From contig NZ_AWXE01000004.1 of NCBI RefSeq assembly GCF_000469155.1, positions 310,001 through 374,000 of the forward strand: a stretch of DNA of 64,000 nucleotides. Direction: 5' to 3'. The position numbers and the translations under genes were made by a program. Under the pieces are notes generated by a model that was given only the letters and a program-made list of their open reading frames with translations, was not told the origin of the DNA and made no database searches. Source of the stretch: Candidatus Micropelagos thuwalensis (GTDB lineage Bacteria > Pseudomonadota > Alphaproteobacteria > RS24). This document shows positions 1 to 64,000 of this stretch, piece after piece (the stretch's first letter is position 1; each line of letters starts with the position of its first letter).

Positions 1-648
1 GACCTGTTGCATCAACAACTGCAAACCCCCAGACCGGATTATGGCTGGTTATCCGAAGAAACCCCCGATGCGCGGCACAGACTTTCATGTGCGCGTGTTT
101 GGGTTGTCGATCCGATTGATGGCACAAAAGCCTTTATTCAAGGTAAACCGGAATTCACTATTTCGGTGGCTCTGGTCGAAAATCGCCGGCCCATTGGCGC
201 GGTTGTCCATAATCCCGCAAAACAAGAGTTTTACTCTGCCATGTTGGGCATGGGCGCAAAATGCAATGATAAACCAGTCCGAATTACCGCACGTCAGACT
301 CTCGAAAACAGCCGTATTTGCGGTTATGAAAAAATGTTTGCCTATGAAGGCTGGGCGCATTTATGGCCACAATTAACTGTTGAGAACAGAAATTCCGTTG
401 CTTATCGTCTTGCGCTGGTGGCAGGGGGACAGTTTGATGCGACCCTCATCATGAATGCCAAAAATGATTGGGATATTGCCGCCGGTGATCTTCTTGTCCA
501 TGAGGCAGGCGGTGTGGTTTGCGGATTAGACTTTAAAAAACTGACCTATAATAATAAAGCCACCCGTCATAGCGGGTTGATGGCAGGGTCTGACATATTA
601 ATGTCAGAATTTGCAACACGCATTGAGCATATTAAGCACAAACTATGA
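1..648 (+). CDS. inositol monophosphatase-family phosphatase (5' end outside window)
   Basis: The reading frame is open to the first base, so the N-terminus lies upstream of the window. The remaining ~215 residues carry the metal-binding signatures of the inositol monophosphatase/CysQ superfamily: SEE near the start, then WVVDPIDGTKAF, and WDIAAGDLLVHEAGG towards the C-terminus. Such enzymes are Mg2+-dependent phosphatases acting on 3'-phosphoadenosine phosphate, inositol phosphate or histidinol phosphate. The fragment does not decide the substrate. The PEFTISVAL stretch resembles CysQ-type members more than classical inositol phosphatases. It lies 46 bp before an MsbA-type exporter gene on the same strand. 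Confidence 0.85.
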   Translation, partial: DLLHQQLQTPRPDYGWLSEETPDARHRLSCARVWVVDPIDGTKAFIQGKPEFTISVALVENRRPIGAVVHNPAKQEFYSAMLGMGAKCNDKPVRITARQTLENSRICGYEKMFAYEGWAHLWPQLTVENRNSVAYRLALVAGGQFDATLIMNAKNDWDIAAGDLLVHEAGGVVCGLDFKKLTYNNKATRHSGLMAGSDILMSEFATRIEHIKHKL

Positions 649-694
649 TACGCTGTGTGTATGATTAAGCATAAGAATCACCTAGTGAATTTAA

Positions 695-2467
695 ATGTCT
701 GAAGACACAAATCAAACACCGTATCGGTCAAAAACGCTCGCAGTCAGCAAGCGAACGTTTTCCGTTTACATCAAGCCGTTTCTAGGGCTGATACTGTTGG
801 GCATTTTTGCAAATTTGATCATCGCAGGCGCATCAGGTGCGCTTCCCTGGTTTATTCAGCAGGCTGTAGACTCGGTCTTTGTTAATGGTGACAGAACCAT
901 GCTCTTGATAATCCCGCTAGGCGTGGTCTTCATGTCAATTATAAGAGGCGGCGCAACATATATTTCGAATATCATCCTAATTTTTGTCGGGCAAAAAATC
1001 ACTGCACGGCTTCAACATGAAATATATGAAAACATTATCAAGGCTGATTTGGAAACACTTGGCGACTCGCATACCGGGAATTATATCGCCATATTTTTGA
1101 ATGATGCAAAAATCATGGCGAATACTCTAAACCAGACCTTGATTAATTTGTTCAGGCACTTTTTTACTTTGATTGTCCTCACCGGTATGATGTTTAACCT
1201 AAATTGGAAGCTTGCAAGTATTTATGTCATCATTGTTATGCCGGCGGGTATTTTGTCTATGCGGCGGCTCGGCAAGGTTACCCGTAAAGCTTCTCATCAA
1301 GGCCTGACAGAAACCGGTCTTCTCTCAAGACTCATTTCAGAAACCATCAAAGGGATTAGGGTTGTTAAGGCTTATTCGGGTGAAAATCTGGAAAGCAAAA
1401 ATGCCGACAGAGTGATTAACCGCGTACTGGAATTCACCATGCGTTCGGTGCGTGCCAAATCCGCATCCAGCCCTATTGTTGAGGCCTTAGCGGGTATTGC
1501 TGTTGCTGGCATCATCTTCTGGGGGGGGAGCCAGAGCTTTGAGGGAAATTTGACTGCAGGTGAATTTATGGGCTTCATCTCGGCACTTCTCCTTGCTTAC
1601 CAACCGCTTAGATCCGTAGCCAATTTACCCGTGGTTTTGCAAGAAGGCGTAGCTGCTGGCCTGAGGGTGTTCGATATTATCGATAAACCTGTAGAAATAA
1701 AAAATAAGCCAAATGCCTCTGAACTCAGCGTTTCTAAAGGCAGCATTGAGTTTAAAAATGTCTCCTTTGCTTATGGTAATCGTTCAATGTCTGCGCTTGA
1801 CGATATTTCCATTAACATCGCCCCCGGAGAGACGATTGCTTTTGTTGGCCCGTCAGGGGCAGGTAAGTCAACTTTGTTAAATCTGGTTTTACGTTTTTAT
1901 GATCCGGTCTCCGGGTCTGTAGAGATAGACAGTCAGGACATTCAAAATGTCACCATTGAAAGCCTAAGGGCATCAACAGCACTCGTCACACAAGAACCGT
2001 TCTTATTTGATGACACAATCGCCGCCAATATTTCTTATGGTAAAAATAATGTCTCACAAAAGGACATAGAAGAGGCCGCCAAAAGTGCTGCAGCACATGA
2101 TTTTATTTCTGCTTTACCCGAAAGGTACAACACAAGATGCGGTGAAGGCGGTATGCAGTTGTCCGGCGGTCAGCGTCAACGTATCGCAATTGCTCGCGCT
2201 ATACTGAAGGATGCGCCAATTCTATTGCTGGATGAAGCCACCTCGGCATTGGACAATAAGGCTGAGCAGGAAGTTCAAAAGGCACTCACATATTTGATGC
2301 AGGACAGAACGTCTCTCGTCGTAGCCCATCGATTATCAACCATTATGAATGCCAATAAAATATATGTGATTAATCAGGGTAAGGTAGTCCAGTCCGGTAC
2401 GCATGAAGAGTTATTTAAGGAAAAAGGTCTGTACGCCGAGCTTTATAAGGCACAATTTGAGGATTAG
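695..2467 (+). CDS. MsbA-type lipid/LPS ABC exporter, fused permease and ATPase
   Basis: A 590-residue half-transporter. Residues ~25-330 form a six-helix ABC exporter membrane domain, followed by a nucleotide-binding domain with Walker A GPSGAGKST (385-393), signature LSGGQRQR (from 489), Walker B ILLLDEA (509-515) and the H-loop VVAHRLS. This layout matches MsbA and related lipid flippases that work as homodimers in the inner membrane. The genes downstream (DUF374 acyltransferase, Kdo transferase, LpxK, LpxL-like) belong to lipid A synthesis, so export of lipid A-core is the likely role. The ATG at 695 lacks a strong Shine-Dalgarno. A more general multidrug exporter role cannot be excluded from sequence. 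Confidence 0.88.
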   Translation: MSEDTNQTPYRSKTLAVSKRTFSVYIKPFLGLILLGIFANLIIAGASGALPWFIQQAVDSVFVNGDRTMLLIIPLGVVFMSIIRGGATYISNIILIFVGQKITARLQHEIYENIIKADLETLGDSHTGNYIAIFLNDAKIMANTLNQTLINLFRHFFTLIVLTGMMFNLNWKLASIYVIIVMPAGILSMRRLGKVTRKASHQGLTETGLLSRLISETIKGIRVVKAYSGENLESKNADRVINRVLEFTMRSVRAKSASSPIVEALAGIAVAGIIFWGGSQSFEGNLTAGEFMGFISALLLAYQPLRSVANLPVVLQEGVAAGLRVFDIIDKPVEIKNKPNASELSVSKGSIEFKNVSFAYGNRSMSALDDISINIAPGETIAFVGPSGAGKSTLLNLVLRFYDPVSGSVEIDSQDIQNVTIESLRASTALVTQEPFLFDDTIAANISYGKNNVSQKDIEEAAKSAAAHDFISALPERYNTRCGEGGMQLSGGQRQRIAIARAILKDAPILLLDEATSALDNKAEQEVQKALTYLMQDRTSLVVAHRLSTIMNANKIYVINQGKVVQSGTHEELFKEKGLYAELYKAQFED

Positions 2468-2533
2468 TAAAACGGGAGAGTCCAAATCGAAAAAATCCCG
2501 ATTGAGCAAGTTTGTGTAAACTCAAGGTAAAAA

Positions 2534-3244
2534 ATGAAACAAACGATAAAAACGATTTTGCGAAGCACCCCAGTGCTTTATTTACTAGCAACCCTGCTCA
2601 AAATATGGGTAGGTTTTATATATTTATCATGCCGTAAGACCATCATCGGTCAACAACATGCCAACACCCTACAAAACATCAACGATACCTTTATCATCAC
2701 CATTTGGCATCGAAGCCTGCTCCTAGCGCCTAAGACCTTACTTAAATCAAAATCATATGCCAGTCTCAGTTCTAATCATGCAGACGGTAAAATAGGTGTT
2801 ATTTATGCAAAATTAACCGGTGTCACCCCTATTACGGGTTCTGGAACCGGCACAGCATCCAAAAGACCAGTTAAGGATAAAAAAGGTGCCGCTGCCTTGA
2901 GAACAATTTTACGCTATCTGGAAAACAATAAATCCGTCTGGTTAACTGCCGACATTCCACCTGGTCCAATCTTCGAGTGTGGTCGTGGCATTATTGCTAT
3001 GGCGCAGTTGAGTCAAAAACCAATATTGGCCACAGCCATTCGCACAAAGAATGAGATTATAATCGAAAAAGCCTGGGATAAACTCATTATCCCCAAGCCT
3101 TTTGGTAAAATGGTTATCGCTTATGGTGAACCTCTATGGGTGCCGAGGGATGCGGATAAATCGACGCTTGAGGCTTGTAGACTCCAATTGGAAAAAAACC
3201 TCAATGAACTTAATGAAAAAGCTGAAAATCTGTTAAAAGGCTAA
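2534..3244 (+). CDS. DUF374 lysophospholipid acyltransferase-like protein
   Basis: A 236-residue protein of the DUF374 family, with an N-terminal hydrophobic segment (about 12-33) suggesting inner-membrane attachment. Family landmarks are TIWHRS (~56-61), SSNHADGKIG and the PPGP/GIIAMAQLSQKPI block that corresponds to the family's DGPRGP...GI(V/I)ALA region. Members sit next to kdtA/waaA in many alphaproteobacteria and are thought to transfer acyl chains in envelope lipid synthesis, though the substrate is poorly defined. Two motifs are divergent: the RGG-type loop reads GTGTASKRP, and DGPRGP reads DIPPGP. The stop codon lies 2 bp before waaA, so the two genes are probably translationally linked. 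Confidence 0.8.
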   Translation: MKQTIKTILRSTPVLYLLATLLKIWVGFIYLSCRKTIIGQQHANTLQNINDTFIITIWHRSLLLAPKTLLKSKSYASLSSNHADGKIGVIYAKLTGVTPITGSGTGTASKRPVKDKKGAAALRTILRYLENNKSVWLTADIPPGPIFECGRGIIAMAQLSQKPILATAIRTKNEIIIEKAWDKLIIPKPFGKMVIAYGEPLWVPRDADKSTLEACRLQLEKNLNELNEKAENLLKG

Positions 3245-3246
3245 TT

Positions 3247-4527
3247 ATGCCTTTGGTGTTATATATTTATCGAGTCGTGACTTGGCTCATTGGTCCGCTG
3301 ACTAGCATTTTGTTTCGATTGCGAAAAAGAATGGGGCGGGAAGATGGCTTCCGAAAGTTTGAACGGCGAGGATTTGCGGGTATGGCGCGCCCAAAAGGTT
3401 TGCTGGTATGGGTGCATGTTGCCAGTGTCGGTGAAATGGTGGCCGTTCTCCCGTTAATTCGTAAACTACTGGAGAATTTTCCAGCAGTACAAACCTTATT
3501 AACAAGCGGGACGGTCACTTCAGCCAAAATTGCAAATGACAATCCCCATGAAAGAATTATTCACCAATATGTCCCAATGGATCATCCCGGGTTTGCCAAG
3601 CGATTTGTGAAGCATTGGCGTCCCGATATTGGCCTATTTGTAGAGTCTGAAATTTGGCCAAATTTGATGTATCAGGCTGAGCAAAATAATGTTCCATTAT
3701 TCCTGATTAATGCACGGATGTCGCAAAATTCATTTAAGAACTGGAAGCGGTTTCCCAATAGTGTCCGCCATTTGCTCAATCAATTCGACCTTATCCTCGC
3801 GCAGGACAACTATTCTTGTGTACGTTATGAAATGCTGGGGGCACGACGCATCATATCGGCAGGCAATCTTAAATATGACACCCCCCCTCTACCTCATAAC
3901 GCCGCTGAGCTTCAAAAACTCAGACAAGCTATAGGTAGCCGCCCTATCTGGCTTGCTGCCAGCACCCATGAAGGCGAAGAACTCATGATCGCTGAAACGC
4001 ATAAAAACCTCAAACTTAAGCATCCGGGATTGCTGAGTATTATCGCGCCACGCCACCCACAAAGAGGGGATAGTCTTGTCAAACAACTCAATGAGATGGA
4101 TTTAACCATTGTGCAGCGAAGTCAAACTCAAGCCATCAACAAAGAAACCGATATCTATCTGGCGGACACAATTGGCGAAATGGGACTTTTTTACAGGCTG
4201 AGTGATATCGCTTTTATTGGTGGGACTATCACCCCCAGAGGCGGGCAAAATCCTCTGGAAGCTGCAAGGCTGGATACAGCTATTTTTTACGGGCCATCGA
4301 ATCAAAATTTTTCTGAAATGTTTTCACTCATAAGGGAAGTGGATGCCGGGCGGGAAATCATCACACAAGATGATATGACCGATATGGTTGATCTGCTTTT
4401 ATCTGACCCCGACTTTAGAAAAAAACTCAGAACCAATGCCCTTCAATTGATTGATAAAAATGCCGGCGCAACAGATGAAACACTGTCCGCTATCTCACCG
4501 TTTTTAGAGAAACCAACACCAAGATAG
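3247..4527 (+). CDS. waaA: 3-deoxy-D-manno-octulosonic acid (Kdo) transferase
   Basis: A 426-residue GT-B glycosyltransferase that adds Kdo residues from CMP-Kdo to lipid IVA at the cytoplasmic face of the inner membrane. An N-terminal anchor helix (about 5-22) is followed by the Glycos_transf_N domain with WVHVASVGE; Glu63 corresponds to the catalytic base described for WaaA enzymes. Further family marks are LLTSGTVTSA, ESEIWPNL and NARMS. The C-terminal half contains GGTITPRGGQNPLEAA, the nucleotide-sugar-binding region. Length fits the family (about 420). It follows the DUF374 gene after 2 bp and precedes lpxK after 8 bp, so all are likely on one mRNA. Confidence 0.95.
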   Translation: MPLVLYIYRVVTWLIGPLTSILFRLRKRMGREDGFRKFERRGFAGMARPKGLLVWVHVASVGEMVAVLPLIRKLLENFPAVQTLLTSGTVTSAKIANDNPHERIIHQYVPMDHPGFAKRFVKHWRPDIGLFVESEIWPNLMYQAEQNNVPLFLINARMSQNSFKNWKRFPNSVRHLLNQFDLILAQDNYSCVRYEMLGARRIISAGNLKYDTPPLPHNAAELQKLRQAIGSRPIWLAASTHEGEELMIAETHKNLKLKHPGLLSIIAPRHPQRGDSLVKQLNEMDLTIVQRSQTQAINKETDIYLADTIGEMGLFYRLSDIAFIGGTITPRGGQNPLEAARLDTAIFYGPSNQNFSEMFSLIREVDAGREIITQDDMTDMVDLLLSDPDFRKKLRTNALQLIDKNAGATDETLSAISPFLEKPTPR

Positions 4528-4535
4528 GATGAAAT

Positions 4536-5603
4536 ATGCGCAATCCTAAATTTTGGCAGCTTCCCTCGGAAAAAAATCACCCGGCTAAAATCACACTCCA
4601 ACCAGTGGGGTTTCTGTATAGTCAAATCGTTAAACTGAGATTGAAATTTTCCCATTCCGAACATATCGGGAAACCTGTTATTTGCGTCGGTAACTTTACC
4701 GTGGGTGGGAGCGGGAAGACGCCCGTCACACTCAAGCTTGCAGAACACCTTGCGTCAATGGGCGAACAGCCATCTATTCTATCAAAAGGCTATGGTGGCA
4801 ATAACAGACAGGCGCTTAAAGTTGACCCAAAGCTGCATCACACCAAATTGACCGGCGATGAACCCTACATGATGGCGCATCAATATCCGGTTTACATCGC
4901 ACCCAAAAGACGTGACGCTGCAAAACTTGCTTTAAAAGATAAGCAAGTCAATCCCACCGTATTGATTATGGATGACGGGATGCAAAGCCCAAACCTTCAC
5001 AAATCACTTACCCTTGCCGTCATAGACCGCCAGGCCGGTTTTGGAAATGGTGCGGTATTCCCTGCGGGTCCGTTACGGGAAAACATAGATGACGCACTCG
5101 CCAGAATTGACGCCATCATCATAAACGGCCCATTTCTCGGACGGCATCGGGCAGATGTGGACGCGGTTATTTCTAAAGCAAGTGAGGTCAATATTCCTGT
5201 GTTTGAAACAGAACTTGTCGCGACCAATGCGCATGCCGAAAAAGTTGTCGCATTTTGCGGCATTGGACGGCCTACAAAATTTTACAGTCAACTTGAACAG
5301 CTAGGATATGATGTTCAATTCAGCCAAGATTTTGATGATCATCATTATTATTCCGAGCAGGACGCCGCAAATTTGCTGGCACTTGCCGAACAATATAACG
5401 CGCAACTCATCACGACCCGTAAAGATGCTGTGAGGTTGGAAGGTTTTGATAAATCCAGTAAACGCTTTAAACTTGCCGAAATATGCAAAACATTGGATGT
5501 TGTAGCCATGTTTTCTGACGACAAAAAATTAGAGCAGTTTCTAATCCGTAAATTATCTGAAGCCAGAAAATCAAAATTATACGCTGCACCCGGAAATAAT
5601 TAA
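4536..5603 (+). CDS. lpxK: tetraacyldisaccharide 4'-kinase
   Basis: LpxK phosphorylates the 4' position of the lipid A disaccharide. The 355-residue product contains the family's P-loop GNFTVGGSGKTP (residues 52-63) and the DDGMQ motif (146-150). Also typical are the segment following GYGG, ITTRKDAVRL near residue 290 and the FPAGPLRE loop. The N-terminal part is membrane-associated in this family. It is the third consecutive lipid A gene here, 8 bp after waaA and 11 bp before an LpxL-like gene. Length and motif order are normal and I see no damage. Confidence 0.95.
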   Translation: MRNPKFWQLPSEKNHPAKITLQPVGFLYSQIVKLRLKFSHSEHIGKPVICVGNFTVGGSGKTPVTLKLAEHLASMGEQPSILSKGYGGNNRQALKVDPKLHHTKLTGDEPYMMAHQYPVYIAPKRRDAAKLALKDKQVNPTVLIMDDGMQSPNLHKSLTLAVIDRQAGFGNGAVFPAGPLRENIDDALARIDAIIINGPFLGRHRADVDAVISKASEVNIPVFETELVATNAHAEKVVAFCGIGRPTKFYSQLEQLGYDVQFSQDFDDHHYYSEQDAANLLALAEQYNAQLITTRKDAVRLEGFDKSSKRFKLAEICKTLDVVAMFSDDKKLEQFLIRKLSEARKSKLYAAPGNN

Positions 5604-5614
5604 TTATAGAAGCG

Positions 5615-6502
5615 ATGGGCACCGCCGTTATGCTGAAAACTTCCAGACATGTAATTGAATTTATTTCCGGAATGGCTTTCATCACGCTGTCTCGACGTAT
5701 GGGATTGGAAAGAAGTAGCCAATTTTTTGGTAATCTGTTTACAAAAATTGGCCCGCGCTTCCCACAGAATAAGATTGCGGTGAGAAATTTGACAGCAGCT
5801 TTTCCAGAAGCCGATGAGGCGGAAATTAAATCTTTAAACATTGAGATGTGGCACAACCTTGGCATGTTTTTCGGAGAATTCAGCAATCTTGATAGATTAC
5901 GTGCCGAAGCTGATACGAGAATAAATATTTCAGGATGGGATCTCACACAAAAGACATTTGATGAAGGTAGGGGGCTGATATTTTTTTCAGGGCATATGGG
6001 AAACTGGGAGGTCATGGCCGCAGCAACTCAAATATTCGATAAGGACGTTATGGGGGTTTACCGGAAAGCGAATAATCCATTTTTTGAAAAATGGATAACC
6101 AAAATACGCAATAAATCAACTGTCACGAAACTCGTTCAAAAAGGCGCTGATGGCGCGAAAAATATCATAAAAACATTGAAAGCAGGAAATACCGTTTGCG
6201 TGTTAAACGACCAGAAAATGAATGACGGGGCTGAACTCAAGTTTTTTAACCGCCGGGCGATGACGGCAACAGCAATCCCTAAAATTGCCAGAAAGTTTAA
6301 TATACCCATGGTTTTTGTAAGTGTTCAAAGGCGAGCAAACAGTCATTTTGACGTGGTTTTTCATCCCCCTTTTCTCCCCGAAACCACAGAGGACGCCCAT
6401 CAGGACATTCTTAACACTGCACAAAAAATGAATGACATATTGGAAGAGGCAATTAGACAGCAGCCCGCCCATTGGCTGTGGCTTCACAATCGCTGGAAAT
6501 AA
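5615..6502 (+). CDS. LpxL/HtrB-family lipid A late acyltransferase
   Basis: A 295-residue member of the LPLAT/HtrB family, which adds secondary acyl chains to Kdo2-lipid IVA from acyl-ACP. The catalytic HX4E motif is present as SGHMGNWE, with His127 and Glu132 counted from the ATG at 5615. Other landmarks are RKANNPFFEKWI, the NDQKMNDG block (family NDQ) and the C-terminal W-x-H-x-RW ending (WLWLHNRWK). A second in-frame ATG at 5630 could be the true start. The operon context (waaA, lpxK) supports lipid A acylation. Which acyl position or chain length it prefers cannot be read from sequence. Confidence 0.9.
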   Translation: MGTAVMLKTSRHVIEFISGMAFITLSRRMGLERSSQFFGNLFTKIGPRFPQNKIAVRNLTAAFPEADEAEIKSLNIEMWHNLGMFFGEFSNLDRLRAEADTRINISGWDLTQKTFDEGRGLIFFSGHMGNWEVMAAATQIFDKDVMGVYRKANNPFFEKWITKIRNKSTVTKLVQKGADGAKNIIKTLKAGNTVCVLNDQKMNDGAELKFFNRRAMTATAIPKIARKFNIPMVFVSVQRRANSHFDVVFHPPFLPETTEDAHQDILNTAQKMNDILEEAIRQQPAHWLWLHNRWK

Positions 6503-7336
6503 TTAATCTTCCTTGCTCACAAGTAAGGCTGGATCCAGCCGCTTGTCGCGCCAATAAACCCGCCAATCTAAATGCGGCCCTGTTGATCGCCCCGCTGACC
6601 CAACACGCCCAATAATTTGCTGAGCGTCTACCTTATCGCCGCTTTTTACATTAATTTGCGATAAATGAAGATAAGCGGAGAGTAACCCCATGCCGTGGTC
6701 AATAAATACCAGCCCACCTTCATAATACATATCCGGTTCAGCCAGTGTGACGGTTCCCGAAGTCATAGCCATAACCGGCGAACCGGCTGGCGCAGCAATA
6801 TCGATCCCATAATGCGGACGCCGAGGTTCACTGTTAAAATATCGCTGACTGCCATAGACACCTGTAATCCGGCCCTTGAGGGGCCAATAAAACTTGCTCC
6901 CAAAAAGGGCTGTTGGCGCGCTGTCACGGCGCGCTTGTTTTTTTTGCTGTCCCTCCAGTCGGATGCGTTTCAGCACAGTTTCGGGCGGTGAAACATATTT
7001 CTGCGCCACACCTTCGACATACTGAATATTATAATCTCTTTTTTCCAGCGGACGGATGATGGCATAGTCCTGCCCATCTATACTGAATTTTAGCGTTGTC
7101 TCTGTTCCCGCATCCCGCCCGTAACCAAAAACAGCAAGCCCTTTATCTGCCGGAACCGGACGACCATCCACATGTACCGAAACCCCTGGTTTTAGTTGTA
7201 ACGCCACCATACCCCCAGGCTTAAAATGACCAGCAACTTTTTCAACAAGTGTTTCGGGGAAATCCACCTGCTCCAGAGGAGCGAGGGATAAAAGACCGCT
7301 AAAAAGGATGCTGCTGAGCAGAGGAGTTGGTATCAT
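6503..7336 (-). CDS. M23 (LytM-type) peptidoglycan endopeptidase, exported
   Basis: A 277-residue protein with an N-terminal signal peptide (hydrophobic to about residue 18), an uncharacterised ~120-residue N-terminal domain and a C-terminal LytM/M23 domain. The zinc site has HYGID (His and Asp ligands), HLS and GPHLDW. In the last motif the usual HxH is HxD: His255 is retained but the third metal ligand is Asp257. Such enzymes cleave peptide cross-links in peptidoglycan or act as amidase activators. The start codon overlaps the stop of the DUF2093 gene by 4 bp. The gene ends directly against the convergent LpxL-like gene with no spacer. Confidence 0.88.
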   Translation of the reverse strand: MIPTPLLSSILFSGLLSLAPLEQVDFPETLVEKVAGHFKPGGMVALQLKPGVSVHVDGRPVPADKGLAVFGYGRDAGTETTLKFSIDGQDYAIIRPLEKRDYNIQYVEGVAQKYVSPPETVLKRIRLEGQQKKQARRDSAPTALFGSKFYWPLKGRITGVYGSQRYFNSEPRRPHYGIDIAAPAGSPVMAMTSGTVTLAEPDMYYEGGLVFIDHGMGLLSAYLHLSQINVKSGDKVDAQQIIGRVGSAGRSTGPHLDWRVYWRDKRLDPALLVSKED

Positions 7337-7551
7337 GTGTCGGGAAGTTGTCTTTGCTGCTCGGCCTGAAGCGAGGCAGCAGCATCAATATAAGGTTCTT
7401 GCAAATCTACATTCCAATAGCGCAACATCTCCATCAAAATCGGCTTGCCGGTTACCGCACAAAAAACATGCGTACCGGGGATTTCGATTATAAAGTCGCC
7501 ATCAAGATATTTTACTTTCGCTTCTGCGCCTAGATTTACCAAATCACTCAT
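7333..7551 (-). CDS. DUF2093 family protein
   Basis: A 72-residue protein matching the small alphaproteobacterial DUF2093 family, recognised by KVKYLDGDF, an xPGTHVFCAVTGKPI segment and LRYWNVDLQEPY. The function of the family is unknown. The single Cys and Gly-rich turn may form a small beta fold, but I cannot assign a ligand. It overlaps xseA upstream by 4 bp and the M23 gene downstream by 4 bp (both ATGA junctions), which marks a tightly coupled three-gene operon. Co-occurrence with xseA is common in the class and supports the call despite the short length. Confidence 0.8.
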   Translation of the reverse strand: MSDLVNLGAEAKVKYLDGDFIIEIPGTHVFCAVTGKPILMEMLRYWNVDLQEPYIDAAASLQAEQQRQLPDT

Positions 7552-9026
7552 TCGAATAATTTACCTTGTTGTGAGTTTTTTGTCTCGTTTTTAGTCTTCT
7601 CATTTTTGGACTTAGACGCATGTTTAGGTCTTTTTTTAACAGACTCTTCTGTAGTTGATGTTGTCTCTACCCGTGCGCTAAGTTTTTCACCTTTAGCTAG
7701 ATGAATATCCAGCAAACTGCCTAGCTTGACTTTGGAAGCCTGACGCAACGGAACTCCTTGCGCGTCAAGAACAAGAGCAAATCCGCGCTCAAGCACGGAC
7801 TCATAACTCAGCAAATCTAATTGTTTGCTCACCGCTGCCAGTTTTTGAGCCGCGTCTTTTATCTGTCTATCTCCAGCGAGGGCCGCCCGATGATGGAGAC
7901 CACTAATGCTTTGGCGTGATTGACGAATATGCCCTAGCATAGGTTTGAAAGATAGATCACCGGCTATCCGTTCAAACTGGGCTTGTTGACTCGTAAGATT
8001 CGCAGTGAGGGCGCGCCCAAGTCGGCTCGAAATAGAGTCAAACAACTGACGTGGAATAGCGAGAATATCTTCAAGGCGAGGCATGCCGCGCGACAGCCCA
8101 GTCAAACGGTCTCGACGTATCGTCAGAACAGCATGACTGCTCCGCATCATCCGACGGGTCAAATCCATGAGACCTGCGGTCAAATCTGCCCTTACCGGCA
8201 CGGCCATTTCAGCTGCAGCAGTTGGCGTCGGCGCTCGGATATCAGCAGCAAAATCAATGAGTGTCGTATCCGTTTCATGACCAATGGCGGAAATGATCGG
8301 AATATCCGACTGTGCGACCGTCCGCACCACGATTTCTTCGTTAAACTCCCATAGGTCTTCAAAACTCCCACCCCCGCGCGCAACAATAAGTATATCGGGG
8401 CGCGGTGTTGTCCCACCGGGTTTAATCGCATTAAAACCGGCTATAGCGCGGGAAACCTCCTCGGCACAATTCTCTCCCTGGACCCTTACAGGCCAGACCA
8501 GCACATGACGTGGGAATCTGTCTTCCAGACGATGAATAATATCTCTGATAACCGCCCCGGACGGACTAGTGACAACACCTATTGTCTGAGGCAAAAAGGG
8601 GAGCGTTTTTTTACGGGACGGTTCAAACAAGCCTTCTGTTGTAAGTTTCTTTTTGCGCTCTTCCAACAAGGCCATTAATGCGCCAACCCCTGCAGGTTCC
8701 ATATATTCAATAATCATCTGGTATTTTGACTGACCAGCAAATGTTGTCAGTTTACCAGTGCAAATCACCTCCAGCCCCTGTTCGGGTTGCAAGGGTAGTT
8801 TTTGGGCTGTCCCTTTCCAGATGACTCCGGATAAAACGGCTTTTTCGTCTTTTAAATCCAAATAGAGATGCCCAGAGGCAGGACGGGAGACACGTCCTAG
8901 CTCAGCGCGAACACGAATATGTGCAAACCCGTCTTCAATTTGACGTTTCACCAGTCCAGAAATGTCACTGACGGAAAATTCCTGCACATTTGCATTCCGA
9001 TTATCTGTGTCCTGAAATTGACTCAT
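7548..9026 (-). CDS. xseA: exodeoxyribonuclease VII large subunit
   Basis: XseA is the catalytic large subunit of exonuclease VII, which degrades single-stranded DNA together with XseB. The N-terminal OB-fold (VSDISGLVKRQIE, GHLYLDLKD) is followed by the catalytic domain with ARGGGSFEDLWEFNEE and SAIGHETDTTLIDFAADIRAPTPTAAAE. A coiled-coil region comes after this, and a Lys-rich tail ends the protein. I place the start at ATG 9026 (492 residues) because family N-termini begin just before the OB-fold. An upstream in-frame start at 9068 would add 14 unrelated residues. xseB is not in the window. Confidence 0.94.
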   Translation of the reverse strand: MSQFQDTDNRNANVQEFSVSDISGLVKRQIEDGFAHIRVRAELGRVSRPASGHLYLDLKDEKAVLSGVIWKGTAQKLPLQPEQGLEVICTGKLTTFAGQSKYQMIIEYMEPAGVGALMALLEERKKKLTTEGLFEPSRKKTLPFLPQTIGVVTSPSGAVIRDIIHRLEDRFPRHVLVWPVRVQGENCAEEVSRAIAGFNAIKPGGTTPRPDILIVARGGGSFEDLWEFNEEIVVRTVAQSDIPIISAIGHETDTTLIDFAADIRAPTPTAAAEMAVPVRADLTAGLMDLTRRMMRSSHAVLTIRRDRLTGLSRGMPRLEDILAIPRQLFDSISSRLGRALTANLTSQQAQFERIAGDLSFKPMLGHIRQSRQSISGLHHRAALAGDRQIKDAAQKLAAVSKQLDLLSYESVLERGFALVLDAQGVPLRQASKVKLGSLLDIHLAKGEKLSARVETTSTTEESVKKRPKHASKSKNEKTKNETKNSQQGKLFE

Positions 9027-9155
9027 TAGATTTATTACTGCTATCCACTGATATGTGCGGCGGCACACCCGAACATTCAGACATGTCCCGCAAAATTTGA
9101 TAGTGTGATTTTACCTTTAAATCCTAAACGATACTATCCCAAACAGGTTGAACAC

Positions 9156-10442
9156 ATGAAAGAAAAAAGCCTCAAAATTCTTGTTCTTGGTAGCGGGGGA
9201 CGTGAGCATGCACTGTGCTGGAAAATCGCACAAAGCCCCTTGCTTGATAAACTCTATTGCGCACCAGGTAATGGGGGGATTGAGTCCGTGGCAGATTGTG
9301 TCACTCTTGATATTGAATCACCCGATGCCGTACTACATTTTGCCAAAGAAAAAGCTATAGACCTCGTTGTCATTGGACCTGAAGGCCCTCTTGTTTCAGG
9401 GCTTGCGGATACCCTTATAGCAGAAAATATTGCTACCTTCGGGCCTGTAGCAGCAGCAGCCCAGCTAGAAGGGTCTAAAGGCTTTACAAAAGACATTTGC
9501 GCCGCCTATGACATTCCAACTGCCGCCTATGGTCGTTTCAAATCAGCCGCAGATGCCCATGCTTATCTTGATACCCACTCCGCCCCTATCGTTGTCAAAG
9601 CGGATGGGCTGGCGGCAGGCAAAGGCGTTATCATTGCTGAGACCGACGCTCAGGCGCGTGCCGCCGTCGATGATATATTTGATGGCGCATTCGGGGAAGC
9701 CGGCGCTGAACTTGTGATTGAAGAATTTATGACCGGAGAGGAGGCCAGTTTTTTTGTCCTCACTGACGGCACTCATGCACTCCCACTGGCGACCGCACAA
9801 GATCATAAACGTGTTGGCGAAGGGGATACCGGTCTCAATACAGGCGGGATGGGCGCCTATTCGCCAGCAAAAATCGTTACGCCCACTTTACTGGAAGAGA
9901 CCATGACGCGTATTATCCAGCCAACTTTGACAGCGATGGCAGATAAGGGGACACCCTATCGTGGCGTGCTTTATGCAGGTTTGATGTTGACCGAGGACGG
10001 GCCAAAATTGTTGGAATATAATGCACGTTTTGGCGATCCAGAATGTCAGGTGTTGATGTTGCGGCTTAAAAGCGATCTTGTCCCCGCCCTGCTTGCCACG
10101 GCACAGGGAGATATTAGCTCCCTTGACCTTGAATGGTACGACGAAGACGCGATGACCGTTGTAATGGCAGCTCAGGGTTATCCGGGTAGCTATCCTAAAG
10201 GCTCACAGATTAATAACCTTCACGCAGCCGTTGCGGACACAGACACACAAATCTTTCATGCAGGCACAAAAACCGAGAATGGAAAAACGCTTGCAGTTGG
10301 TGGACGTGTGCTTAATGTCACCTCTAAAGGTCAGGATTTGCGTGCCGCAAGAGACAAAGCATATACTGCGCTCGAAAAAATTGACTGGCAGGAAGGGTTT
10401 TATCGTCGCGATATTGGCTGGCGCGCCCTTGGTAAAAGTTAA
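9156..10442 (+). CDS. purD: phosphoribosylamine-glycine ligase
   Basis: PurD joins phosphoribosylamine and glycine with ATP in de novo purine synthesis. The 428-residue ATP-grasp protein has the N-terminal [12 protein letters not shown], then [38 protein letters not shown] and [10 protein letters not shown], all diagnostic. The start is set at ATG 9156, directly before the conserved N-terminus; an upstream start at 9105 would add 17 poorly conserved residues. It is divergent from xseA, and the ~130-bp gap should hold promoters for both, although I could not pick unambiguous -35/-10 boxes. Confidence 0.96.
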
Positions 10443-10503
10443 GGTCACGCTCTAACAGAGAGCGATAAATAGAAACCTAAAAGAGGGGGTTAAAAGGTCA
10501 AAA

Positions 10504-11580
10504 ATGAGTGATAGACAGGAAAAATTCGGCGGCACCAAAGAAGTCGCTGACGCACTTAAATTTGATGTCAAAAATCTTGAAGACTACATGCACGCACATG
10601 TTGACGGCTTTGAAGGCCCTCTTGAAGTGAAGCAATTTAAAGGCGGACAATCCAACCCGACCTATCAGCTCATCACCCCAAACAAAAAATATGTTCTGAG
10701 ACGCAAACCACCGGGTAAACTTTTACCCTCTGCCCATGCCGTCGATCGCGAATATCGAGTTATTACTGCCTTGGCTTCAGTCGGCTTCCCCGTACCAAAA
10801 AGCTATTGCCTCTGCGAGGATGAAGGCGTCATTGGCACAATGTTTTATATTATGGATATGGTCGAAGGCCGTATATTATGGGATGTGACCCTGAGCGATT
10901 ATGCTAAAAAAGACAGATGGCCGATTTTCGAAGCACAAGTCAAAACGATCGCCCAGCTTCACTCGCTTGACTATGAAGCTATCGGCCTAGGCGATTACGG
11001 CAAGCCAGGTAATTATTTCGAACGCCAAATCGGACGCTGGACGAAACAATATATTGCCTCTGAAACTCAGAAAGTCGACAATATGGATAAGCTCATGGCG
11101 TGGTTGCCGGGGCAAATTCCGCAGGATGACGCGACCTCAATTGTTCATGGTGATTTTAGGCTTGATAATATGGTCTTGCATCCGACGAAACCAGAGGTTA
11201 GCGCTGTGCTGGATTGGGAATTGTCGACGCTGGGGCATCCACTTGGCGATTTCACTTATCATTTGATGCAATGGCACATGCCGTCGATTAAAACCATGGT
11301 CACGGCATCGCTGGCTGGTAAAGATTTAGGTGAATTAGGGATTCCAACTGCCGAGCAATATATCCGTATGTATTGCGAAGCGGTCGGGCGGGACGGTATT
11401 GAAAATATCGATTTCTATCTGGCTTTTAATATGTTCCGACTGGCGGCGATTTTGCAGGGCATTGTCGGACGCGTTAGAGACGGCACAGCAAGTTCGGCTC
11501 ATGCAGGTGAAATGGAAAAAAACATTCCACCCCTCGCAGATGTCGGCTGGGCTTTCGCGCAAAAAGCCGGTGCAATTTAA
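10504..11580 (+). CDS. APH-fold phosphotransferase, ACAD10/11-like (putative acyl-CoA-related kinase)
   Basis: A 358-residue aminoglycoside-phosphotransferase-fold kinase. Key residues are visible: the nucleotide-binding N-lobe with YVLRRKPPGKLLPSAH, the catalytic HGDFRLDN (His215 to Asn222, Asp217 as base) and the metal-binding DWE (237-239). The KLLPSAHAVDRE segment and DWELSTLGHPLGD are typical of the subfamily related to human ACAD10/11 and Pseudomonas LvaA, which phosphorylate 4-hydroxyacyl-CoAs. An acyl-CoA dehydrogenase of the matching subfamily lies 2.2 kb downstream on the same strand. Antibiotic resistance is not implied by the fold. The substrate remains an inference. Confidence 0.82.
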   Translation: MSDRQEKFGGTKEVADALKFDVKNLEDYMHAHVDGFEGPLEVKQFKGGQSNPTYQLITPNKKYVLRRKPPGKLLPSAHAVDREYRVITALASVGFPVPKSYCLCEDEGVIGTMFYIMDMVEGRILWDVTLSDYAKKDRWPIFEAQVKTIAQLHSLDYEAIGLGDYGKPGNYFERQIGRWTKQYIASETQKVDNMDKLMAWLPGQIPQDDATSIVHGDFRLDNMVLHPTKPEVSAVLDWELSTLGHPLGDFTYHLMQWHMPSIKTMVTASLAGKDLGELGIPTAEQYIRMYCEAVGRDGIENIDFYLAFNMFRLAAILQGIVGRVRDGTASSAHAGEMEKNIPPLADVGWAFAQKAGAI

Positions 11581-11584
11581 TTCT

Positions 11585-12139
11585 CTAGGAAATATTTGAA
11601 AGCAAGGTAATTTCAGTATCGCCATATGCGCGCCTATAGATTTCATCAAAACCTGAGGGGGGTATAAAGCCTGCGCGCTTATCTTCTTCCACCACCAGCA
11701 ATGCATCCTGTGCCAGCCAGCCGCCCTCTTGCAAACATTGCAATGTTTTTTCCGCAAGCCCCTTACCATAGGGGGGATCGAGAAAGACAAGATTGAATAA
11801 AGGCGCCTGCTTTTCATGCTTTCCTAGTCTCACCGCGTCGCATTTCAGAAGATGCGTTTTATCGGTGGCATTCAGTGCATGAATGTTACTTTCAATAACA
11901 GCACAGGCCGCATTGATTTTTTCTACAAAATAACAGCTCGCCGCCCCACGCGACAAAGCCTCAAGTCCTAAAGCGCCGGTACCAGCGAAAATGTCAAGCA
12001 CATGGGCTTCATCAAACTGGATACGGCTTTCAAGGGCAGAAAATAACGCCTCTCTAATACGGTCGGATGTCGGGCGTGTCAGGTTATTTTTAGGCGTTTG
12101 AAGGGCGCGCCCTTTCCATGTTCCGGCAATAATACGCAT
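11585..12139 (-). CDS. rsmD: 16S rRNA (guanine966-N2)-methyltransferase
   Basis: A 184-residue SAM-dependent methyltransferase with an N-terminal MRIIAGTWKGRAL and TRPTSDRIREALF, the SAM-binding LDIFAGTGALGLEALSRGA, and the catalytic DPPY (121-124). These are RsmD family signatures. The enzyme methylates G966 of 16S rRNA in the 30S subunit. Length matches the family. It is convergent with the phosphotransferase gene (4-bp gap) and lies 6 bp downstream of the RluB-type gene, with which it probably shares a transcript; both are ribosomal RNA modification genes. Confidence 0.93.
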   Translation of the reverse strand: MRIIAGTWKGRALQTPKNNLTRPTSDRIREALFSALESRIQFDEAHVLDIFAGTGALGLEALSRGAASCYFVEKINAACAVIESNIHALNATDKTHLLKCDAVRLGKHEKQAPLFNLVFLDPPYGKGLAEKTLQCLQEGGWLAQDALLVVEEDKRAGFIPPSGFDEIYRRAYGDTEITLLSNIS

Positions 12140-12145
12140 ATCAGG

Positions 12146-13138
12146 TCATTTTTTTTTAAGTTTTAGCGTTTTCTTTTTTGACGTCGCTTTATTATCGGAC
12201 ATCTTCCAAGGAGTCACATTTTTTTCAGGCAGATTTTTCGGAGGACTATCTTGCGATGATTTTGTCTTGAAAGAGACGCTGGAATTAGAAACTGTTTTAC
12301 CTTTTCCCCGTGCCAGTTTCTTTTCTGGACGGTCTGCCGTTTGTTTGCTCCTGGTTTTTGGCTTGGCTTGCGGCACCCGCCCCTCCGAAATATCAGACCA
12401 AGTTGAACCAAGTTGCTGACGCAGAACACGGCGGGGGATTTCCTCTACTGCACCAGTTTCCAAATTGCCGAGTTGGAAAGGCCCGAATGAAAGTCGAATG
12501 AGACGATTAACCTCTAAACCAACATAGCTGAGAAGTTTTTTAACTTCACGATTTTTGCCTTCTCTCAGAGAAATTGTCAGCCATACATTCCCCCCCTGCT
12601 GGCGTTCAACATCAACATCAACTCCGCGATAATGAACATCTTCAAGTGTGACGCCTTTTTTTAACTCCAGCAATTTTCGCTGATCGGCTCTCCCGAAAGC
12701 ACGCACGCGGTAACGCCGCAACCATCCGGTTTCAGGCAATTCTAGATGACGCTTAAGTCCTCCATCATTAGTCAATAACAAAAGACCTTCGGTATTAATA
12801 TCAAGCCGCCCGACAGATAACACACGCGGAAGATTATCAGGCAGTTTTGAGAAAATCGTTACCCTGCCTTGCGGGTCGCGTTCAGTCGTGACAAGGCCAC
12901 GCGGTTTATAATACCGCCATAGGCGCGGTGGATCGGGCTGGGCAATTTCTTTCCCATCAACAGTGATACGGTCAGAAGGCAGGACATTTAAAGCAGGCGA
13001 ATTAATGGATTTGCCATTTACCGTTACGCGCCCTGCCTGAATAATTGTCTCAGCCTCACGTCTGGAGGACAGACCCGAGCGCGCCAAAACTTTGGCTATG
13101 CGATCCCCTTTAATTGCCTGATTTGTCTTGTCATTCAT
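12146..13138 (-). CDS. RsuA/RluB-family rRNA pseudouridine synthase
   Basis: A 330-residue protein with an S4 RNA-binding domain (about 10-65; RIAKVLARSGLSSRREAE) and a pseudouridine synthase domain with the catalytic GRLDINTEG (110-118, Asp113) and REGKNREVKKLL. The last ~75 residues are Lys/Ser-rich and probably disordered, an RNA-binding tail often seen in alphaproteobacterial RluB. RluB modifies U2605 of 23S rRNA. RluE/RluF specificity is less likely given the S4 domain and the tail, but cannot be strictly excluded. It is divergent from tadA with a 54-bp gap. Confidence 0.9.
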   Translation of the reverse strand: MNDKTNQAIKGDRIAKVLARSGLSSRREAETIIQAGRVTVNGKSINSPALNVLPSDRITVDGKEIAQPDPPRLWRYYKPRGLVTTERDPQGRVTIFSKLPDNLPRVLSVGRLDINTEGLLLLTNDGGLKRHLELPETGWLRRYRVRAFGRADQRKLLELKKGVTLEDVHYRGVDVDVERQQGGNVWLTISLREGKNREVKKLLSYVGLEVNRLIRLSFGPFQLGNLETGAVEEIPRRVLRQQLGSTWSDISEGRVPQAKPKTRSKQTADRPEKKLARGKGKTVSNSSVSFKTKSSQDSPPKNLPEKNVTPWKMSDNKATSKKKTLKLKKK

Positions 13139-13192
13139 AATGCACCATGTAGCATTATATTTTCAGAAAGTCCTGAGAATGTTGACCACCAA

Positions 13193-13687
13193 ATGAACGA
13201 TTCAAAAATATCCCAAACTCCGCCCAACACCGAGGCCCATACCACACCTATGCAACGCGCACTTGTGGAAGCTAAAGCCGCCGCCGCACGGGGAGAAGTG
13301 CCTGTAGGGGCAGTTATCACGAATCCAAAGGGGTATGTAATTGCTGCAAATGGTAATAGAATTATAGAATATGCCGACCCTACTGCTCATGCTGAGATTC
13401 TTGTCATCCGTGAGGCAACTTCCGTATTACAAAATGAAAGACTTGTAGGTTGCAACCTCTATGTAACACTAGAACCTTGCCCAATGTGCGCCGGGGCAAT
13501 TTCGCTCGCACGCATCAAACGGCTTTATTATGGGGCTGCAGATGAAAAGGCAGGTGGCGCAGATCATGGTGTAAGGTTGTTTTCCCATCCATCCTGTCAT
13601 CATCGTCCCGAGGTTTATGGCGGAATAGAAGAGTTTGCATGTGCGACAATTTTGCGAGATTTTTTTGCTGTTAAGCGTCAATCATAA
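13193..13687 (+). CDS. tadA: tRNA(Arg) adenosine-34 deaminase
   Basis: TadA converts A34 to inosine in the anticodon of tRNA-Arg(ACG). The 164-residue protein carries the zinc deaminase motifs HAE (66-68, with Glu68 as proton shuttle) and PCPMC (95-99, Cys96 and Cys99 as ligands). GEVPVGAVI and the C-terminal PEVYGGI also fit. The start at 13193 gives about 19 residues before the usual beginning of the fold; Met20 (13250) is an alternative start. Related free-base deaminases have a different C-terminus, so tRNA deaminase is preferred. Confidence 0.93.
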   Translation: MNDSKISQTPPNTEAHTTPMQRALVEAKAAAARGEVPVGAVITNPKGYVIAANGNRIIEYADPTAHAEILVIREATSVLQNERLVGCNLYVTLEPCPMCAGAISLARIKRLYYGAADEKAGGADHGVRLFSHPSCHHRPEVYGGIEEFACATILRDFFAVKRQS

Positions 13688-13741
13688 CTTGCACAAAACC
13701 CTCATTCATCTGAAGATGAGGCCAAACGAGGGAGAAGCTCA

Positions 13742-14965
13742 ATGAATTTTGATTATTCTGATAAAACCAAATCACTAATAGAAGATGTCGCAAACTTTAT
13801 GGATAAGCACATTTATCCTGCTGAGCCAATTTACAATCAACAGATGAAGGATTTCGGTGATAACCGCTGGCAGGTTGTGCCAGTCCTTGAAGAATTGAAA
13901 GCCAAAGCAAAAGAAGCGGGGCTTTGGAATTTGTTTCTTCCCGAAAGTGATCTGGGTGCTGGTCTGACTAATTTGGAATATGCTCCCCTCGCTGAATTAA
14001 TGGGTCGGGTAGGCTTCGCCTCGGAAGTATTTAATTGTAGCGCACCTGATACGGGTAATATGGAAGTGCTTATCCGGTACGGAACGCCAGAACAACAGGA
14101 AAAATGGCTAACGCCTCTTCTTGCCGGTGAAATCCGTTCCGCCTTTTTGATGACTGAACCAGATGTCGCATCGTCAGACGCCACAAATATCAAAACTTCT
14201 ATCACCCGCGATGGTGATGAGTATGTCATCAATGGGCGTAAATGGTGGTCGTCAGGCCTTGGTGACCCGAGATGTAAAATCACCATTCTGATGGGTAAGA
14301 CCGATTTTGACGCGCCCCGTCACCAACAGCAATCCATGATACTCGTCCCTGTGGATACACCAGGCGTTGAAGTTTTAAGACCATTGACGGTTTTCGGCTA
14401 TGATGATGCGCCGCATGGTCACATGGAAGTCAAGTTGGATAATGTGCGTGTCCCGGCTGAAAATATGTTGCTTGGCGAAGGCAGAGGATTTGAAATCGCC
14501 CAAGGACGCCTTGGCCCTGGTCGTATTCACCACTGCATGAGGACCATCGGTCTTGCAGAGCGCGCTTTGGAAACAATGTGTGGTCGTCTTGCCTCACGCC
14601 AAGTTTTCGGCAAAAAAATCTTTGAACATTCGCTCTGGGAAGAGCGCATTGCTGAAGCCAGAACTGACTTGGAAATGACGCGTCTCTTGTGCCTCAAAGC
14701 CGCCCATATGATGGATACGGTCGGCAATAAAGTGGCGCAAGCAGAAATTGCCATGATTAAAGTTGCCGGCCCCAAGGTAGCGCTTAAAATCATTGATAAT
14801 GCAATCCAGTCCCATGGCGGCGGTGGTGTCAGTCAGGATTTTGATCTCGCGCAAATGTATACACATGCGCGCACCATGCGTCTGGTTGATGGCCCTGATG
14901 AAGTTCACAATCGCGCCATTGCCCGTATTGAAATGAAAAAATACATAGACCAATCACAAGCCTAG
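13742..14965 (+). CDS. acyl-CoA dehydrogenase, ACAD10/11-like subfamily
   Basis: A 407-residue flavin-dependent acyl-CoA dehydrogenase preceded by a good ribosome binding site (GAGGGAG, 7 bases before ATG). The three domains are intact: an N-terminal helical domain, a middle beta domain with [16 protein letters not shown] and [10 protein letters not shown], and a C-terminal helical domain with [19 protein letters not shown] and LVDGPDEVH. The last motif replaces the usual YEGT-type catalytic segment (Glu) by DGPDEVH, with Asp383 at or near that position. This form is typical of the ACAD10/11-LvaC branch linked to APH-type kinases, one of which lies 2.2 kb upstream. Substrate unknown. Confidence 0.9.
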
Positions 14966-14988
14966 CTGGGAGGCTTGCGACTTAAAGA

Positions 14989-16872
14989 TTAGCGGCGCCC
15001 AAACAGTTTTTCGATATCAGCTAGTTTTAACTCCACATAGGTCGGGCGACCGTGATTACATTGCCCGGCATGTGGGGTATCTTCCATTTCTCGCAACAAG
15101 GCGTTCATTTCTTCGCCGTTGAGCCGTCGCCCAGCCCGCACCGAACCGTGACAGGCAAGCGTGCTGCATATTTCTTCAAGCTTCTCCTTAATTGCGAGTG
15201 CCGCTCCAAGCTCTGCAATTTCGTCTGCCAAATCCTGCACAAGTTGTTTCACATCCGCATTTCTAAAAAGCGTCGGAATTTCCCGAACCAGAACCGCCCC
15301 ATCACCAAAACTTTCTAGAACAAACCCAATCTCAGCCAATTCAGCACGTCGCGCCATAAGACGGTCAGTCTCGGCACTATCAAGCTCAACCACTTCGGGG
15401 AGGAGCAAGATTTGCCGCTCGACACCTTTGACTGCCATATCCTCTTTCATTCGCTCATAAACCAATCTCTCATGGGCGGCATGCTGGTCAACGATTACCA
15501 GCCCGTCAGCAGTTTGGGCGAGAACATAGGTTTCGTGAAGTTGCGCGCGCGCAAGCCCCAAAGGATAGGAGTCTAAATTCTCGGTTGGCGTTTCAATATC
15601 GAATGTTTGGGTTTCATCGGTATGCGTTTCACTGGCATGAGGGGGCGCTTCATAACCGCTAAGTTCTGTAAAACCGCCCTGTAATCTATCGACTGCATGC
15701 AGTTGAGACTTGTCTAACAAGGGAGGCGCTGAAGGTTTTTCGCCCCCACCCCGCCCATAAGACGGCACAGAAAAAGATCTTAAAGCAGTGTCCGCAACCG
15801 TTGTTGAAGCACGATGACCTGCCTCTGCAAGTGCCGCTCTGAGCGCGCCGACAATCATACTGCGTATCAAACCAGGATCACGAAAGCGTACTTCGGTTTT
15901 CGCCGGATGCACATTCACATCGACCTCTGACGGGTCAAGCTCGATAAAAAGCGCCACCGCCGGATGGCGGTTGCGTGCCAGAAAATCTTGATAGGCACCA
16001 CGCACTGCCCCATTAAGTAGGCGGTCTTTTACGGGACGCCCATTAACAAACAAATACTGCATTTGCGCAGTCGCACGATTAAAGGTCGGCAACCCAGCAA
16101 AACCAGTGAGCCGCATATGTCCTTTTTCTGTTTCCCGTTCAGCAAAAACAGATACAGCATTACTACCAAATTCCTGTCCCATGACAGCCGCAAGGCGGTT
16201 AAGACGAGAGGTGTCTGAACCATCAGGTTCCGCCGTCACAGCAAAACTTCTTCGTCCCTCTGAGGTTAAACTAAAACCCACTATTGGATATGCCATAGCC
16301 AGTCGGCGTAGAACATCGCCAACAGCTGTGGTTTCGGCGCGGTCACTTTTCAGAAACTTCAACCGCGCCGGGGTAACGAAAAATAAATCCCTGACTTCTA
16401 TGCGCGTGCCTTGTGAACCTGATGTCGGCTTTAAATTATCAACCTTTCCCGCAATTACATCAAGTTGCATTGCGGAATTTGTATTGTTTTCTTCGATAGA
16501 GACCTGATTTTGAACAGGCCGGGACGTGATCGTCATTTTCGAGACAGCACCGATAGACGGTAATGCCTCTCCGCGAAATCCCAATGAAGACACCCGAAAT
16601 AAGCGATCACCGCCATCCCCTTCAGGCAATTTAGATGTCGCATGACGTTCAATCGCGAGAGACATGTCTTCCGGCGTCATGCCGTGACCATTGTCATTAA
16701 CAATAATTAAAGACTTGCCACCAGAACCCAAAGTTATGTCAATACGGGTCGCATCCGCATCTATTGCATTTTCGACGAGTTCTTTGACAACACTAAACGG
16801 CCGCTCCACGACCTCACCCGCAGCAATGCGATTAATTGTTCCCTCAGGTAATTTGCGTATTTTTTTATACAT
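14989..16872 (-). CDS. mutL: DNA mismatch repair protein MutL with endonuclease motif
   Basis: MutL couples mismatch recognition by MutS to strand processing. The N-terminal GHKL ATPase has [31 protein letters not shown] and GFRGEAL. The C-terminal part has [12 protein letters not shown], an exact match to the endonuclease motif DQHA(X)2E(X)4E, plus ACHGSVRAG and CNHGRPT. The protein is therefore likely to nick DNA itself, as expected where Dam/MutH strand discrimination is absent. I chose ATG 16872 (627 residues) because the family starts just before the IRKLP segment; ATG 16917 would add 15 residues. Confidence 0.95.
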
Positions 16873-16977
16873 TTTTGAAAAACCAGACTGATTCTTTATT
16901 GATTTTAACAAAATCATCTCACTTGCGTCGCCCCACAGAGGTGATTAGCATGTTGATAAATTTAAGGGGGGAAAGAC

Positions 16978-19245
16978 ATGTCACAAAAAACAGATAATAC
17001 CAACACGCCGCATATAACCAAAATTATCTCCGGTGTTATTCTCGGGGTTATTTTGTTTGCTGGCCTTTATGTTGTAGGTGTCTACTTTGACCTTTATGGC
17101 AAAACCCGTGATGCGGGGGTCATTCAAGCTGGCGGTCTCGCGCCAGAAATTCTTTCCCAACGTGTAGACGCGCAACAAGCTACCATTGGGCAAATGGATG
17201 AAAATGACGAAGCGCAAATCTTATTCGGTGATTTGCATGTTCACAGCACTTTCTCAACAGATGCATTTTTATGGTCTATGCCGCTTTATGGCGGCGAAGG
17301 TGTTTATCCAATCGCTGACGCCTGCGATTATGCGCGCTATTGCTCTGGTATAGACTTCTGGGCGATTACCGACCACGCTGAAGCCACAACAAAAAAGAGA
17401 TGGTCACAAACCAAGCAGTCTTTGCGTGATTGTAATGCCCGCGCGGGCGATCCATCAAACCCGGACATGATCAGTTACCTCGGCTTTGAGTGGTCTCAAG
17501 TCGGCCCGACACCCGAAACACATTATGGTCATAAAAATGTAATTTTTAAGGGGCTTGAAGATAAAGAATTAGCCATGCGTCCTATTGCTTCAGGTGGTCT
17601 GGCAACGGAGGTGCTTCGTAATCAGTCCTCAAATATGATGCCCCGCTCAACCGTATTTCTGGATTTTGAGAATCGTCAGGTCTATTACGACATTAGAAAA
17701 TATCTCTCAGAGATTGGCGAAGCGCCATCATGCGATCCGTCATTACCTTCAAATGAACTGCCGGATGATTGCTTTGAAATTGCTGAAACGCCCGCCGATT
17801 TGGTAGAGCGTCTCGGACAACAAAATTTAAACCCTTTAATTATTCCGCATGGCTCAAGCTGGGGCTTTTACACGCCGTTCCGCACAACTTGGGACAAACA
17901 ACTCAAAGCCGCCATGTATCCCGAAAAATTTAAGCTCATCGAAATTATGTCTGGTCATGGTAATTCCGAAGAATATAGGGATTATAAAAACGCAATTCCT
18001 GGCCCAGACGGTATGCTTGCCTGTCCAGAACCCACAGAAAATTTTACACCACTATGTCATCGTGCCGGAGAAATTTTACTGGAGAGATGCCTCGCTTCGG
18101 GTGAGACACAAAATGTCTGTGAAAATCGCGCCGAATATGCCCGTTTTGCTTCAGCCAATATGATTACTGCCGGACATTTAGCTATTGGCGCCAGCGAACC
18201 AAGTGATTGGCTGGATGCGGGTCAGTGCATTGACTGTTTCAGACCCTCCTTCAACCATCGCCCCGGCACAAGCATTCAATATGGATTAGCGATTTCCAAT
18301 TTTGACAACCCAAAGAACCCCACGCGGTTTAATTGGGGTTTTATCTCGGCCAGTGATAATCACCGCGCCCGCCCCGGTACTGGTTATAAACCTGCCCAAA
18401 GACTGCGAACCACCGAAATGGCGCGTATCGAGTCGGATTATTTAATTGATATGATGCGCCAGACGAATGAGGAATATGCCGAAGCCGAATTGGTGACACT
18501 TGACGATAGACGCGATGATCTAAGCTTCAACATGCTGGAAGTTGAACGTCAGGGGAGTTACTGGACGACAGGCGGTTTGGCGGCAGTTCATACACCAAGC
18601 CGCGACCGCAAAACTGTTTTTAATGCTATGGAAAACCGACAAGTCTACGCCACATCCGGTCCGCGAATTTTACTCTGGTTTGATTTAAAAACTGATAAAG
18701 AAACAATCAATATGGGGGGCAGCACCAATATGGATGCAAATCCGACTTTTAACGTCAAAGCGGTTGGTGACTTTGACCAACTGCCCGGATGTCCCACCCA
18801 TGTCGTGGAAAACCTTGGCGCGGAACGTGTGCAGAAATTATGTGGCGGTGAATGTTACAACCCGTCTGATGAAAGACTGCCAATCACCCGCATCGAGATC
18901 GTCCGCATTAAGCCACAAATATCACCTGACGAAAAAGTCGGTAACTTGATTGAAGACCCATGGCTTGTGCATCAATGTGATACGTCAAGTGAGGGTTGCC
19001 AATTCAGCTTTACCGATGAGGATTTTGTTAAAGACGGACGCGATACAACCTATTATGCGCGCGCTATTCAAAGCCCAACTCAAGTCATTAATGCTGATCC
19101 ATTACGTTGTGAATATGATGAAACTGGGCAATGTGTGAAAGTTAACCTCTGTTACGGTGATTACCGTCAAGACCCAGAAGATCAGTGCGATGACCCAAGC
19201 GAAGAACGCGCATGGTCTTCGCCTATTTATGTGAATATTGAATAA
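16978..19245 (+). CDS. DUF3604 family membrane-anchored PHP-like protein
   Basis: A 755-residue protein with an excellent ribosome binding site (GGGGGGA before ATG 16978). One N-terminal membrane helix (about 15-36) is followed by a large domain expected outside the cytoplasm. PHP-like metal-site motifs are GDLHVHSTFS, FWAITDHAE, LGFEW, IPHGSSWGFY and SASDNHRARPGTGY. The body is rich in Cys, suggesting disulfides and a periplasmic location. DUF3604 proteins have no established reaction; the motif set suggests a metal-dependent phosphoesterase or related hydrolase. Its stop codon overlaps the next start (TAATG), and a HupE-like gene follows, so the three genes form one operon. Confidence 0.85.
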   Translation: MSQKTDNTNTPHITKIISGVILGVILFAGLYVVGVYFDLYGKTRDAGVIQAGGLAPEILSQRVDAQQATIGQMDENDEAQILFGDLHVHSTFSTDAFLWSMPLYGGEGVYPIADACDYARYCSGIDFWAITDHAEATTKKRWSQTKQSLRDCNARAGDPSNPDMISYLGFEWSQVGPTPETHYGHKNVIFKGLEDKELAMRPIASGGLATEVLRNQSSNMMPRSTVFLDFENRQVYYDIRKYLSEIGEAPSCDPSLPSNELPDDCFEIAETPADLVERLGQQNLNPLIIPHGSSWGFYTPFRTTWDKQLKAAMYPEKFKLIEIMSGHGNSEEYRDYKNAIPGPDGMLACPEPTENFTPLCHRAGEILLERCLASGETQNVCENRAEYARFASANMITAGHLAIGASEPSDWLDAGQCIDCFRPSFNHRPGTSIQYGLAISNFDNPKNPTRFNWGFISASDNHRARPGTGYKPAQRLRTTEMARIESDYLIDMMRQTNEEYAEAELVTLDDRRDDLSFNMLEVERQGSYWTTGGLAAVHTPSRDRKTVFNAMENRQVYATSGPRILLWFDLKTDKETINMGGSTNMDANPTFNVKAVGDFDQLPGCPTHVVENLGAERVQKLCGGECYNPSDERLPITRIEIVRIKPQISPDEKVGNLIEDPWLVHQCDTSSEGCQFSFTDEDFVKDGRDTTYYARAIQSPTQVINADPLRCEYDETGQCVKVNLCYGDYRQDPEDQCDDPSEERAWSSPIYVNIE

Positions 19246-20144
19246 TGACAGATATGGAAAATCCCTCTACCGAAAACCTGCCCTATATGCCCTTTTTGCT
19301 TGGGCTGGTGGCACTTGCCGGTCTCATCGTGGCGGTCAGCACCGTTTTTGATACACCCAAACCTGACTATGAGGGCACCGCCGTCGCTTTTGTAAATGAA
19401 GTGCCCATCCCTGAAACAGGTTATCTCAGAGCCTTATCCATGCTTGAACAGGATAAGCGTGGGCCGATTACAGATGCTGACAGAATACGGATACTGGATT
19501 TATTAATTGAGGAAGAATTGCTCATTCAGCGTGCTGATGAAATTAATCTTATCGGGATTGATAGCTCCGTCCGTAAATCGCTAACGAGCGCCATGATACA
19601 ATTTATCATATCTGAAAATGGTGATACCGAGATAACAGACGATATTCTCAACTCGCATTTCTTGAATAATCTTGATTATTTTACCCCAAGCAAACAAATC
19701 TGGGTGAAACGGATTTATGTGAGAGGTGCCCGCGACGATGCAGAACAGCGGCTGCAACAAATTCGTACGGCACTCCAACAGGGTGAAAATTTTGATACCG
19801 TCGCCACACAGTTGGGTGATGAGATTTTTCCAGAAATACCAAATAGCCTTTTGCCACCAAGCAAATTACAAGCCTATCTGGGGCCAGCTTTGACGCAAAC
19901 TGCTATCTCTCTTGATGAAGGCGCAATAACCAACGCCATTCGTGTTGGCAGTGGTTGGCATTTTTTATATCTGGTACAACAGCGTAAAGGCGTTGTGCCG
20001 GAATTTGACGACATCCGAGATCAGGTCGAAAACGACTATCTCAGGAAAGTCGAAGAAAAAGCGCTCCGCGATTATCTTGATTGGCTGCGAGAGCGCGCCG
20101 ATATTGATCAAACTGCTTCTCAACTTCAACCGGCTGATTTTTAG
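19245..20144 (+). CDS. membrane-anchored parvulin-like (PpiC/SurA-type) peptidyl-prolyl isomerase
   Basis: A 299-residue protein with one N-terminal membrane helix (about 16-37). A SurA-N-like helical part comes next (IRILDLLIEEELLIQRA), then a parvulin-type domain from about residue 145, with VKRIYVRG, ARDDAEQRLQQIRTALQQGENF and the C-terminal VGSGWHFLYLVQQRKG. Its likely role is periplasmic chaperone or isomerase action, perhaps on the DUF3604 protein or the HupE-like protein encoded next to it. The start overlaps the upstream stop by one base, which argues for coupled translation. Whether isomerase activity is retained cannot be judged by eye. Confidence 0.78.
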   Translation: MTDMENPSTENLPYMPFLLGLVALAGLIVAVSTVFDTPKPDYEGTAVAFVNEVPIPETGYLRALSMLEQDKRGPITDADRIRILDLLIEEELLIQRADEINLIGIDSSVRKSLTSAMIQFIISENGDTEITDDILNSHFLNNLDYFTPSKQIWVKRIYVRGARDDAEQRLQQIRTALQQGENFDTVATQLGDEIFPEIPNSLLPPSKLQAYLGPALTQTAISLDEGAITNAIRVGSGWHFLYLVQQRKGVVPEFDDIRDQVENDYLRKVEEKALRDYLDWLRERADIDQTASQLQPADF

Positions 20145-20156
20145 ACTGGATAGCTC

Positions 20157-21461
20157 ATGCTCAAAAGTTTCGTAAGGGCATGTGCTCAAAAACTTTTTGC
20201 CGGTGCAATCATGGTTGTACTGGCTCCAGCTTTATTAGCTGGTCATGAAATTATTCAAAGTGGCGTCGGCATCGGCGGTGCCAACGCACATGAAAAAAGT
20301 CAGTCCTTCTCAAAATGGCGAAGCACCGAAAAAGGGATTGCCGTTATTTTCACAGTAGCCGCACGCCAAGTAACATTATTGCCACCCGTTAATCCTAACT
20401 CCCCATCGCTTGAACGAACATTAAGTCAACATTTGGATAACACGATAACACTTTTAAAATCGGAAGACCCCTGTATCGCCTCGGGCTTTTCACCGCGTAA
20501 AGCGCAGCCTGGCTTTATCAGCATGGAAAATTATTTCATGTGCCCTGATGAAGACATTGAGGATGACAATAAAGTTACCATCAGCATTGAGAGCTTCATG
20601 GATTATGCCGAAACACATATTCATTTTGCGCAATTTAAAAATGAAACCGGACAATATCGCGGTTACTTATTTAATTACGACCGGAGACAGGATGTTTTGA
20701 GCCTCGAAGCTAATGGCAATATGATTGCTGAAGATATTGGGCTTATTAAAACTTTTTTCCGTTATATCCATATAGGTATCACCCATATTTTAAGCGGCGT
20801 TGACCATCTGGTTTTTCTTCTCGGTCTTTTACTTCTGACCAACCGCTTGCGTGACATCGTTCTGGTCGTGACTGGTTTTACCATCGGTCACAGTCTGACA
20901 CTGGGGCTGAGCGCAATGAAGATTGTCTCAACTCAGTCTGCCATTGTAGAGGGGCTGATTGGTTTTACTATTTTGGTTGTTGCCGCCGAAGCTGTCATGG
21001 CACGGCGCAATCTTATGTGGTTGGCAGGTGGTGTGTTTGCGCTCATGTTGTTTTTCATGGGCCTCTATTCCATCACGCTTGAAGCCCCTATGCCAATTAA
21101 TGGTTGGGCCGGTTTGATGCTCTTTGCGGTTGCCTATGGGTTTTATTCTCAAAGCCTAAACATTGTGAGACAGACATTGCCAATTGTGGTTGTGATTTTT
21201 GGTTTCGTTCATGGATTTGGTTTTGCTGGCGTTTTGGTCGAGGCAGGTCTACCGAATAACCGACTGCTATCGGCGCTTATCGGTTTCAATATTGGCGTCG
21301 AAATCGGTCAGCTTTTGATTGTCGCTATTGTTTGGTTCGGCTTCTTCAGATATATGCATACACGCTTTTCAGAAAAGCTGCATGGTGCGATTACCGACTT
21401 TGCGGGTATCGCCATGTGTGGCATCGGCATGTTCTGGTTTGCTTCAAGGCTTCTAATTTAA
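20157..21461 (+). CDS. HupE/UreJ-type multi-pass membrane protein with extracytoplasmic domain
   Basis: A 434-residue protein. A signal peptide (to about residue 28 or 45) is followed by a ~150-residue soluble domain and then about seven membrane helices from residue ~200 onward. The first membrane block has YIHIGITHILSGVDHLVFLLGLLLL, shown here in parts: HILSGVDHLVFLLG and FTIGHSLTL; a later helix has FVHGFGFAG. These His-containing motifs are typical of the HupE/UreJ_2 family, whose nickel-related members are transporters. This N-terminally extended type is not proven to carry metal. It is the third gene of the DUF3604 operon, 12 bp after the parvulin-like gene. Confidence 0.8.
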   Translation: MLKSFVRACAQKLFAGAIMVVLAPALLAGHEIIQSGVGIGGANAHEKSQSFSKWRSTEKGIAVIFTVAARQVTLLPPVNPNSPSLERTLSQHLDNTITLLKSEDPCIASGFSPRKAQPGFISMENYFMCPDEDIEDDNKVTISIESFMDYAETHIHFAQFKNETGQYRGYLFNYDRRQDVLSLEANGNMIAEDIGLIKTFFRYIHIGITHILSGVDHLVFLLGLLLLTNRLRDIVLVVTGFTIGHSLTLGLSAMKIVSTQSAIVEGLIGFTILVVAAEAVMARRNLMWLAGGVFALMLFFMGLYSITLEAPMPINGWAGLMLFAVAYGFYSQSLNIVRQTLPIVVVIFGFVHGFGFAGVLVEAGLPNNRLLSALIGFNIGVEIGQLLIVAIVWFGFFRYMHTRFSEKLHGAITDFAGIAMCGIGMFWFASRLLI

Positions 21462-21471
21462 GTTTGATTTT

Positions 21472-21981
21472 TTATTTTAGCTTTTGAGGTGCAATAATAA
21501 CGCCGTCAGCATCGGCATAAAGCCATGCACCTGGATAAATATTAATACCATCAATACGAAGCGGCACATTGATAGCGCCCACCCCGCGCTTGAGGCTCTT
21601 TTTAGGATGTGTACCCAAAGCCTTAATTCCGACATTGGCTTCAGCCAGTTCAAGCGTATCTCTCACAAAGCCGTTTATCACTATGCCGTACCAGCCGTTT
21701 GCCTCTGCAAGTTCGCCCAGATTGCCACCAAGTAACGCGCATCGGGTGGAGCCGTGACCGTCAACGACAATCACCTGCCCATCACCCTTAGTTTCTAGTA
21801 ACTCTCTCAGCGCGCCATTATCCTCAAATGTATCGAGTGTCACAATTGGTCCACTAAAAGCTGAGCGCTTCCCAAAATCTCTAAACGCCAGCCCAAGATA
21901 AGCTAACTCATCGGAATAAGCATCTGACAAATCGGCTGTACAGATTGTCTCTTCGGGCATGGCTATAGAAGTTTCAGTCAT
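21472..21981 (-). CDS. RraA-family protein (RNase E inhibitor-like or HMG aldolase-like)
   Basis: A 169-residue protein of the RraA / class II HMG aldolase superfamily. It contains VVDGHGSTRCALLGGNLGELA and, from Gly86, the metal/substrate signature G-X20-R-D-X2-E (Arg107, Asp108, Glu111), which is described for 4-hydroxy-4-methyl-2-oxoglutarate aldolases and oxaloacetate decarboxylases of this fold. The length and overall sequence resemble RraA, which inhibits RNase E in E. coli. The two functions cannot be separated from sequence alone. It starts 1 bp after aceA on the same strand, so it is probably co-transcribed with isocitrate lyase. Confidence 0.82.
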   Translation of the reverse strand: MTETSIAMPEETICTADLSDAYSDELAYLGLAFRDFGKRSAFSGPIVTLDTFEDNGALRELLETKGDGQVIVVDGHGSTRCALLGGNLGELAEANGWYGIVINGFVRDTLELAEANVGIKALGTHPKKSLKRGVGAINVPLRIDGINIYPGAWLYADADGVIIAPQKLK

Positions 21982-21982
21982 A

Positions 21983-23587
21983 TTAGAACTGGTTCATGGT
22001 GTTATCTTCACCAGATGCCAGAAGTGCATTATCACCCGAGAAATATTCTTTATGGTCATCCCCGATATTTGAACCCGCAAGGTCTTGGTGCTTCACAGAA
22101 GCTTGACCACGGCGGATTTCTTGACGCTGAATATCACGAACATAAGCGAGCATGCCTAAATCTCCGAAATAACCTTCAGACAACATATCCGTTCCCAGCG
22201 CCGTTTCGTGATAAGTCGGCAGGGTAATAAGATGGTGGAAAATACCGGCCTCACGCGCCGCATCCGCTTGGAAGGACTGAATGAGCTTATCAGCTTCAGT
22301 CGCCAATTCAGAAGAGTCAAATTCGACACTCATCAAACCGCGTGGCACCTCTACCGGATCAGGATAGGCCGAGACATCTTTACCTGCGGCTGACCACTCA
22401 GCATAGACCTGTTCGCGGAAGGCAAGCGTCCAGTTAAAGCTTGGAGAATTGTTATAAACCAACTTAGCGTTGGGAATAACCTGACGAATACGGTTCACCA
22501 TGCCTGCGATCTGATCGAGATTAGGCTTTTCGGTTTCAATCCAAAGCAAATCCGCGCCGTTTTGGAGGCTGGTGACACAGTCAAGCACAACCCTATCCTC
22601 ACCAGACCCGTCGCGGAAAGCATAAAGGCCGTTAGGCAAACGATATGGCTTCACAAGCTCATCATTTTGTTTGAAGACCATATCACCCTCACCGAGCGAT
22701 GTTGCGTCTGTTACCGGTTCGGTTTTCAAAAATGCGTTATACTGGCTTGCCAAATCACCCGGCTCCTGAGAGACCGGAATTTTTTGGGTCAGACCGGCCC
22801 CAAGAGAATCCGTCCGCGCGACGATAACACCATCATCAACACCCAACTCTATAAAGGCATAGCGAACGGCATTAATTTTGGCGAGGAAATCCTCATGTGG
22901 AACCGTTACTTTACCGTCCTGGTGACCACATTGCTTAGCATCGGAAACCTGATTCTCAATCTGGATACAGCACGCACCCGCTTCAATCATTTTCTTAGCC
23001 AGCAGATAAGTTGCTTCTTCATTACCGAAACCGGCATCAATGTCAGCAATTATCGGCACGATGTGAGTCTGGAAGTTATCAATTTTATCAAGTACGGCAT
23101 CAACGTCACCGCCAGCGGCTCTGGTTTCATCCAGCTCAACAAATAAGTGTCTTAGCTCTCTGGCATCTGCTTGCTTCAAGAAGGTATAAATTTCTTCAAT
23201 CAAACCAGAGACAGCCGTTTTTTCATGCATGGACTGATCAGGAAGAGGACCAAAATCCGACCGTAATGCGGCGACCATCCAACCAGAAAGATAAACATAA
23301 CTTCTATTAGTCGTATGTTTGTGACGCTTAATCGCCATCAGCATTTGCTGGGCAGTAAAACCGTGCCAACACCCGAGAGACTGTGTGTATTGGGACGTAT
23401 CGCCATCATAATTCTGCATATCGGCGCGCATGATGGAAGCTGTGTAGCGGGCAATGTCCAGACCGGTCAGAAACCTGTTCTGCAGACGCATGCGTGCTGC
23501 ATATTCGGGGTTAATACCGCCCCAGGCGACACCGTTTGAAGTTTTGGAGGATGTTAAAGATTGAACCTGCTCAAGATAGTTTGACAT
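21983..23587 (-). CDS. aceA: isocitrate lyase
   Basis: A 534-residue isocitrate lyase of the long type seen in Pseudomonas and Acinetobacter. It splits isocitrate into glyoxylate and succinate in the glyoxylate shunt. The catalytic loop reads KQCGHQDGK (Lys218-His222, active Cys220), with Mg2+/substrate residues in IADIDAGFGNEEAT and the NNSPSFNW segment near residue 380. Gln replaces the second Lys/Arg of the short-type KKCGH signature, as in the long type. Divergently encoded, 277 bp away, is an ScfR/RamB-type regulator, a family known to control acetate and propionate genes. Malate synthase is not in the window. Confidence 0.95.
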   Translation of the reverse strand: MSNYLEQVQSLTSSKTSNGVAWGGINPEYAARMRLQNRFLTGLDIARYTASIMRADMQNYDGDTSQYTQSLGCWHGFTAQQMLMAIKRHKHTTNRSYVYLSGWMVAALRSDFGPLPDQSMHEKTAVSGLIEEIYTFLKQADARELRHLFVELDETRAAGGDVDAVLDKIDNFQTHIVPIIADIDAGFGNEEATYLLAKKMIEAGACCIQIENQVSDAKQCGHQDGKVTVPHEDFLAKINAVRYAFIELGVDDGVIVARTDSLGAGLTQKIPVSQEPGDLASQYNAFLKTEPVTDATSLGEGDMVFKQNDELVKPYRLPNGLYAFRDGSGEDRVVLDCVTSLQNGADLLWIETEKPNLDQIAGMVNRIRQVIPNAKLVYNNSPSFNWTLAFREQVYAEWSAAGKDVSAYPDPVEVPRGLMSVEFDSSELATEADKLIQSFQADAAREAGIFHHLITLPTYHETALGTDMLSEGYFGDLGMLAYVRDIQRQEIRRGQASVKHQDLAGSNIGDDHKEYFSGDNALLASGEDNTMNQF

Positions 23588-23695
23588 GATTTGCCTCTCA
23601 TTTTGTCTGCGTCTGCCGATCGGGGATGCTTTTCCGGTAGACCTGAATTAAATGGCAACTGAAACGACGAGTGACATCACGCTGGGTTGCCGATG

Positions 23696-23731
23696 TGTAG
23701 AGAATGAAAGCCCCCGATTGGCTTCTCTACA
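23696..23731. other. hairpin-forming inverted repeat in the aceA leader
   Basis: Arms TGTAGAGAA (23696-23704) and TTCTCTACA (23723-23731) are perfect complements. An inner GCC/GGC pairing extends the stem to about 12 bp with a small bulge and a 7-base loop. It lies 109-144 bp upstream of the aceA start. No T-run follows on either strand, so it is not an ordinary terminator. It could be an mRNA leader structure or a protein-binding palindrome. Confidence 0.4.
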
Positions 23732-23749
23732 TATAAGTTTTGGGTTCTA

Positions 23750-23862
23750 TTTACATCATTTACATGAACACTCAAGTAATATGTTAAGTTATTGATAATA
23801 ATAAGGTAAATTTATTTACAAAGTTTTTGTTGATTTTTGTAAATTATGTAAATATTGTAAAA
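23750..23862. promoter_or_regulatory. cluster of TTTACA/TGTAAA half-sites between aceA and the ScfR-type gene
   Basis: At least six related half-sites lie in this AT-rich stretch: TTTACAT at 23750 and 23759, TTTACAAA at 23815, TTTGTAAA at 23836, ATGTAAA at 23846 and TTGTAAA at 23855. Also present is a perfect GTAAAT-TT-ATTTAC palindrome at 23806-23819. Family relatives such as PccR are reported to bind repeated TTTGCAAA-like boxes, so these are plausible operators for the adjacent regulator. The last copies sit directly before its start codon, which suggests autoregulation. Confidence 0.5.
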
Positions 23863-23864
23863 TT

Positions 23865-25310
23865 ATGAGTCAGCTAGAGGGCACAAATCAGGACAGAAAG
23901 CTGTTTGCCGGCATGCGTATTCGCAGGCTACGACGAGAGCTTGGACTCACCCAGGCTGTCATGGCAGATTCACTCGGAATCTCAACGAGTTATCTTAATT
24001 TGATTGAGCGCGACCAACGCCCTGTTTCGGCGCAAATTCTTATTAAAATGGTTGATGTTTTCGACATAGATCCCCGTGGTCTTGCAGGTGACGAGGAGGC
24101 ACGCGCCTACACTCAATTACGTGAGATTTTTGCCGACCCGATGTTTCATGATACGCCAGTCGCAGATCAGGAAATTCGAGATATTTCTGCCGCCAGCCCG
24201 AATGCTGTGGATGCGATTGCCCGTCTATTCCAAACCTATCGCGATGCCAGCACCACCTCATCTATGCTTGCCGAACGTTTGGCTGATAATACACATGGTG
24301 AAACCACCAGCGCGCTGATGTCTTTTGAAGAAGTCAGAGACTTTATCAATCAACGCTCAAACCACTTTCCTGAGCTTGATGATTATGCTGAAGAACTTTA
24401 CAAGAAGGCAGGTCTTGTAGATGACGACCCCTTTCTTGCTCTCAGACACTATCTTCAAGAAACGCATGGCGTATCAACACGCATTGGACCGGTTGACTTG
24501 ATGGGGGATGATTTAAGACGTTATGACCGCCACCGTCAGACTTTGTTTCTCTCGGAATTGCTTAACCAATCCAGCCGAGCATTCCAGATTGCCTATCAGC
24601 TGGCCTATTTTGAACACAGCAAAGCTGTTGAGGAAATTATCAACGGTTCCAAATTGGAAAACTTAGAAGCACAACGACTCGCACGTCTGGCTTTGATAAA
24701 TTATGCCGCCGCAGCGATTTTGATGCCTTATGGGGTTTTTATCCAAACCGCAGAAGATAATGGTTACGACATCACGCTTCTCAGCCGTCGCTTTGGAACG
24801 AGCTTTGAACAAGTATGTCATCGCCTAACCACCTTGCAACGCCCAGGTGCGAAAGGTGTGCCGTTTTTTCTCATTCGTATTGATAATGCCGGAAATGTTT
24901 CTAAGCGTTTTGCCGCGGGTGGATTTCACTTTTCTCGATTTGGAGGCACGTGCCCGCGTTGGAATATTCATGACAGTTTCAGACAACCCGGCAAGGTCAT
25001 GACCCAAATCATCTGTATGGAAGATAGCACGCGTTATTTTTCTGTTAGCCGCACAGTAAGCCGCAATCGCTCCGCCTTTGACAAACAAGATAATCAATTT
25101 GCTATCGGGTTGGGCTGTGAGATTTCTCATGCCAGTAAGTTAGTTTATTCGCATCAGTATAATCTTGAAGAAACCAAAAGTGACATGCCCATAGGGGTAA
25201 ATTGCCGACTTTGCGAAAGGCTTGATTGCCACCAGCGCGCCACACCGCCTTTAATGCGAAGTCTGCGGGTTGATGACAATATTCGTGGCTTGTCGCCTTT
25301 TGACTTTTAA
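23865..25310 (+). CDS. ScfR/RamB-type XRE-family transcriptional regulator (short-chain acyl-CoA regulator family)
   Basis: A 481-residue regulator. Residues ~14-65 form an XRE helix-turn-helix (TQAVMADSLGISTSYLNLIE). Next is an IrrE-like metallopeptidase-related region without a clear HExxH, and a DUF2083-type C-terminal domain ending in the CRLCERLDCHQRATPP cysteine motif. This architecture is that of RamB and ScfR/PccR proteins, which sense acyl-CoAs and control glyoxylate, propionyl-CoA or acetate genes. It is divergent from aceA, so regulation of isocitrate lyase is likely. No Shine-Dalgarno is visible before ATG 23865. The transcript may be leaderless or start at Met17. Confidence 0.85.
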   Translation: MSQLEGTNQDRKLFAGMRIRRLRRELGLTQAVMADSLGISTSYLNLIERDQRPVSAQILIKMVDVFDIDPRGLAGDEEARAYTQLREIFADPMFHDTPVADQEIRDISAASPNAVDAIARLFQTYRDASTTSSMLAERLADNTHGETTSALMSFEEVRDFINQRSNHFPELDDYAEELYKKAGLVDDDPFLALRHYLQETHGVSTRIGPVDLMGDDLRRYDRHRQTLFLSELLNQSSRAFQIAYQLAYFEHSKAVEEIINGSKLENLEAQRLARLALINYAAAAILMPYGVFIQTAEDNGYDITLLSRRFGTSFEQVCHRLTTLQRPGAKGVPFFLIRIDNAGNVSKRFAAGGFHFSRFGGTCPRWNIHDSFRQPGKVMTQIICMEDSTRYFSVSRTVSRNRSAFDKQDNQFAIGLGCEISHASKLVYSHQYNLEETKSDMPIGVNCRLCERLDCHQRATPPLMRSLRVDDNIRGLSPFDF

Positions 25311-25398
25311 AGGGGTGATTTTTAAGCTTATGAATTCTGATTGAGATGAATTGCTCGTGACTGAACAATCCTATAGGAAACGAGTTGGAGTTAAAGCC

Positions 25399-26874
25399 AT
25401 GGCTAAAAAACAGAAAATATTCAAACCCAAAGCCCGTATCCCACGCGGCTTGCGCGATATGCAGGGGCCGGAGCTGGCTTTCCAGAAACTTATGCTCGCA
25501 AAAATTTCCGATGTATATGAAAGCTACGGCTTTGATGCTTTGGACACATCGGCCTTTGAATATGCCGATGCCCTGGGCAAATTTCTTCCTGATGATGACC
25601 GCCCCAATGAAGGTGTGTTCTCCTTTGAAGATGATGACGGGCAATGGTTAAGCATGCGCTATGACCTGACCGCTCCACTGGCGCGCTTTGTCGCCGAGCA
25701 TTATGACCGCCTGCCCAAACCTTTTCGCCGTTATCAATGGGGATCGGTTTTCCGAAATGAAAAGCCTGGGCCTGGGAGGTTCAGACAATTTCTTCAAATA
25801 GATGCTGATACAGTTGGAGCTGGGGGCAGTCAGGCCGACGCCGAAATGTGCCTGATGGCCGCCGACTGCATGCAAACACTCGGCATGTCAGGCGATCAGT
25901 TTTCGGTAAATATTAATAACCGCAAAATTCTGGATGCTATTCTCGCTCAGCTCGGTCTTGATGCGCAGGCCGATGATTATGATATGCGCCGCCTCACTAT
26001 TCTGCGCGCTCTGGACAAGCTCGACAGGCTGGGCATTGGCGGTGTCGCTGATTTGCTCGGCGACGGGCGCAAGGATGAAAGTGGGGATTACACAAAAGGG
26101 GCAGGACTGGATAAAATATCTATTGCCAAGTTAACGGATTTTGTTCAGGCAGGGCGCGACACCCGTTCGGAAACATTAAAAGCCCTCGCAGAAATTATCG
26201 GCGACTCCGAAATTGGTGTTGCCGGTCTGGAGGAACTCACCCTCATGGATGCCTTGATGCAGGATAGTGGGGACAGTATCTGCTTCAACCCGTCCGTCGT
26301 GCGCGGTCTTGGCTATTACACCGGTCCAGTTTTCGAGATTGAGTTGAATATTGAAACCGAGGATGAAAACGGTGAAATCGCTCGATTTGGCTCTGTCGGC
26401 GGTGGTGGACGCTATGATGATCTTGTTAAACGCTTTAAAGGTATTGAAATCCCTGCAACAGGCATATCGATTGGCGTGAGTCGCCTCGCTGCAGCACTTA
26501 CCCTGCTAGGCAAAGCCGAAACCAAGGCCACGCAGGATTTGGTGGTCTTGCTGGTCATGGATAAAACCCGTTTGGTAGAGACATCAGAACTGGTTAAAAC
26601 CCTTAGAAATGAAGGCATACGCGCTGAAATGTATATGGGCGACAGTGGCATGAAAGCACAAATGCGTTACGCCGATAATCGCAATGCCCGTCTTGTGGTC
26701 ATTGAGGGCGAAGATGAACTCGCCGGAGGTGTTGTGACCCTGAAAGACCTTCAACTGGGGCAACAAAATGCCCAAAACATTAAAGATAATGAGGAATGGC
26801 GCGCCTCGGAACATGCACAAACGCAGGTATCCCGCCCCGACCTAGCTAAGAAAATTAAAGAAATCCTCTCCTAA
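25399..26874 (+). CDS. hisS: histidyl-tRNA synthetase
   Basis: A class II aminoacyl-tRNA synthetase of 491 residues. The start is ATG 25399, chosen because GGAG lies 8 bases upstream and the fold begins at RIPRGLRDMQGPE. Motif 2 lies in RYQWGSVFRNEKPG, and the histidine-specific signatures VVRGLGYYTGPVFEIE and GGGGRYDDLV are present, with a C-terminal anticodon-binding domain (VLLVMDK to the end). It is of the alphaproteobacterial type with an insertion around the KDESGDYTKGAG region. It precedes the hisZ-like and hisG genes, an arrangement also found in rhizobia. Confidence 0.95.
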   Translation: MAKKQKIFKPKARIPRGLRDMQGPELAFQKLMLAKISDVYESYGFDALDTSAFEYADALGKFLPDDDRPNEGVFSFEDDDGQWLSMRYDLTAPLARFVAEHYDRLPKPFRRYQWGSVFRNEKPGPGRFRQFLQIDADTVGAGGSQADAEMCLMAADCMQTLGMSGDQFSVNINNRKILDAILAQLGLDAQADDYDMRRLTILRALDKLDRLGIGGVADLLGDGRKDESGDYTKGAGLDKISIAKLTDFVQAGRDTRSETLKALAEIIGDSEIGVAGLEELTLMDALMQDSGDSICFNPSVVRGLGYYTGPVFEIELNIETEDENGEIARFGSVGGGGRYDDLVKRFKGIEIPATGISIGVSRLAAALTLLGKAETKATQDLVVLLVMDKTRLVETSELVKTLRNEGIRAEMYMGDSGMKAQMRYADNRNARLVVIEGEDELAGGVVTLKDLQLGQQNAQNIKDNEEWRASEHAQTQVSRPDLAKKIKEILS

Positions 26875-26881
26875 CCTCTTT

Positions 26882-26978
26882 ATTCATTTTATATGAATTT
26901 ATGAAAATATTTCATATAATTTTATATATATTCTCATATTTGAACTTCATATTTTGTGTATTTAGATATAATATTCAT
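26882..26978. promoter_or_regulatory. repeat-rich AT spacer with TTCATAT-type boxes upstream of HTH-HisZ
   Basis: The 145-bp spacer between hisS and the HTH-HisZ gene contains ATTCAT-TTTAT-ATGAAT (26882-26898) and ATGAAA-ATA-TTTCAT (26901-26915). Further TTCATAT or CTCATAT copies begin near 26911, 26933 and 26946, and a TTCAT near 26974. The repeated pattern and the HTH domain encoded just downstream suggest operator sites for autoregulation. No Shine-Dalgarno precedes the start at 27020. The extreme AT content alone could also produce such repeats, so this needs a binding test. Confidence 0.45.
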
Positions 26979-27019
26979 TTTTTATTGATTTATTTTTGAA
27001 TATTTGAAATAACTACCCC

Positions 27020-28297
27020 ATGAGTCGTTTAACCACTGCTACTGATGTAATTGATGCCCTTGGCGGGACACAAGCTGTCGCGCGCCTACTTAATGTCGGC
27101 GCTTCTGCCGTATCAAATTATCGTCGACTGGGCTTCCCAGCACGCGCTTATTACAAACTCTCGCTGGCCTGCGCCCAAAAAAGGTTAGATGTCGCAGAGG
27201 CCGTATTTGGTGGCCTACAATCGCTTGAAACCGCACAACCATTGCGACCCCCCTCTCGTCAGCTTCGAACAGGCACTCAAGAAGCCGATGGCATGTTGGC
27301 ACAGTTTATTGAAAGCGGTTACGAACCCGTAACACTCTCCATACTCCAGCCCTCCTCGCCATTTATTGACAGAATGGGCCCTGAGATGCAGCGTCGCCTC
27401 TTTACATTTACCGACCCAGCCGGCGAGCCATTATGCCTGCGCCCTGATTTAACTATCCCAACAGCACTAGAGCATTTAAGGCGCGGCATTGGTGGTGCAA
27501 ACCGCTATTGCTATCAGGGAACAGCGTTCCGCTATCAACCACGCGGCAGTGGCAAGCCTGAAGAGTTTACTCAGCTTGGTATCGAGATTATCGGGGAAAC
27601 CATGTCGGACACGCATCAAAAGGACGCGAATGAAGCTGAGGTTTTTGAACAAATATTAAAAATCATTATTGCCGCCGGGGTCAGCAGATTTGAGATTGTC
27701 TTTAACGACTCATCACATCTTGCGGATAATGTTAATGAATATGATTTCTCTGAAGCTTTTAAAAGCCAGTTAAAACGCCGCCTTTTGCAAAGTGATAGTC
27801 TTGATGACATCCAACAAACCCTCACGACACGCGCACAAAATGAAGCGCCCCCACCTAACCCGTTGCGTATGAATTTTGAGGAAACGGATAATATTATCGG
27901 GCGTTCAGGTGCTGAAATCATGGCACGGCTGGAACGTAAACAACAAGAAAGCCAGAACAACGCCAACGATTTAAAGGAATTAAACCGGATGCGCGTCGAT
28001 TTAGAGAAACAATCAGAGGGGAAAGCAGATCTGCCTGATTTTGCCCGCCCTCTTATTCAACAAGCCATAGCAGTGGGCTGCCACGAGGACCAGCTCGTTT
28101 ACGCGCCTAATCTAGGTCAGAAAATGGCTTATTATACGGGTTTGTTTTTTGAGATTCATGTACCTGCATTGCAGGAAAAGCGTGTTATCGCTTCAGGTGG
28201 TCGATATGACGATTTGTTATTTAGCCTGGGCGCATCGCAACCTGTGCCTGCGATTGGTGGCGCAATCGCGCTTGAACGACTTCAGGAGGCAATGTGA
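27020..28297 (+). CDS. hisZ: HisZ-type ATP phosphoribosyltransferase regulatory subunit with N-terminal HTH domain
   Basis: A 425-residue protein in two parts. Residues ~9-58 form a compact Cro/CII-like helix-turn-helix (ALGGTQAVARLLNVGASAVSNY, shown in two overlapping motifs: GGTQAVARLL and GASAVSNYRR). Residues ~82-425 are a rhizobial-type HisZ, a catalytically inactive HisS paralogue, with LCLRPDLTIP, YCYQGTAFRYQPRG, FTQLGIEIIGE and GGRYDDL. HisZ normally completes the short-form HisG enzyme of the first step of histidine synthesis. The reading frame runs through without a stop or frameshift, so this is a genuine fusion, not two genes. It overlaps hisG by one base. The HTH suggests an added DNA-binding, regulatory role. 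Confidence 0.85.
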   Translation: MSRLTTATDVIDALGGTQAVARLLNVGASAVSNYRRLGFPARAYYKLSLACAQKRLDVAEAVFGGLQSLETAQPLRPPSRQLRTGTQEADGMLAQFIESGYEPVTLSILQPSSPFIDRMGPEMQRRLFTFTDPAGEPLCLRPDLTIPTALEHLRRGIGGANRYCYQGTAFRYQPRGSGKPEEFTQLGIEIIGETMSDTHQKDANEAEVFEQILKIIIAAGVSRFEIVFNDSSHLADNVNEYDFSEAFKSQLKRRLLQSDSLDDIQQTLTTRAQNEAPPPNPLRMNFEETDNIIGRSGAEIMARLERKQQESQNNANDLKELNRMRVDLEKQSEGKADLPDFARPLIQQAIAVGCHEDQLVYAPNLGQKMAYYTGLFFEIHVPALQEKRVIASGGRYDDLLFSLGASQPVPAIGGAIALERLQEAM

Positions 28298-29328
28298 TGC
28301 CAACTGACAGGAAAGATGAGTCACAAGACCCCAAATCCTTTATCCTGGCCGTGCCATCTAAAGGACGCCTAGAAGAAAAATCTGCCGAGATTTTTTCTAA
28401 AGCCGGCTTACCCCTTTTACGCGACGGCGCTCGTGGCTACCAAGGGGAAATGGCTGGCAATGGAAGTGTGAAGGTCGAATATGTGTCAGCTGGAGACACC
28501 GCCGCACGGCTTGCCGAAGGGTCAGCGCATATGGGCATAACAGGAGAAGATTTACTACGCGAAGAAATCGCAGATTTCGACAGCGCCATTCATCTGGTCA
28601 GTCCACTTGGCTTCGGACAAGCAGATGTCGTTGTGGCAATACCGGATGGATGGGTTGATGTCACAACCATGAACGACCTCGCTGATGTCGCCGCCGAATT
28701 CAGAGCGAGACACGGGCGACGCCTCCGCGTGGCGACCAAATATACCCATCTCACTACCGATTTCTTTGCGCGGCATGGCGCAGATGATTGCGAACTTGTG
28801 CAAAGTTTCGGCGCAACCGAAGGGGCGCCCAGCTCCGGCGCGGCGGAAGCGATTGTCGACATCACCTCAACAGGCGCAACACTCGCAGCAAATAATCTTC
28901 GCATCCCTAATGACGGAATTATTTTAAAAAGCGAGGCGCAACTCGCGGCATCTTTAAAAGCCAACTGGTCAGATAAAGCACGCGCGGCGGCAAAATTCAT
29001 ATTGACGCGCCTGGAGGCCTATCAGATTGCCAAAAAGCAAATCAAAGTCTGCCTTAGGTCTACACCCAATATGGGGGCCGCTAATATGAGGCCGCCGGAA
29101 ATTGAGCAGTTACAGTCAAATTACGGCGCAAAACTGGTTGATATATCCACTGGTGCAACGGATCAGGGGTCTTCTTACACTTTTATTTTGCCTGTTAATC
29201 AACAGGCGGCATTTATGGATGATATGATAGGCAATCAGCTTTTTGCGATTGGGGAAGTGTCTAAGCCGGATTTTCTGTATTTCCAGCGCTGTGAAATGCT
29301 GGAGCGCTTATTGGGTCGGTTGGTTTAA
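28297..29328 (+). CDS. hisG: ATP phosphoribosyltransferase catalytic subunit, with C-terminal extension
   Basis: HisG condenses ATP and PRPP in the first step of histidine synthesis. ATG 28297 overlaps the upstream TGA and has a strong AGGAGG 8 bases before it. Residues ~14-222 match rhizobial-type HisG: LAVPSKGRL, GITGEDLLREE, GFGQADVVVAIP, ATKYTHLTTDFF, FGATEGAPSSG and the PRPP motif DITSTGATLAANN (188-200). The protein is 343 residues against roughly 230 for that type. The extra C-terminal ~110 residues do not look like the ACT-related domain of long HisG to me. An unusual regulatory attachment is possible. Confidence 0.93.
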   Translation: MPTDRKDESQDPKSFILAVPSKGRLEEKSAEIFSKAGLPLLRDGARGYQGEMAGNGSVKVEYVSAGDTAARLAEGSAHMGITGEDLLREEIADFDSAIHLVSPLGFGQADVVVAIPDGWVDVTTMNDLADVAAEFRARHGRRLRVATKYTHLTTDFFARHGADDCELVQSFGATEGAPSSGAAEAIVDITSTGATLAANNLRIPNDGIILKSEAQLAASLKANWSDKARAAAKFILTRLEAYQIAKKQIKVCLRSTPNMGAANMRPPEIEQLQSNYGAKLVDISTGATDQGSSYTFILPVNQQAAFMDDMIGNQLFAIGEVSKPDFLYFQRCEMLERLLGRLV

Positions 29329-29355
29329 GCTCCGGAGCATAACCCATAAGCAAAA

Positions 29356-29387
29356 CCGGAATCTTCGGTTTTATTCGAAGATTCCGG
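29356..29387. terminator. 12-bp perfect hairpin after hisG, possible terminator or 3' stabiliser
   Basis: Arms CCGGAATCTTCG (29356-29367) and CGAAGATTCCGG (29376-29387) enclose an 8-base loop. On the + strand no T-run follows; on the - strand TTTTG follows. It begins 28 bases after the hisG stop, so it may end or protect the his transcript, but it is not a canonical + strand rho-independent terminator. Confidence 0.45.
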
Positions 29388-29571
29388 CATGATGGTGTTT
29401 CAGGGCGCACCATTGAATCGGCAGATAGGTTTGGCCCCTCAATGACTGAAAACCACTAACCTACCCAGTGCCGCATTCGCCGGTAAGCCACAACGGGGTT
29501 ATTATCAGTAAAATCAATTGATTTCAAAAATTGAAATATAGAAATTAATTGCAGTTTTTTTGCTTTTACCT

Positions 29572-29603
29572 CTTGAAACTCCCGAGGCAGGCTCTTATCT
29601 CTG
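29572..29603 (+). promoter_or_regulatory. RpoH (sigma-32)-type heat-shock promoter of groESL
   Basis: CTTG (29572-29575), an 18-base spacer, then CTTATCTCTG (29594-29603) match the alphaproteobacterial RpoH consensus CTTG-N17/18-CYTATnTnnG. It lies 83 bases before the groES start on the same strand. Match and position are both seen in sequence; use in vivo is inferred. Confidence 0.75.
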
Positions 29604-29615
29604 AAATGTTTCAGC

Positions 29616-29639
29616 GACCCGGCTTTTAGGGGGCGGGTC
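29616..29639 (+). other. hairpin in the predicted groES leader
   Basis: GACCCG (29616-29621) and CGGGTC (29634-29639) can pair around a 12-base loop in the leader downstream of the RpoH promoter and 36 bases before the ribosome binding site. It could stabilise the mRNA. It does not cover the AGGAGG, so a thermometer role is not supported directly. Confidence 0.35.
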
Positions 29640-29685
29640 AAGACAAGAGAAATATAAGCTTATTCCAAGATTAGGAGGAAGAAAA

Positions 29686-29973
29686 ATGGCATTTCGCCCA
29701 ATGCATGATCGCGTATTGGTTCGTCGTATGGACGAGGATTCCAAAACTGCGGGCGGGATTATCATTCCCGATTCCGCACAAGAAAAACCATCACAAGGCG
29801 TTATCGTCGCTGTCGGAACTGGTCTCAGAACCGAAGACGGTAAAATTACACCGCTTGATGTGAAACCAAAAGATAAAGTTCTTTTTGGGAAATGGTCAGG
29901 AAATGAAGTCACTATTGATGGTGAAGAACTTCTGATTATGAAAGAGTCCGACATCCTCGGCATTATCGACTGA
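29686..29973 (+). CDS. groES: co-chaperonin GroES
   Basis: A 95-residue GroES that forms the heptameric lid of the GroEL folding chamber in the cytoplasm. Recognisable parts are the N-terminal [10 protein letters not shown], the mobile loop with [16 protein letters not shown], the VAVGTG segment and the C-terminal [14 protein letters not shown] strong AGGAGG lies 8 bases before the start. An RpoH-type promoter stands upstream. groEL follows after 54 bp with its own ribosome binding site, so this is the standard bicistronic operon. Confidence 0.98.
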
Positions 29974-29982
29974 ACAGTCTAA

Positions 29983-31668
<1,686 letters not shown>

Positions 31669-31690
31669 GCTGTCTGTATAAAGACTTTTA

Positions 31691-31718
31691 AAAGGGCCGC
31701 TTTATGCGGCCCTTTTTT
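31691..31718 (+). terminator. rho-independent terminator of groESL, bidirectional
   Basis: A 10-bp stem, AAAGGGCCGC (31691-31700) with GCGGCCCTTT (31706-31715), has a 5-base loop and a T-run extending to 31718. It begins 22 bases after groEL. On the opposite strand the A-rich left side also gives a T-rich tail, so it can serve the convergent SDR gene ending at 31723. Confidence 0.9.
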
Positions 31719-31722
31719 ATTA

Positions 31723-32493
31723 CTAAAATCCGTTAACGACCTGTCCGCCATCAATCGTTAGGGTCTGCCCATTAACAAATGATCCAGCGGGTGAGGCCAG
31801 AAAGACTGCCGCACCGGCGATTTCATCCGGCGAGCCGATACGTTTCATTGGCGTCGTGGAAGTCGCCACTTCCAGAATTTCAGGGTTATCCCAAAGCGCT
31901 TTAGCAAAATAAGTTTTAATGAGACCCGGCGCGATGGCATTGGTACGAACATTATCTCCGCCATGCTCAACGGCCATATTACGCGCCAGTGCAGAATCTG
32001 CAGCTTTTGAAAGACCATAAACACCAAGCGTTGGTTGACCCATTTGCCCAGCGATTGAGGAAATGACAATAATGGCACCGTCCTTGCGGGCCTTCATGCC
32101 GGGAATGACCATGTTCATCAGCCAGTGATTTGATTTGACATTACATTCCATCACACGGTCAAAGGCATCATCAGGACAATCGGCAGATGGGCCAAAATAA
32201 GGATTCACGGCAGCATTACACACAAGAATATCCACTTGACCGAAAGCTTTTTCAGTTTCATCGACCAGATTCTGTAATGCGTCTTTATCACCAATATGGG
32301 CGGCTATGGTTTTGGCGCGTCCCGGATATTTAGCATTAATCGCCTCTGTGACAGCATCACATGCGTCCTCTTTACGGCTGGAGATAATAACATTCGCACC
32401 ATGTTCAGCCATTCGGACAGCGATAGCTTCGCCAATACCTCTGGAGGATCCAGTAATAATGGCTGTTTTGCCGGTTAGATCAAATAATTCCAC
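31723..32493 (-). CDS. short-chain dehydrogenase/reductase
   Basis: A 256-residue classical SDR oxidoreductase with a Rossmann fold. The cofactor motif is TGSSRGIG (15-22), then CNAAVN, the catalytic Ser in VISSIAG, the YGLSK active site (Tyr and Lys) and the C-terminal VNGQTLTIDGG. Arg and Ser after the first strand (SSRKED) suggest NADP(H) preference. Such enzymes act on alcohols, ketones or acyl groups; the substrate cannot be told from sequence. It converges with groEL across a shared terminator and is divergent from the HAD gene. Confidence 0.9.
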   Translation of the reverse strand: MELFDLTGKTAIITGSSRGIGEAIAVRMAEHGANVIISSRKEDACDAVTEAINAKYPGRAKTIAAHIGDKDALQNLVDETEKAFGQVDILVCNAAVNPYFGPSADCPDDAFDRVMECNVKSNHWLMNMVIPGMKARKDGAIIVISSIAGQMGQPTLGVYGLSKAADSALARNMAVEHGGDNVRTNAIAPGLIKTYFAKALWDNPEILEVATSTTPMKRIGSPDEIAGAAVFLASPAGSFVNGQTLTIDGGQVVNGF

Positions 32494-32606
32494 TTCTTTG
32501 CCCCTCTGATAAATCTCGTAATTAAAATTATCCGTAAGTTATCAGCTTTTAAAAAATCTGCAATTTTCATCTTGAACTGACGACTTGATTGGGGCAGTTT
32601 CCTGCC

Positions 32607-33476
32607 ATGTCGACGGAAAAATCACTTCCAAAAAAAATCGAGAGCTTACAGGCTGTTGCATCCGATTATGATGCCTTGCTTTGTGATGTTTGGGGTGTCA
32701 TTCATAACGGCTATCATCTATTTCCCGGTGTTGCAGAAGCCTTGCAGGGTTGGCGAGACAATGTTGGCCCTGTTCTGCTGCTTACCAATGCGCCAAGACC
32801 TGCAGAGGCCGTACAAAGACGCCTCGACCGCATGGACTGCCCTCGTGAAGCTTATGACGGCATTTTATCTTCCGGCGATGCGGCGCGCGAGATACTTTCA
32901 CAACGCGGTGCTGAGGGACAGGTTTGTTATTTTGTCGGCGCAACGAAAGACGTTGATGTACTGAACGGTATTGATATCGAATTTGCCCCAGCTGAAGAGG
33001 CAGATTTTATTTTGCTCACTGGGATGAGCAATGACATGGAAGAAACGCTGGAAGATTATGCCGATGAAATCGCCCTTTGGCATAAACACAACCTGCAATT
33101 AATATGCGCCAATCCAGACCGCATTGTTCAGATTGGTGAGCAAGTGATTTACTGTGCCGGTGCTCTGGCAGAAATATACGAAAATAACGGCGGAGACGTC
33201 ATCTGGCTCGGCAAGCCCCATCTGCCGATTTATGATACGGGTTTTAACAGACTTCAAAAACTGACCAATATGGAAACACCGCGTATTTTAGCCATTGGCG
33301 ACGGCTTTAAAACCGATATACCCGGTGCTAATGCAGCGAATTTGGATGTGCTTTTCATTACGGGCGGATTGAGCGAAACACTTACGCAGGAAACGAAAAC
33401 GCCAGAAGATATAGCGGCTATTCTGCGTGACTATGACTCATACGCGCATTATTTTATGAAACATCTATCATGGTGA
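32607..33476 (+). CDS. HAD-superfamily class IIA hydrolase (TIGR01459-like)
   Basis: A 289-residue HAD hydrolase from ATG 32607; an upstream TTG at 32589 is less likely. Motif I is CDVWGVIHNG, motif II LLTNAPRP, a Lys comes in GKPHLPIYD and motif III is AIGDGFKTDIPGANAA. The C2-type cap lies between motifs II and III. The nucleophile position reads Asp-Val-Trp, which lacks the second Asp of DxD phosphatases; this is a known trait of the alphaproteobacterial TIGR01459 family, and the enzymatic role is unknown. It starts a row of + strand genes (ribF, ileS, lspA) conserved in this class. Confidence 0.85.
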   Translation: MSTEKSLPKKIESLQAVASDYDALLCDVWGVIHNGYHLFPGVAEALQGWRDNVGPVLLLTNAPRPAEAVQRRLDRMDCPREAYDGILSSGDAAREILSQRGAEGQVCYFVGATKDVDVLNGIDIEFAPAEEADFILLTGMSNDMEETLEDYADEIALWHKHNLQLICANPDRIVQIGEQVIYCAGALAEIYENNGGDVIWLGKPHLPIYDTGFNRLQKLTNMETPRILAIGDGFKTDIPGANAANLDVLFITGGLSETLTQETKTPEDIAAILRDYDSYAHYFMKHLSW

Positions 33477-33479
33477 CTT

Positions 33480-34442
33480 ATGGGATTGTTTCGCGACCTT
33501 TCACAACTACCTGAAACTGCCAAAGGCGGCGTATTGGTAATCGGCAATTTTGATGGAGTACATAAAGGCCATCAAGCTGTGCTTGCGCGCGCCCTTGAAA
33601 AAGCCGGAGAAATTGATGGTAAGACAGGGGCAGAAGTCACGGTTCTGGTATTTGACCCGCATCCCCGACAATATTTTGCCCCGCATGCACCTTCTTTGAG
33701 GCTCACACGACTTGGAACACGCGCACGTCTGCTCCAACAATATGGCGCAACCAATACAGTAGCCTTAACATTTAATAAGAACATGGCGGAAATGTCGGCA
33801 GAAGATTTCATACAGAAAATCATCATTGAAAGCTTTGACGCACGCGCCATTTGTATCGGGCATGATTTTCATTTTGGCAAAAATCGTGCGGGCACCCCAG
33901 ATATGTTAAAAACCGCTGGCGAGAAATATGGTTTTGATGTTTTGTTCATCGCGGCTGTGTCGCCTGACAATGCCGGGGAAAGACCCTACTCTTCTACAGC
34001 GATAAGGGAATGCCTCACCCGTGGAGAAATCTCACAAGCCACAAACCTTCTCGGCGACTATTGGCGGTTGGAAGCTGAAGTTCAACAAGGCGACCAGAGA
34101 GGCCGTACCATTGATTTTCCGACTGCAAATCTGTCACTTGAGGATTATCACCTTCCTCTGTTCGGCGTTTATGCCGTTACAGTCGAGATGCTGGATGGCA
34201 CATTTGCCGGACAAAAATTCACTGGGGTCGCCAATCTTGGCATACGCCCAAGTTTTGAAACCGAAGCGCCACGTCTCGAAGTTTTTATCTTTGATTTTGA
34301 CGGCGACATTTATGGCGACACATTGAGCGTAGGTTTGGCTGATTTTATCCGGCCCGAACAACAATTTGACAACCTTGACGAACTTAAGGCACAAATCGCA
34401 CGGGATGTTCAATCAGCCCGCGAAGTGCTTGCAAGCCTCTAA
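33480..34442 (+). CDS. ribF: bifunctional riboflavin kinase / FAD synthetase
   Basis: RibF phosphorylates riboflavin to FMN and adenylates it to FAD. The 320-residue protein has an N-terminal nucleotidyltransferase domain with GNFDGVHKGHQ, FDPHPRQYF, IGHDFHFGKNR and SSTAIRECL, and a C-terminal kinase domain with DFPTANLS, GVYAVTVEM and GVANLGIRPSF. Both domains look intact. It begins 3 bp after the HAD gene and ends 20 bp before ileS, in the ribF-ileS-lspA order common in proteobacteria. Confidence 0.96.
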   Translation: MGLFRDLSQLPETAKGGVLVIGNFDGVHKGHQAVLARALEKAGEIDGKTGAEVTVLVFDPHPRQYFAPHAPSLRLTRLGTRARLLQQYGATNTVALTFNKNMAEMSAEDFIQKIIIESFDARAICIGHDFHFGKNRAGTPDMLKTAGEKYGFDVLFIAAVSPDNAGERPYSSTAIRECLTRGEISQATNLLGDYWRLEAEVQQGDQRGRTIDFPTANLSLEDYHLPLFGVYAVTVEMLDGTFAGQKFTGVANLGIRPSFETEAPRLEVFIFDFDGDIYGDTLSVGLADFIRPEQQFDNLDELKAQIARDVQSAREVLASL

Positions 34443-34462
34443 CCGCATTGGTAAAACCGCGC

Positions 34463-37276
34463 ATGGAAGAAGATTTAAGAGATTATCGGGAAACATTGAA
34501 CCTTCCCCAAACCGACTTTCCGATGAAAGCCGGTCTACCGAAACGTGAGCCGGAAATTTTAGCCTATTGGGAAAAAATCGGGCTCTATGATCGGTTGCGA
34601 GATGCCGCCAAAGATAAAGAGAAATTCGTTCTGCATGACGGGCCACCCTACGCTAATGGTGATATTCATATCGGGCATGCGCTCAATAAAATACTCAAAG
34701 ACATTATTGTTCGCGCGCGGCAGATGACTGGAAAAAACGCTGTATATGTGCCGGGTTGGGATTGTCACGGGCTACCGATTGAATGGAAAATTGAAGAGCA
34801 ATATCGCTCTAAAGGTCTGAACAAAGACGAAGTCCCCGCCGCGGAATTCCGCGCCGAATGCCGTAGCTTTGCGGAAAAATGGGTCGCTACTCAATCCAAA
34901 CAATTTCAACGTTTGGGTATTATCGGTGATTGGGACAAACCCTATACGACCATGGCCTTTGATGCTGAAGCCGTCATTGTTCAGGAATTCCAGAAATTCG
35001 TGATGAATGGAGCCCTTTATCGTGGTTCAAAACCGGTCATGTGGTCAGTGGTTGAAAAAACCGCCCTCGCCGAAGCCGAGGTTGAATATGAAGAGCATGT
35101 CTCCCCGACAATTTTCGTTAAGTTTCCTGTTAAGCAGGCTGACGACCCCGCATTAACAGACGGGGTTTCGGCTGTTATCTGGACGACAACACCCTGGACC
35201 ATTCCCGGCAATCGAGCGATGGCCTTTTCAAAGGCACTCAGCTACGGATTGTATCAGGTCGGGGATGACAAACTCATTCTTAGTGATGACCTTGCCGAAC
35301 GCGCCATGAATGCCGCCGATATAACTGATTTCCAACGCCTAAGAGATGTTGAACCTGAAGGCCTGATTTGCGCCCATCCGTTTGCAGGACAAGGTTATGA
35401 TTTTGACGTGCCGATACTGGCCGGAGATTTTGTGACTGCAGAAACAGGCACAGGGCTTGTACATATTGCCCCCGGGCATGGTCAGGATGACTTTGAACTT
35501 GGTTTGAAGCACCAGATAGAGGTTCCCTTCACAGTTGACGAAGCGGGTGTCTATTTCGACCATGTACCGATTTTTGCCGGCAAGAAAGTTCTGGACGAAA
35601 ATGGTAAAAACGGCGATGCCAATGGCGCTGTTATCACGGCACTGATTGAAGCCAACGCGCTTTTCGCCAAAGGCAAATTGCGTCACCAATATCCTCATAG
35701 CTGGCGGTCTAAAGCCCCGTTAATTTTTAGAAACACGCCACAATGGTTCGTGTCTATGGAGCACGATAATCTGCGTGATAAAGCTCTTAAAGCCATTGAC
35801 GAGGTCAACTGGTTTCCCAAAGCTGGGCGTAATAGAATTTACGCTATGATTGAAAACCGCCCCGATTGGGTGCTGTCGCGTCAACGCGCATGGGGTGTAC
35901 CACTGACAGTCTTTATACACCAGCAATCCGGTGAGATTTTGCGTGACGAAGCCGTTAACCAGCGCATTGTCGAGGCGGTGAAAGCTCAAGGCGCAGATGC
36001 GTGGTTCAACACCGACCCACAGGTTTTTCTTGGTGACACATATCAAGCAGAGGATTATGAGCAAGTCACAGACATTCTCGATGTCTGGTTTGACAGCGGC
36101 ACGACACACGCCTTTGTGCTGGAAGAACGCAACGACTTGCACTGGCCTGCCGATGTTTATTTGGAAGGCTCTGACCAGCATCGCGGCTGGTTTCATTCCT
36201 CCTTGCTCGAATCCTGCGCGACGCGCGGTGTCGCACCTTATAAAAATGTGGTGACCCATGGCTTCACCATGGATGAAAAAGGCCGCAAAATGTCTAAATC
36301 CATGGGTAATGCGGTCGACCCGCTTAAAGTCATTGACCAATCAGGAGCCGAGATTATCCGGCTCTGGACCACAAGTTGTGACTATAGTGAGGACCAACGC
36401 ATCGGGCCGGAAATCATCAAAGCCAATACAGATGCATATCGCAAAATGCGGAACTGCTTCCGCTTTCTACTCGGTAATCTTTCGGGGTTCAATGATGCAG
36501 AGAAATGTGATCTGCAAGATCTGCCGGAACTTGAACGTTATATGTTGCACCGCCTGGGTGAGGTCAGCGAAATGGTTCGTGCTGGCTATGAAGATTTTGA
36601 CTTCAGACGTGTATACCAAACATTGTTTAACTTTATGACGGTAGAACTGTCTGCGTTTTATTTCGACATTCGGAAGGATGCGTTATATTGCGACCCCGAT
36701 AACAGCCCAGCACGACGGGGGTGCTACACCGTTATGGATATAACTTTTGACTGCCTGACAAGCTGGCTAGCGCCGATTTTGTGCTTTACCACAGAAGAAG
36801 TTTGGCAAAGCCGCCATGGTGAGACCCGTGACTCCATTCACGAGCAACAATTCCCCGACATACCAGCACATTATAAAAATGATGAATTGGGGGCAAAGTG
36901 GGACATCATCCGCAAAATTCGCCGCGTCGTCACCGGCGCACTGGAAATTGAACGACAAGAAAAACGCATTGGTTCCAGTCTGGAAGCCGCGCCTGTTGTT
37001 TTTATCGCCAATACTGACTGGTTTGATAAAACCCAAGATTTAAACATGGCAGATATTTGCATCACGTCGCAGATTGATATCCGCAATGAGGTGCCACCCG
37101 CAGAGGCCTTCACTCTTGATGATGTGAAAGAAGTCGGTGTCATTCCTGCTCTGGCTATCGGACAAAAATGTCGTCGCAGCTGGAAAATTCTGCCTGATGT
37201 CGGCAGCGTTGAAGCCTATCCAGATTTAAGCCCCCGCGATGCTCAGGCTGTGTCAGCTTATGACAGCCAAATATGA
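34463..37276 (+). CDS. ileS: isoleucyl-tRNA synthetase
   Basis: A class Ia synthetase of 937 residues from ATG 34463; the TTG at 34448 is a less likely start. HIGH reads HIGH in DIHIGHALNK, KMSKS reads KMSKSMGNA, and the editing domain (WTTTPWTIPGN, ETGTGLVHIAPGHG) is complete. The C-terminal zinc-ribbon region has only one Cys (Cys903 in KCRRSWK) where four are normal in E. coli-type enzymes; the rest ends in SPRDAQAVSAYDSQI. Zinc binding is therefore probably lost there. The stop overlaps the lspA start by 4 bp. Confidence 0.96.
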   Translation: MEEDLRDYRETLNLPQTDFPMKAGLPKREPEILAYWEKIGLYDRLRDAAKDKEKFVLHDGPPYANGDIHIGHALNKILKDIIVRARQMTGKNAVYVPGWDCHGLPIEWKIEEQYRSKGLNKDEVPAAEFRAECRSFAEKWVATQSKQFQRLGIIGDWDKPYTTMAFDAEAVIVQEFQKFVMNGALYRGSKPVMWSVVEKTALAEAEVEYEEHVSPTIFVKFPVKQADDPALTDGVSAVIWTTTPWTIPGNRAMAFSKALSYGLYQVGDDKLILSDDLAERAMNAADITDFQRLRDVEPEGLICAHPFAGQGYDFDVPILAGDFVTAETGTGLVHIAPGHGQDDFELGLKHQIEVPFTVDEAGVYFDHVPIFAGKKVLDENGKNGDANGAVITALIEANALFAKGKLRHQYPHSWRSKAPLIFRNTPQWFVSMEHDNLRDKALKAIDEVNWFPKAGRNRIYAMIENRPDWVLSRQRAWGVPLTVFIHQQSGEILRDEAVNQRIVEAVKAQGADAWFNTDPQVFLGDTYQAEDYEQVTDILDVWFDSGTTHAFVLEERNDLHWPADVYLEGSDQHRGWFHSSLLESCATRGVAPYKNVVTHGFTMDEKGRKMSKSMGNAVDPLKVIDQSGAEIIRLWTTSCDYSEDQRIGPEIIKANTDAYRKMRNCFRFLLGNLSGFNDAEKCDLQDLPELERYMLHRLGEVSEMVRAGYEDFDFRRVYQTLFNFMTVELSAFYFDIRKDALYCDPDNSPARRGCYTVMDITFDCLTSWLAPILCFTTEEVWQSRHGETRDSIHEQQFPDIPAHYKNDELGAKWDIIRKIRRVVTGALEIERQEKRIGSSLEAAPVVFIANTDWFDKTQDLNMADICITSQIDIRNEVPPAEAFTLDDVKEVGVIPALAIGQKCRRSWKILPDVGSVEAYPDLSPRDAQAVSAYDSQI

Positions 37277-37812
37277 CAATCAAAGCGAATATCTTCATGG
37301 AATTCTTAACTTCATTCAAGTCACTCTTGAAGCAAGGGCCTGCAAAGAAGGGGCTCATTATTTGTTTCGTTCTCGTTTTCCTCGACCAGTTCACCAAGCA
37401 AACAGTTTTGACCCAGATTACAGAAACGGACAGAGTCCCCATTTTGCCAATTCTCGATTTTGTATTGATATGGAATACCGGCATCAGCTATGGACTTTTT
37501 GATAGTTCGGGCATGTTTGGGCGTGTCACCCTCTCTGTACTCGGACTGCTAATAACCCTGTTTTTGCTTGTCCAAATGGTGCGATCGACAGGAAAATTGG
37601 AAAGACTCGGTTATTGTCTTATTATTGGTGGCGCGATAGGCAATATTATTGATCGCGTTATATATGGCGGGGTTATTGACTTCATAAGTTTTCATTATGA
37701 AAACTATTACTGGTATGTCTTTAATCTTGCCGATGTTTGGATTAGTTTAGGTGTTATAACGATTCTATGGGACAGTTTTTTCCTGTCTGGCAAAACTCCT
37801 AATGGAGTTTAG
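37273..37812 (+). CDS. lspA: lipoprotein signal peptidase II
   Basis: A 179-residue, four-helix inner-membrane aspartic protease that removes lipoprotein signal peptides. Catalytic aspartates are Asp127 in GGAIGNIIDR and Asp154 in FNLADVW. Other family marks are LDQFTKQ and WNTGISYGLF. ATG 37273 overlaps the ileS stop by 4 bp; the ATG at 37300 is a possible alternative start. Downstream genes encode lipoproteins (DUF3035 and an M16 peptidase), which are likely substrates of this enzyme. Confidence 0.95.
   Translation: MTIKANIFMEFLTSFKSLLKQGPAKKGLIICFVLVFLDQFTKQTVLTQITETDRVPILPILDFVLIWNTGISYGLFDSSGMFGRVTLSVLGLLITLFLLVQMVRSTGKLERLGYCLIIGGAIGNIIDRVIYGGVIDFISFHYENYYWYVFNLADVWISLGVITILWDSFFLSGKTPNGV
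37793..37810 (+). other. small hairpin overlapping the lspA stop
   Basis: AAACTCC (37793-37799) and GGAGTTT (37804-37810) pair around TAAT. A second small hairpin, GACAG...CTGTC, lies at 37771-37787. No long T-run follows. They may be weak attenuators between lspA and the DUF3035 gene, or have no role. Confidence 0.3.
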
Positions 37813-37899
37813 TCTCCGGAATAATTTAATATTATAATGGTGTTTAATGTGCCATTCCCTGATATGGAATTTCTTAACAAGGTAACAAGGAAAGTGAGC

Positions 37900-38328
37900 A
37901 TGACAGATTTTAAAATGAACCGCGGTATAAACATCCTCGGCCTTTTGTGTTTGACACTGACAGTCTCAGCCTGTGGTAGCGGTCTCTCAGACGCTTTCGC
38001 CTACAAAAAAAACCCACCGGATGAATTTGCCATTCTGAAAAAACAACCGCTGATTATTCCGCCAGACTATTCTTTGAAACCACCAAATGAAGCTGGAAGT
38101 AAAATTGCCCGCGCCAGCACGCGTGTTGAGGCCGAACAAATTCTGACTGGTCGTGAAGTCGATATTAATGAAATTGCCTCAGATGGCGAAAGGGAGATTC
38201 TTGACCGCGTTGGCTCTAACCCAAGCCAAAACAACGTGCGCGCAAAAATCCAAAATGACGGTAATAACGTTATCAGCAAGGACAAAGCTGTCACGGAAAA
38301 GCTTATTTTGAACACGACCGGAGAATAG
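37900..38328 (+). CDS. DUF3035 lipoprotein (BamF-like)
   Basis: A 142-residue lipoprotein. The start is ATG 37900, with AAGGA upstream, because it gives a normal signal peptide ending in the lipobox LTVSAC (Cys25). The mature part has PPDEFAILKKQPLIIPPDYSL, the conserved DUF3035 block, here quoted in part as DEFAILKKQPLIIPP. I recall that a DUF3035 protein of Caulobacter was named BamF, a subunit of the outer-membrane barrel assembly complex; the call follows that. It is mostly low-complexity after residue 90. It sits between lspA and an M16 pair, as in related genomes. Confidence 0.8.
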   Translation: MTDFKMNRGINILGLLCLTLTVSACGSGLSDAFAYKKNPPDEFAILKKQPLIIPPDYSLKPPNEAGSKIARASTRVEAEQILTGREVDINEIASDGEREILDRVGSNPSQNNVRAKIQNDGNNVISKDKAVTEKLILNTTGE

Positions 38329-38341
38329 GTCGGGTTTCGCG

Positions 38342-39745
38342 ATGTTTTTCCAGTCTTCTGGGCGCCCCTTTTATATCCTCTTTGTGATTGCAAGTGTTGT
38401 TCTTTCAGCCTGCTCGCAATCGGCTGATGAGCTTCAAAACATTAAAACAGACCGCCTGCCCAATGGGTTAGAGATTGTTGTTATTACTGATACCAGAGCA
38501 CCTGTCATTACACATATGATTTGGTATAAAGCTGGTGCCATGGACGACCCTGAGGGGAAATCTGGTATCGCGCATTATTTCGAACATTTGATGTTCAAAG
38601 GTACAAAGACCCTCGCGCCTGGAGAGTTTTCTGAGAAAATCGCCATGATGGGCGGCAGTGAAAACGCCTTTACAGCTTATGATTATACGGCCTATTTCCA
38701 GCGTATATCCGCAGACAAGTTGACCGAAGTCATGAAGCTGGAAGCTGACCGTATGTCAAACCTGGTATTTGTCGAGTCACAGGCACTATCCGAGCGCGAT
38801 GTGGTGCTGGAAGAACGTGCATCCCGCACCGACTCAAGCCCTCCAGCTCTATTGGGTGAAAAATTACGTCACGTTTTGCATAAGCCGCATCCCTATGCGC
38901 GCCCAATTATTGGCTGGCGCCACGAAATTGAAAAGCTAAACCTGGAAGACGCAAAGAATTTTTATAAACGGTTTTATGCGCCGGATAATGCGATACTGGT
39001 CGTTGCAGGCGATACCGATATGCCTGAAGTTAAAAGACTTGCGGCAAAATATTATGGCGTAATCCCTCCTGCGAATAAGCCGAAAAATCAGCTGATAAAA
39101 GGCGATAGCTTATCCGCGCCTGAGGCCATTTACATGCAAGACGTTAGAACCCGCCAACCGGTTATGCAACGTATATACCGGCTACCTGAATGGAGTCGGG
39201 ATAATGCTAAATCTTTTGCCGCCCTTGAATTATTGATGGAGATTTTGTCATCAGGCACAACAGGGCGACTCTATCAGTCGCTTGTTGTTGATGAAAAAAT
39301 TTCTGTAGGTGTCGGGGGGTGGGCAGACACAATGCGCCGAGGTCAAGGTGAGGCCGTGGTTTATATATCGCCCAGGGACATAACCCATATAGATGATAAT
39401 ATTGCGCTTCTGGACTCTGAAATCGCAAAACTTAAAGCAGAACATATAACACAGCAGGAACTCGAACGCGCCAAAACCAAAATCCTTGCTGACACACTTT
39501 ACGCGCGCGACAGTCAATTCGCGCAAGCTCGCATTTATGGTTCTTTGCTCACTATCGGCCTGAAGGTTGAGGACGTGGATCGTTGGACACAAAATATTGA
39601 GGCTGTTTCTGTCGCCGATATTCAGAAAGCAGCAACTTTATACCTAGATGCAAGCCAAAGTATCACCGGTATCCTAACCCCGCCTTTAGACTCCTCGAAT
39701 GAAACAGAAAAAGGCTATGAAAAAGCTGGGGAGGTGAAATCTTGA
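38342..39745 (+). CDS. M16-family zinc metallopeptidase, lipoprotein
   Basis: A 467-residue insulinase-type protease. The signal peptide ends in the lipobox VLSAC (Cys24), so the enzyme should be lipid-anchored in the envelope. The inverted zinc motif HYFEH (78-82) is intact, and the third ligand is expected in the LEER at about 156-159. The C-terminal half is the typical inactive M16 domain. The neighbouring gene encodes a second, HXXEH-lacking M16 protein, and the two should form the active heterodimer. Its substrate is unknown; relatives clear periplasmic peptides. Confidence 0.92.
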   Translation: MFFQSSGRPFYILFVIASVVLSACSQSADELQNIKTDRLPNGLEIVVITDTRAPVITHMIWYKAGAMDDPEGKSGIAHYFEHLMFKGTKTLAPGEFSEKIAMMGGSENAFTAYDYTAYFQRISADKLTEVMKLEADRMSNLVFVESQALSERDVVLEERASRTDSSPPALLGEKLRHVLHKPHPYARPIIGWRHEIEKLNLEDAKNFYKRFYAPDNAILVVAGDTDMPEVKRLAAKYYGVIPPANKPKNQLIKGDSLSAPEAIYMQDVRTRQPVMQRIYRLPEWSRDNAKSFAALELLMEILSSGTTGRLYQSLVVDEKISVGVGGWADTMRRGQGEAVVYISPRDITHIDDNIALLDSEIAKLKAEHITQQELERAKTKILADTLYARDSQFAQARIYGSLLTIGLKVEDVDRWTQNIEAVSVADIQKAATLYLDASQSITGILTPPLDSSNETEKGYEKAGEVKS

Positions 39746-41061
39746 TACGTCATGTCGTAAAAATTATTGCCGGCTTCTGTCTTCTAATAGTTTTTTCTGC
39801 TGGACTCCTCTCGTCATCTGCACAAGCACTTGAGTTTCGACAACTCACCAGCCCTAAAGGAATAAAGCTGTGGTTTGTAAAAGATACAAACCTGCCCATT
39901 ATCCAAATGAGATTTTTGTGGCGTGGCGGGGCGGCAAATTTTGATCCTGGTCTCATCCGCTTTTTATCAACCATGTTGGATGAAGGGGCTGGCGACCTTG
40001 ATGCTAAAACCTTTCAGACCCGAAAAGAAGATTATGGCATTAAGCTTTCATTTTCTGCCGAAAAAGATAATTTCAGCGGCTCTTTAAGGACTTTAACAAA
40101 ACATAAAGATGAAGCTTTCTCTCTGCTAGGGCTTGCGGTGAACAATCCACGTTTTGATATCGCGCCACTTGAAAGAATGCGCCAGGCACTTATGGCCGGG
40201 CATCGCAGTAGTGCCTCCAACAGCGGTACAATCGCCTCAGAAACATGGTGGCAAAACGCATTAGAGGGACATGCTTATGCCACCCCCATGCGGGGTACGC
40301 CGGAAGCTACCCAAAAAATAAATTCGAGTATGTTGCGTAAAGCGCATCAGCAACTTTTCGCCCAAGACAATCTAATAATATCTGTTGTCGGTGATATTGA
40401 AGAAGCCGATTTGCTATCTCAAGTTGATGAGATATTTGCCGAACTGCCGTTAAAAAACAGCCTTCAACCTATCAAGCCGTTCACTTTCTCTGACGAAAAC
40501 CTTGTATCAGTCGAGTTTCCCGGACCTCAAACTGAAATAATATTTGGCCATATCGGTATCCCCTTTGACGATCCAGATTATTATACCGCTATTGTGGTGA
40601 ATCATATTCTCGGCGGTGGTGGGTTTTCAGCCCGCCTCATGACCGAAATTAGAGAAAAGCGGGGCCTTGTTTACAGCGTCTACAGCTACATGGATGAAGT
40701 AGGCTCACTTCCGGTTTGGATGGGGCGGATGGCAACAGGCCATAAAAATGTTGATGAAGCACTCTCTATATTACGCACCGAATTGCAACACATGCGTGAG
40801 GATGGCCCGACCGAAATTGAACTGGAAAATGCAAAAAACTATATCATAGGTAGTTATGCGCTTGGCTTTGACAGTGGCAGAAAAATTGCGTCGAAAATGT
40901 TAACTGCACAATTTTTCGATTTACCCCCATCGCATTTTGAGAAGCGTAATAATTATATTAAAGCAGTCACACTTGAAGATGCCAAGCGTGTTGCTCGCCG
41001 GCTCTTAAAGCCTGACCAGTTAATCATTACAGCCGTCGGTCAAAAAAACACCTCAGAATAG
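39742..41061 (+). CDS. M16-family peptidase partner subunit (no zinc motif)
   Basis: A 439-residue M16-fold protein with an N-terminal signal peptide (to about Ala30). The position of HXXEH reads RFLSTMLDEGAG, so the zinc site is missing. The C-terminal half keeps the R/Y substrate-grip motif FSARLMTEIREKRGLVYSVY, here in part EKRGLVYSVY. Such subunits pair with an active M16 subunit, encoded immediately upstream with a 4-bp overlap. The start is TTG (39742), supported by a strong GGAGGT six bases upstream. Confidence 0.9.
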   Translation: MIRHVVKIIAGFCLLIVFSAGLLSSSAQALEFRQLTSPKGIKLWFVKDTNLPIIQMRFLWRGGAANFDPGLIRFLSTMLDEGAGDLDAKTFQTRKEDYGIKLSFSAEKDNFSGSLRTLTKHKDEAFSLLGLAVNNPRFDIAPLERMRQALMAGHRSSASNSGTIASETWWQNALEGHAYATPMRGTPEATQKINSSMLRKAHQQLFAQDNLIISVVGDIEEADLLSQVDEIFAELPLKNSLQPIKPFTFSDENLVSVEFPGPQTEIIFGHIGIPFDDPDYYTAIVVNHILGGGGFSARLMTEIREKRGLVYSVYSYMDEVGSLPVWMGRMATGHKNVDEALSILRTELQHMREDGPTEIELENAKNYIIGSYALGFDSGRKIASKMLTAQFFDLPPSHFEKRNNYIKAVTLEDAKRVARRLLKPDQLIITAVGQKNTSE

Positions 41062-41065
41062 GACG

Positions 41066-41830
41066 TTATTTACCCTTCCATTGCGGCGCACGTTTTTCGG
41101 CAAATGCCGTCGCGCCTTCTATCGCATCTTCGCTTGTTAGAATGGGTGTCGAAAGAACTTTTTCTTTCTGGAACATTTCATCGTTAGACCAGTCACGCGC
41201 ACTATTTACAATTTTCTTACTCGCGGCAACGGCTAGCGGACCGTTTTCACAAATTTTTTCGGCCATTTCAATCGCCGCTTCCAGCGCCTTACCATCCTCA
41301 ACAACATGATTAACCAGCCCGGTTTGATAAGCGCGCGCGCTGTCAATAAAATCGCCTGTTAAAGCAAGTTCCATAGCTAGACGGTGAAAAGTCTGTGTCG
41401 GCAAGCGAAGCAGACCGCCACCGGCAGCCACGAGGCCACGCTTCACTTCAGGCACGCCAAATTGGGAACTTTTTGAGGCAATAATCAAATCACATGAAAG
41501 AGCTATCTCAAATCCACCAGCAAGCGCATAACCTTCGACTGCAGCGATAAGTGGTTTTTCCGGAGGAGACTCGACCAAACCAGCAAAACCTTTGCCTTTC
41601 ACTGCAGGCGACTCCCCGCTGACAAAAGCTTTTAAGTCCATGCCTGAACAAAATGTGCCGCCCGCTCCAGTCAAAATACCCACACGAATGTCTGGGTTTT
41701 CATCCAGTTCTTCCATAGCAGCACCAATTTTTTCAGATGTGGCACGATTGATTGCATTCCTGGCTTGGGGGCGATTAATGGTAACAATCAAAATGCCGTT
41801 TTCGACTTGGGTAATTACTTCTTCGCTCAT
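41066..41830 (-). CDS. enoyl-CoA hydratase/isomerase (crotonase) family protein
   Basis: A 254-residue crotonase-fold protein. Oxyanion-hole motifs are FCSGMDLKAF and EGYALAGGFEIAL; both catalytic glutamates of true hydratases appear conserved, in GGFEIAL and FGVPEVKRG. Start ATG 41830 has GGAG seven bases upstream; the GTG at 41833 is less likely. Such enzymes hydrate trans-2-enoyl-CoA in fatty acid or amino acid catabolism. It is convergent with the M16 pair with a 4-bp gap, and the exact substrate is open. Confidence 0.9.
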   Translation of the reverse strand: MSEEVITQVENGILIVTINRPQARNAINRATSEKIGAAMEELDENPDIRVGILTGAGGTFCSGMDLKAFVSGESPAVKGKGFAGLVESPPEKPLIAAVEGYALAGGFEIALSCDLIIASKSSQFGVPEVKRGLVAAGGGLLRLPTQTFHRLAMELALTGDFIDSARAYQTGLVNHVVEDGKALEAAIEMAEKICENGPLAVAASKKIVNSARDWSNDEMFQKEKVLSTPILTSEDAIEGATAFAEKRAPQWKGK

Positions 41831-41960
41831 CACTATCTCCGGATTGTATCATGTCACTCAAGCTTAACATTCAACAAGATTTCAAACTATATGCCTAACA
41901 AATGACATGTGATTATGTTAACCACAATAGGCAATCATCAAAATTGCCAGGATTGATAAC

Positions 41961-42785
41961 ATGTTTTTTTTCCCGCTAAGAGACGATAATCCCACGTCAA
42001 AAACCCCCTGGGTGAACTGGGTGATTATTGCTTTATGTTGTTTTGTTTTTTTGGTTCAACTGTCACAAGGCAGCTATAATGAGGTGCTCATTCAAGGTTT
42101 GGGCGTCACGCCGGCGGTATTGTTTGGACAAAACTATCTCCCTTTCGAGTATCAACTTGTACCATCTTGGGCAACTGTCCTGACGTCGATGTTTCTGCAT
42201 GGCGGGATTATGCATTTACTTGGCAATATACTTTATCTTTGGATTTTCGGTGACAACATAGAAGACTGCGTCGGCTCCAAATTCCGCTATATCTCCCTCT
42301 ATGTCTGCTGTGGAATTGCAGCAGCATTTGCACAAAGTCTGGTCGACCCAAATTCAATGATACCCATGATTGGTGCAAGCGGAGCCATTGCCGGAATGCT
42401 AGGCGCATATCTGATTTTACATCCGCGCGCCAATATTATCTGTCTTGTTGGGTTTTTCGTATTTTTCCGTACCGTTAATGTGCCTGCATTTTTGGTGCTG
42501 GGTGGGTGGATTGGTTTACAATTTCTCAATTTAGGACAGGTTGATAGCGGCGTGGCATATGTCGCTCATATCGGCGGATTTGTTGCCGGAGTCATTCTAA
42601 TTCCCTTTTTCAAACAGGCACATGTGCCGCTTTTTGACAAATCACACTCCAGAGCGTTTAAAATTGACCGCGTGCAATCTAAAGATCTCGCAAAAGGGCT
42701 ACATGTGCCTTCTATGCCGCGAAAACCAAAAGAAACAACCTCAACCGACGACAAGAACAAAACAAAAAGACATCCTTGGGCATAA
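41961..42785 (+). CDS. rhomboid-family intramembrane serine protease
   Basis: A 274-residue protein with about six membrane helices. The catalytic dyad is visible: Ser140 in GASGAIAG and His203 in AHIGGFVAG. The oxyanion region HGGIMHLLGN carries the usual His and Asn. The hydrophilic, Lys-rich C-terminus is cytoplasmic. Length fits bacterial rhomboids of this type. Substrates are unknown. It begins in a clean 130-bp gap and is followed after 71 bp by a CHASE2 cyclase. Confidence 0.9.
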   Translation: MFFFPLRDDNPTSKTPWVNWVIIALCCFVFLVQLSQGSYNEVLIQGLGVTPAVLFGQNYLPFEYQLVPSWATVLTSMFLHGGIMHLLGNILYLWIFGDNIEDCVGSKFRYISLYVCCGIAAAFAQSLVDPNSMIPMIGASGAIAGMLGAYLILHPRANIICLVGFFVFFRTVNVPAFLVLGGWIGLQFLNLGQVDSGVAYVAHIGGFVAGVILIPFFKQAHVPLFDKSHSRAFKIDRVQSKDLAKGLHVPSMPRKPKETTSTDDKNKTKRHPWA

Positions 42786-42856
42786 AGTATTTTCAAATTT
42801 GCTCATGGGCTGGCATATTAGTCTGCTGACTAGTTGTTTTTACAGGTATAAGTTAA

Positions 42857-45145
42857 ATGTTTGTCAGGTTGCTTAGTTTTCTCAAGTTCACCAAAATAGT
42901 TGGCTGGGTTTTACCCCTCATCGTCCTTATTGCGGTGACCGGAATGGTCTGGGGACTTCCCCGTCCCTTGGAAGCTTTGCAAAATGCAGTTTTTGATCAG
43001 TATAATCGGTTGCATCCGCGACAGGTCGAGAACAATCCTGTCTTCATAATAGATATTGACGAAAAGAGCCTTGAACTTTTCGGTCAATTTCCATGGCCCC
43101 GCCAAATTTTTTCGGACATCATCACTACTGCTTCGGCATCTGGCGCGGCAGCAATCGGTATTGATGTGATGTTTGCCGAACCTGATCGCAACAGCCCTTC
43201 CGAAGTCTTAGCGAACTGGAAATCCCTGCAAATGATGGAAGATGCTTCGCAAGCAAGCCTAAACTGGGATGTACTTGAAAAAGACATTATGAAAAACATT
43301 GTCGACCCTGACGGAACACTTGCAAAAGCTCTTCGGAACAGTAACACAGTTTTATCCATGGCCTTTACCGATGATGGGCGCTCCATCCCCATATCAAAGA
43401 CAGGCTTTGCAATTCAAAAAACCAATCTGGAACTTGTCGACCCATTGCTTTATGTCCCACAAAGCTCAGCCGCTATTAGCAATCTCGATATGCTTCATGA
43501 AGCAGCCTCGGGTGTAGGGCTTATTAATGCTAAAATAGACAGTGACGGCCTAATCAGGACAACCTTTACGGTTCTGAGACATGAGCAGCAACTTTACCCG
43601 GCAATGGCGATTGAACTCTTAAGGGTTGCGCAAGGCGCCCAATCCTTAATTGTAAAAACAACGGGTGTGCGCAGCGAGGCAGGATTCTCTTCCGGCGCAG
43701 GTTTATCTCGCATTAAGGTCGGGCAATTTATCGTGCCAGTAGAAGCTGACGGATCGATGCGCCTTTATTACACCGAACGCAAAAACATCCAACGCATACC
43801 TGCATGGAAGGTGGCGACACGTGATTTTGATCCCCTCTTCATGTCCGGTAAGATTGGCATCATTGGCAGTAGTGCAGCCGGTCTACTAGATAATCGTGCA
43901 ACCCCGATAGACCCTGTAACCCCCGGTGTGGAAATACATTTGCAGGCCATACAGCAAATTGTTGATGGTCAATTCCTCACCCGCCCGCTATTACTTAAAT
44001 TTGGGGAGATTGCTCTCGCCTTCACCATGGGTCTCCTCATCATTGCTCTGGTCGAACTCACCGGTTTGATTTTTCCCACCCTATTATGGTTTTTGACTTC
44101 CTTAAGCGGTGTAGGATTTTCCTGGTGGTCCTACACAGAAAAAATGATGCTTGTTGACCCCGCCAATCCGATTTTCATAACTGGCGCAACATTGCTGACT
44201 GCAGGGGCGCTACGATACATCCGCAATGAAGAAGAACGGCGCGGCGTACGGAATGCTTTTGGTCAATATCTAGCACCTGAGCTGGTGGAGGTAATTGCCA
44301 AAAACCCAAAAGAACTCCAGCTAGGGGGGGTAGTAAAACCGCTAACCGTGATGTTTACGGATATCAGAGATTTTACTAGCATTTCGGAGGGACTATCCCA
44401 GACACCCCAACTTCTTACCCATCTTATCAATCGGTTTCTGACAACCATGTCAGGTTTGATTTATAACCGTCAGGGCACTATCGACAAATATATTGGCGAC
44501 TGCATTATGGCATTCTGGAATGCACCGACAGATCTGGAAAACCATGAACGCCTTTCCTGCCTTGCGGCGCTGGATATGCAAAAGGCGATTAAAGAACTTA
44601 ATCATTCTCTTAAAAATGACCCTGAACTTAAAGGGGTTTGGAGCAGTCAATTAGCTATGGGCATTGGCCTCAATACAGGTGAAACCCTTGTCGGTAATAT
44701 CGGATCCGATCAAAGATTTAATTATTCCGCATTGGGTGATGCCGTGAATGTAGCCGCCAGACTTGAAGGCCAAACAAAATTTTACGGCGTTGATATTTTG
44801 CTAGGTGCCCAAACGGCTGAAGCTGCCAGCGACATGGCCATGCTTGAAATTGATTTGATTACATTGAAAGGCAAAGCAGAACCCGAGCGTATTTATGTGT
44901 TGATGGGAGATAACGATAAGGCCATAGACGCAGATTTCCTCTCCGGTAAAGCCATGCATGAACGCATGCTTGAGGCCTATAAAGGTCAAAACTGGCGTTT
45001 GGCGATTGATCTATTGAATCGTCTGGAGGCAGTTTTTCCAGAATTAAAGAAAACTTACAGAATTTATAGTACACGTATTGATAATTTTAGACATTACCCA
45101 CCTGGGGAAAACTGGAACGGCGTTTACGTAGCCACAAATAAGTAA
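42857..45145 (+). CDS. CHASE2-domain class III adenylate/guanylate cyclase
   Basis: A 762-residue membrane protein. An N-terminal helix is followed by an extracytoplasmic CHASE2 sensor (about 40-370; PVFIIDIDEKSLELFG, GIDVMFAEPDR), three membrane helices (about 375-455) and a class III cyclase domain. Catalytic metal aspartates are Asp502 in FTDIRDFT and the Asp of KYIGDCIMAFW (548), with GDAVNVAARLE further on. It should make cAMP, or less likely cGMP, in response to an envelope signal. It is 11 bp before an MBL-fold gene. The nearby pilus genes make a second-messenger link to pili plausible. Confidence 0.92.
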   Translation: MFVRLLSFLKFTKIVGWVLPLIVLIAVTGMVWGLPRPLEALQNAVFDQYNRLHPRQVENNPVFIIDIDEKSLELFGQFPWPRQIFSDIITTASASGAAAIGIDVMFAEPDRNSPSEVLANWKSLQMMEDASQASLNWDVLEKDIMKNIVDPDGTLAKALRNSNTVLSMAFTDDGRSIPISKTGFAIQKTNLELVDPLLYVPQSSAAISNLDMLHEAASGVGLINAKIDSDGLIRTTFTVLRHEQQLYPAMAIELLRVAQGAQSLIVKTTGVRSEAGFSSGAGLSRIKVGQFIVPVEADGSMRLYYTERKNIQRIPAWKVATRDFDPLFMSGKIGIIGSSAAGLLDNRATPIDPVTPGVEIHLQAIQQIVDGQFLTRPLLLKFGEIALAFTMGLLIIALVELTGLIFPTLLWFLTSLSGVGFSWWSYTEKMMLVDPANPIFITGATLLTAGALRYIRNEEERRGVRNAFGQYLAPELVEVIAKNPKELQLGGVVKPLTVMFTDIRDFTSISEGLSQTPQLLTHLINRFLTTMSGLIYNRQGTIDKYIGDCIMAFWNAPTDLENHERLSCLAALDMQKAIKELNHSLKNDPELKGVWSSQLAMGIGLNTGETLVGNIGSDQRFNYSALGDAVNVAARLEGQTKFYGVDILLGAQTAEAASDMAMLEIDLITLKGKAEPERIYVLMGDNDKAIDADFLSGKAMHERMLEAYKGQNWRLAIDLLNRLEAVFPELKKTYRIYSTRIDNFRHYPPGENWNGVYVATNK

Positions 45146-45156
45146 CGGAGTAAGAA

Positions 45157-46008
45157 GTGGTGACAGTTCAACAACCAATCGTCAAATTCTGGGGAACACG
45201 TGGGTCACTGCCTGTAAGTGGCGCAGCTCATGTTAAATATGGCGGTAATACAAGTTGTGTAGAAATCGGCCTCTCACGAGAAAGTGGGCAATTTGTTATC
45301 ATTGATGCCGGCTCGGGTCTACACGCTTTAGGTAACAGCCTTGAAGAAAGTAAAGGACAGGACTATCACATATGTCTCAGTCATTTTCACCTTGATCACC
45401 TGATTGGTATCCCTTTCTTTGCGCCTTTATTTCAGGCGGGATGTGCCGTGCATTTTCATACAATAATCGAAGATGCACCGGACGGATTTGAGCCAATTCT
45501 TGATAAACTCATGGCGACACCGTTTTTTCCAATACAGTCAGATGTTTTTCAGGCAGAGGTGCATTTTCACAGCCATGCCTCAACTTCACAAATTGATTTG
45601 GGTGAGATTAAGTTAACAACATGCCCAATACCTCATCCCGGCGGCGCTCACGCCTATCGTGTCAGCACTGGCGATATGGATGTTGTTTATGCGACAGACA
45701 CGGAGCATGAGCCAGGAACATTAAACACAAAACTGGTCGATTTTAGTCAGGCCGCAGATTTGATGCTGTATGATTGCACTTATGACGACAATGAATTTAT
45801 GGATAAAAAAGGTTTTGGACATTCAACTTGGCAAGAAGCATTGCGACTGGCGCAGGCCGCACAGGTCAAAAACCTAGCAATTTATCATCATGACCCCTCC
45901 AGATCAGATGTCCAACTTGACGAAATTGAAAAAAAGGCTCAACTTATATTCGAAAACTCTTTTGTTGCCGCGGATAATCAGCTTTTTGTTCTGGATAGCA
46001 GAAACTGA
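45157..46008 (+). CDS. MBL-fold metal-dependent hydrolase
   Basis: A 283-residue metallo-beta-lactamase-fold protein. The metal motif SHFHLDHLIG (76-81 carry HxHxDH) is intact, with further ligands in PHPGGAHAYR, ATDTEHE and HHDPSR. It starts with GTG (45157 or 45160), with CGGAG upstream. Relatives include phosphodiesterases, RNase Z-like enzymes and PhnP-like proteins. Being 11 bp after a nucleotide cyclase, it may be a cyclic-nucleotide phosphodiesterase, but that rests on position, not on a specific motif. Confidence 0.82.
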   Translation: MVTVQQPIVKFWGTRGSLPVSGAAHVKYGGNTSCVEIGLSRESGQFVIIDAGSGLHALGNSLEESKGQDYHICLSHFHLDHLIGIPFFAPLFQAGCAVHFHTIIEDAPDGFEPILDKLMATPFFPIQSDVFQAEVHFHSHASTSQIDLGEIKLTTCPIPHPGGAHAYRVSTGDMDVVYATDTEHEPGTLNTKLVDFSQAADLMLYDCTYDDNEFMDKKGFGHSTWQEALRLAQAAQVKNLAIYHHDPSRSDVQLDEIEKKAQLIFENSFVAADNQLFVLDSRN

Positions 46009-46091
46009 GCTTCTGTTGATATCTATCAATCCGCGATTTAGAATCAGTCGGCAATCATATATATTAAACACCTCTAGTCAGCGACTCTGAT

Positions 46092-46736
46092 ATGCAACTC
46101 GATTTAGAAAAAATACTGGAAATACTTTTCAGGGCATTCGATAAAAATCCACCATTATGGATTGGTGTCGGTTGCCTTTTTATTGCGTTGGTTGCATTTC
46201 TTATGTTCCGCATTATTTTCTCAGGCAAAAGAAAAAAACAAGTTAGAAAAGGCCAACCTGCAATTTTAAACAACACGCCACCGGATACTGGTGACAATGC
46301 CCCCGGACTGCCTGGCTTCATGGGTAATCAGGACAACACCAGCAAGCCCGAAGAAGTTATTCTGACTATTGATGACACGTTGACACCGCCAACGTCGTCA
46401 AACAATCAAGCCGACGAAGACGATGATAACAGTCTGTTGGAGGAATTAAGTATTCCGCGACCAGGAACTGATACACCGCCTCCTAAAAGAAGATTGTTTT
46501 CAAAATCTGTGCCTGCCACCGATGACCTGCCTTCCGAACAAACTCAGGAGGTTTCGACCGGGTTTGAGGTAAATAAGCCGTCCTCTAGTGATAGTCCGAA
46601 AGCAAATCTCACGGAAGATGAACTGGTTGAGATTGAACGAAAGCTCGTAGCTCTTCGGGAATTACATGATGCAGGTTTAATCGCAACTGAGATCTATCTC
46701 CTCAAAAGCCGAGAGTTTTCAAGAGACCTCGGATGA
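46092..46736 (+). CDS. membrane protein with disordered middle and SHOCT-like C-terminal tail
   Basis: A 214-residue protein that I do not recognise as a whole. One membrane helix (about 22-43) follows a short N-terminus. Then come a basic patch (GKRKKQVRKG), a Pro/Asp/Ser-rich region to about residue 175, and a C-terminal helix pair (EIERKLVALRELHDAGLIAT) similar to SHOCT oligomerisation motifs. Its stop overlaps the start of a pseudopilin gene by 4 bp, so it is likely the first gene of that minor-pilin operon. A scaffold or regulator for the pilus is a guess. Confidence 0.65.
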   Translation: MQLDLEKILEILFRAFDKNPPLWIGVGCLFIALVAFLMFRIIFSGKRKKQVRKGQPAILNNTPPDTGDNAPGLPGFMGNQDNTSKPEEVILTIDDTLTPPTSSNNQADEDDDNSLLEELSIPRPGTDTPPPKRRLFSKSVPATDDLPSEQTQEVSTGFEVNKPSSSDSPKANLTEDELVEIERKLVALRELHDAGLIATEIYLLKSREFSRDLG

Positions 46737-47359
46737 TGTTTCATCACCCTGACCGTGTGCCCGGAACAAGGGGGCCGCAGCTTGGAGATAAAGGCTTTAG
46801 TCTTGTCGAACTTCTCACTGTAATCGTTATCATCGGCGTTATCAGCACTGCTTTATTTTCCATGGGAAATAATATGAATATGCGGGTTGAACGGATTACG
46901 GTTCAAACCTTGCTCGATGAACAAGCGGTGCTGGCACATGATGCTATTGCACGATCAGCCGCACAGGCCGGTTATGTTTCTGCAGACTCTCTCAATCCGA
47001 CGATTACCCGAACGACAGCAGTAAACCTTGTACAATCCAATCACGTTCAGTTTTGTGGTGAAACGATTGATGGTGACCGTGCGTTAACAGAATTTAGATT
47101 ACAAGCCACATCAGACGGCGGCGTATTGCAACGTAAAGTCAGTGACACGGATTGTTCGACAGACAGCACAGCCGAATGGGGCGATATCAGCGAGCCGGTA
47201 TTCTCTCAGATAACTTTCACACTTGCTGATAGTGGGCCAGAAAAGAACGTACTTAATATGTCATTACGTCTGTCAAAAAATGTGCGCGGTAGCCAAGACG
47301 ATGCAACCCTTAACCGCGATTATAGAGTGTCCCTCATTGCCTTGCTGGTAACACCTTGA
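46733..47359 (+). CDS. type IV pilin-like / pseudopilin protein
   Basis: A 208-residue protein with a class III prepilin signal. A hydrophilic leader of about 20 residues ends in Gly before FSLVELLTVIVIIGVISTAL, with Glu at mature position 5. The globular part is small and has a Cys pair (FCGETI and DTDCSTD). It should be processed by the prepilin peptidase at 51659-52477. The start overlaps the upstream gene (ATGA); the ATG at 46736 is an alternative. It resembles minor pilins such as PilW/GspJ types in size only; the exact class is not clear. Confidence 0.82.
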   Translation: MMFHHPDRVPGTRGPQLGDKGFSLVELLTVIVIIGVISTALFSMGNNMNMRVERITVQTLLDEQAVLAHDAIARSAAQAGYVSADSLNPTITRTTAVNLVQSNHVQFCGETIDGDRALTEFRLQATSDGGVLQRKVSDTDCSTDSTAEWGDISEPVFSQITFTLADSGPEKNVLNMSLRLSKNVRGSQDDATLNRDYRVSLIALLVTP

Positions 47360-47922
47360 TGACCATGAATAAGTCTGAAAAATATAAATTGATTAATGTT
47401 AAGGGGCAGAATGGCTACATCACTCTTATTGCCATTGCCTTTATTGCCGTGGCAACCATGACCCTAACAGCACTAAATTCTCGAATTACGCAATTTTCAA
47501 AATTGCGCTCTTTGTCATTACAGGATCAATCTCTCTCTGTCAGAGCCGGAGAGGCATTGGAGCTTGGTATGCGCCGAATGGTGTCGCTCACGGATGAATT
47601 GGATGCTAACGAGACCGGGTTTACCCTGCCCAGTGGTATTAGTGACACCAACCTGTCAGCTGATCGCACAAATTGCCTGAACGGTGTACCAGGATATGAC
47701 TCTTCTACGGCTTCAAGCTATTTGGCGGGTTCGCGGTTAAGTTATGACAAAATCGCTAGCCGATTTTTCATTCGTGATTTATCTGCAGGATCAACCCCAC
47801 GCAAATTTGCCATTTACGGCTGTGCTTTACGTGGCAGCCTTGTAAAACGTTTCATGGCAGAATGGTCTTTTGATGCGACAGATGATGGCACATTCAATTT
47901 AGAACGGGTAAGACGTTTCTAA
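47359..47922 (+). CDS. PilX/GspK-like minor pilin candidate with atypical N-terminus
   Basis: A 187-residue protein with N-terminal hydrophobic helix ITLIAIAFIAVATMTLTAL after a basic leader ending in QNG. It looks like a prepilin but mature position 5 is Ile, not Glu, which is a trait of PilX and GspK-type minor pilins at the pilus tip. The rest has two Cys (NCLNG, GCALRG) likely forming a disulfide. Its start overlaps the stop of the upstream pseudopilin by one base. Its alternative start is ATG 47365. Function as a priming or tip subunit is inferred. Confidence 0.7.
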   Translation: MTMNKSEKYKLINVKGQNGYITLIAIAFIAVATMTLTALNSRITQFSKLRSLSLQDQSLSVRAGEALELGMRRMVSLTDELDANETGFTLPSGISDTNLSADRTNCLNGVPGYDSSTASSYLAGSRLSYDKIASRFFIRDLSAGSTPRKFAIYGCALRGSLVKRFMAEWSFDATDDGTFNLERVRRF

Positions 47923-47928
47923 TTTTAT

Positions 47929-48555
47929 TTATTCTGTCTCCCAGCTTGAAAAAAACTGTCTGGATTTTATGACTGTCCCAGCCCCCCCTACGGTGAAGCT
48001 GACCCTGGCCTTATAATCAACAAAAAGCAGATTTTTACCAACAGGCGACAAGCCGGATATATCACAACTATCTCCAAATCCGACCTGTTTGCCCAAAGCC
48101 GTCACTTCATAGCTGGCAACACGGCAGTTAATGGCATTGTCTTCAATCAAAAAAATATCACCCACTTCCGGCGTGCCTGTACCACCTGACACCACCAGAT
48201 AATTTTCAGTCAGCGACGTTGCCGATATGCTGTAATCCGATAGGCCGGTTTTATCTGAAATAACCAACGTGGCATTTACTGTGCTGATATCATTACTTGT
48301 CAGATAGCTTGACCAGTCATCAATGGTCATGCTTGTGATGGTATCGCCATTCGCATGACGTAACGTCAACTCATCCAACAGACCGTTAGCAACCATTTCG
48401 ACCTTACTGCGGGACTGGCTTTTATAAAATTCAGTGGTGCTCGCACCGAGAAGCGACATTGCGCCAACAACAGCAATCGCCATTAAAGTGAGTGCAACTG
48501 CAACCTCGACAACCGAGAAGCCAACTTCATCAATATTATGCTCAACGGACGGCAT
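47929..48555 (-). CDS. type IV pilin-like minor pilin
   Basis: A 208-residue protein from ATG 48555. The leader ends in DEVG, then FSVVEVAVALTLMAIAVVGA, with Glu at mature position 5, a normal class III signal. The C-terminal domain has a Cys pair (NCRVAS and DSCDIS). I place the start at 48555 rather than 48600 since the leader is then a typical ~13 residues. It overlaps the 3' end of the secretin gene by 14 bp on the same strand, so the two are translated from one mRNA. It converges with the minor-pilin operon on the + strand (6-bp gap). Confidence 0.82.
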   Translation of the reverse strand: MPSVEHNIDEVGFSVVEVAVALTLMAIAVVGAMSLLGASTTEFYKSQSRSKVEMVANGLLDELTLRHANGDTITSMTIDDWSSYLTSNDISTVNATLVISDKTGLSDYSISATSLTENYLVVSGGTGTPEVGDIFLIEDNAINCRVASYEVTALGKQVGFGDSCDISGLSPVGKNLLFVDYKARVSFTVGGAGTVIKSRQFFSSWETE

Positions 48556-51085
48556 TAGGCGGCGTGACACCTGTTCTGGGGGTGATGACAGTTGGCGCAA
48601 GGAAAATCACCATTTCGTCGGACTGGAACAAATCATCTTCCGAACCACCGAATATCGGCCCGAGCCAGCGCATCCCGCTGAGGCCGGGTAATGACTCGCG
48701 CGCGCTTTTATTAGTTTCTTTATACAGCCCCGCCAACACAATCACATCACCAGGCGCAGCATCCATGCTGGTGGAAATATTATTGGATAGTTGCGGGCTA
48801 TTGGCATCTTCGCCGAGGAAACTGCTATCCTCAAAATTTATTTCGAGTGTTACATGGTCATTGAGAACATTAATGGTGGGCGTCACGGTCAAATTAAGAC
48901 TGGCCTCGACAGGTTCATATTCAGTGACACTCGTGAAAATAGGCGTACCCGTAACACTGTTCGTTTCACCAGTAGGTTCTTGACGGATAATTTCTCTAAA
49001 ACGTGTGACAGATCTGTTAATCGTGGCTGGCACGCTATCCTTAGCAAGTACTGTTGGTGACGAGACCGTTCGGCCAATATTATTCTCTTCCATAAAATTA
49101 ATTGTCGCGGATAAGTCACCCTCTGGTTGATTAAGAACCATCGAATTATTCAGGCTTTGACGAGATAGATTGGAAACGAAATCCATCGTTGTTGTTGTGC
49201 CGGAAAAATTCGGTATAGCATTAATACTGTTCTCCAACTTACGTTGCCAATTATTTGTTACATTCACCATGAAGACTTCAACCAACACCTGTTTTGCAGG
49301 AATGTCGAGATCTTCGATCAGACGCTTGGCAAGATCCGAATCTGGTTTCAGACCGGTAAACACGACAGCCGTTTTATCCGTACTTATCTTAGGCGGTCTA
49401 AAGTCAGCATCTGTTAGTAGTGCGGGTTCATTGGTAAGTTCGGTAAGCAAGGGAGAACCCACCTCAGAGGCACTATCTGAACTTGCCGGATCATCTACGG
49501 ACGTGCGCACGGCCTCGGCATGGATAACCACCGGGTTTTCTTCTGGATAAAGCTGCTCAAAATAAGAGTCGAGTGAGGTCTTAATATCCTCAGCCTCCTG
49601 ATAATAAATGGTAAATCTATCTGTGAAGACGGGTTCACTCGTTCCAAGCGCCGCATCTTTAACGACAGTTGCCTGCGAGAAAAGCGGATCATTTAATAAG
49701 GCCAGTTCAGCCGCTTGGCTTTGTGGGTTATCAAAAGCTATTCCAGACACGGTTTCATCACCGATTTGCGCTTCTGCACGTTTCAGAGAAGCGTTAATCA
49801 CTTCCATCTGACTTTCAAGGATAAACACCTCATTTTCCAGCCGTCGCAAATCTGCTTCATAAGTGGCCCTTTTGGCGGTTATATCCGCCTGACTATTAAA
49901 GGCGACTTCCTTAATCTGTAAGAGCGTCGAGGACATTCCGCTTGTTAACTGGTCATCCATGGTAAGTATGGACTCAATACTTTCAAGGCGTGCATCTTCG
50001 CCAACACGTTTGAAGTATTTTTCATAGAAGGCAAATAATTCAGCTCTTTGCTTCACAGCTTTTGCTTTGTCACGATGAATTTTAGCAACTTTGTTATGCG
50101 CCGTTGCTGCAGCAATTGCTTCACGCATATGCTCTTCAAATTCATCCTTGGTAAAGAAGCGCGCGACTGACATGTTGATATCATAGGCCATAGCGATATC
50201 GTAATTATCAATTAGAATATCAAAAATATCGACCGTTTCAGCACGCTGAACATTCAGAAAAACAGGCTGTTGGCTGGCTTTTAAAGCTGGCGAAAGATAA
50301 ACCGACATCTTGGCAGACTTGGCAAGCGACTCCAGCGCGACAGGCAACGACAATCCTGAAAAATTAATGCTCATTTCACGCCCGGCGATTACCTTTTGTA
50401 ACTCGTCTCGTCGCGCTACGGACATACCGGTTGATATACTTGACCCGACAAACAGAAAACTTTCCTGCAGGTCTACAAATTCATCATATCGGGCCAACTG
50501 ATTGCGCCCAAAAAAGGCAAGCTGGTCAGCCACATTCTCAGCCGAAAAACCGATAACGGTTTGTTCTTTCAAGCTGGCAATCTCATTATCCAAATCAATC
50601 AGTGACGCTAGGATGATTTTTTCAATTTCGAAACGATAAGCTTCTTCCTCCAATGCCATTTCACGGCTCATTTTTCGCATGAAGCTTTTAAGATCGTTTT
50701 TCTTCTGGTTGAGTTGACGTTGTTTCAATTCGGCATTTCGTTGTCGAGCTGCCAGCGTCCGTCCGCCGGACAGATTTGTGCCGGCAATGAGCGTATCACC
50801 ACTCCCCACCATAGACGCATTAAACGGGGTAAGCAGATTGGACTCATCAGCTGGCACACGGATTTGTAGCGTCTGACGGCGGTTCGGCATAGTTCGTTGT
50901 TCTTGCAATTTAGCCTGAATTTTTTGCTTTTGTCGTTCATCATTACTGAGCTGTTCGGCATATAGCCGTTCTTTGAAGAGGTCTTTTGCCCCTTCAACTG
51001 TAAAATCCCTCTGAATGTTCGGGCCACAGCCAAACATAAGCGCAGAGAGTAAAAACGCAGACGTCACTCGCTTTTTCGACAACAT
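48542..51085 (-). CDS. lipoprotein secretin of type IV pilus/type II secretion family with large helical insertion
   Basis: An 847-residue outer-membrane secretin. The signal peptide ends in lipobox LMFGC (Cys20), so it can insert without a separate pilotin. N-domains include residues ~235-315 (NFSGLSLPVALESLAKSAKMSVYL region) and an N3-like domain around 565-605 (VFTGLKPDSDLAKRLIEDLD). The C-terminal secretin domain (~606-835) ends with LPGLSGMRWLGPIFGG and EMVIFLAPTVI. Between the N-domains, residues ~120-190 and ~320-470 are strongly helical and coiled-coil-like, which is unusual. It resembles MshL/PilQ-type secretins. A PopZ-like gene precedes it by 32 bp. Confidence 0.88.
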   Translation of the reverse strand: MLSKKRVTSAFLLSALMFGCGPNIQRDFTVEGAKDLFKERLYAEQLSNDERQKQKIQAKLQEQRTMPNRRQTLQIRVPADESNLLTPFNASMVGSGDTLIAGTNLSGGRTLAARQRNAELKQRQLNQKKNDLKSFMRKMSREMALEEEAYRFEIEKIILASLIDLDNEIASLKEQTVIGFSAENVADQLAFFGRNQLARYDEFVDLQESFLFVGSSISTGMSVARRDELQKVIAGREMSINFSGLSLPVALESLAKSAKMSVYLSPALKASQQPVFLNVQRAETVDIFDILIDNYDIAMAYDINMSVARFFTKDEFEEHMREAIAAATAHNKVAKIHRDKAKAVKQRAELFAFYEKYFKRVGEDARLESIESILTMDDQLTSGMSSTLLQIKEVAFNSQADITAKRATYEADLRRLENEVFILESQMEVINASLKRAEAQIGDETVSGIAFDNPQSQAAELALLNDPLFSQATVVKDAALGTSEPVFTDRFTIYYQEAEDIKTSLDSYFEQLYPEENPVVIHAEAVRTSVDDPASSDSASEVGSPLLTELTNEPALLTDADFRPPKISTDKTAVVFTGLKPDSDLAKRLIEDLDIPAKQVLVEVFMVNVTNNWQRKLENSINAIPNFSGTTTTMDFVSNLSRQSLNNSMVLNQPEGDLSATINFMEENNIGRTVSSPTVLAKDSVPATINRSVTRFREIIRQEPTGETNSVTGTPIFTSVTEYEPVEASLNLTVTPTINVLNDHVTLEINFEDSSFLGEDANSPQLSNNISTSMDAAPGDVIVLAGLYKETNKSARESLPGLSGMRWLGPIFGGSEDDLFQSDEMVIFLAPTVITPRTGVTPPNAVR

Positions 51086-51117
51086 GTTACGCGATAAAAA
51101 AATAATCAGAGCTCCCT

Positions 51118-51507
51118 CTACAGAGGCTTACGGACATCAGCTATTTTACCGATTGCTTCTTTGACAACAGATTTCGCTATATCCGCCATATGACGGTTAA
51201 TCCAAGTTTCCAATAAAGGCTTAGTGACCTCAACCACCGCATTGTGAATTGTTTCGCGTGTGGCATTTGTGTCAAATACACTGCTGAAACGCAGAAACTC
51301 GGCGCGTAGAGCAAGTGTTGCCTCTTCAGTGATAAGCAAATCAAGACCTTCAAGATGTTTTGCAACCTCATCTTCAGTCATATTGAGGTTATCCTGAGTC
51401 TCGCCCTCGCCAGATTCTTCCCGGGATTTTTCAGCCGCTTGTTCTGCAGCCGCAAGCAAACCCCTAATTGAGGCGGATAATTCTTCTGATGTTCTTGTGT
51501 TATCCAT
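51118..51507 (-). CDS. PopZ-like (DUF2497-like) small acidic protein
   Basis: A 129-residue acidic protein. The N-terminus (SEELSASIRGLL, 7-18) resembles the short helix of PopZ (ILASIRxII), and the C-terminal helices (about 84-124, with VVEVTKPLLETWINRHM and VVKEAIGKIA) match the DUF2497/PopZ oligomerisation region, in which a Pro-Leu-Leu/Met-Lys/Glu-x-Trp-Leu pattern is typical. The middle is Glu-rich and probably disordered, as in PopZ. PopZ organises the cell pole in Caulobacter. Placed 32 bp before the secretin gene, it may localise the pilus. Homology is judged by eye and is moderate. Confidence 0.6.
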   Translation of the reverse strand: MDNTRTSEELSASIRGLLAAAEQAAEKSREESGEGETQDNLNMTEDEVAKHLEGLDLLITEEATLALRAEFLRFSSVFDTNATRETIHNAVVEVTKPLLETWINRHMADIAKSVVKEAIGKIADVRKPL

Positions 51508-51658
51508 AAATTATGTATCCATTACCAACTGCTCCATGACCCGACATCCGACGAATCAAACATGTTTAATTATATCTGGCCTGATGGGGTTTTTGGAGAA
51601 AAATCTCAATATTTACCCCCTGATACAGATGATGAAAAATTTGTACCCACCCCACACT

Positions 51659-52477
51659 TTAATAAGTTAGACCAAGAAGCGGCGTCATATCAAAAAAATG
51701 TAAAAATATGGCGGCGGGGACGAGAAAGCATCCAAATGGCAAGGCAAGCGTTGTTATATCGCTTTGGGGAGGCATTTTAGCGCTTTTGCTGGATATTTTC
51801 TGGGTAAGGATATAACCGACACCCACCAGCGCGCCCACCGTGCTGGCCAGAAACAGTATCGGCAAAAGCATCATTGGCCCGAGCCAGACCCCAAACATCA
51901 TCATGAGCTTAACATCGCCAAACCCCATGCCATCAACGCCACGCCAAAAGCGATAAGACAAGTTTATCGCATAGATCATAGCAAACCCTAAAACACCCCC
52001 GATGAAAGCATCCCTGAGACCGGGTAGTCCCGGCAATTCCGCCAAGACGAATATCAGGCCAAGGATTGTTCCCCCAAGTGATGCAATATCAGGTATGTGA
52101 AACGCTTCCATATCGGTCAGAAAAATAATGCCGCATAAAACCAGAAAGGGCAGAAAGACCAGCGTAAGTTGTGCGCCAAAAACAACGAAATGACCCGCTA
52201 ATATTAGCCCGGCAACAAGCTCTACCCAGAAATAACGTATAGGGATTTCGGCCTCACAGCACCCAGCTTTACCCAAATGGCTTAACCAACCAATAAGTGG
52301 CATATTTTGACGCCAGGTTAGTTTTTTATTACATGCAAAACATCGTGACGGCGCGGACATCCAATCCTGGCCCCTGACAATGCGTAGGGCGGCAGCGTTT
52401 ATGAAACTCCCAAAACACGCACCTGCCCAAAAAGCACATACTAAAAAAAACCAACAATTTCCAACCATCTTCAACAT
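51659..52477 (-). CDS. prepilin leader peptidase/N-methyltransferase (PilD/GspO type)
   Basis: A 272-residue inner-membrane aspartic protease of the A24 family. The cytoplasmic N-terminal domain has PSRCFACNKKL and GCCEAEIPIRY; the second Cys pair is CC rather than CxxC, so the zinc site may be altered. The catalytic aspartates are Asp122 in FLTDMEAFHIPD and Asp188 in GMGFGDVKLM. It should cleave and methylate the pilins encoded at 46733, 47929 and 53657. Start 52477 or ATG 52468 are both possible. It is the only such peptidase in the window. Confidence 0.92.
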   Translation of the reverse strand: MLKMVGNCWFFLVCAFWAGACFGSFINAAALRIVRGQDWMSAPSRCFACNKKLTWRQNMPLIGWLSHLGKAGCCEAEIPIRYFWVELVAGLILAGHFVVFGAQLTLVFLPFLVLCGIIFLTDMEAFHIPDIASLGGTILGLIFVLAELPGLPGLRDAFIGGVLGFAMIYAINLSYRFWRGVDGMGFGDVKLMMMFGVWLGPMMLLPILFLASTVGALVGVGYILTQKISSKSAKMPPQSDITTLALPFGCFLVPAAIFLHFFDMTPLLGLTY

Positions 52478-52571
52478 TGCCCCGCATGCAAGGAGAGCCT
52501 ATAAATATCAGGAAACAAGCTTGCGGTCATCTTGTTCACGCAAGGTTTATAGTAGAGGTGTTGCTTAAATA

Positions 52572-53582
52572 ATGGAAAATCCAATCTATGGTCTACTCGA
52601 CCAACTCACAAAAGAAAGCCGCATTTCAGATTTTCATTTACGCGCAGGTGAGCCGCTTGCTGTGCGAGCGAGTGGCGACATCATAACTTATCCTGAACAT
52701 ATTATTGAACAGGATATGCTCGATCAGGTTTTCCGGCATGAGTTAGGTGAGAAAGGGTATAAGGAATTTTGCGAAAAAAATGATGTCGATTTTGCCATCA
52801 TGGTTGGAGAACAAAGGTTCCGTGCCAATGGTTATCGAACCATGCATGGCTGGGCTATGGTGCTTAGAACAATTGTCACCGAAGTCCCGAATATCGACCA
52901 GCTTGGCCTGCCGCCTGCTGTTCATAAGATTCTGACAGAAAAATCCGGCCTCGTGCTGGTAACGGGTCAAACCGGCTCGGGTAAATCAACCTCATTGGCG
53001 GCGATGATTAACAAAATCAACCGCGAACGCGCTGAGAATATAATCACCATTGAAGATCCGGTTGAATTTGTACATACACCGATTAAGAGCATTATTTCTC
53101 AACGCGAAGTCGGGCGGGACACCAAAAGTTTCGCATCTGCCCTTAAAGGCGCTCTGCGTCAAGACCCGGACATTATTCTTCTTGGCGAATTACGTGATTA
53201 TGAAACCGTCTCTATGGCTTTGACAGCCGCAGAGACTGGCCACTTGGTCTTTGGCACCCTGCATACATCCGGCGCGCCGGAAACAATAAACCGTATCATC
53301 GATGTTTTTCCCGCCGAGGAACAAGCTCAAGCGCGTTCACAACTTTCGCAGTCTCTGCAACTCGTCATGACCCAACAATTATTGAAAAGGAAAGGCGGGG
53401 GGCGTATCGGAGCTTTTGAAGTAATGGTTTGCGTACCTGCTGTCCGGAATCTAATCAGAGAAAACAAGATTGTACAGATTAACACCTCCATGCAAACGGG
53501 GGCGCAATTTGGCATGATAACCATGGATAAATATATCGAGGAACTGCACAAGCAGAATTTGATTGATGATTTACCGGAATAA
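52572..53582 (+). CDS. pilT: PilT-type retraction ATPase
   Basis: A 336-residue hexameric AAA-like ATPase of the PilT family. Walker A is GQTGSGKST (132-140), the Asp box is TIEDPVEFVH, Walker B is DIILLGELRD and the His box is TLHTSGAPETINRI. The C-terminal VRNLIRE (291-297) is the retraction-specific motif of PilT (AIRNLIRE). This argues for a dynamic, retractile pilus rather than simple type II secretion. It is transcribed alone on the + strand, divergent from the prepilin peptidase gene. Confidence 0.92.
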   Translation: MENPIYGLLDQLTKESRISDFHLRAGEPLAVRASGDIITYPEHIIEQDMLDQVFRHELGEKGYKEFCEKNDVDFAIMVGEQRFRANGYRTMHGWAMVLRTIVTEVPNIDQLGLPPAVHKILTEKSGLVLVTGQTGSGKSTSLAAMINKINRERAENIITIEDPVEFVHTPIKSIISQREVGRDTKSFASALKGALRQDPDIILLGELRDYETVSMALTAAETGHLVFGTLHTSGAPETINRIIDVFPAEEQAQARSQLSQSLQLVMTQQLLKRKGGGRIGAFEVMVCVPAVRNLIRENKIVQINTSMQTGAQFGMITMDKYIEELHKQNLIDDLPE

Positions 53583-53604
53583 ATTTTCTGGGAACCACAA
53601 AAAA

Positions 53605-53635
53605 TCAAAAAAAAGGGCGGCTCAGTGCCGCCCTT
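53605..53635 (-). terminator. rho-independent terminator of the major pilin gene
   Basis: Stem AAGGGCGGC (53613-53621) with GCCGCCCTT (53627-53635) and loop TCAGT. Reading the - strand, the stem is followed by a T-run (A-run at 53607-53614 on the + strand). It lies 21 bases after the pilin stop. A strong terminator behind a single highly expressed pilin gene is expected. It is also located just after pilT, but lacks a T-run on the + strand. Confidence 0.85.
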
Positions 53636-53656
53636 AATCTTATTCGGTTCAGGAGA

Positions 53657-54226
53657 TTAGTCCCACTGAATTGTATTCTTTGTTTTCGTCCAGTGAGCGC
53701 CTGTGCCAGAACCACTTACTGTCATTTCTGAGCAGTAATAGACGGACAGATCATATGAGCTACCTGAAGCTGATACGTCATTTGCAATAACAACCTGACC
53801 ATTTACACCTGCAGCGTTACCTGATGCCGTGCAGTCCTGATTACTATCTGCCGTATCGGGATCGTGGAAAACACCGTGAGGTGTTGCAACATTAATTGCA
53901 GAAATGGCTGTATTATTTTGATTGTATGGGTTGTCTTTATTTTCGAAAGGCCCACCTGATGCATACAAACCTTGTAGGCATGTTAGCATTGTCGCATCAT
54001 CCGTGACAGAATTACATGCACTGACTTCGTAGCTTTCTTTATAGGCGTAAGCAGATAATGTTCTGTGAATATCTTCTGCACTGGCCTCTGTCGTATCCTT
54101 CTTAGCACTATCAATAAAGCCCTGATAGTTTGTCAAACCGACCGCAGCAAGAACACCGATAATGGCAATCACTACGAGCAATTCAATAAGACTGAAGCCT
54201 TTTTCGTCTTTTTTAAGAATTTCCAT
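53657..54226 (-). CDS. major type IV pilin-like protein
   Basis: A 189-residue type IV prepilin with a short charged leader (MEILKKDEKG) cleaved before FSLIELLVVIAIIGVLAAVG, with Phe1 and Glu5 in the mature protein. The globular part has Cys near 70, 83, 130 and 167, which may form two disulfides. A ribosome binding site (AAGGAG) lies 7 bases before ATG and a strong terminator follows, both typical of a highly expressed monocistronic pilin gene. A long upstream AT-rich region (54227-54406) should hold its promoter. I take it as the main fibre subunit. Confidence 0.9.
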   Translation of the reverse strand: MEILKKDEKGFSLIELLVVIAIIGVLAAVGLTNYQGFIDSAKKDTTEASAEDIHRTLSAYAYKESYEVSACNSVTDDATMLTCLQGLYASGGPFENKDNPYNQNNTAISAINVATPHGVFHDPDTADSNQDCTASGNAAGVNGQVVIANDVSASGSSYDLSVYYCSEMTVSGSGTGAHWTKTKNTIQWD

Positions 54227-54406
54227 ATGAGTACTCCTTAACTCTTAAATTACTTATCACGATATACCATTTATGTAAGCCGTGACAAAACCTCTGGCAG
54301 GCGAATTAAACAATATTATTATAAAATTTGCAAATATCATATATTCAATATTATATTATTTTTCAAAGTATTGGTGATGTTGCGTCGTCATGAAAAGGTT
54401 TTAAAA
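54227..54406. promoter_or_regulatory. divergent AT-rich control region between pilin and STAS genes
   Basis: This 180-bp gap separates the major pilin gene (- strand) from the STAS/Rsb operon (+ strand). It is very AT-rich in its right half (54301-54370). It must carry promoters for both, but I could not identify a convincing -35/-10 or a GG-N10-GC sigma-54 site. Confidence 0.4.
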
Positions 54407-54976
54407 ATGCCATTTAAATTCACTAAAAGTAGCGATCAACTTGTTCTCACCCTTTCCGGTGATATTGACCTCGAAATAACCCCAGATGTCAAAAATGAAC
54501 TTTCGGAAAACCTTGAAGATGTCTCCAGGTTTGAAATTGACGGACGCCAAGTCAATTATATCGATAGTTCTGGTATCTCAATTCTGGTCATTGCCATGCA
54601 GAGTTGTAAGCAAAAAAACATAGATTTTTCAATTAGTAAGGCCAGTGATGAGTTGATGCGGGTCATCGAATTAGCGCATCTCGAAAAGCTATTCACTATT
54701 GATGAACAAACCGGGCCTGCGGATCTGGTCGATGTGGATGTTTTCTCTGATACTGGGGCTAACGACAAGAAAATTGTTGAGAATATCTATCAAAATGATG
54801 ACGATTTAATCGCTCAAGAGCTGGCAGATTTGGGAGGTGAAGATACAGCCTCTATAGGCGCTGCACAAAACTCGGAACTCTCTCAAGACCCCATACAAGA
54901 AAATACCGAAAGCGATGCGGCTACAGATACCGAGAACGCTGAAAATAAGGGTCTTTTCAAGCCCGGTACGTTCTAG
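54407..54976 (+). CDS. STAS-domain anti-sigma factor antagonist-like protein with acidic tail
   Basis: A 189-residue protein from ATG 54407. Residues 1-~100 form a STAS domain (LVLTLSGDIDL, VNYIDSSGISILV), where Ser54 or Ser55 of DSSG (53-56) is the expected phosphorylation site. The last ~85 residues are Asp/Glu-rich and probably disordered, which is longer than in RsbV/SpoIIAA (about 110 residues). It is followed by a PP2C phosphatase and an RsbW-like kinase on the same strand, so it is the switch protein of a partner-switching module. An upstream TTG (54371) is less likely as start. Confidence 0.85.
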   Translation: MPFKFTKSSDQLVLTLSGDIDLEITPDVKNELSENLEDVSRFEIDGRQVNYIDSSGISILVIAMQSCKQKNIDFSISKASDELMRVIELAHLEKLFTIDEQTGPADLVDVDVFSDTGANDKKIVENIYQNDDDLIAQELADLGGEDTASIGAAQNSELSQDPIQENTESDAATDTENAENKGLFKPGTF

Positions 54977-54989
54977 ACAGGTCTGTTTA

Positions 54990-56219
54990 ATGACCGAATT
55001 ACCACAACTAGAAATTATTTACCGCATGATGGAAGCCTTTGCCGAAGGTGGGGGAACACCTAAAAGTGTTTCAACGGCTATGCAACAAGGTTTGATTTAT
55101 GTACGGGAATCCCTGGATGCCGAGGCCGCCAGTTTTTTCATGCTGGATGAAAAAGCTGAAAATTTTACATGTGAAAATTGTCTTGGGCCGGTGGATATTA
55201 TCGGCCTGTCCTTACCCGTAGGTGCAGGGATTATCGGTGATGTTGTCGCTAGAGATGACACCAGATTTATTGCTGATTGCACAAAAGACCCAAACTTTAA
55301 TTCAGACGTCGATGACGAGACTGGCTTTTTTACCCGCTCAATGATCTGCGCGCCTGTCTCAGGGAACGGCAAGCAATTCGGAGCGCTACAAATTATCAAT
55401 AAATCTTCCGGCGATGGCCTGTTTACTGAGGAAGATGCGCGCCTCGTAACGCTTCTGGCGCGCTCCTCGGCACTAGCATTGGCAAATTCGGAGATGACCG
55501 CCAGCATTGTAGAAGCCAATAGAATAAAGCGAGATTTAAAACTTGCAGCTGTGGTGCAGACGGGTTTGTTTCCGCGAGAAAACCATAGATATGCCTGCGG
55601 TCTCAATGTACCTATGCAGGGCGTTTCGGGCGATTTGTTCGATTTTGTAGAACGCAACGGCCATGTTTATTTCTGCATGGGGGATGTCTCGGGTAAAGGC
55701 ATGAATGCAGCCCTGGTTATGTCCAAAACCCACAGCCTTTTTAGAAGTCTGTCCAGAAGTTCGCCAACACCTGCAGAATTGGTTGCCAGCATCAACCGTG
55801 AACTGATTGAAACGTCTGATAATGGCATGTTTGTCACCGCAATTATAGGCACCTATAACCCAGATACAAATCAACTTCTTGTCTGTAATGCAGGGCACGA
55901 GCCGGGACTCGTCGCCGGACCAGAAGGTGTTGATTATATTAAACCACACCTTCACCCAATGGGTATTATGGAAACAGCTTCGGAAGACATCGCACAGAGC
56001 CAGATTGATCTTACGAATGCCAGATTTTTTGCCTATTCAGACGGATTGACCGAAACCGAAATTAACGGCACCGCAATCGGCACGAAAAATCTTGCAGGCA
56101 TGATTGCCGCGCACCAATCCATTGGCTTACCTAAACAGCTTGATCTTGTGATGCAGGAAATTAGGCAGAAAGCCGATCGTATTTTTGACGATTTGACAAT
56201 TCTGGGGATTGGGAAATGA
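54990..56219 (+). CDS. GAF-PP2C (RsbU-type) serine phosphatase
   Basis: A 409-residue protein from ATG 54990 with an N-terminal GAF sensor domain (about 25-165; ASFFMLDEKAENF, APVSGNGKQFGALQIINK) and a C-terminal SpoIIE/PP2C domain (about 190-409). Metal-binding residues are in GVSGDLFDF (Asp215), MGDVSGKGMNAAL and AYSDGLTE. It should dephosphorylate the STAS protein upstream when the GAF domain senses its ligand. The ligand is unknown. It starts 13 bp after the STAS gene and overlaps the kinase gene by 4 bp. Confidence 0.9.
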   Translation: MTELPQLEIIYRMMEAFAEGGGTPKSVSTAMQQGLIYVRESLDAEAASFFMLDEKAENFTCENCLGPVDIIGLSLPVGAGIIGDVVARDDTRFIADCTKDPNFNSDVDDETGFFTRSMICAPVSGNGKQFGALQIINKSSGDGLFTEEDARLVTLLARSSALALANSEMTASIVEANRIKRDLKLAAVVQTGLFPRENHRYACGLNVPMQGVSGDLFDFVERNGHVYFCMGDVSGKGMNAALVMSKTHSLFRSLSRSSPTPAELVASINRELIETSDNGMFVTAIIGTYNPDTNQLLVCNAGHEPGLVAGPEGVDYIKPHLHPMGIMETASEDIAQSQIDLTNARFFAYSDGLTETEINGTAIGTKNLAGMIAAHQSIGLPKQLDLVMQEIRQKADRIFDDLTILGIGK

Positions 56220-56614
56220 CCCAATTAGCGATGACCATTACCAATGATGTTTTGTCCCTCCGCACCACCCGCCATACCTTGCGAGAGATGATTGCTGATA
56301 CTGATTTTTCCTCCCGCCTTGACGATATTCTACTCGCAACAGATGAGGCCTTACAAAATTGCATAAGCCATGCGTTTGCACCGGACACGCAAGGAGAAAT
56401 ATTCATCAGCCTGGAGATTGATGAGACGTTGAGTATTTGTATTGAAGACACAGCGCCGCCGGTCGACATTTCCAGCATTAAGTCACGGGAGTTAGATGAT
56501 ATTCGCCCGGGCGGGTTGGGCGTTCATTTTATTAAAAGCCTCACCGATGAGGTGATATGGCAGCTTAAAAATGGGCGTAATTGCATTGAATTAATATGGA
56601 AAAAAAACTGCTGA
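56216..56614 (+). CDS. RsbW-type serine kinase / anti-sigma-like HATPase
   Basis: A 132-residue GHKL-fold protein. The N-box is TDEALQN (Glu44, Asn48), the G1 region EDTAPPVD and the G2 region RPGGLGVHFIKSL. This is the compact form of RsbW/SpoIIAB/BtrW kinases that phosphorylate a STAS antagonist. It overlaps the PP2C gene by 4 bp (ATGA). No sigma factor is encoded in the window, so the kinase may control a target other than a sigma factor, possibly the pilus machinery beside it. It converges with the pilC-like gene. Confidence 0.88.
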   Translation: MTQLAMTITNDVLSLRTTRHTLREMIADTDFSSRLDDILLATDEALQNCISHAFAPDTQGEIFISLEIDETLSICIEDTAPPVDISSIKSRELDDIRPGGLGVHFIKSLTDEVIWQLKNGRNCIELIWKKNC

Positions 56615-56626
56615 AATTACCTTTTA

Positions 56627-57856
56627 TTATCCAGCAAGGTCCCCTGCAGAGAAAATCGGCAAATAAAGTGCAACCACCATCAGACCAATCATCGCGCCTA
56701 CAAAAACAATCATAATCGGTTCAATGATAGAGGAGAGCCCTTCCACAATCGCATCAAATTCCTCTTCATAATATTGCGCGATAGAGCTTAGCATTTCTTC
56801 CATATTACCCGTGCGCTCGCCGACAGCAAGTAATTGGGAAAAGGCGAGCGGAAAAACTTTCTCCTCACCGAATAATATTGATAGTTCAACACCGCTAAGT
56901 ACTCGCTCACGCACCCTGTCAAAAGCATTCATAAACAAAATATTATTGGTCACAGATTTGGCAACATCCAGTGTATCAAGGACACTAACCCCGGCGGCAA
57001 AAAGATTTGCCATGAGGAGCGACCCCCGCGCCACGGTAGATTTAATAATGATATCTCCAAAAAGTGGCAATTTGAGAAGCATAAAGCACCACAAGGTGAA
57101 ATAGGGCTTAACATATTTGGACAGCATTCGATGTGCAAACACCACCCCGAAAGCAATCGACAACACCCGTATAATATTATCTGTGTTCGACACCCAGATA
57201 CTCGCATCAACAATCATTTGGGTCGGGCCAGGCAAATCCATCCCCATACCGTCATACATTTGCTGGAAAGTCGGGACCACATTTGTCAGCATGAAAAAGC
57301 TTATACCCAGCGTCACAGTCACGAGCACAACGGGATAAAACATCGCAGATTTAATACCGGCTTTAATTTTTGCCTGCTTTTCAAGAATCTCTACGAGCTT
57401 ATCGACAAACTTATCGAGCTGACCGGAAATTTCACCTGCCTCAATCATATTGAGATAGACATTATCGAAATGTCTTTTTTGCCTTTTAAAAACCTGAGAT
57501 AGAGATTTACCGTCATTGAGATCGTCAATCATTTCCCCGATAGTTCTTTTCATATTCGGGTTTTTTGTCTGGTCAGCAACCATGATGAGACTGTCCAATA
57601 TCGGCAGACCAGCGCGGATCATCGTAGAGAGTTTCTTGGAAAACAGCATGATTTCCTTGGCGGGAATATCCCCAAAAGGCCCCCAAGTAATATCCATATT
57701 CAGGCCGGATTTTGACTTTGGTTTTTTCTCTTTTATTTTTTTGATGCGGATACGTTGAGCGCGTAATTCGGCGCGAGCTTTGCCGACAGTGGGCGCATCC
57801 ATCTGACCTTTAATCTTTTTGCCCCGTTGGACACCTACATATGCAAAAACAGCCAT
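56627..57856 (-). CDS. pilC: type IV pilus/type II secretion platform protein (PilC/GspF)
   Basis: A 409-residue polytopic inner-membrane protein. Two T2SSF domains (about 70-195 and 275-400) each carry the cytoplasmic helical bundle and membrane helices. Marks are SKKLSTMIRAGLPILDSL, EAGEISGQLD, LLAVGERTGNMEEML and IEPIMIVFVGAMIGLMVVALYLPIF (in part IEPIMIVFVG). It should couple the ATPase to pilin extraction from the membrane. It starts in a 1-bp overlap with the pilB-like gene stop (TAATG), so translation is coupled. Confidence 0.92.
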   Translation of the reverse strand: MAVFAYVGVQRGKKIKGQMDAPTVGKARAELRAQRIRIKKIKEKKPKSKSGLNMDITWGPFGDIPAKEIMLFSKKLSTMIRAGLPILDSLIMVADQTKNPNMKRTIGEMIDDLNDGKSLSQVFKRQKRHFDNVYLNMIEAGEISGQLDKFVDKLVEILEKQAKIKAGIKSAMFYPVVLVTVTLGISFFMLTNVVPTFQQMYDGMGMDLPGPTQMIVDASIWVSNTDNIIRVLSIAFGVVFAHRMLSKYVKPYFTLWCFMLLKLPLFGDIIIKSTVARGSLLMANLFAAGVSVLDTLDVAKSVTNNILFMNAFDRVRERVLSGVELSILFGEEKVFPLAFSQLLAVGERTGNMEEMLSSIAQYYEEEFDAIVEGLSSIIEPIMIVFVGAMIGLMVVALYLPIFSAGDLAG

Positions 57857-59568
57857 TAATTAACCACCAAGACACGCGTATATTCTTCAACCGAGAGAAT
57901 GCCGTCGCGAATATATTCCTTTGCAATTTCTTGCATTGTTTTAAAGCCGTCTAATCTGGCAGCTTCAAGAATTTCAGGTGCCTGGGCATTCGCAAGAATT
58001 TTCTCTTCAACGGGGGCTGTCACACGAAGCACTTCATAAATACCCTGACGGCCTTTATATCCAGTACCATTACATTCACCACATCCACCGCCTTTACGAA
58101 AATTGATATTTTCAATTTCCTCGGCATCAAAACCGATATTTTCTAAAACTTCTTCCGTGACCGTCGTATCAGGCACAAGACAAGACTGACAATTTTTACG
58201 TGCCAATCTTTGCGCGACCACAAGCGACAAGGCTGCAGAAATCATAAAGCTTGGCACACCCATATTACTTAGGCGCGTAATGGCAGAAATGGCATCATTG
58301 GTATGAAGTGTTGAAAGCAATAGGTGACCGGTCAAGGCCGCTTTGACAGCAATTTCAACCGTCTGTTGATCCCTAATTTCACCTACCAGAATAACTTCCG
58401 GATCCTGACGCAAAAATGCCCGCAATATCGACTCGAATGTCAGACCGATTTTTTCATTGGCCTGCACTTGCCCAAGACCTTCCAGATAATATTCGACCGG
58501 ATCCTCAGCCGTCATAATGTTTTTACCAGGATGATTAATATGCTGTAGCGCTGCATAGAGTGTTGTCGTTTTACCAGAGCCTGTTGGCCCTGTGACCAGC
58601 ACCATGCCTTGAGGTGCTGAAATGGCTTCGACAAGTTTGGTTAAATCCTCATCCGTAAAACCAATTTTATCAATACTTAAAGCCGGATCTCCTTTCAGAA
58701 GACGGATAACAATTCGCTCACCATTTTTGCTGGGTAGAACATTAAACCTTGTATCGACATCTTCGCCGTCTTTGGTTTTAAAGGTAATCGCACCATCCTG
58801 CGGCACACGCTTCTCGGAAATATCGCAATCCGCTAGAATTTTGAGACGCGTGGTAACAGCGGAATAATTATGGAACAGATAATTTGAATAGGAGTCCATA
58901 ATTTCAAGGACGCCATTTATGCGAAAGCGTATGCGCGCCGTGTCACGAAAAGGTTCAATATGAATATCACTCACATCCAAATCTACGGAGGCTTGCAACA
59001 TATCATCGCAAAAAGCTGCAACGAGTGAGGCATCCTCCACATTCCAGCGCGGTGTGCGGCGGCGTGGAGCAACAACCGGCTTATCACCCCTTTTATCTTT
59101 GGCAGATTCTGTTTCGGTTTGAAGGTTTTTAATATCTTCTGTTTCAAGACATGCTTCGAAATCGCTTAGCTTGATGATAAAAAATTCAACATTAAAATTC
59201 GTCAGGGCTTTGATTTGTCCGCCAAGAGTCGCTTTTGTTGGGTCAACAGCACCCACGCGCAAAAACCGGCCTTCCTTTGCTAGTGGGAGAATCCCCTCTT
59301 TTTTAATGAATTTAATCGGCAGGCTTTTGAGGATTTCCTTGTCTATTGTTTCTGGCGTTACAGATTTACGTCTTAATGCGTAAGCGCGTGACAGAATGGT
59401 CTGAATGACCTCTTCATCAAAACCGTTATGAATGAGACCTGAAAGAACTTCTGGGCTCTTGCCGTTTTGCTTGTTCATTACATCGCGCAATTCGTCCTGA
59501 TCAAGCTGTCCGCCAGCCTGTAAGATTCTCAAAACACGATCCGCAACTTCTTTACTATAGCCTATCAT
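57856..59568 (-). CDS. pilB: type IV pilus/type II secretion assembly ATPase (PilB/GspE)
   Basis: A 570-residue hexameric ATPase. The N-terminal MshEN/GspE-N-like part (to ~150) precedes the ATPase domain with Walker A GPTGSGKTT (327-335), Asp box AEDPVEYYLEG, Walker B EVILVGEIRDQQT and His box STLHTNDA. A zinc-binding CxxC pair region has CQSC and CGECNGTG. It powers pilin assembly. Start ATG 59568 has a GGGGGG in the spacer 4-9 bases before it. It lies 12 bp after the LysM-protein gene and overlaps the pilC-like gene by 1 bp. Confidence 0.93.
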   Translation of the reverse strand: MIGYSKEVADRVLRILQAGGQLDQDELRDVMNKQNGKSPEVLSGLIHNGFDEEVIQTILSRAYALRRKSVTPETIDKEILKSLPIKFIKKEGILPLAKEGRFLRVGAVDPTKATLGGQIKALTNFNVEFFIIKLSDFEACLETEDIKNLQTETESAKDKRGDKPVVAPRRRTPRWNVEDASLVAAFCDDMLQASVDLDVSDIHIEPFRDTARIRFRINGVLEIMDSYSNYLFHNYSAVTTRLKILADCDISEKRVPQDGAITFKTKDGEDVDTRFNVLPSKNGERIVIRLLKGDPALSIDKIGFTDEDLTKLVEAISAPQGMVLVTGPTGSGKTTTLYAALQHINHPGKNIMTAEDPVEYYLEGLGQVQANEKIGLTFESILRAFLRQDPEVILVGEIRDQQTVEIAVKAALTGHLLLSTLHTNDAISAITRLSNMGVPSFMISAALSLVVAQRLARKNCQSCLVPDTTVTEEVLENIGFDAEEIENINFRKGGGCGECNGTGYKGRQGIYEVLRVTAPVEEKILANAQAPEILEAARLDGFKTMQEIAKEYIRDGILSVEEYTRVLVVN

Positions 59569-59580
59569 GATGCCCCCAAC

Positions 59581-61032
59581 TTACCGCGGCACACCTTCGG
59601 TGCTACCCTTTCGGCGTTTGGCCTCATTATCGACAAGTCGGTCAACAATCGCGGGGTTTTCAAGCGTCGGCACTTCCACACCTGCAGCGATCTGTCCAGC
59701 AGCTCCCGCAACAGCTGCTGCTTGTGCTTGACGTTGCGCCTGTGCGCGTGCCGCAAGTTCTTCTTGATCTACCTCAGGGAGATAATCAATCGGCAGGGTC
59801 AGCAAATGATCTTGAGCATCCGTTACGATAATTTCCTTATGAGTAATTTTCACAACTGTTCCCTCGGACGCTCCAAGCACCTGCCCTTCAGACAGATTAT
59901 ATGTCACCGTCTTGGTTTCTTCGATTTTAATATTTTTCTCATTCACATCGCCTTCATAAAAAACAATCGGCGAGACGCGAACAATCGCAGTGCTATCAAA
60001 AGTGTTCTGGCGTTCTTTGCCAGGCACTCTTTTTACGGCATCGCACATCAACCCATCACTTTTAAGCAAAACACAATATGCCTCGGCATGGTTTTGAGAT
60101 TGCATGGGTCCTATATCAAGGTGATACGATGCGCCACCCGATTTATCGATTTCTTGACGCAAGACCATATCGGAGTCGAGATAATGTCGGTAGTCGGCGT
60201 AAAACTCTCGAGTCTCGCGCAAGGCATCTTCAAGATTGTCAAAACGGAAAATCCGTACATAGGGTTTGCGCGCCTTGCCAAGTTTTTCATTACGCCCCTT
60301 ATTGGCTGCATCGAAGGAAACTGCATTAACTTTCATATCCTCCATAATGGTGCGGTCACGAATGGAGAGGGTCTGCCCGATATATAACCAGCCATTAGGG
60401 GCAATTTTATTTCTTTTTTTCAGTTCTGAGACAGGAATTTTATAGGTTCGCGAAAGTTTGGACAGCGTATCCCCCGGACAAATATTATGGATAAGGGTGC
60501 CATTATCTACCGGTGAGACATACAACTCGTCACGCCCGACGAGACTTTCAGCTTTCGAGACACCGTTCATGTCTGCAAGGTCAAGCCTATGAAGACGAAA
60601 CTTGGCGAGAATATCCTTCTGAGTTTCATCATCGCCAGGGCGATAAACCCATCGTTTGCTGTTGGGATCAAAGAACAAAATTTCATTGGCGGTTTGTAAC
60701 CCCGCCGTGTTCACATGAATGACAGGCAGTTCAGGAGCTTCTGAAACTAAAATACCGTCCAGCCGATAGCGCGGAATATCAAAAGCCTGACCGAAACCCG
60801 GCAGAACAGTTTGCCGGATACCTGTTTCACCATCTTCCGTCACACTCGTGGGCTGAACCTGGCCGTTTGCACGGCGTTGGAAACCCTCAAATGTTTCCAG
60901 CCGTTTCAGACCGCGCACGAACGGGTCATCATATTCAGGTTGTTTAGCCTCTTGCGCGCGCGCATATTGCACACCCGTCGTAACGCTCACAACCAACATA
61001 AAAACAGATATAGGATACAAAAGCCGACGCAT
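59581..61032 (-). CDS. periplasmic LysM / SPOR-like pilus-associated protein
   Basis: A 483-residue protein in the place of PilP in the operon. A signal peptide (to about Ala26) is followed by a ~150-residue N-terminal region, a LysM domain (about 180-226; CPGDTLSKLSRTYKIPVSEL), a SPOR-like domain (about 258-335; KPYVRIFRFDNLEDA) and a C-terminal segment (GTVVKITHKEIIVTDA) that resembles the small beta domain of PilP/GspC-type proteins. An Ala/Gln-rich tail ends it. LysM and SPOR domains bind peptidoglycan, so it may anchor the machine to the cell wall, like TsaP for secretins. The exact domain limits are by eye. Confidence 0.7.
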   Translation of the reverse strand: MRRLLYPISVFMLVVSVTTGVQYARAQEAKQPEYDDPFVRGLKRLETFEGFQRRANGQVQPTSVTEDGETGIRQTVLPGFGQAFDIPRYRLDGILVSEAPELPVIHVNTAGLQTANEILFFDPNSKRWVYRPGDDETQKDILAKFRLHRLDLADMNGVSKAESLVGRDELYVSPVDNGTLIHNICPGDTLSKLSRTYKIPVSELKKRNKIAPNGWLYIGQTLSIRDRTIMEDMKVNAVSFDAANKGRNEKLGKARKPYVRIFRFDNLEDALRETREFYADYRHYLDSDMVLRQEIDKSGGASYHLDIGPMQSQNHAEAYCVLLKSDGLMCDAVKRVPGKERQNTFDSTAIVRVSPIVFYEGDVNEKNIKIEETKTVTYNLSEGQVLGASEGTVVKITHKEIIVTDAQDHLLTLPIDYLPEVDQEELAARAQAQRQAQAAAVAGAAGQIAAGVEVPTLENPAIVDRLVDNEAKRRKGSTEGVPR

Positions 61033-62255
61033 TACTCTTTTCCGTTATATGCAACTGCCATTTTCAACCTGACTTTTAACAAATTTGATCCCGGTTTGGC
61101 AGTTAAATTCTCTTCAATGATGGCAACACTTTTCACTTCTTTAACAAAAATTTCCCGAATAGAACGATAGACCTCAAATCTACTCTCTAACTCGACAGTA
61201 ACTGTATTGACCAGAACTGGCAGATTATTACCAACTATAAATTTATTTTCGGCATCAACATCATTGGTTATGGATATGATTTCAACGCCGAAACGCTCAA
61301 ATGCAGCAAGGAAACGTTGCAGTAAAAAATCAAATCTTTCACGGTCGACCAGCGTTCCGGCAATATTCTCAGACCTTTTCTCGAGTAATTTAATCTGGGA
61401 GAGCAAGTCACTGGAACGTTTGTTATTTTTGGCAATCTGACCCTCAAAAATTGTAATTTCATCAGCTTTTCTGTTATTTTCAGATATGGTTGGCTGGATA
61501 TAGGTAAAATTCAAAATCGGTGGTAACGCCGCTACCAGTAATAGGATAAAAGCAAGTATCGCTGTTTTCGGAATAGGTGACGAAGATGTCTCAGCCTCAA
61601 AAATTTTCCTCACAATACCCGGCGCATCAGCATCCGAAATACCGCTCGCCTTTCCGCCTTTAATTTTGTTCAGACCGGCAGCAAAACGCGATTTCACCTG
61701 CTCCAGACGTGAAACCAAAACAGATTTATCACCATCCTCAGCAGAGTCATCCTCATCAGTCTCATCTTCTACTGATGGTGTAGCAAAATCTGGCAATACA
61801 TCTTGCATATCGCTAACCAATGTCGATAAATCCCCTGGCGCAGAGGCCGTATCCGCATAATCAGCTTCGACATCTGTCATAAGATGCATCAACCGATCAC
61901 CGCCCCTATCCGGAATATCTAATTCATCCGTTAATGTTTCACCTTCATCAGCTTTATCGCTTTCACCAGTCTCTTCGAATGTTTTTTCGTCATTCTGTGC
62001 ATCTATTTCACCGGAAGTAAAAGCATCGAATACCATGGCATTAAGTTCAGTCTGCTCTGAGGGATGATCATCTGCATCAGGATCATTTTGAGCTTCTTGA
62101 GCCTCGCCGGTTGCTTCAGCATCTATCGGGAGCGTGACATATTTCCGTGTTGCCTTGTCGGTCACCAAATCAGCAAGCAATGACTGAGCATCACTAGACA
62201 AATGTGACATGCCGTCAGTTTCTTCACGAAATTCTTTGCGTTGCGACGAGGACAT
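61032..62255 (-). CDS. PilO-like inner-membrane protein with long acidic cytoplasmic N-terminus
   Basis: A 407-residue protein. The first ~215 residues are very acidic (Asp/Glu-rich) and disordered-looking, followed by one membrane helix (about 228-248), a coiled coil (~250-300) and a PilO-like alpha/beta domain (ERFDFLLQRFLAAFERFGVEI and onwards). PilO aligns PilN with PilP in the periplasm. The extended cytoplasmic arm is absent from normal PilO (about 200 residues). It starts 3 bp after the PilM-PilN fusion and overlaps the LysM-protein gene by 1 bp. Confidence 0.75.
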   Translation of the reverse strand: MSSSQRKEFREETDGMSHLSSDAQSLLADLVTDKATRKYVTLPIDAEATGEAQEAQNDPDADDHPSEQTELNAMVFDAFTSGEIDAQNDEKTFEETGESDKADEGETLTDELDIPDRGGDRLMHLMTDVEADYADTASAPGDLSTLVSDMQDVLPDFATPSVEDETDEDDSAEDGDKSVLVSRLEQVKSRFAAGLNKIKGGKASGISDADAPGIVRKIFEAETSSSPIPKTAILAFILLLVAALPPILNFTYIQPTISENNRKADEITIFEGQIAKNNKRSSDLLSQIKLLEKRSENIAGTLVDRERFDFLLQRFLAAFERFGVEIISITNDVDAENKFIVGNNLPVLVNTVTVELESRFEVYRSIREIFVKEVKSVAIIEENLTAKPGSNLLKVRLKMAVAYNGKE

Positions 62256-62258
62256 CCG

Positions 62259-63899
62259 CTAACCCTTCTGACGTATTATGGCGTTAATGGTGAAACGATA
62301 ATAACCGCCGGTTTTTTGCTGTGTTATCGGCGCTTGTGTCGCGAGGCCGCTTTTCACCAATTCTGCAGCAAATGTGCTGATAGCAGAACTGCTCAGCGAC
62401 AATCCCTCCAAGGTCACAGACCCATCGCTCTTAATGTCTAATTTTTGCAACTCAGCGTCTTGCGGTAACATGGTCGCAAGGCTGGACATAAAAATTGTAA
62501 ACCCCTTAGGTTCAGTGAAGTCGCTGACTTTTTTCTCATTATCCCTGAGCTTCTCAAGTTTTTTGGTAAGACCTTTGTAGCGGATTGCTTCTGTCTGAGC
62601 CTCCCCCTCTAACGCTTCATAAGCGGCAACTTTGGATGACGAATTGACCAGCTCTGGTATATTGGTAATTCCCATCATGAGAGCAGAAACAAGAAAAACC
62701 ACACACACCGCCGCCATGAGTAATTTATTGACAGCCGCAAATTGTCGGAAAGTTCGAATATTCCCGCTATTAGGCAGGAAATTAATATCCAGTAATCTTT
62801 TATAACGCAGGCTATCATCATAACCCGCAATATTGATGCTTTGAGTGGCAAGCCCTAGCGCCGAGGTAAATACGCTGCTGTTATTAAAATAATCCACGAA
62901 TTTAGCTTGATCCGGAGGTACTTCAATATCGTCAAGCAACTCAATTTTCTTAAGCCGGAGATTACCGACCCTGTCGCGCAGAAGCGTTTCAACATTACCA
63001 ATATTTTTATGCTCGCTAACCAACCAAAAGGATTTAATCGTCGGAAAGTTTTTCACCTCATTGAGATAAGCAATCGCCTGATTGATGTGTTCACCTACCC
63101 TGATACCAACCTCATCCCAAAATTCGCCGGATATGTCGTCCAGTTCCTCAAGTTCTAACAGCAAAGCATCATCGAATTCACTGACGGAAATCGGGAAAAT
63201 TTCAATGTTATTTTTTGTAAAGCCAATAACTGCATTATGACCGGGACATAAATGAACGATGAGCTGGGGTTTTTGTAAATCATCAAATGATAATTTCGTG
63301 TAAATACCATTAACCAACGAAAAAGCTTCATTCTCAATATAAACAGGCATAAGCCCAGCTTCGATCAACAAATCCGTATAGCGCTTAACTGTGGTTTCAG
63401 GAATGCTTGAAAAAAGCACCGTTGTACGGTCTTCATTTTCATTAGCACTTAATATTTGGTAGCGCACAATCCTACCTTCAAGATCGTTTAATTCGGGATC
63501 ATTATCCCCCCAAAAACCTTCAATTTGTGCTTCATCTTCCAATTCTTCAGGCAACATGAAAGGCAAATTAAGTATCCGCGTGTCAAATTGGGAAAATGGA
63601 ATCGAAATACCTGCATCAAGACCGGTTACATTCGCTTCAATGCGGACTTGTCTGGTCTGATTGACGAGATACTCGAAATCTTCTTGAAGTGGCGCGTGCT
63701 CCACATCTCGACCAAGCGACCAGGTGACAATCCGGTCAAGGCACCAGCCATCGGGAGAAGAAGCATCCACAGCCGGGTCAAGTTGCAAAACCGAGATAGA
63801 GTCAGGATGGATTTTAACCGCAACAATGTTATCCTGAACTGAATGGATTTTACTTGCCGCTTGTACGGCACTACTGAGAAACGCCTCGGACCTACTCAT
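62259..63899 (-). CDS. PilM-PilN fusion protein
   Basis: A 546-residue protein. Residues ~20-365 look like the actin-like PilM (NIVAVKIHPDSISVLQL near the start, EFWDEVGIRVGEHINQAIAYL near the end of the domain), with weak nucleotide-binding motifs. At residue 372 INFLP appears, the signature of the PilN N-terminus, followed by a membrane helix (~392-411) and a PilN-like periplasmic region (to 546). In known systems PilN binds PilM through that short N-terminal peptide; here both are one chain. It is the first gene of the - strand pilus operon and has a typical ATG at 63899. Confidence 0.78.
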   Translation of the reverse strand: MSRSEAFLSSAVQAASKIHSVQDNIVAVKIHPDSISVLQLDPAVDASSPDGWCLDRIVTWSLGRDVEHAPLQEDFEYLVNQTRQVRIEANVTGLDAGISIPFSQFDTRILNLPFMLPEELEDEAQIEGFWGDNDPELNDLEGRIVRYQILSANENEDRTTVLFSSIPETTVKRYTDLLIEAGLMPVYIENEAFSLVNGIYTKLSFDDLQKPQLIVHLCPGHNAVIGFTKNNIEIFPISVSEFDDALLLELEELDDISGEFWDEVGIRVGEHINQAIAYLNEVKNFPTIKSFWLVSEHKNIGNVETLLRDRVGNLRLKKIELLDDIEVPPDQAKFVDYFNNSSVFTSALGLATQSINIAGYDDSLRYKRLLDINFLPNSGNIRTFRQFAAVNKLLMAAVCVVFLVSALMMGITNIPELVNSSSKVAAYEALEGEAQTEAIRYKGLTKKLEKLRDNEKKVSDFTEPKGFTIFMSSLATMLPQDAELQKLDIKSDGSVTLEGLSLSSSAISTFAAELVKSGLATQAPITQQKTGGYYRFTINAIIRQKG

Positions 63900-64000
63900 A
63901 TAAACTGCTCAATCAACAACACACCCCTAGCTTGTGAACGTGAAATGCTCAGAAACCAATAAAGCCAGTATTTGTTTCACCGTTAAGTGATTCGTTTCTT

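Follow-up and report, generated by a model that had tools for sequence, protein, structure and literature searches.

The hisZ gene of the window (the whole 64,000-nucleotide stretch of Candidatus Micropelagos thuwalensis DNA that was analysed) encodes a Cro-like helix-turn-helix (HTH) domain, a disordered linker and a rhizobial-type HisZ in a single frame of the + strand (27020–28297; ATG start, 425 codons), and candidate operators precede it. The product, HTH-HisZ, is probably bifunctional, serving as an enzyme subunit and as an autoregulator (a 'trigger enzyme') that represses the hisZG promoter and senses histidine. The first-pass annotation had placed an HTH fused to a rhizobial-type HisZ at exactly these coordinates, and this was borne out. 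The features of the locus are listed in Table 1.

Table 1. Features of the hisS–hisZ–hisG locus, in window positions
Feature	Position	Strand	Remarks
hisS, histidyl-tRNA synthetase	25351..26874	+	TIGR00442, E 2e-110; ORF
Candidate operator O1, ATTCATTTTATATGAAT	26882..26898	.	centre about -130 from the ATG; similar position in relatives
Candidate operator O2, TTCATATTTTGTGTA	26946..26960	+	centre about -67; imperfect palindrome; many family loci have it at -65 to -67
Candidate operator O3, TTCATTTTTTATTGA	26974..26988	+	centre about -39; overlaps the -35 box; imperfect palindrome
-35 box, TTGATT	26985..26990	+	17-bp spacer to the -10 box; geometry repeated in most relatives
-10 box, AATAAC	27008..27013	+	6 nt between its end and the ATG; leaderless transcript predicted
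Cro-like HTH domain, codons 1–65	27020..27214	+	helices 7–13, 17–24, 28–37, 41–53, 60–63; profiles, predicted structure, selection
Linker, variable and disordered, codons 66–90	27215..27289	+	pLDDT <50 for residues 64–88; pN/pS 0.40
HisZ domain (codons 91–425) and stop	27290..28297	+	PF13393 at 92–421, NF008953; structure match
hisG, ATP phosphoribosyltransferase	28294..29328	+	TIGR00070, E 2e-47; sequence

Results

Gene organization and domain architecture

The fused hisZ is genetically linked to hisG, whose start codon (GTG 28294 or ATG 28297) overlaps the hisZ stop. A separate hisS is also present in the genome, just upstream; for this gene the ATG at 25399 is more likely the start than the TTG at 25351, the first codon of the frame. 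The gap between hisS and hisZ is 145 bp long and 83% AT. A prophage origin of the hisZ locus was considered and found unsupported, the locus being flanked by hisS and hisG. Further upstream, at 23865–25310, lies a gene for a 481-aa XRE-family regulator (ScfR/RamB-like by eye), divergent from an isocitrate-lyase-like gene (21983–23587, - strand).

Residues 82–425 match rhizobial-type HisZ (NF008953, 6e-56). This part has a HisRS-like core, and the protein ends after the core, without the C-terminal anticodon domain of HisRS. The model of full-length HTH-HisZ (pLDDT 68) matched HisZ and HisRS structures; the HisZ structure 3od1 was ranked top by Foldseek, with 1z7m among the matches listed. In the HisZ part, the residues of the YYTG and GGRYD motifs are invariant. 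In the short-form ATP phosphoribosyltransferase (ATPPRT), the HisZ core is tetrameric and the inhibitory histidine pocket that acts on HisG sits in HisZ (PMC9734150); HisZ is without adenylation activity (PMC9437257). In two loci of genus g3 (L021 and L022; totals of 393 and 376 aa) the middle region of HisZ is partly lost, and the HTH and pocket motifs are still conserved.

An HMM search of the N-terminal region, which the first-pass annotation had proposed as a check, matched HTH families consistently though below threshold: residues 1–84 gave NCBIfam carph-isopro (E 5.7e-7), Pfam P22_Cro (1.6e-4) and YdaS (2.2e-4). Against carph-isopro (NF046037) the score was 29.6 bits, the curated cut-off being 38, so the domain is a relative and not a filed member; likewise, its P22_Cro and YdaS scores lie under the Pfam gathering scores, making it related to these families but not filed in Pfam. 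A profile of the family HTHs, compared with the PDB, matched 1rzs (P22 Cro, E 3e-4) and 3bd1 (Xfaso1 Cro, E 4e-4). The isolated HTH, modelled with its relatives, was predicted as a Cro-like helical domain with a mean pLDDT of 89. The best structural match of this model was again 3bd1, with a Foldseek probability of 1.0 though an E of 0.03; VIA-align aligned 63 residues at Z 7.0 and rmsd 2.8. N15 Cro and P22 Cro were the next closest. The predicted fold is thus Cro-like, with sequence support from the comparison of the family profile with the PDB. From the original designation, 'Cro/CII-like', the Cro part stands, within the P22 Cro/YdaS group; CII, with a much weaker profile match, does not.

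Conservation of the HTH and the start of the fusion

Incomplete or absent copies aside, the fusion could be aligned from residues 1–4 onward in all six genera of the PS1-clade family among the 61 genomes searched. Outside this family, matches to the window protein in the same search started at residue 65 or later (at least 65 in every case). Four related loci have 80–81% identity, including those of PS1 clade bacterium MED-G50 and of alphaproteobacterium IMCC14465, the latter also assigned to the PS1 clade in the NCBI taxonomy; by these named relatives, the window probably comes from an alphaproteobacterium of the PS1 clade.

In codon comparisons within two genera, pN/pS was lowest in the HTH (0.079 and 0.092), intermediate in HisZ (0.18 and 0.30) and highest in the linker (0.40 and 0.62). 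By this measure the HTH is the most strongly constrained part of HTH-HisZ. Residues S29, S32, N33, Y34, R35, G38, F39 and P40, in and around the recognition helix, are invariant. An in-frame ATG near codon 92 might be taken to mean that translation starts internally and yields a plain HisZ, the HTH frame being vestigial or spurious. We regard this as hardly credible, since the HTH has a pN/pS of only 0.079 with many invariant residues, the promoter is positioned for the HTH ATG, and the internal ATG is absent from most relatives. Conservation across six genera, selection on the HTH codons and the position of the -10 box together rule out a mis-called HTH start; codon selection and promoter position equally rule out a chance extension of the ORF. 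Hence, on these comparative grounds, the HTH is a translated part of the protein and not an artefact.

Candidate operators in front of hisZ

In the 23 upstream regions of the family, TTCAT/ATGAA half sites numbered 114, compared with 28.6 expected (the maximum in 200 shuffles was 43); part of this count is due to composition, as the gap is 83% AT, and the counts are not independent because the loci are related. Complete TTCAT-N5-ATGAA palindromes numbered 16 in these regions, against 0.04 expected from shuffles. In most loci the site centres lie at -130 or -120, about -66 and about -38 from the start codon, despite a variable hisS–hisZ gap; in genera g2, g3, g5 and g6 this three-site layout is only partly kept. 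The position of O3 (-37 to -39) is kept in 15 of the 19 family loci scanned. O1 holds WTTCATWWWWWATGAAW, which occurs a single time in the 1.96 Mb genome.

The distance from the end of the -10 box to the HTH ATG is 5–6 nt in most readable family promoters, though an automatic promoter scan picked other boxes in some of the loci. Since the site at -38 reaches the -35 box, and 5–6 nt separate the -10 box from the ATG, a leaderless mRNA and repression by overlap with the promoter are predicted.

Specificity of the candidate sites

Genome-wide site scans were carried out as pattern searches. The strict palindrome was found once each in G000, G004, G005, G010 and G013, always at hisZ; a second copy in G001 is within coding sequence. 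A single looser match, TTCATAAATGATGAA, falls in the interval from rpsT to dnaA. In the 64-kb window the hisS–hisZ gap is the densest cluster of TTCAT/ATGAA half sites. The second densest cluster of the window is at 20535–20680, with 5 half sites in 145 bp.

The upstream regions of hisB and hisD were examined and contained no half-site clusters. A wider his regulon is unsupported, as these two genes lack clusters and the other strict sites examined are all intra-coding. A set of 20 unfused hisZ genes, drawn from other families, carried no HTH and 0–3 half sites in 250 bp, mostly zero, a control that is partly confounded because most such genomes are GC-rich. The uniqueness of the strict palindrome, the absence of clusters at hisB and hisD, and the absence of both HTH and clusters at the unfused hisZ genes make it most likely that HTH-HisZ controls only its own hisZG promoter.

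Fusions in other families

A profile search for the HTH was run over 337 Alphaproteobacteria. Clear rhizobial-type HisZ was present in about 47 of these genomes, and 11 of them have the HTH. In one further family (f49, three genomes), HTH-HisZ is accompanied by TTCATATTATATGAA adjoining the start codon; 6 of 8 genome-wide matches to this candidate operator (with at most one mismatch) are at hisZ. In another (f121), HisZ bears a clearly different HTH together with TGTCCTG/CAGGACA-like repeats, and looks from sequence like an independent fusion. In three genomes of 1.2–1.3 Mb (G124, G232 and G321, family f98), the hisZ matches contain TGA or TAA stop codons in frame.

It had been proposed at the outset that the fusion could bind DNA and regulate the operon that encodes it. 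Comparative genomics supports this proposal well, and both properties stand as predictions at that level: the palindromes are at fixed positions, overlap the promoter and are nearly absent elsewhere in the genome, the fusion of a second family comes with the same sites, and the 20 unfused hisZ genes are without them.

Related HTH domains on other proteins

N-terminal fusions of the same HTH type were found on CarA, ArgB, PyrB, CoaBC, SerA, crotonyl-CoA reductase (CCR), GlmU, pyruvate dehydrogenase E1 alpha (PdhA) and YjeF/NnrD, the partner enzymes being confirmed by Pfam for one example each. HTH-CarA occurs in four genomes, all of one family, and HTH-LeuA was found outside Alphaproteobacteria. 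The HTHs on CarA and LeuA exceed the carph-isopro cut-off; the name of that entry fits the occurrence of this HTH type on CarA and LeuA (isopropylmalate synthase). Two HTH-LeuA loci (L191 in G450 and L192 in G677) have ACATTTTGTC/GACAAAATGT-like repeats upstream.

For HTH-CarA the candidate operator is TGGGAW-N5-WTCCCA. Both genome-wide copies in G280 and the single copy in G357 are at carA; G183 and G052 have two copies each, one at carA and the other intra-coding. Candidate palindromes or repeats were also present at the CoaBC, PyrB and LeuA genes and at one YjeF gene. A palindrome test on single upstream sequences was positive (p<=0.05) for 7 of 31 non-mitofilin fusions and 2 of 44 of the mitofilin type, a modest result; such tests have low power and were insufficient for ArgB, CCR, SerA, PdhA, GlmU and TorD. 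Judged from these patterns, HisZ makes a strong case for an HTH fusion with an operator at its own gene and CarA a good one; for the remaining enzymes the case is suggestive.

The commonest fusion form of this HTH type is with a mitofilin-like protein (identified by eye). In these loci (L106–L157, e.g. L113 and L127), spread over many Alphaproteobacteria, the HTH heads a mitofilin-like membrane protein (FGGIRPMAxKL...TVQGWKxR). In several genomes a YdaS-like HTH sits on a TorD-like chaperone domain, recognized by eye (L170–L173). A stand-alone relative of the HTH, in a 68-aa frame (L072, G207), is preceded by TTCATGCTGCTTGA...TCAAGCAGCATGAA, a long inverted repeat that uses the TTCAT half site.

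An upstream palindrome signal was looked for at the mitofilin-like fusions and none was seen; the HTH type can therefore act otherwise. This lends some weight to a reading in which the TTCAT palindromes are recognized by some other regulator or belong to a general promoter element, with the HTH making protein contacts or having another DNA target. We consider that improbable. The sites track the fusion in two families, are missing at the unfused hisZ genes and are near-unique genome-wide, and a separate regulator with a single target is unlikely. Moreover, the half sites follow the recognition helix: SAVSNYR of HisZ goes with TTCAT and the similar SALSNYR of CoaBC with TTCAC, while in CarA both the helix (EAIRKW) and the half site (TGGGAA) are unlike those of HisZ.

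Discussion

In the mechanism that we propose, the C-terminal part of HTH-HisZ would assemble with HisG and sense histidine. Oligomerization of HisZ would pair the N-terminal HTHs for palindromic operators, and these pairs would bind the TTCAT-N5-ATGAA sites in the hisS–hisZ gap and block the hisZG promoter. The three sites, O1 (about -130/-120), O2 (about -66) and O3 (about -38, over the -35 box), are probably used together, and their number may permit cooperative or looped repression. Histidine binding would favour the repressing state, and the regulon would consist essentially of the protein's own promoter. From the conserved sites we infer that HTH-HisZ physically binds DNA; the overlap of O3 with the -35 box argues for repression rather than activation.

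The signal that sets DNA binding is presumably histidine (or the occupancy of HisG). By analogy with known HisZ, control of binding by enzyme state or histidine is plausible because HisZ carries a histidine pocket. The main competing explanation is that HTH-HisZ binds its own promoter simply to hold its level constant, histidine being without effect. The strict sites at its own promoter would suit such plain negative autoregulation equally, and the long disordered linker (residues 64–88) could uncouple the HTH from ligand-driven changes in HisZ. HisZ, CarA, LeuA, ArgB, PyrB and SerA are enzymes known for feedback regulation; their recurrence as partners of the HTH suggests ligand sensing and speaks against autoregulation alone, which we hold to be rather unlikely. 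Extending the histidine-responsive reading to these partners, we see the chances as evenly balanced that Cro-like HTHs form a portable module for self-repression, repeatedly attached in Pseudomonadota to the product-sensing enzymes of various pathways (to HisZ more than once, and to CarA, LeuA, ArgB, PyrB, SerA, CoaBC and others). On this view each fusion would have evolved its own operator in its own promoter, and a single ligand pocket would serve both feedback inhibition and repression.

Trigger enzymes, or enzyme-repressors, are a known concept, with PutA, BirA and NadR as examples. HTH-HisZ would resemble them in that a single protein takes part in catalysis and in repression of a gene of its own pathway; those proteins have other folds and pathways, whereas here a Cro-like module recurs on unrelated enzymes with differing operators. 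P22 Cro, Xfaso1 Cro and YdaS share with the domain the fold and the helix-turn-helix, and have small palindromic operators, like the candidate ones proposed here; they are, however, stand-alone, unfused phage proteins. The fusion resembles short-form ATPPRT (a HisG–HisZ hetero-octamer; PMC9734150) in having a HisRS-like regulatory subunit encoded beside hisG, with YYTG and GGRYD conserved; the known HisZ is described as an enzyme subunit only, while here a Cro-like HTH and candidate operators are added. BzdR (PMC3602430) and MocR/GabR likewise join an HTH to an enzyme-derived domain. In BzdR the enzyme domain lost catalysis and turned into a ligand sensor (PMC3602430), whereas HTH-HisZ still stands beside hisG as the pathway's own subunit.

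What is already known, therefore, comprises enzymes that act as regulators, regulators with enzyme-derived domains, and the domain name in NCBIfam; the carph-isopro entry names the same HTH type, and its readable part gives no operator or mechanism. In the literature searched, which covered few subscription papers, we found no paper describing HTH-HisZ, the operators proposed for it or this group of enzyme fusions.

If the proposed mechanism is true, histidine synthesis in these small-genome marine bacteria would be controlled by the enzyme itself, with no separate regulator. The wider pattern, if true, would mean that regulation evolves simply and repeatedly through the fusion of a phage-type repressor domain to a product-sensing enzyme. 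With the fusions, an old idea, namely that metabolic regulators come about when enzymes recruit DNA-binding domains, can be tested directly: the part is small, at least two enzymes (HisZ and CarA) have a clear candidate operator, and the gene is also present in a named relative, IMCC14465.
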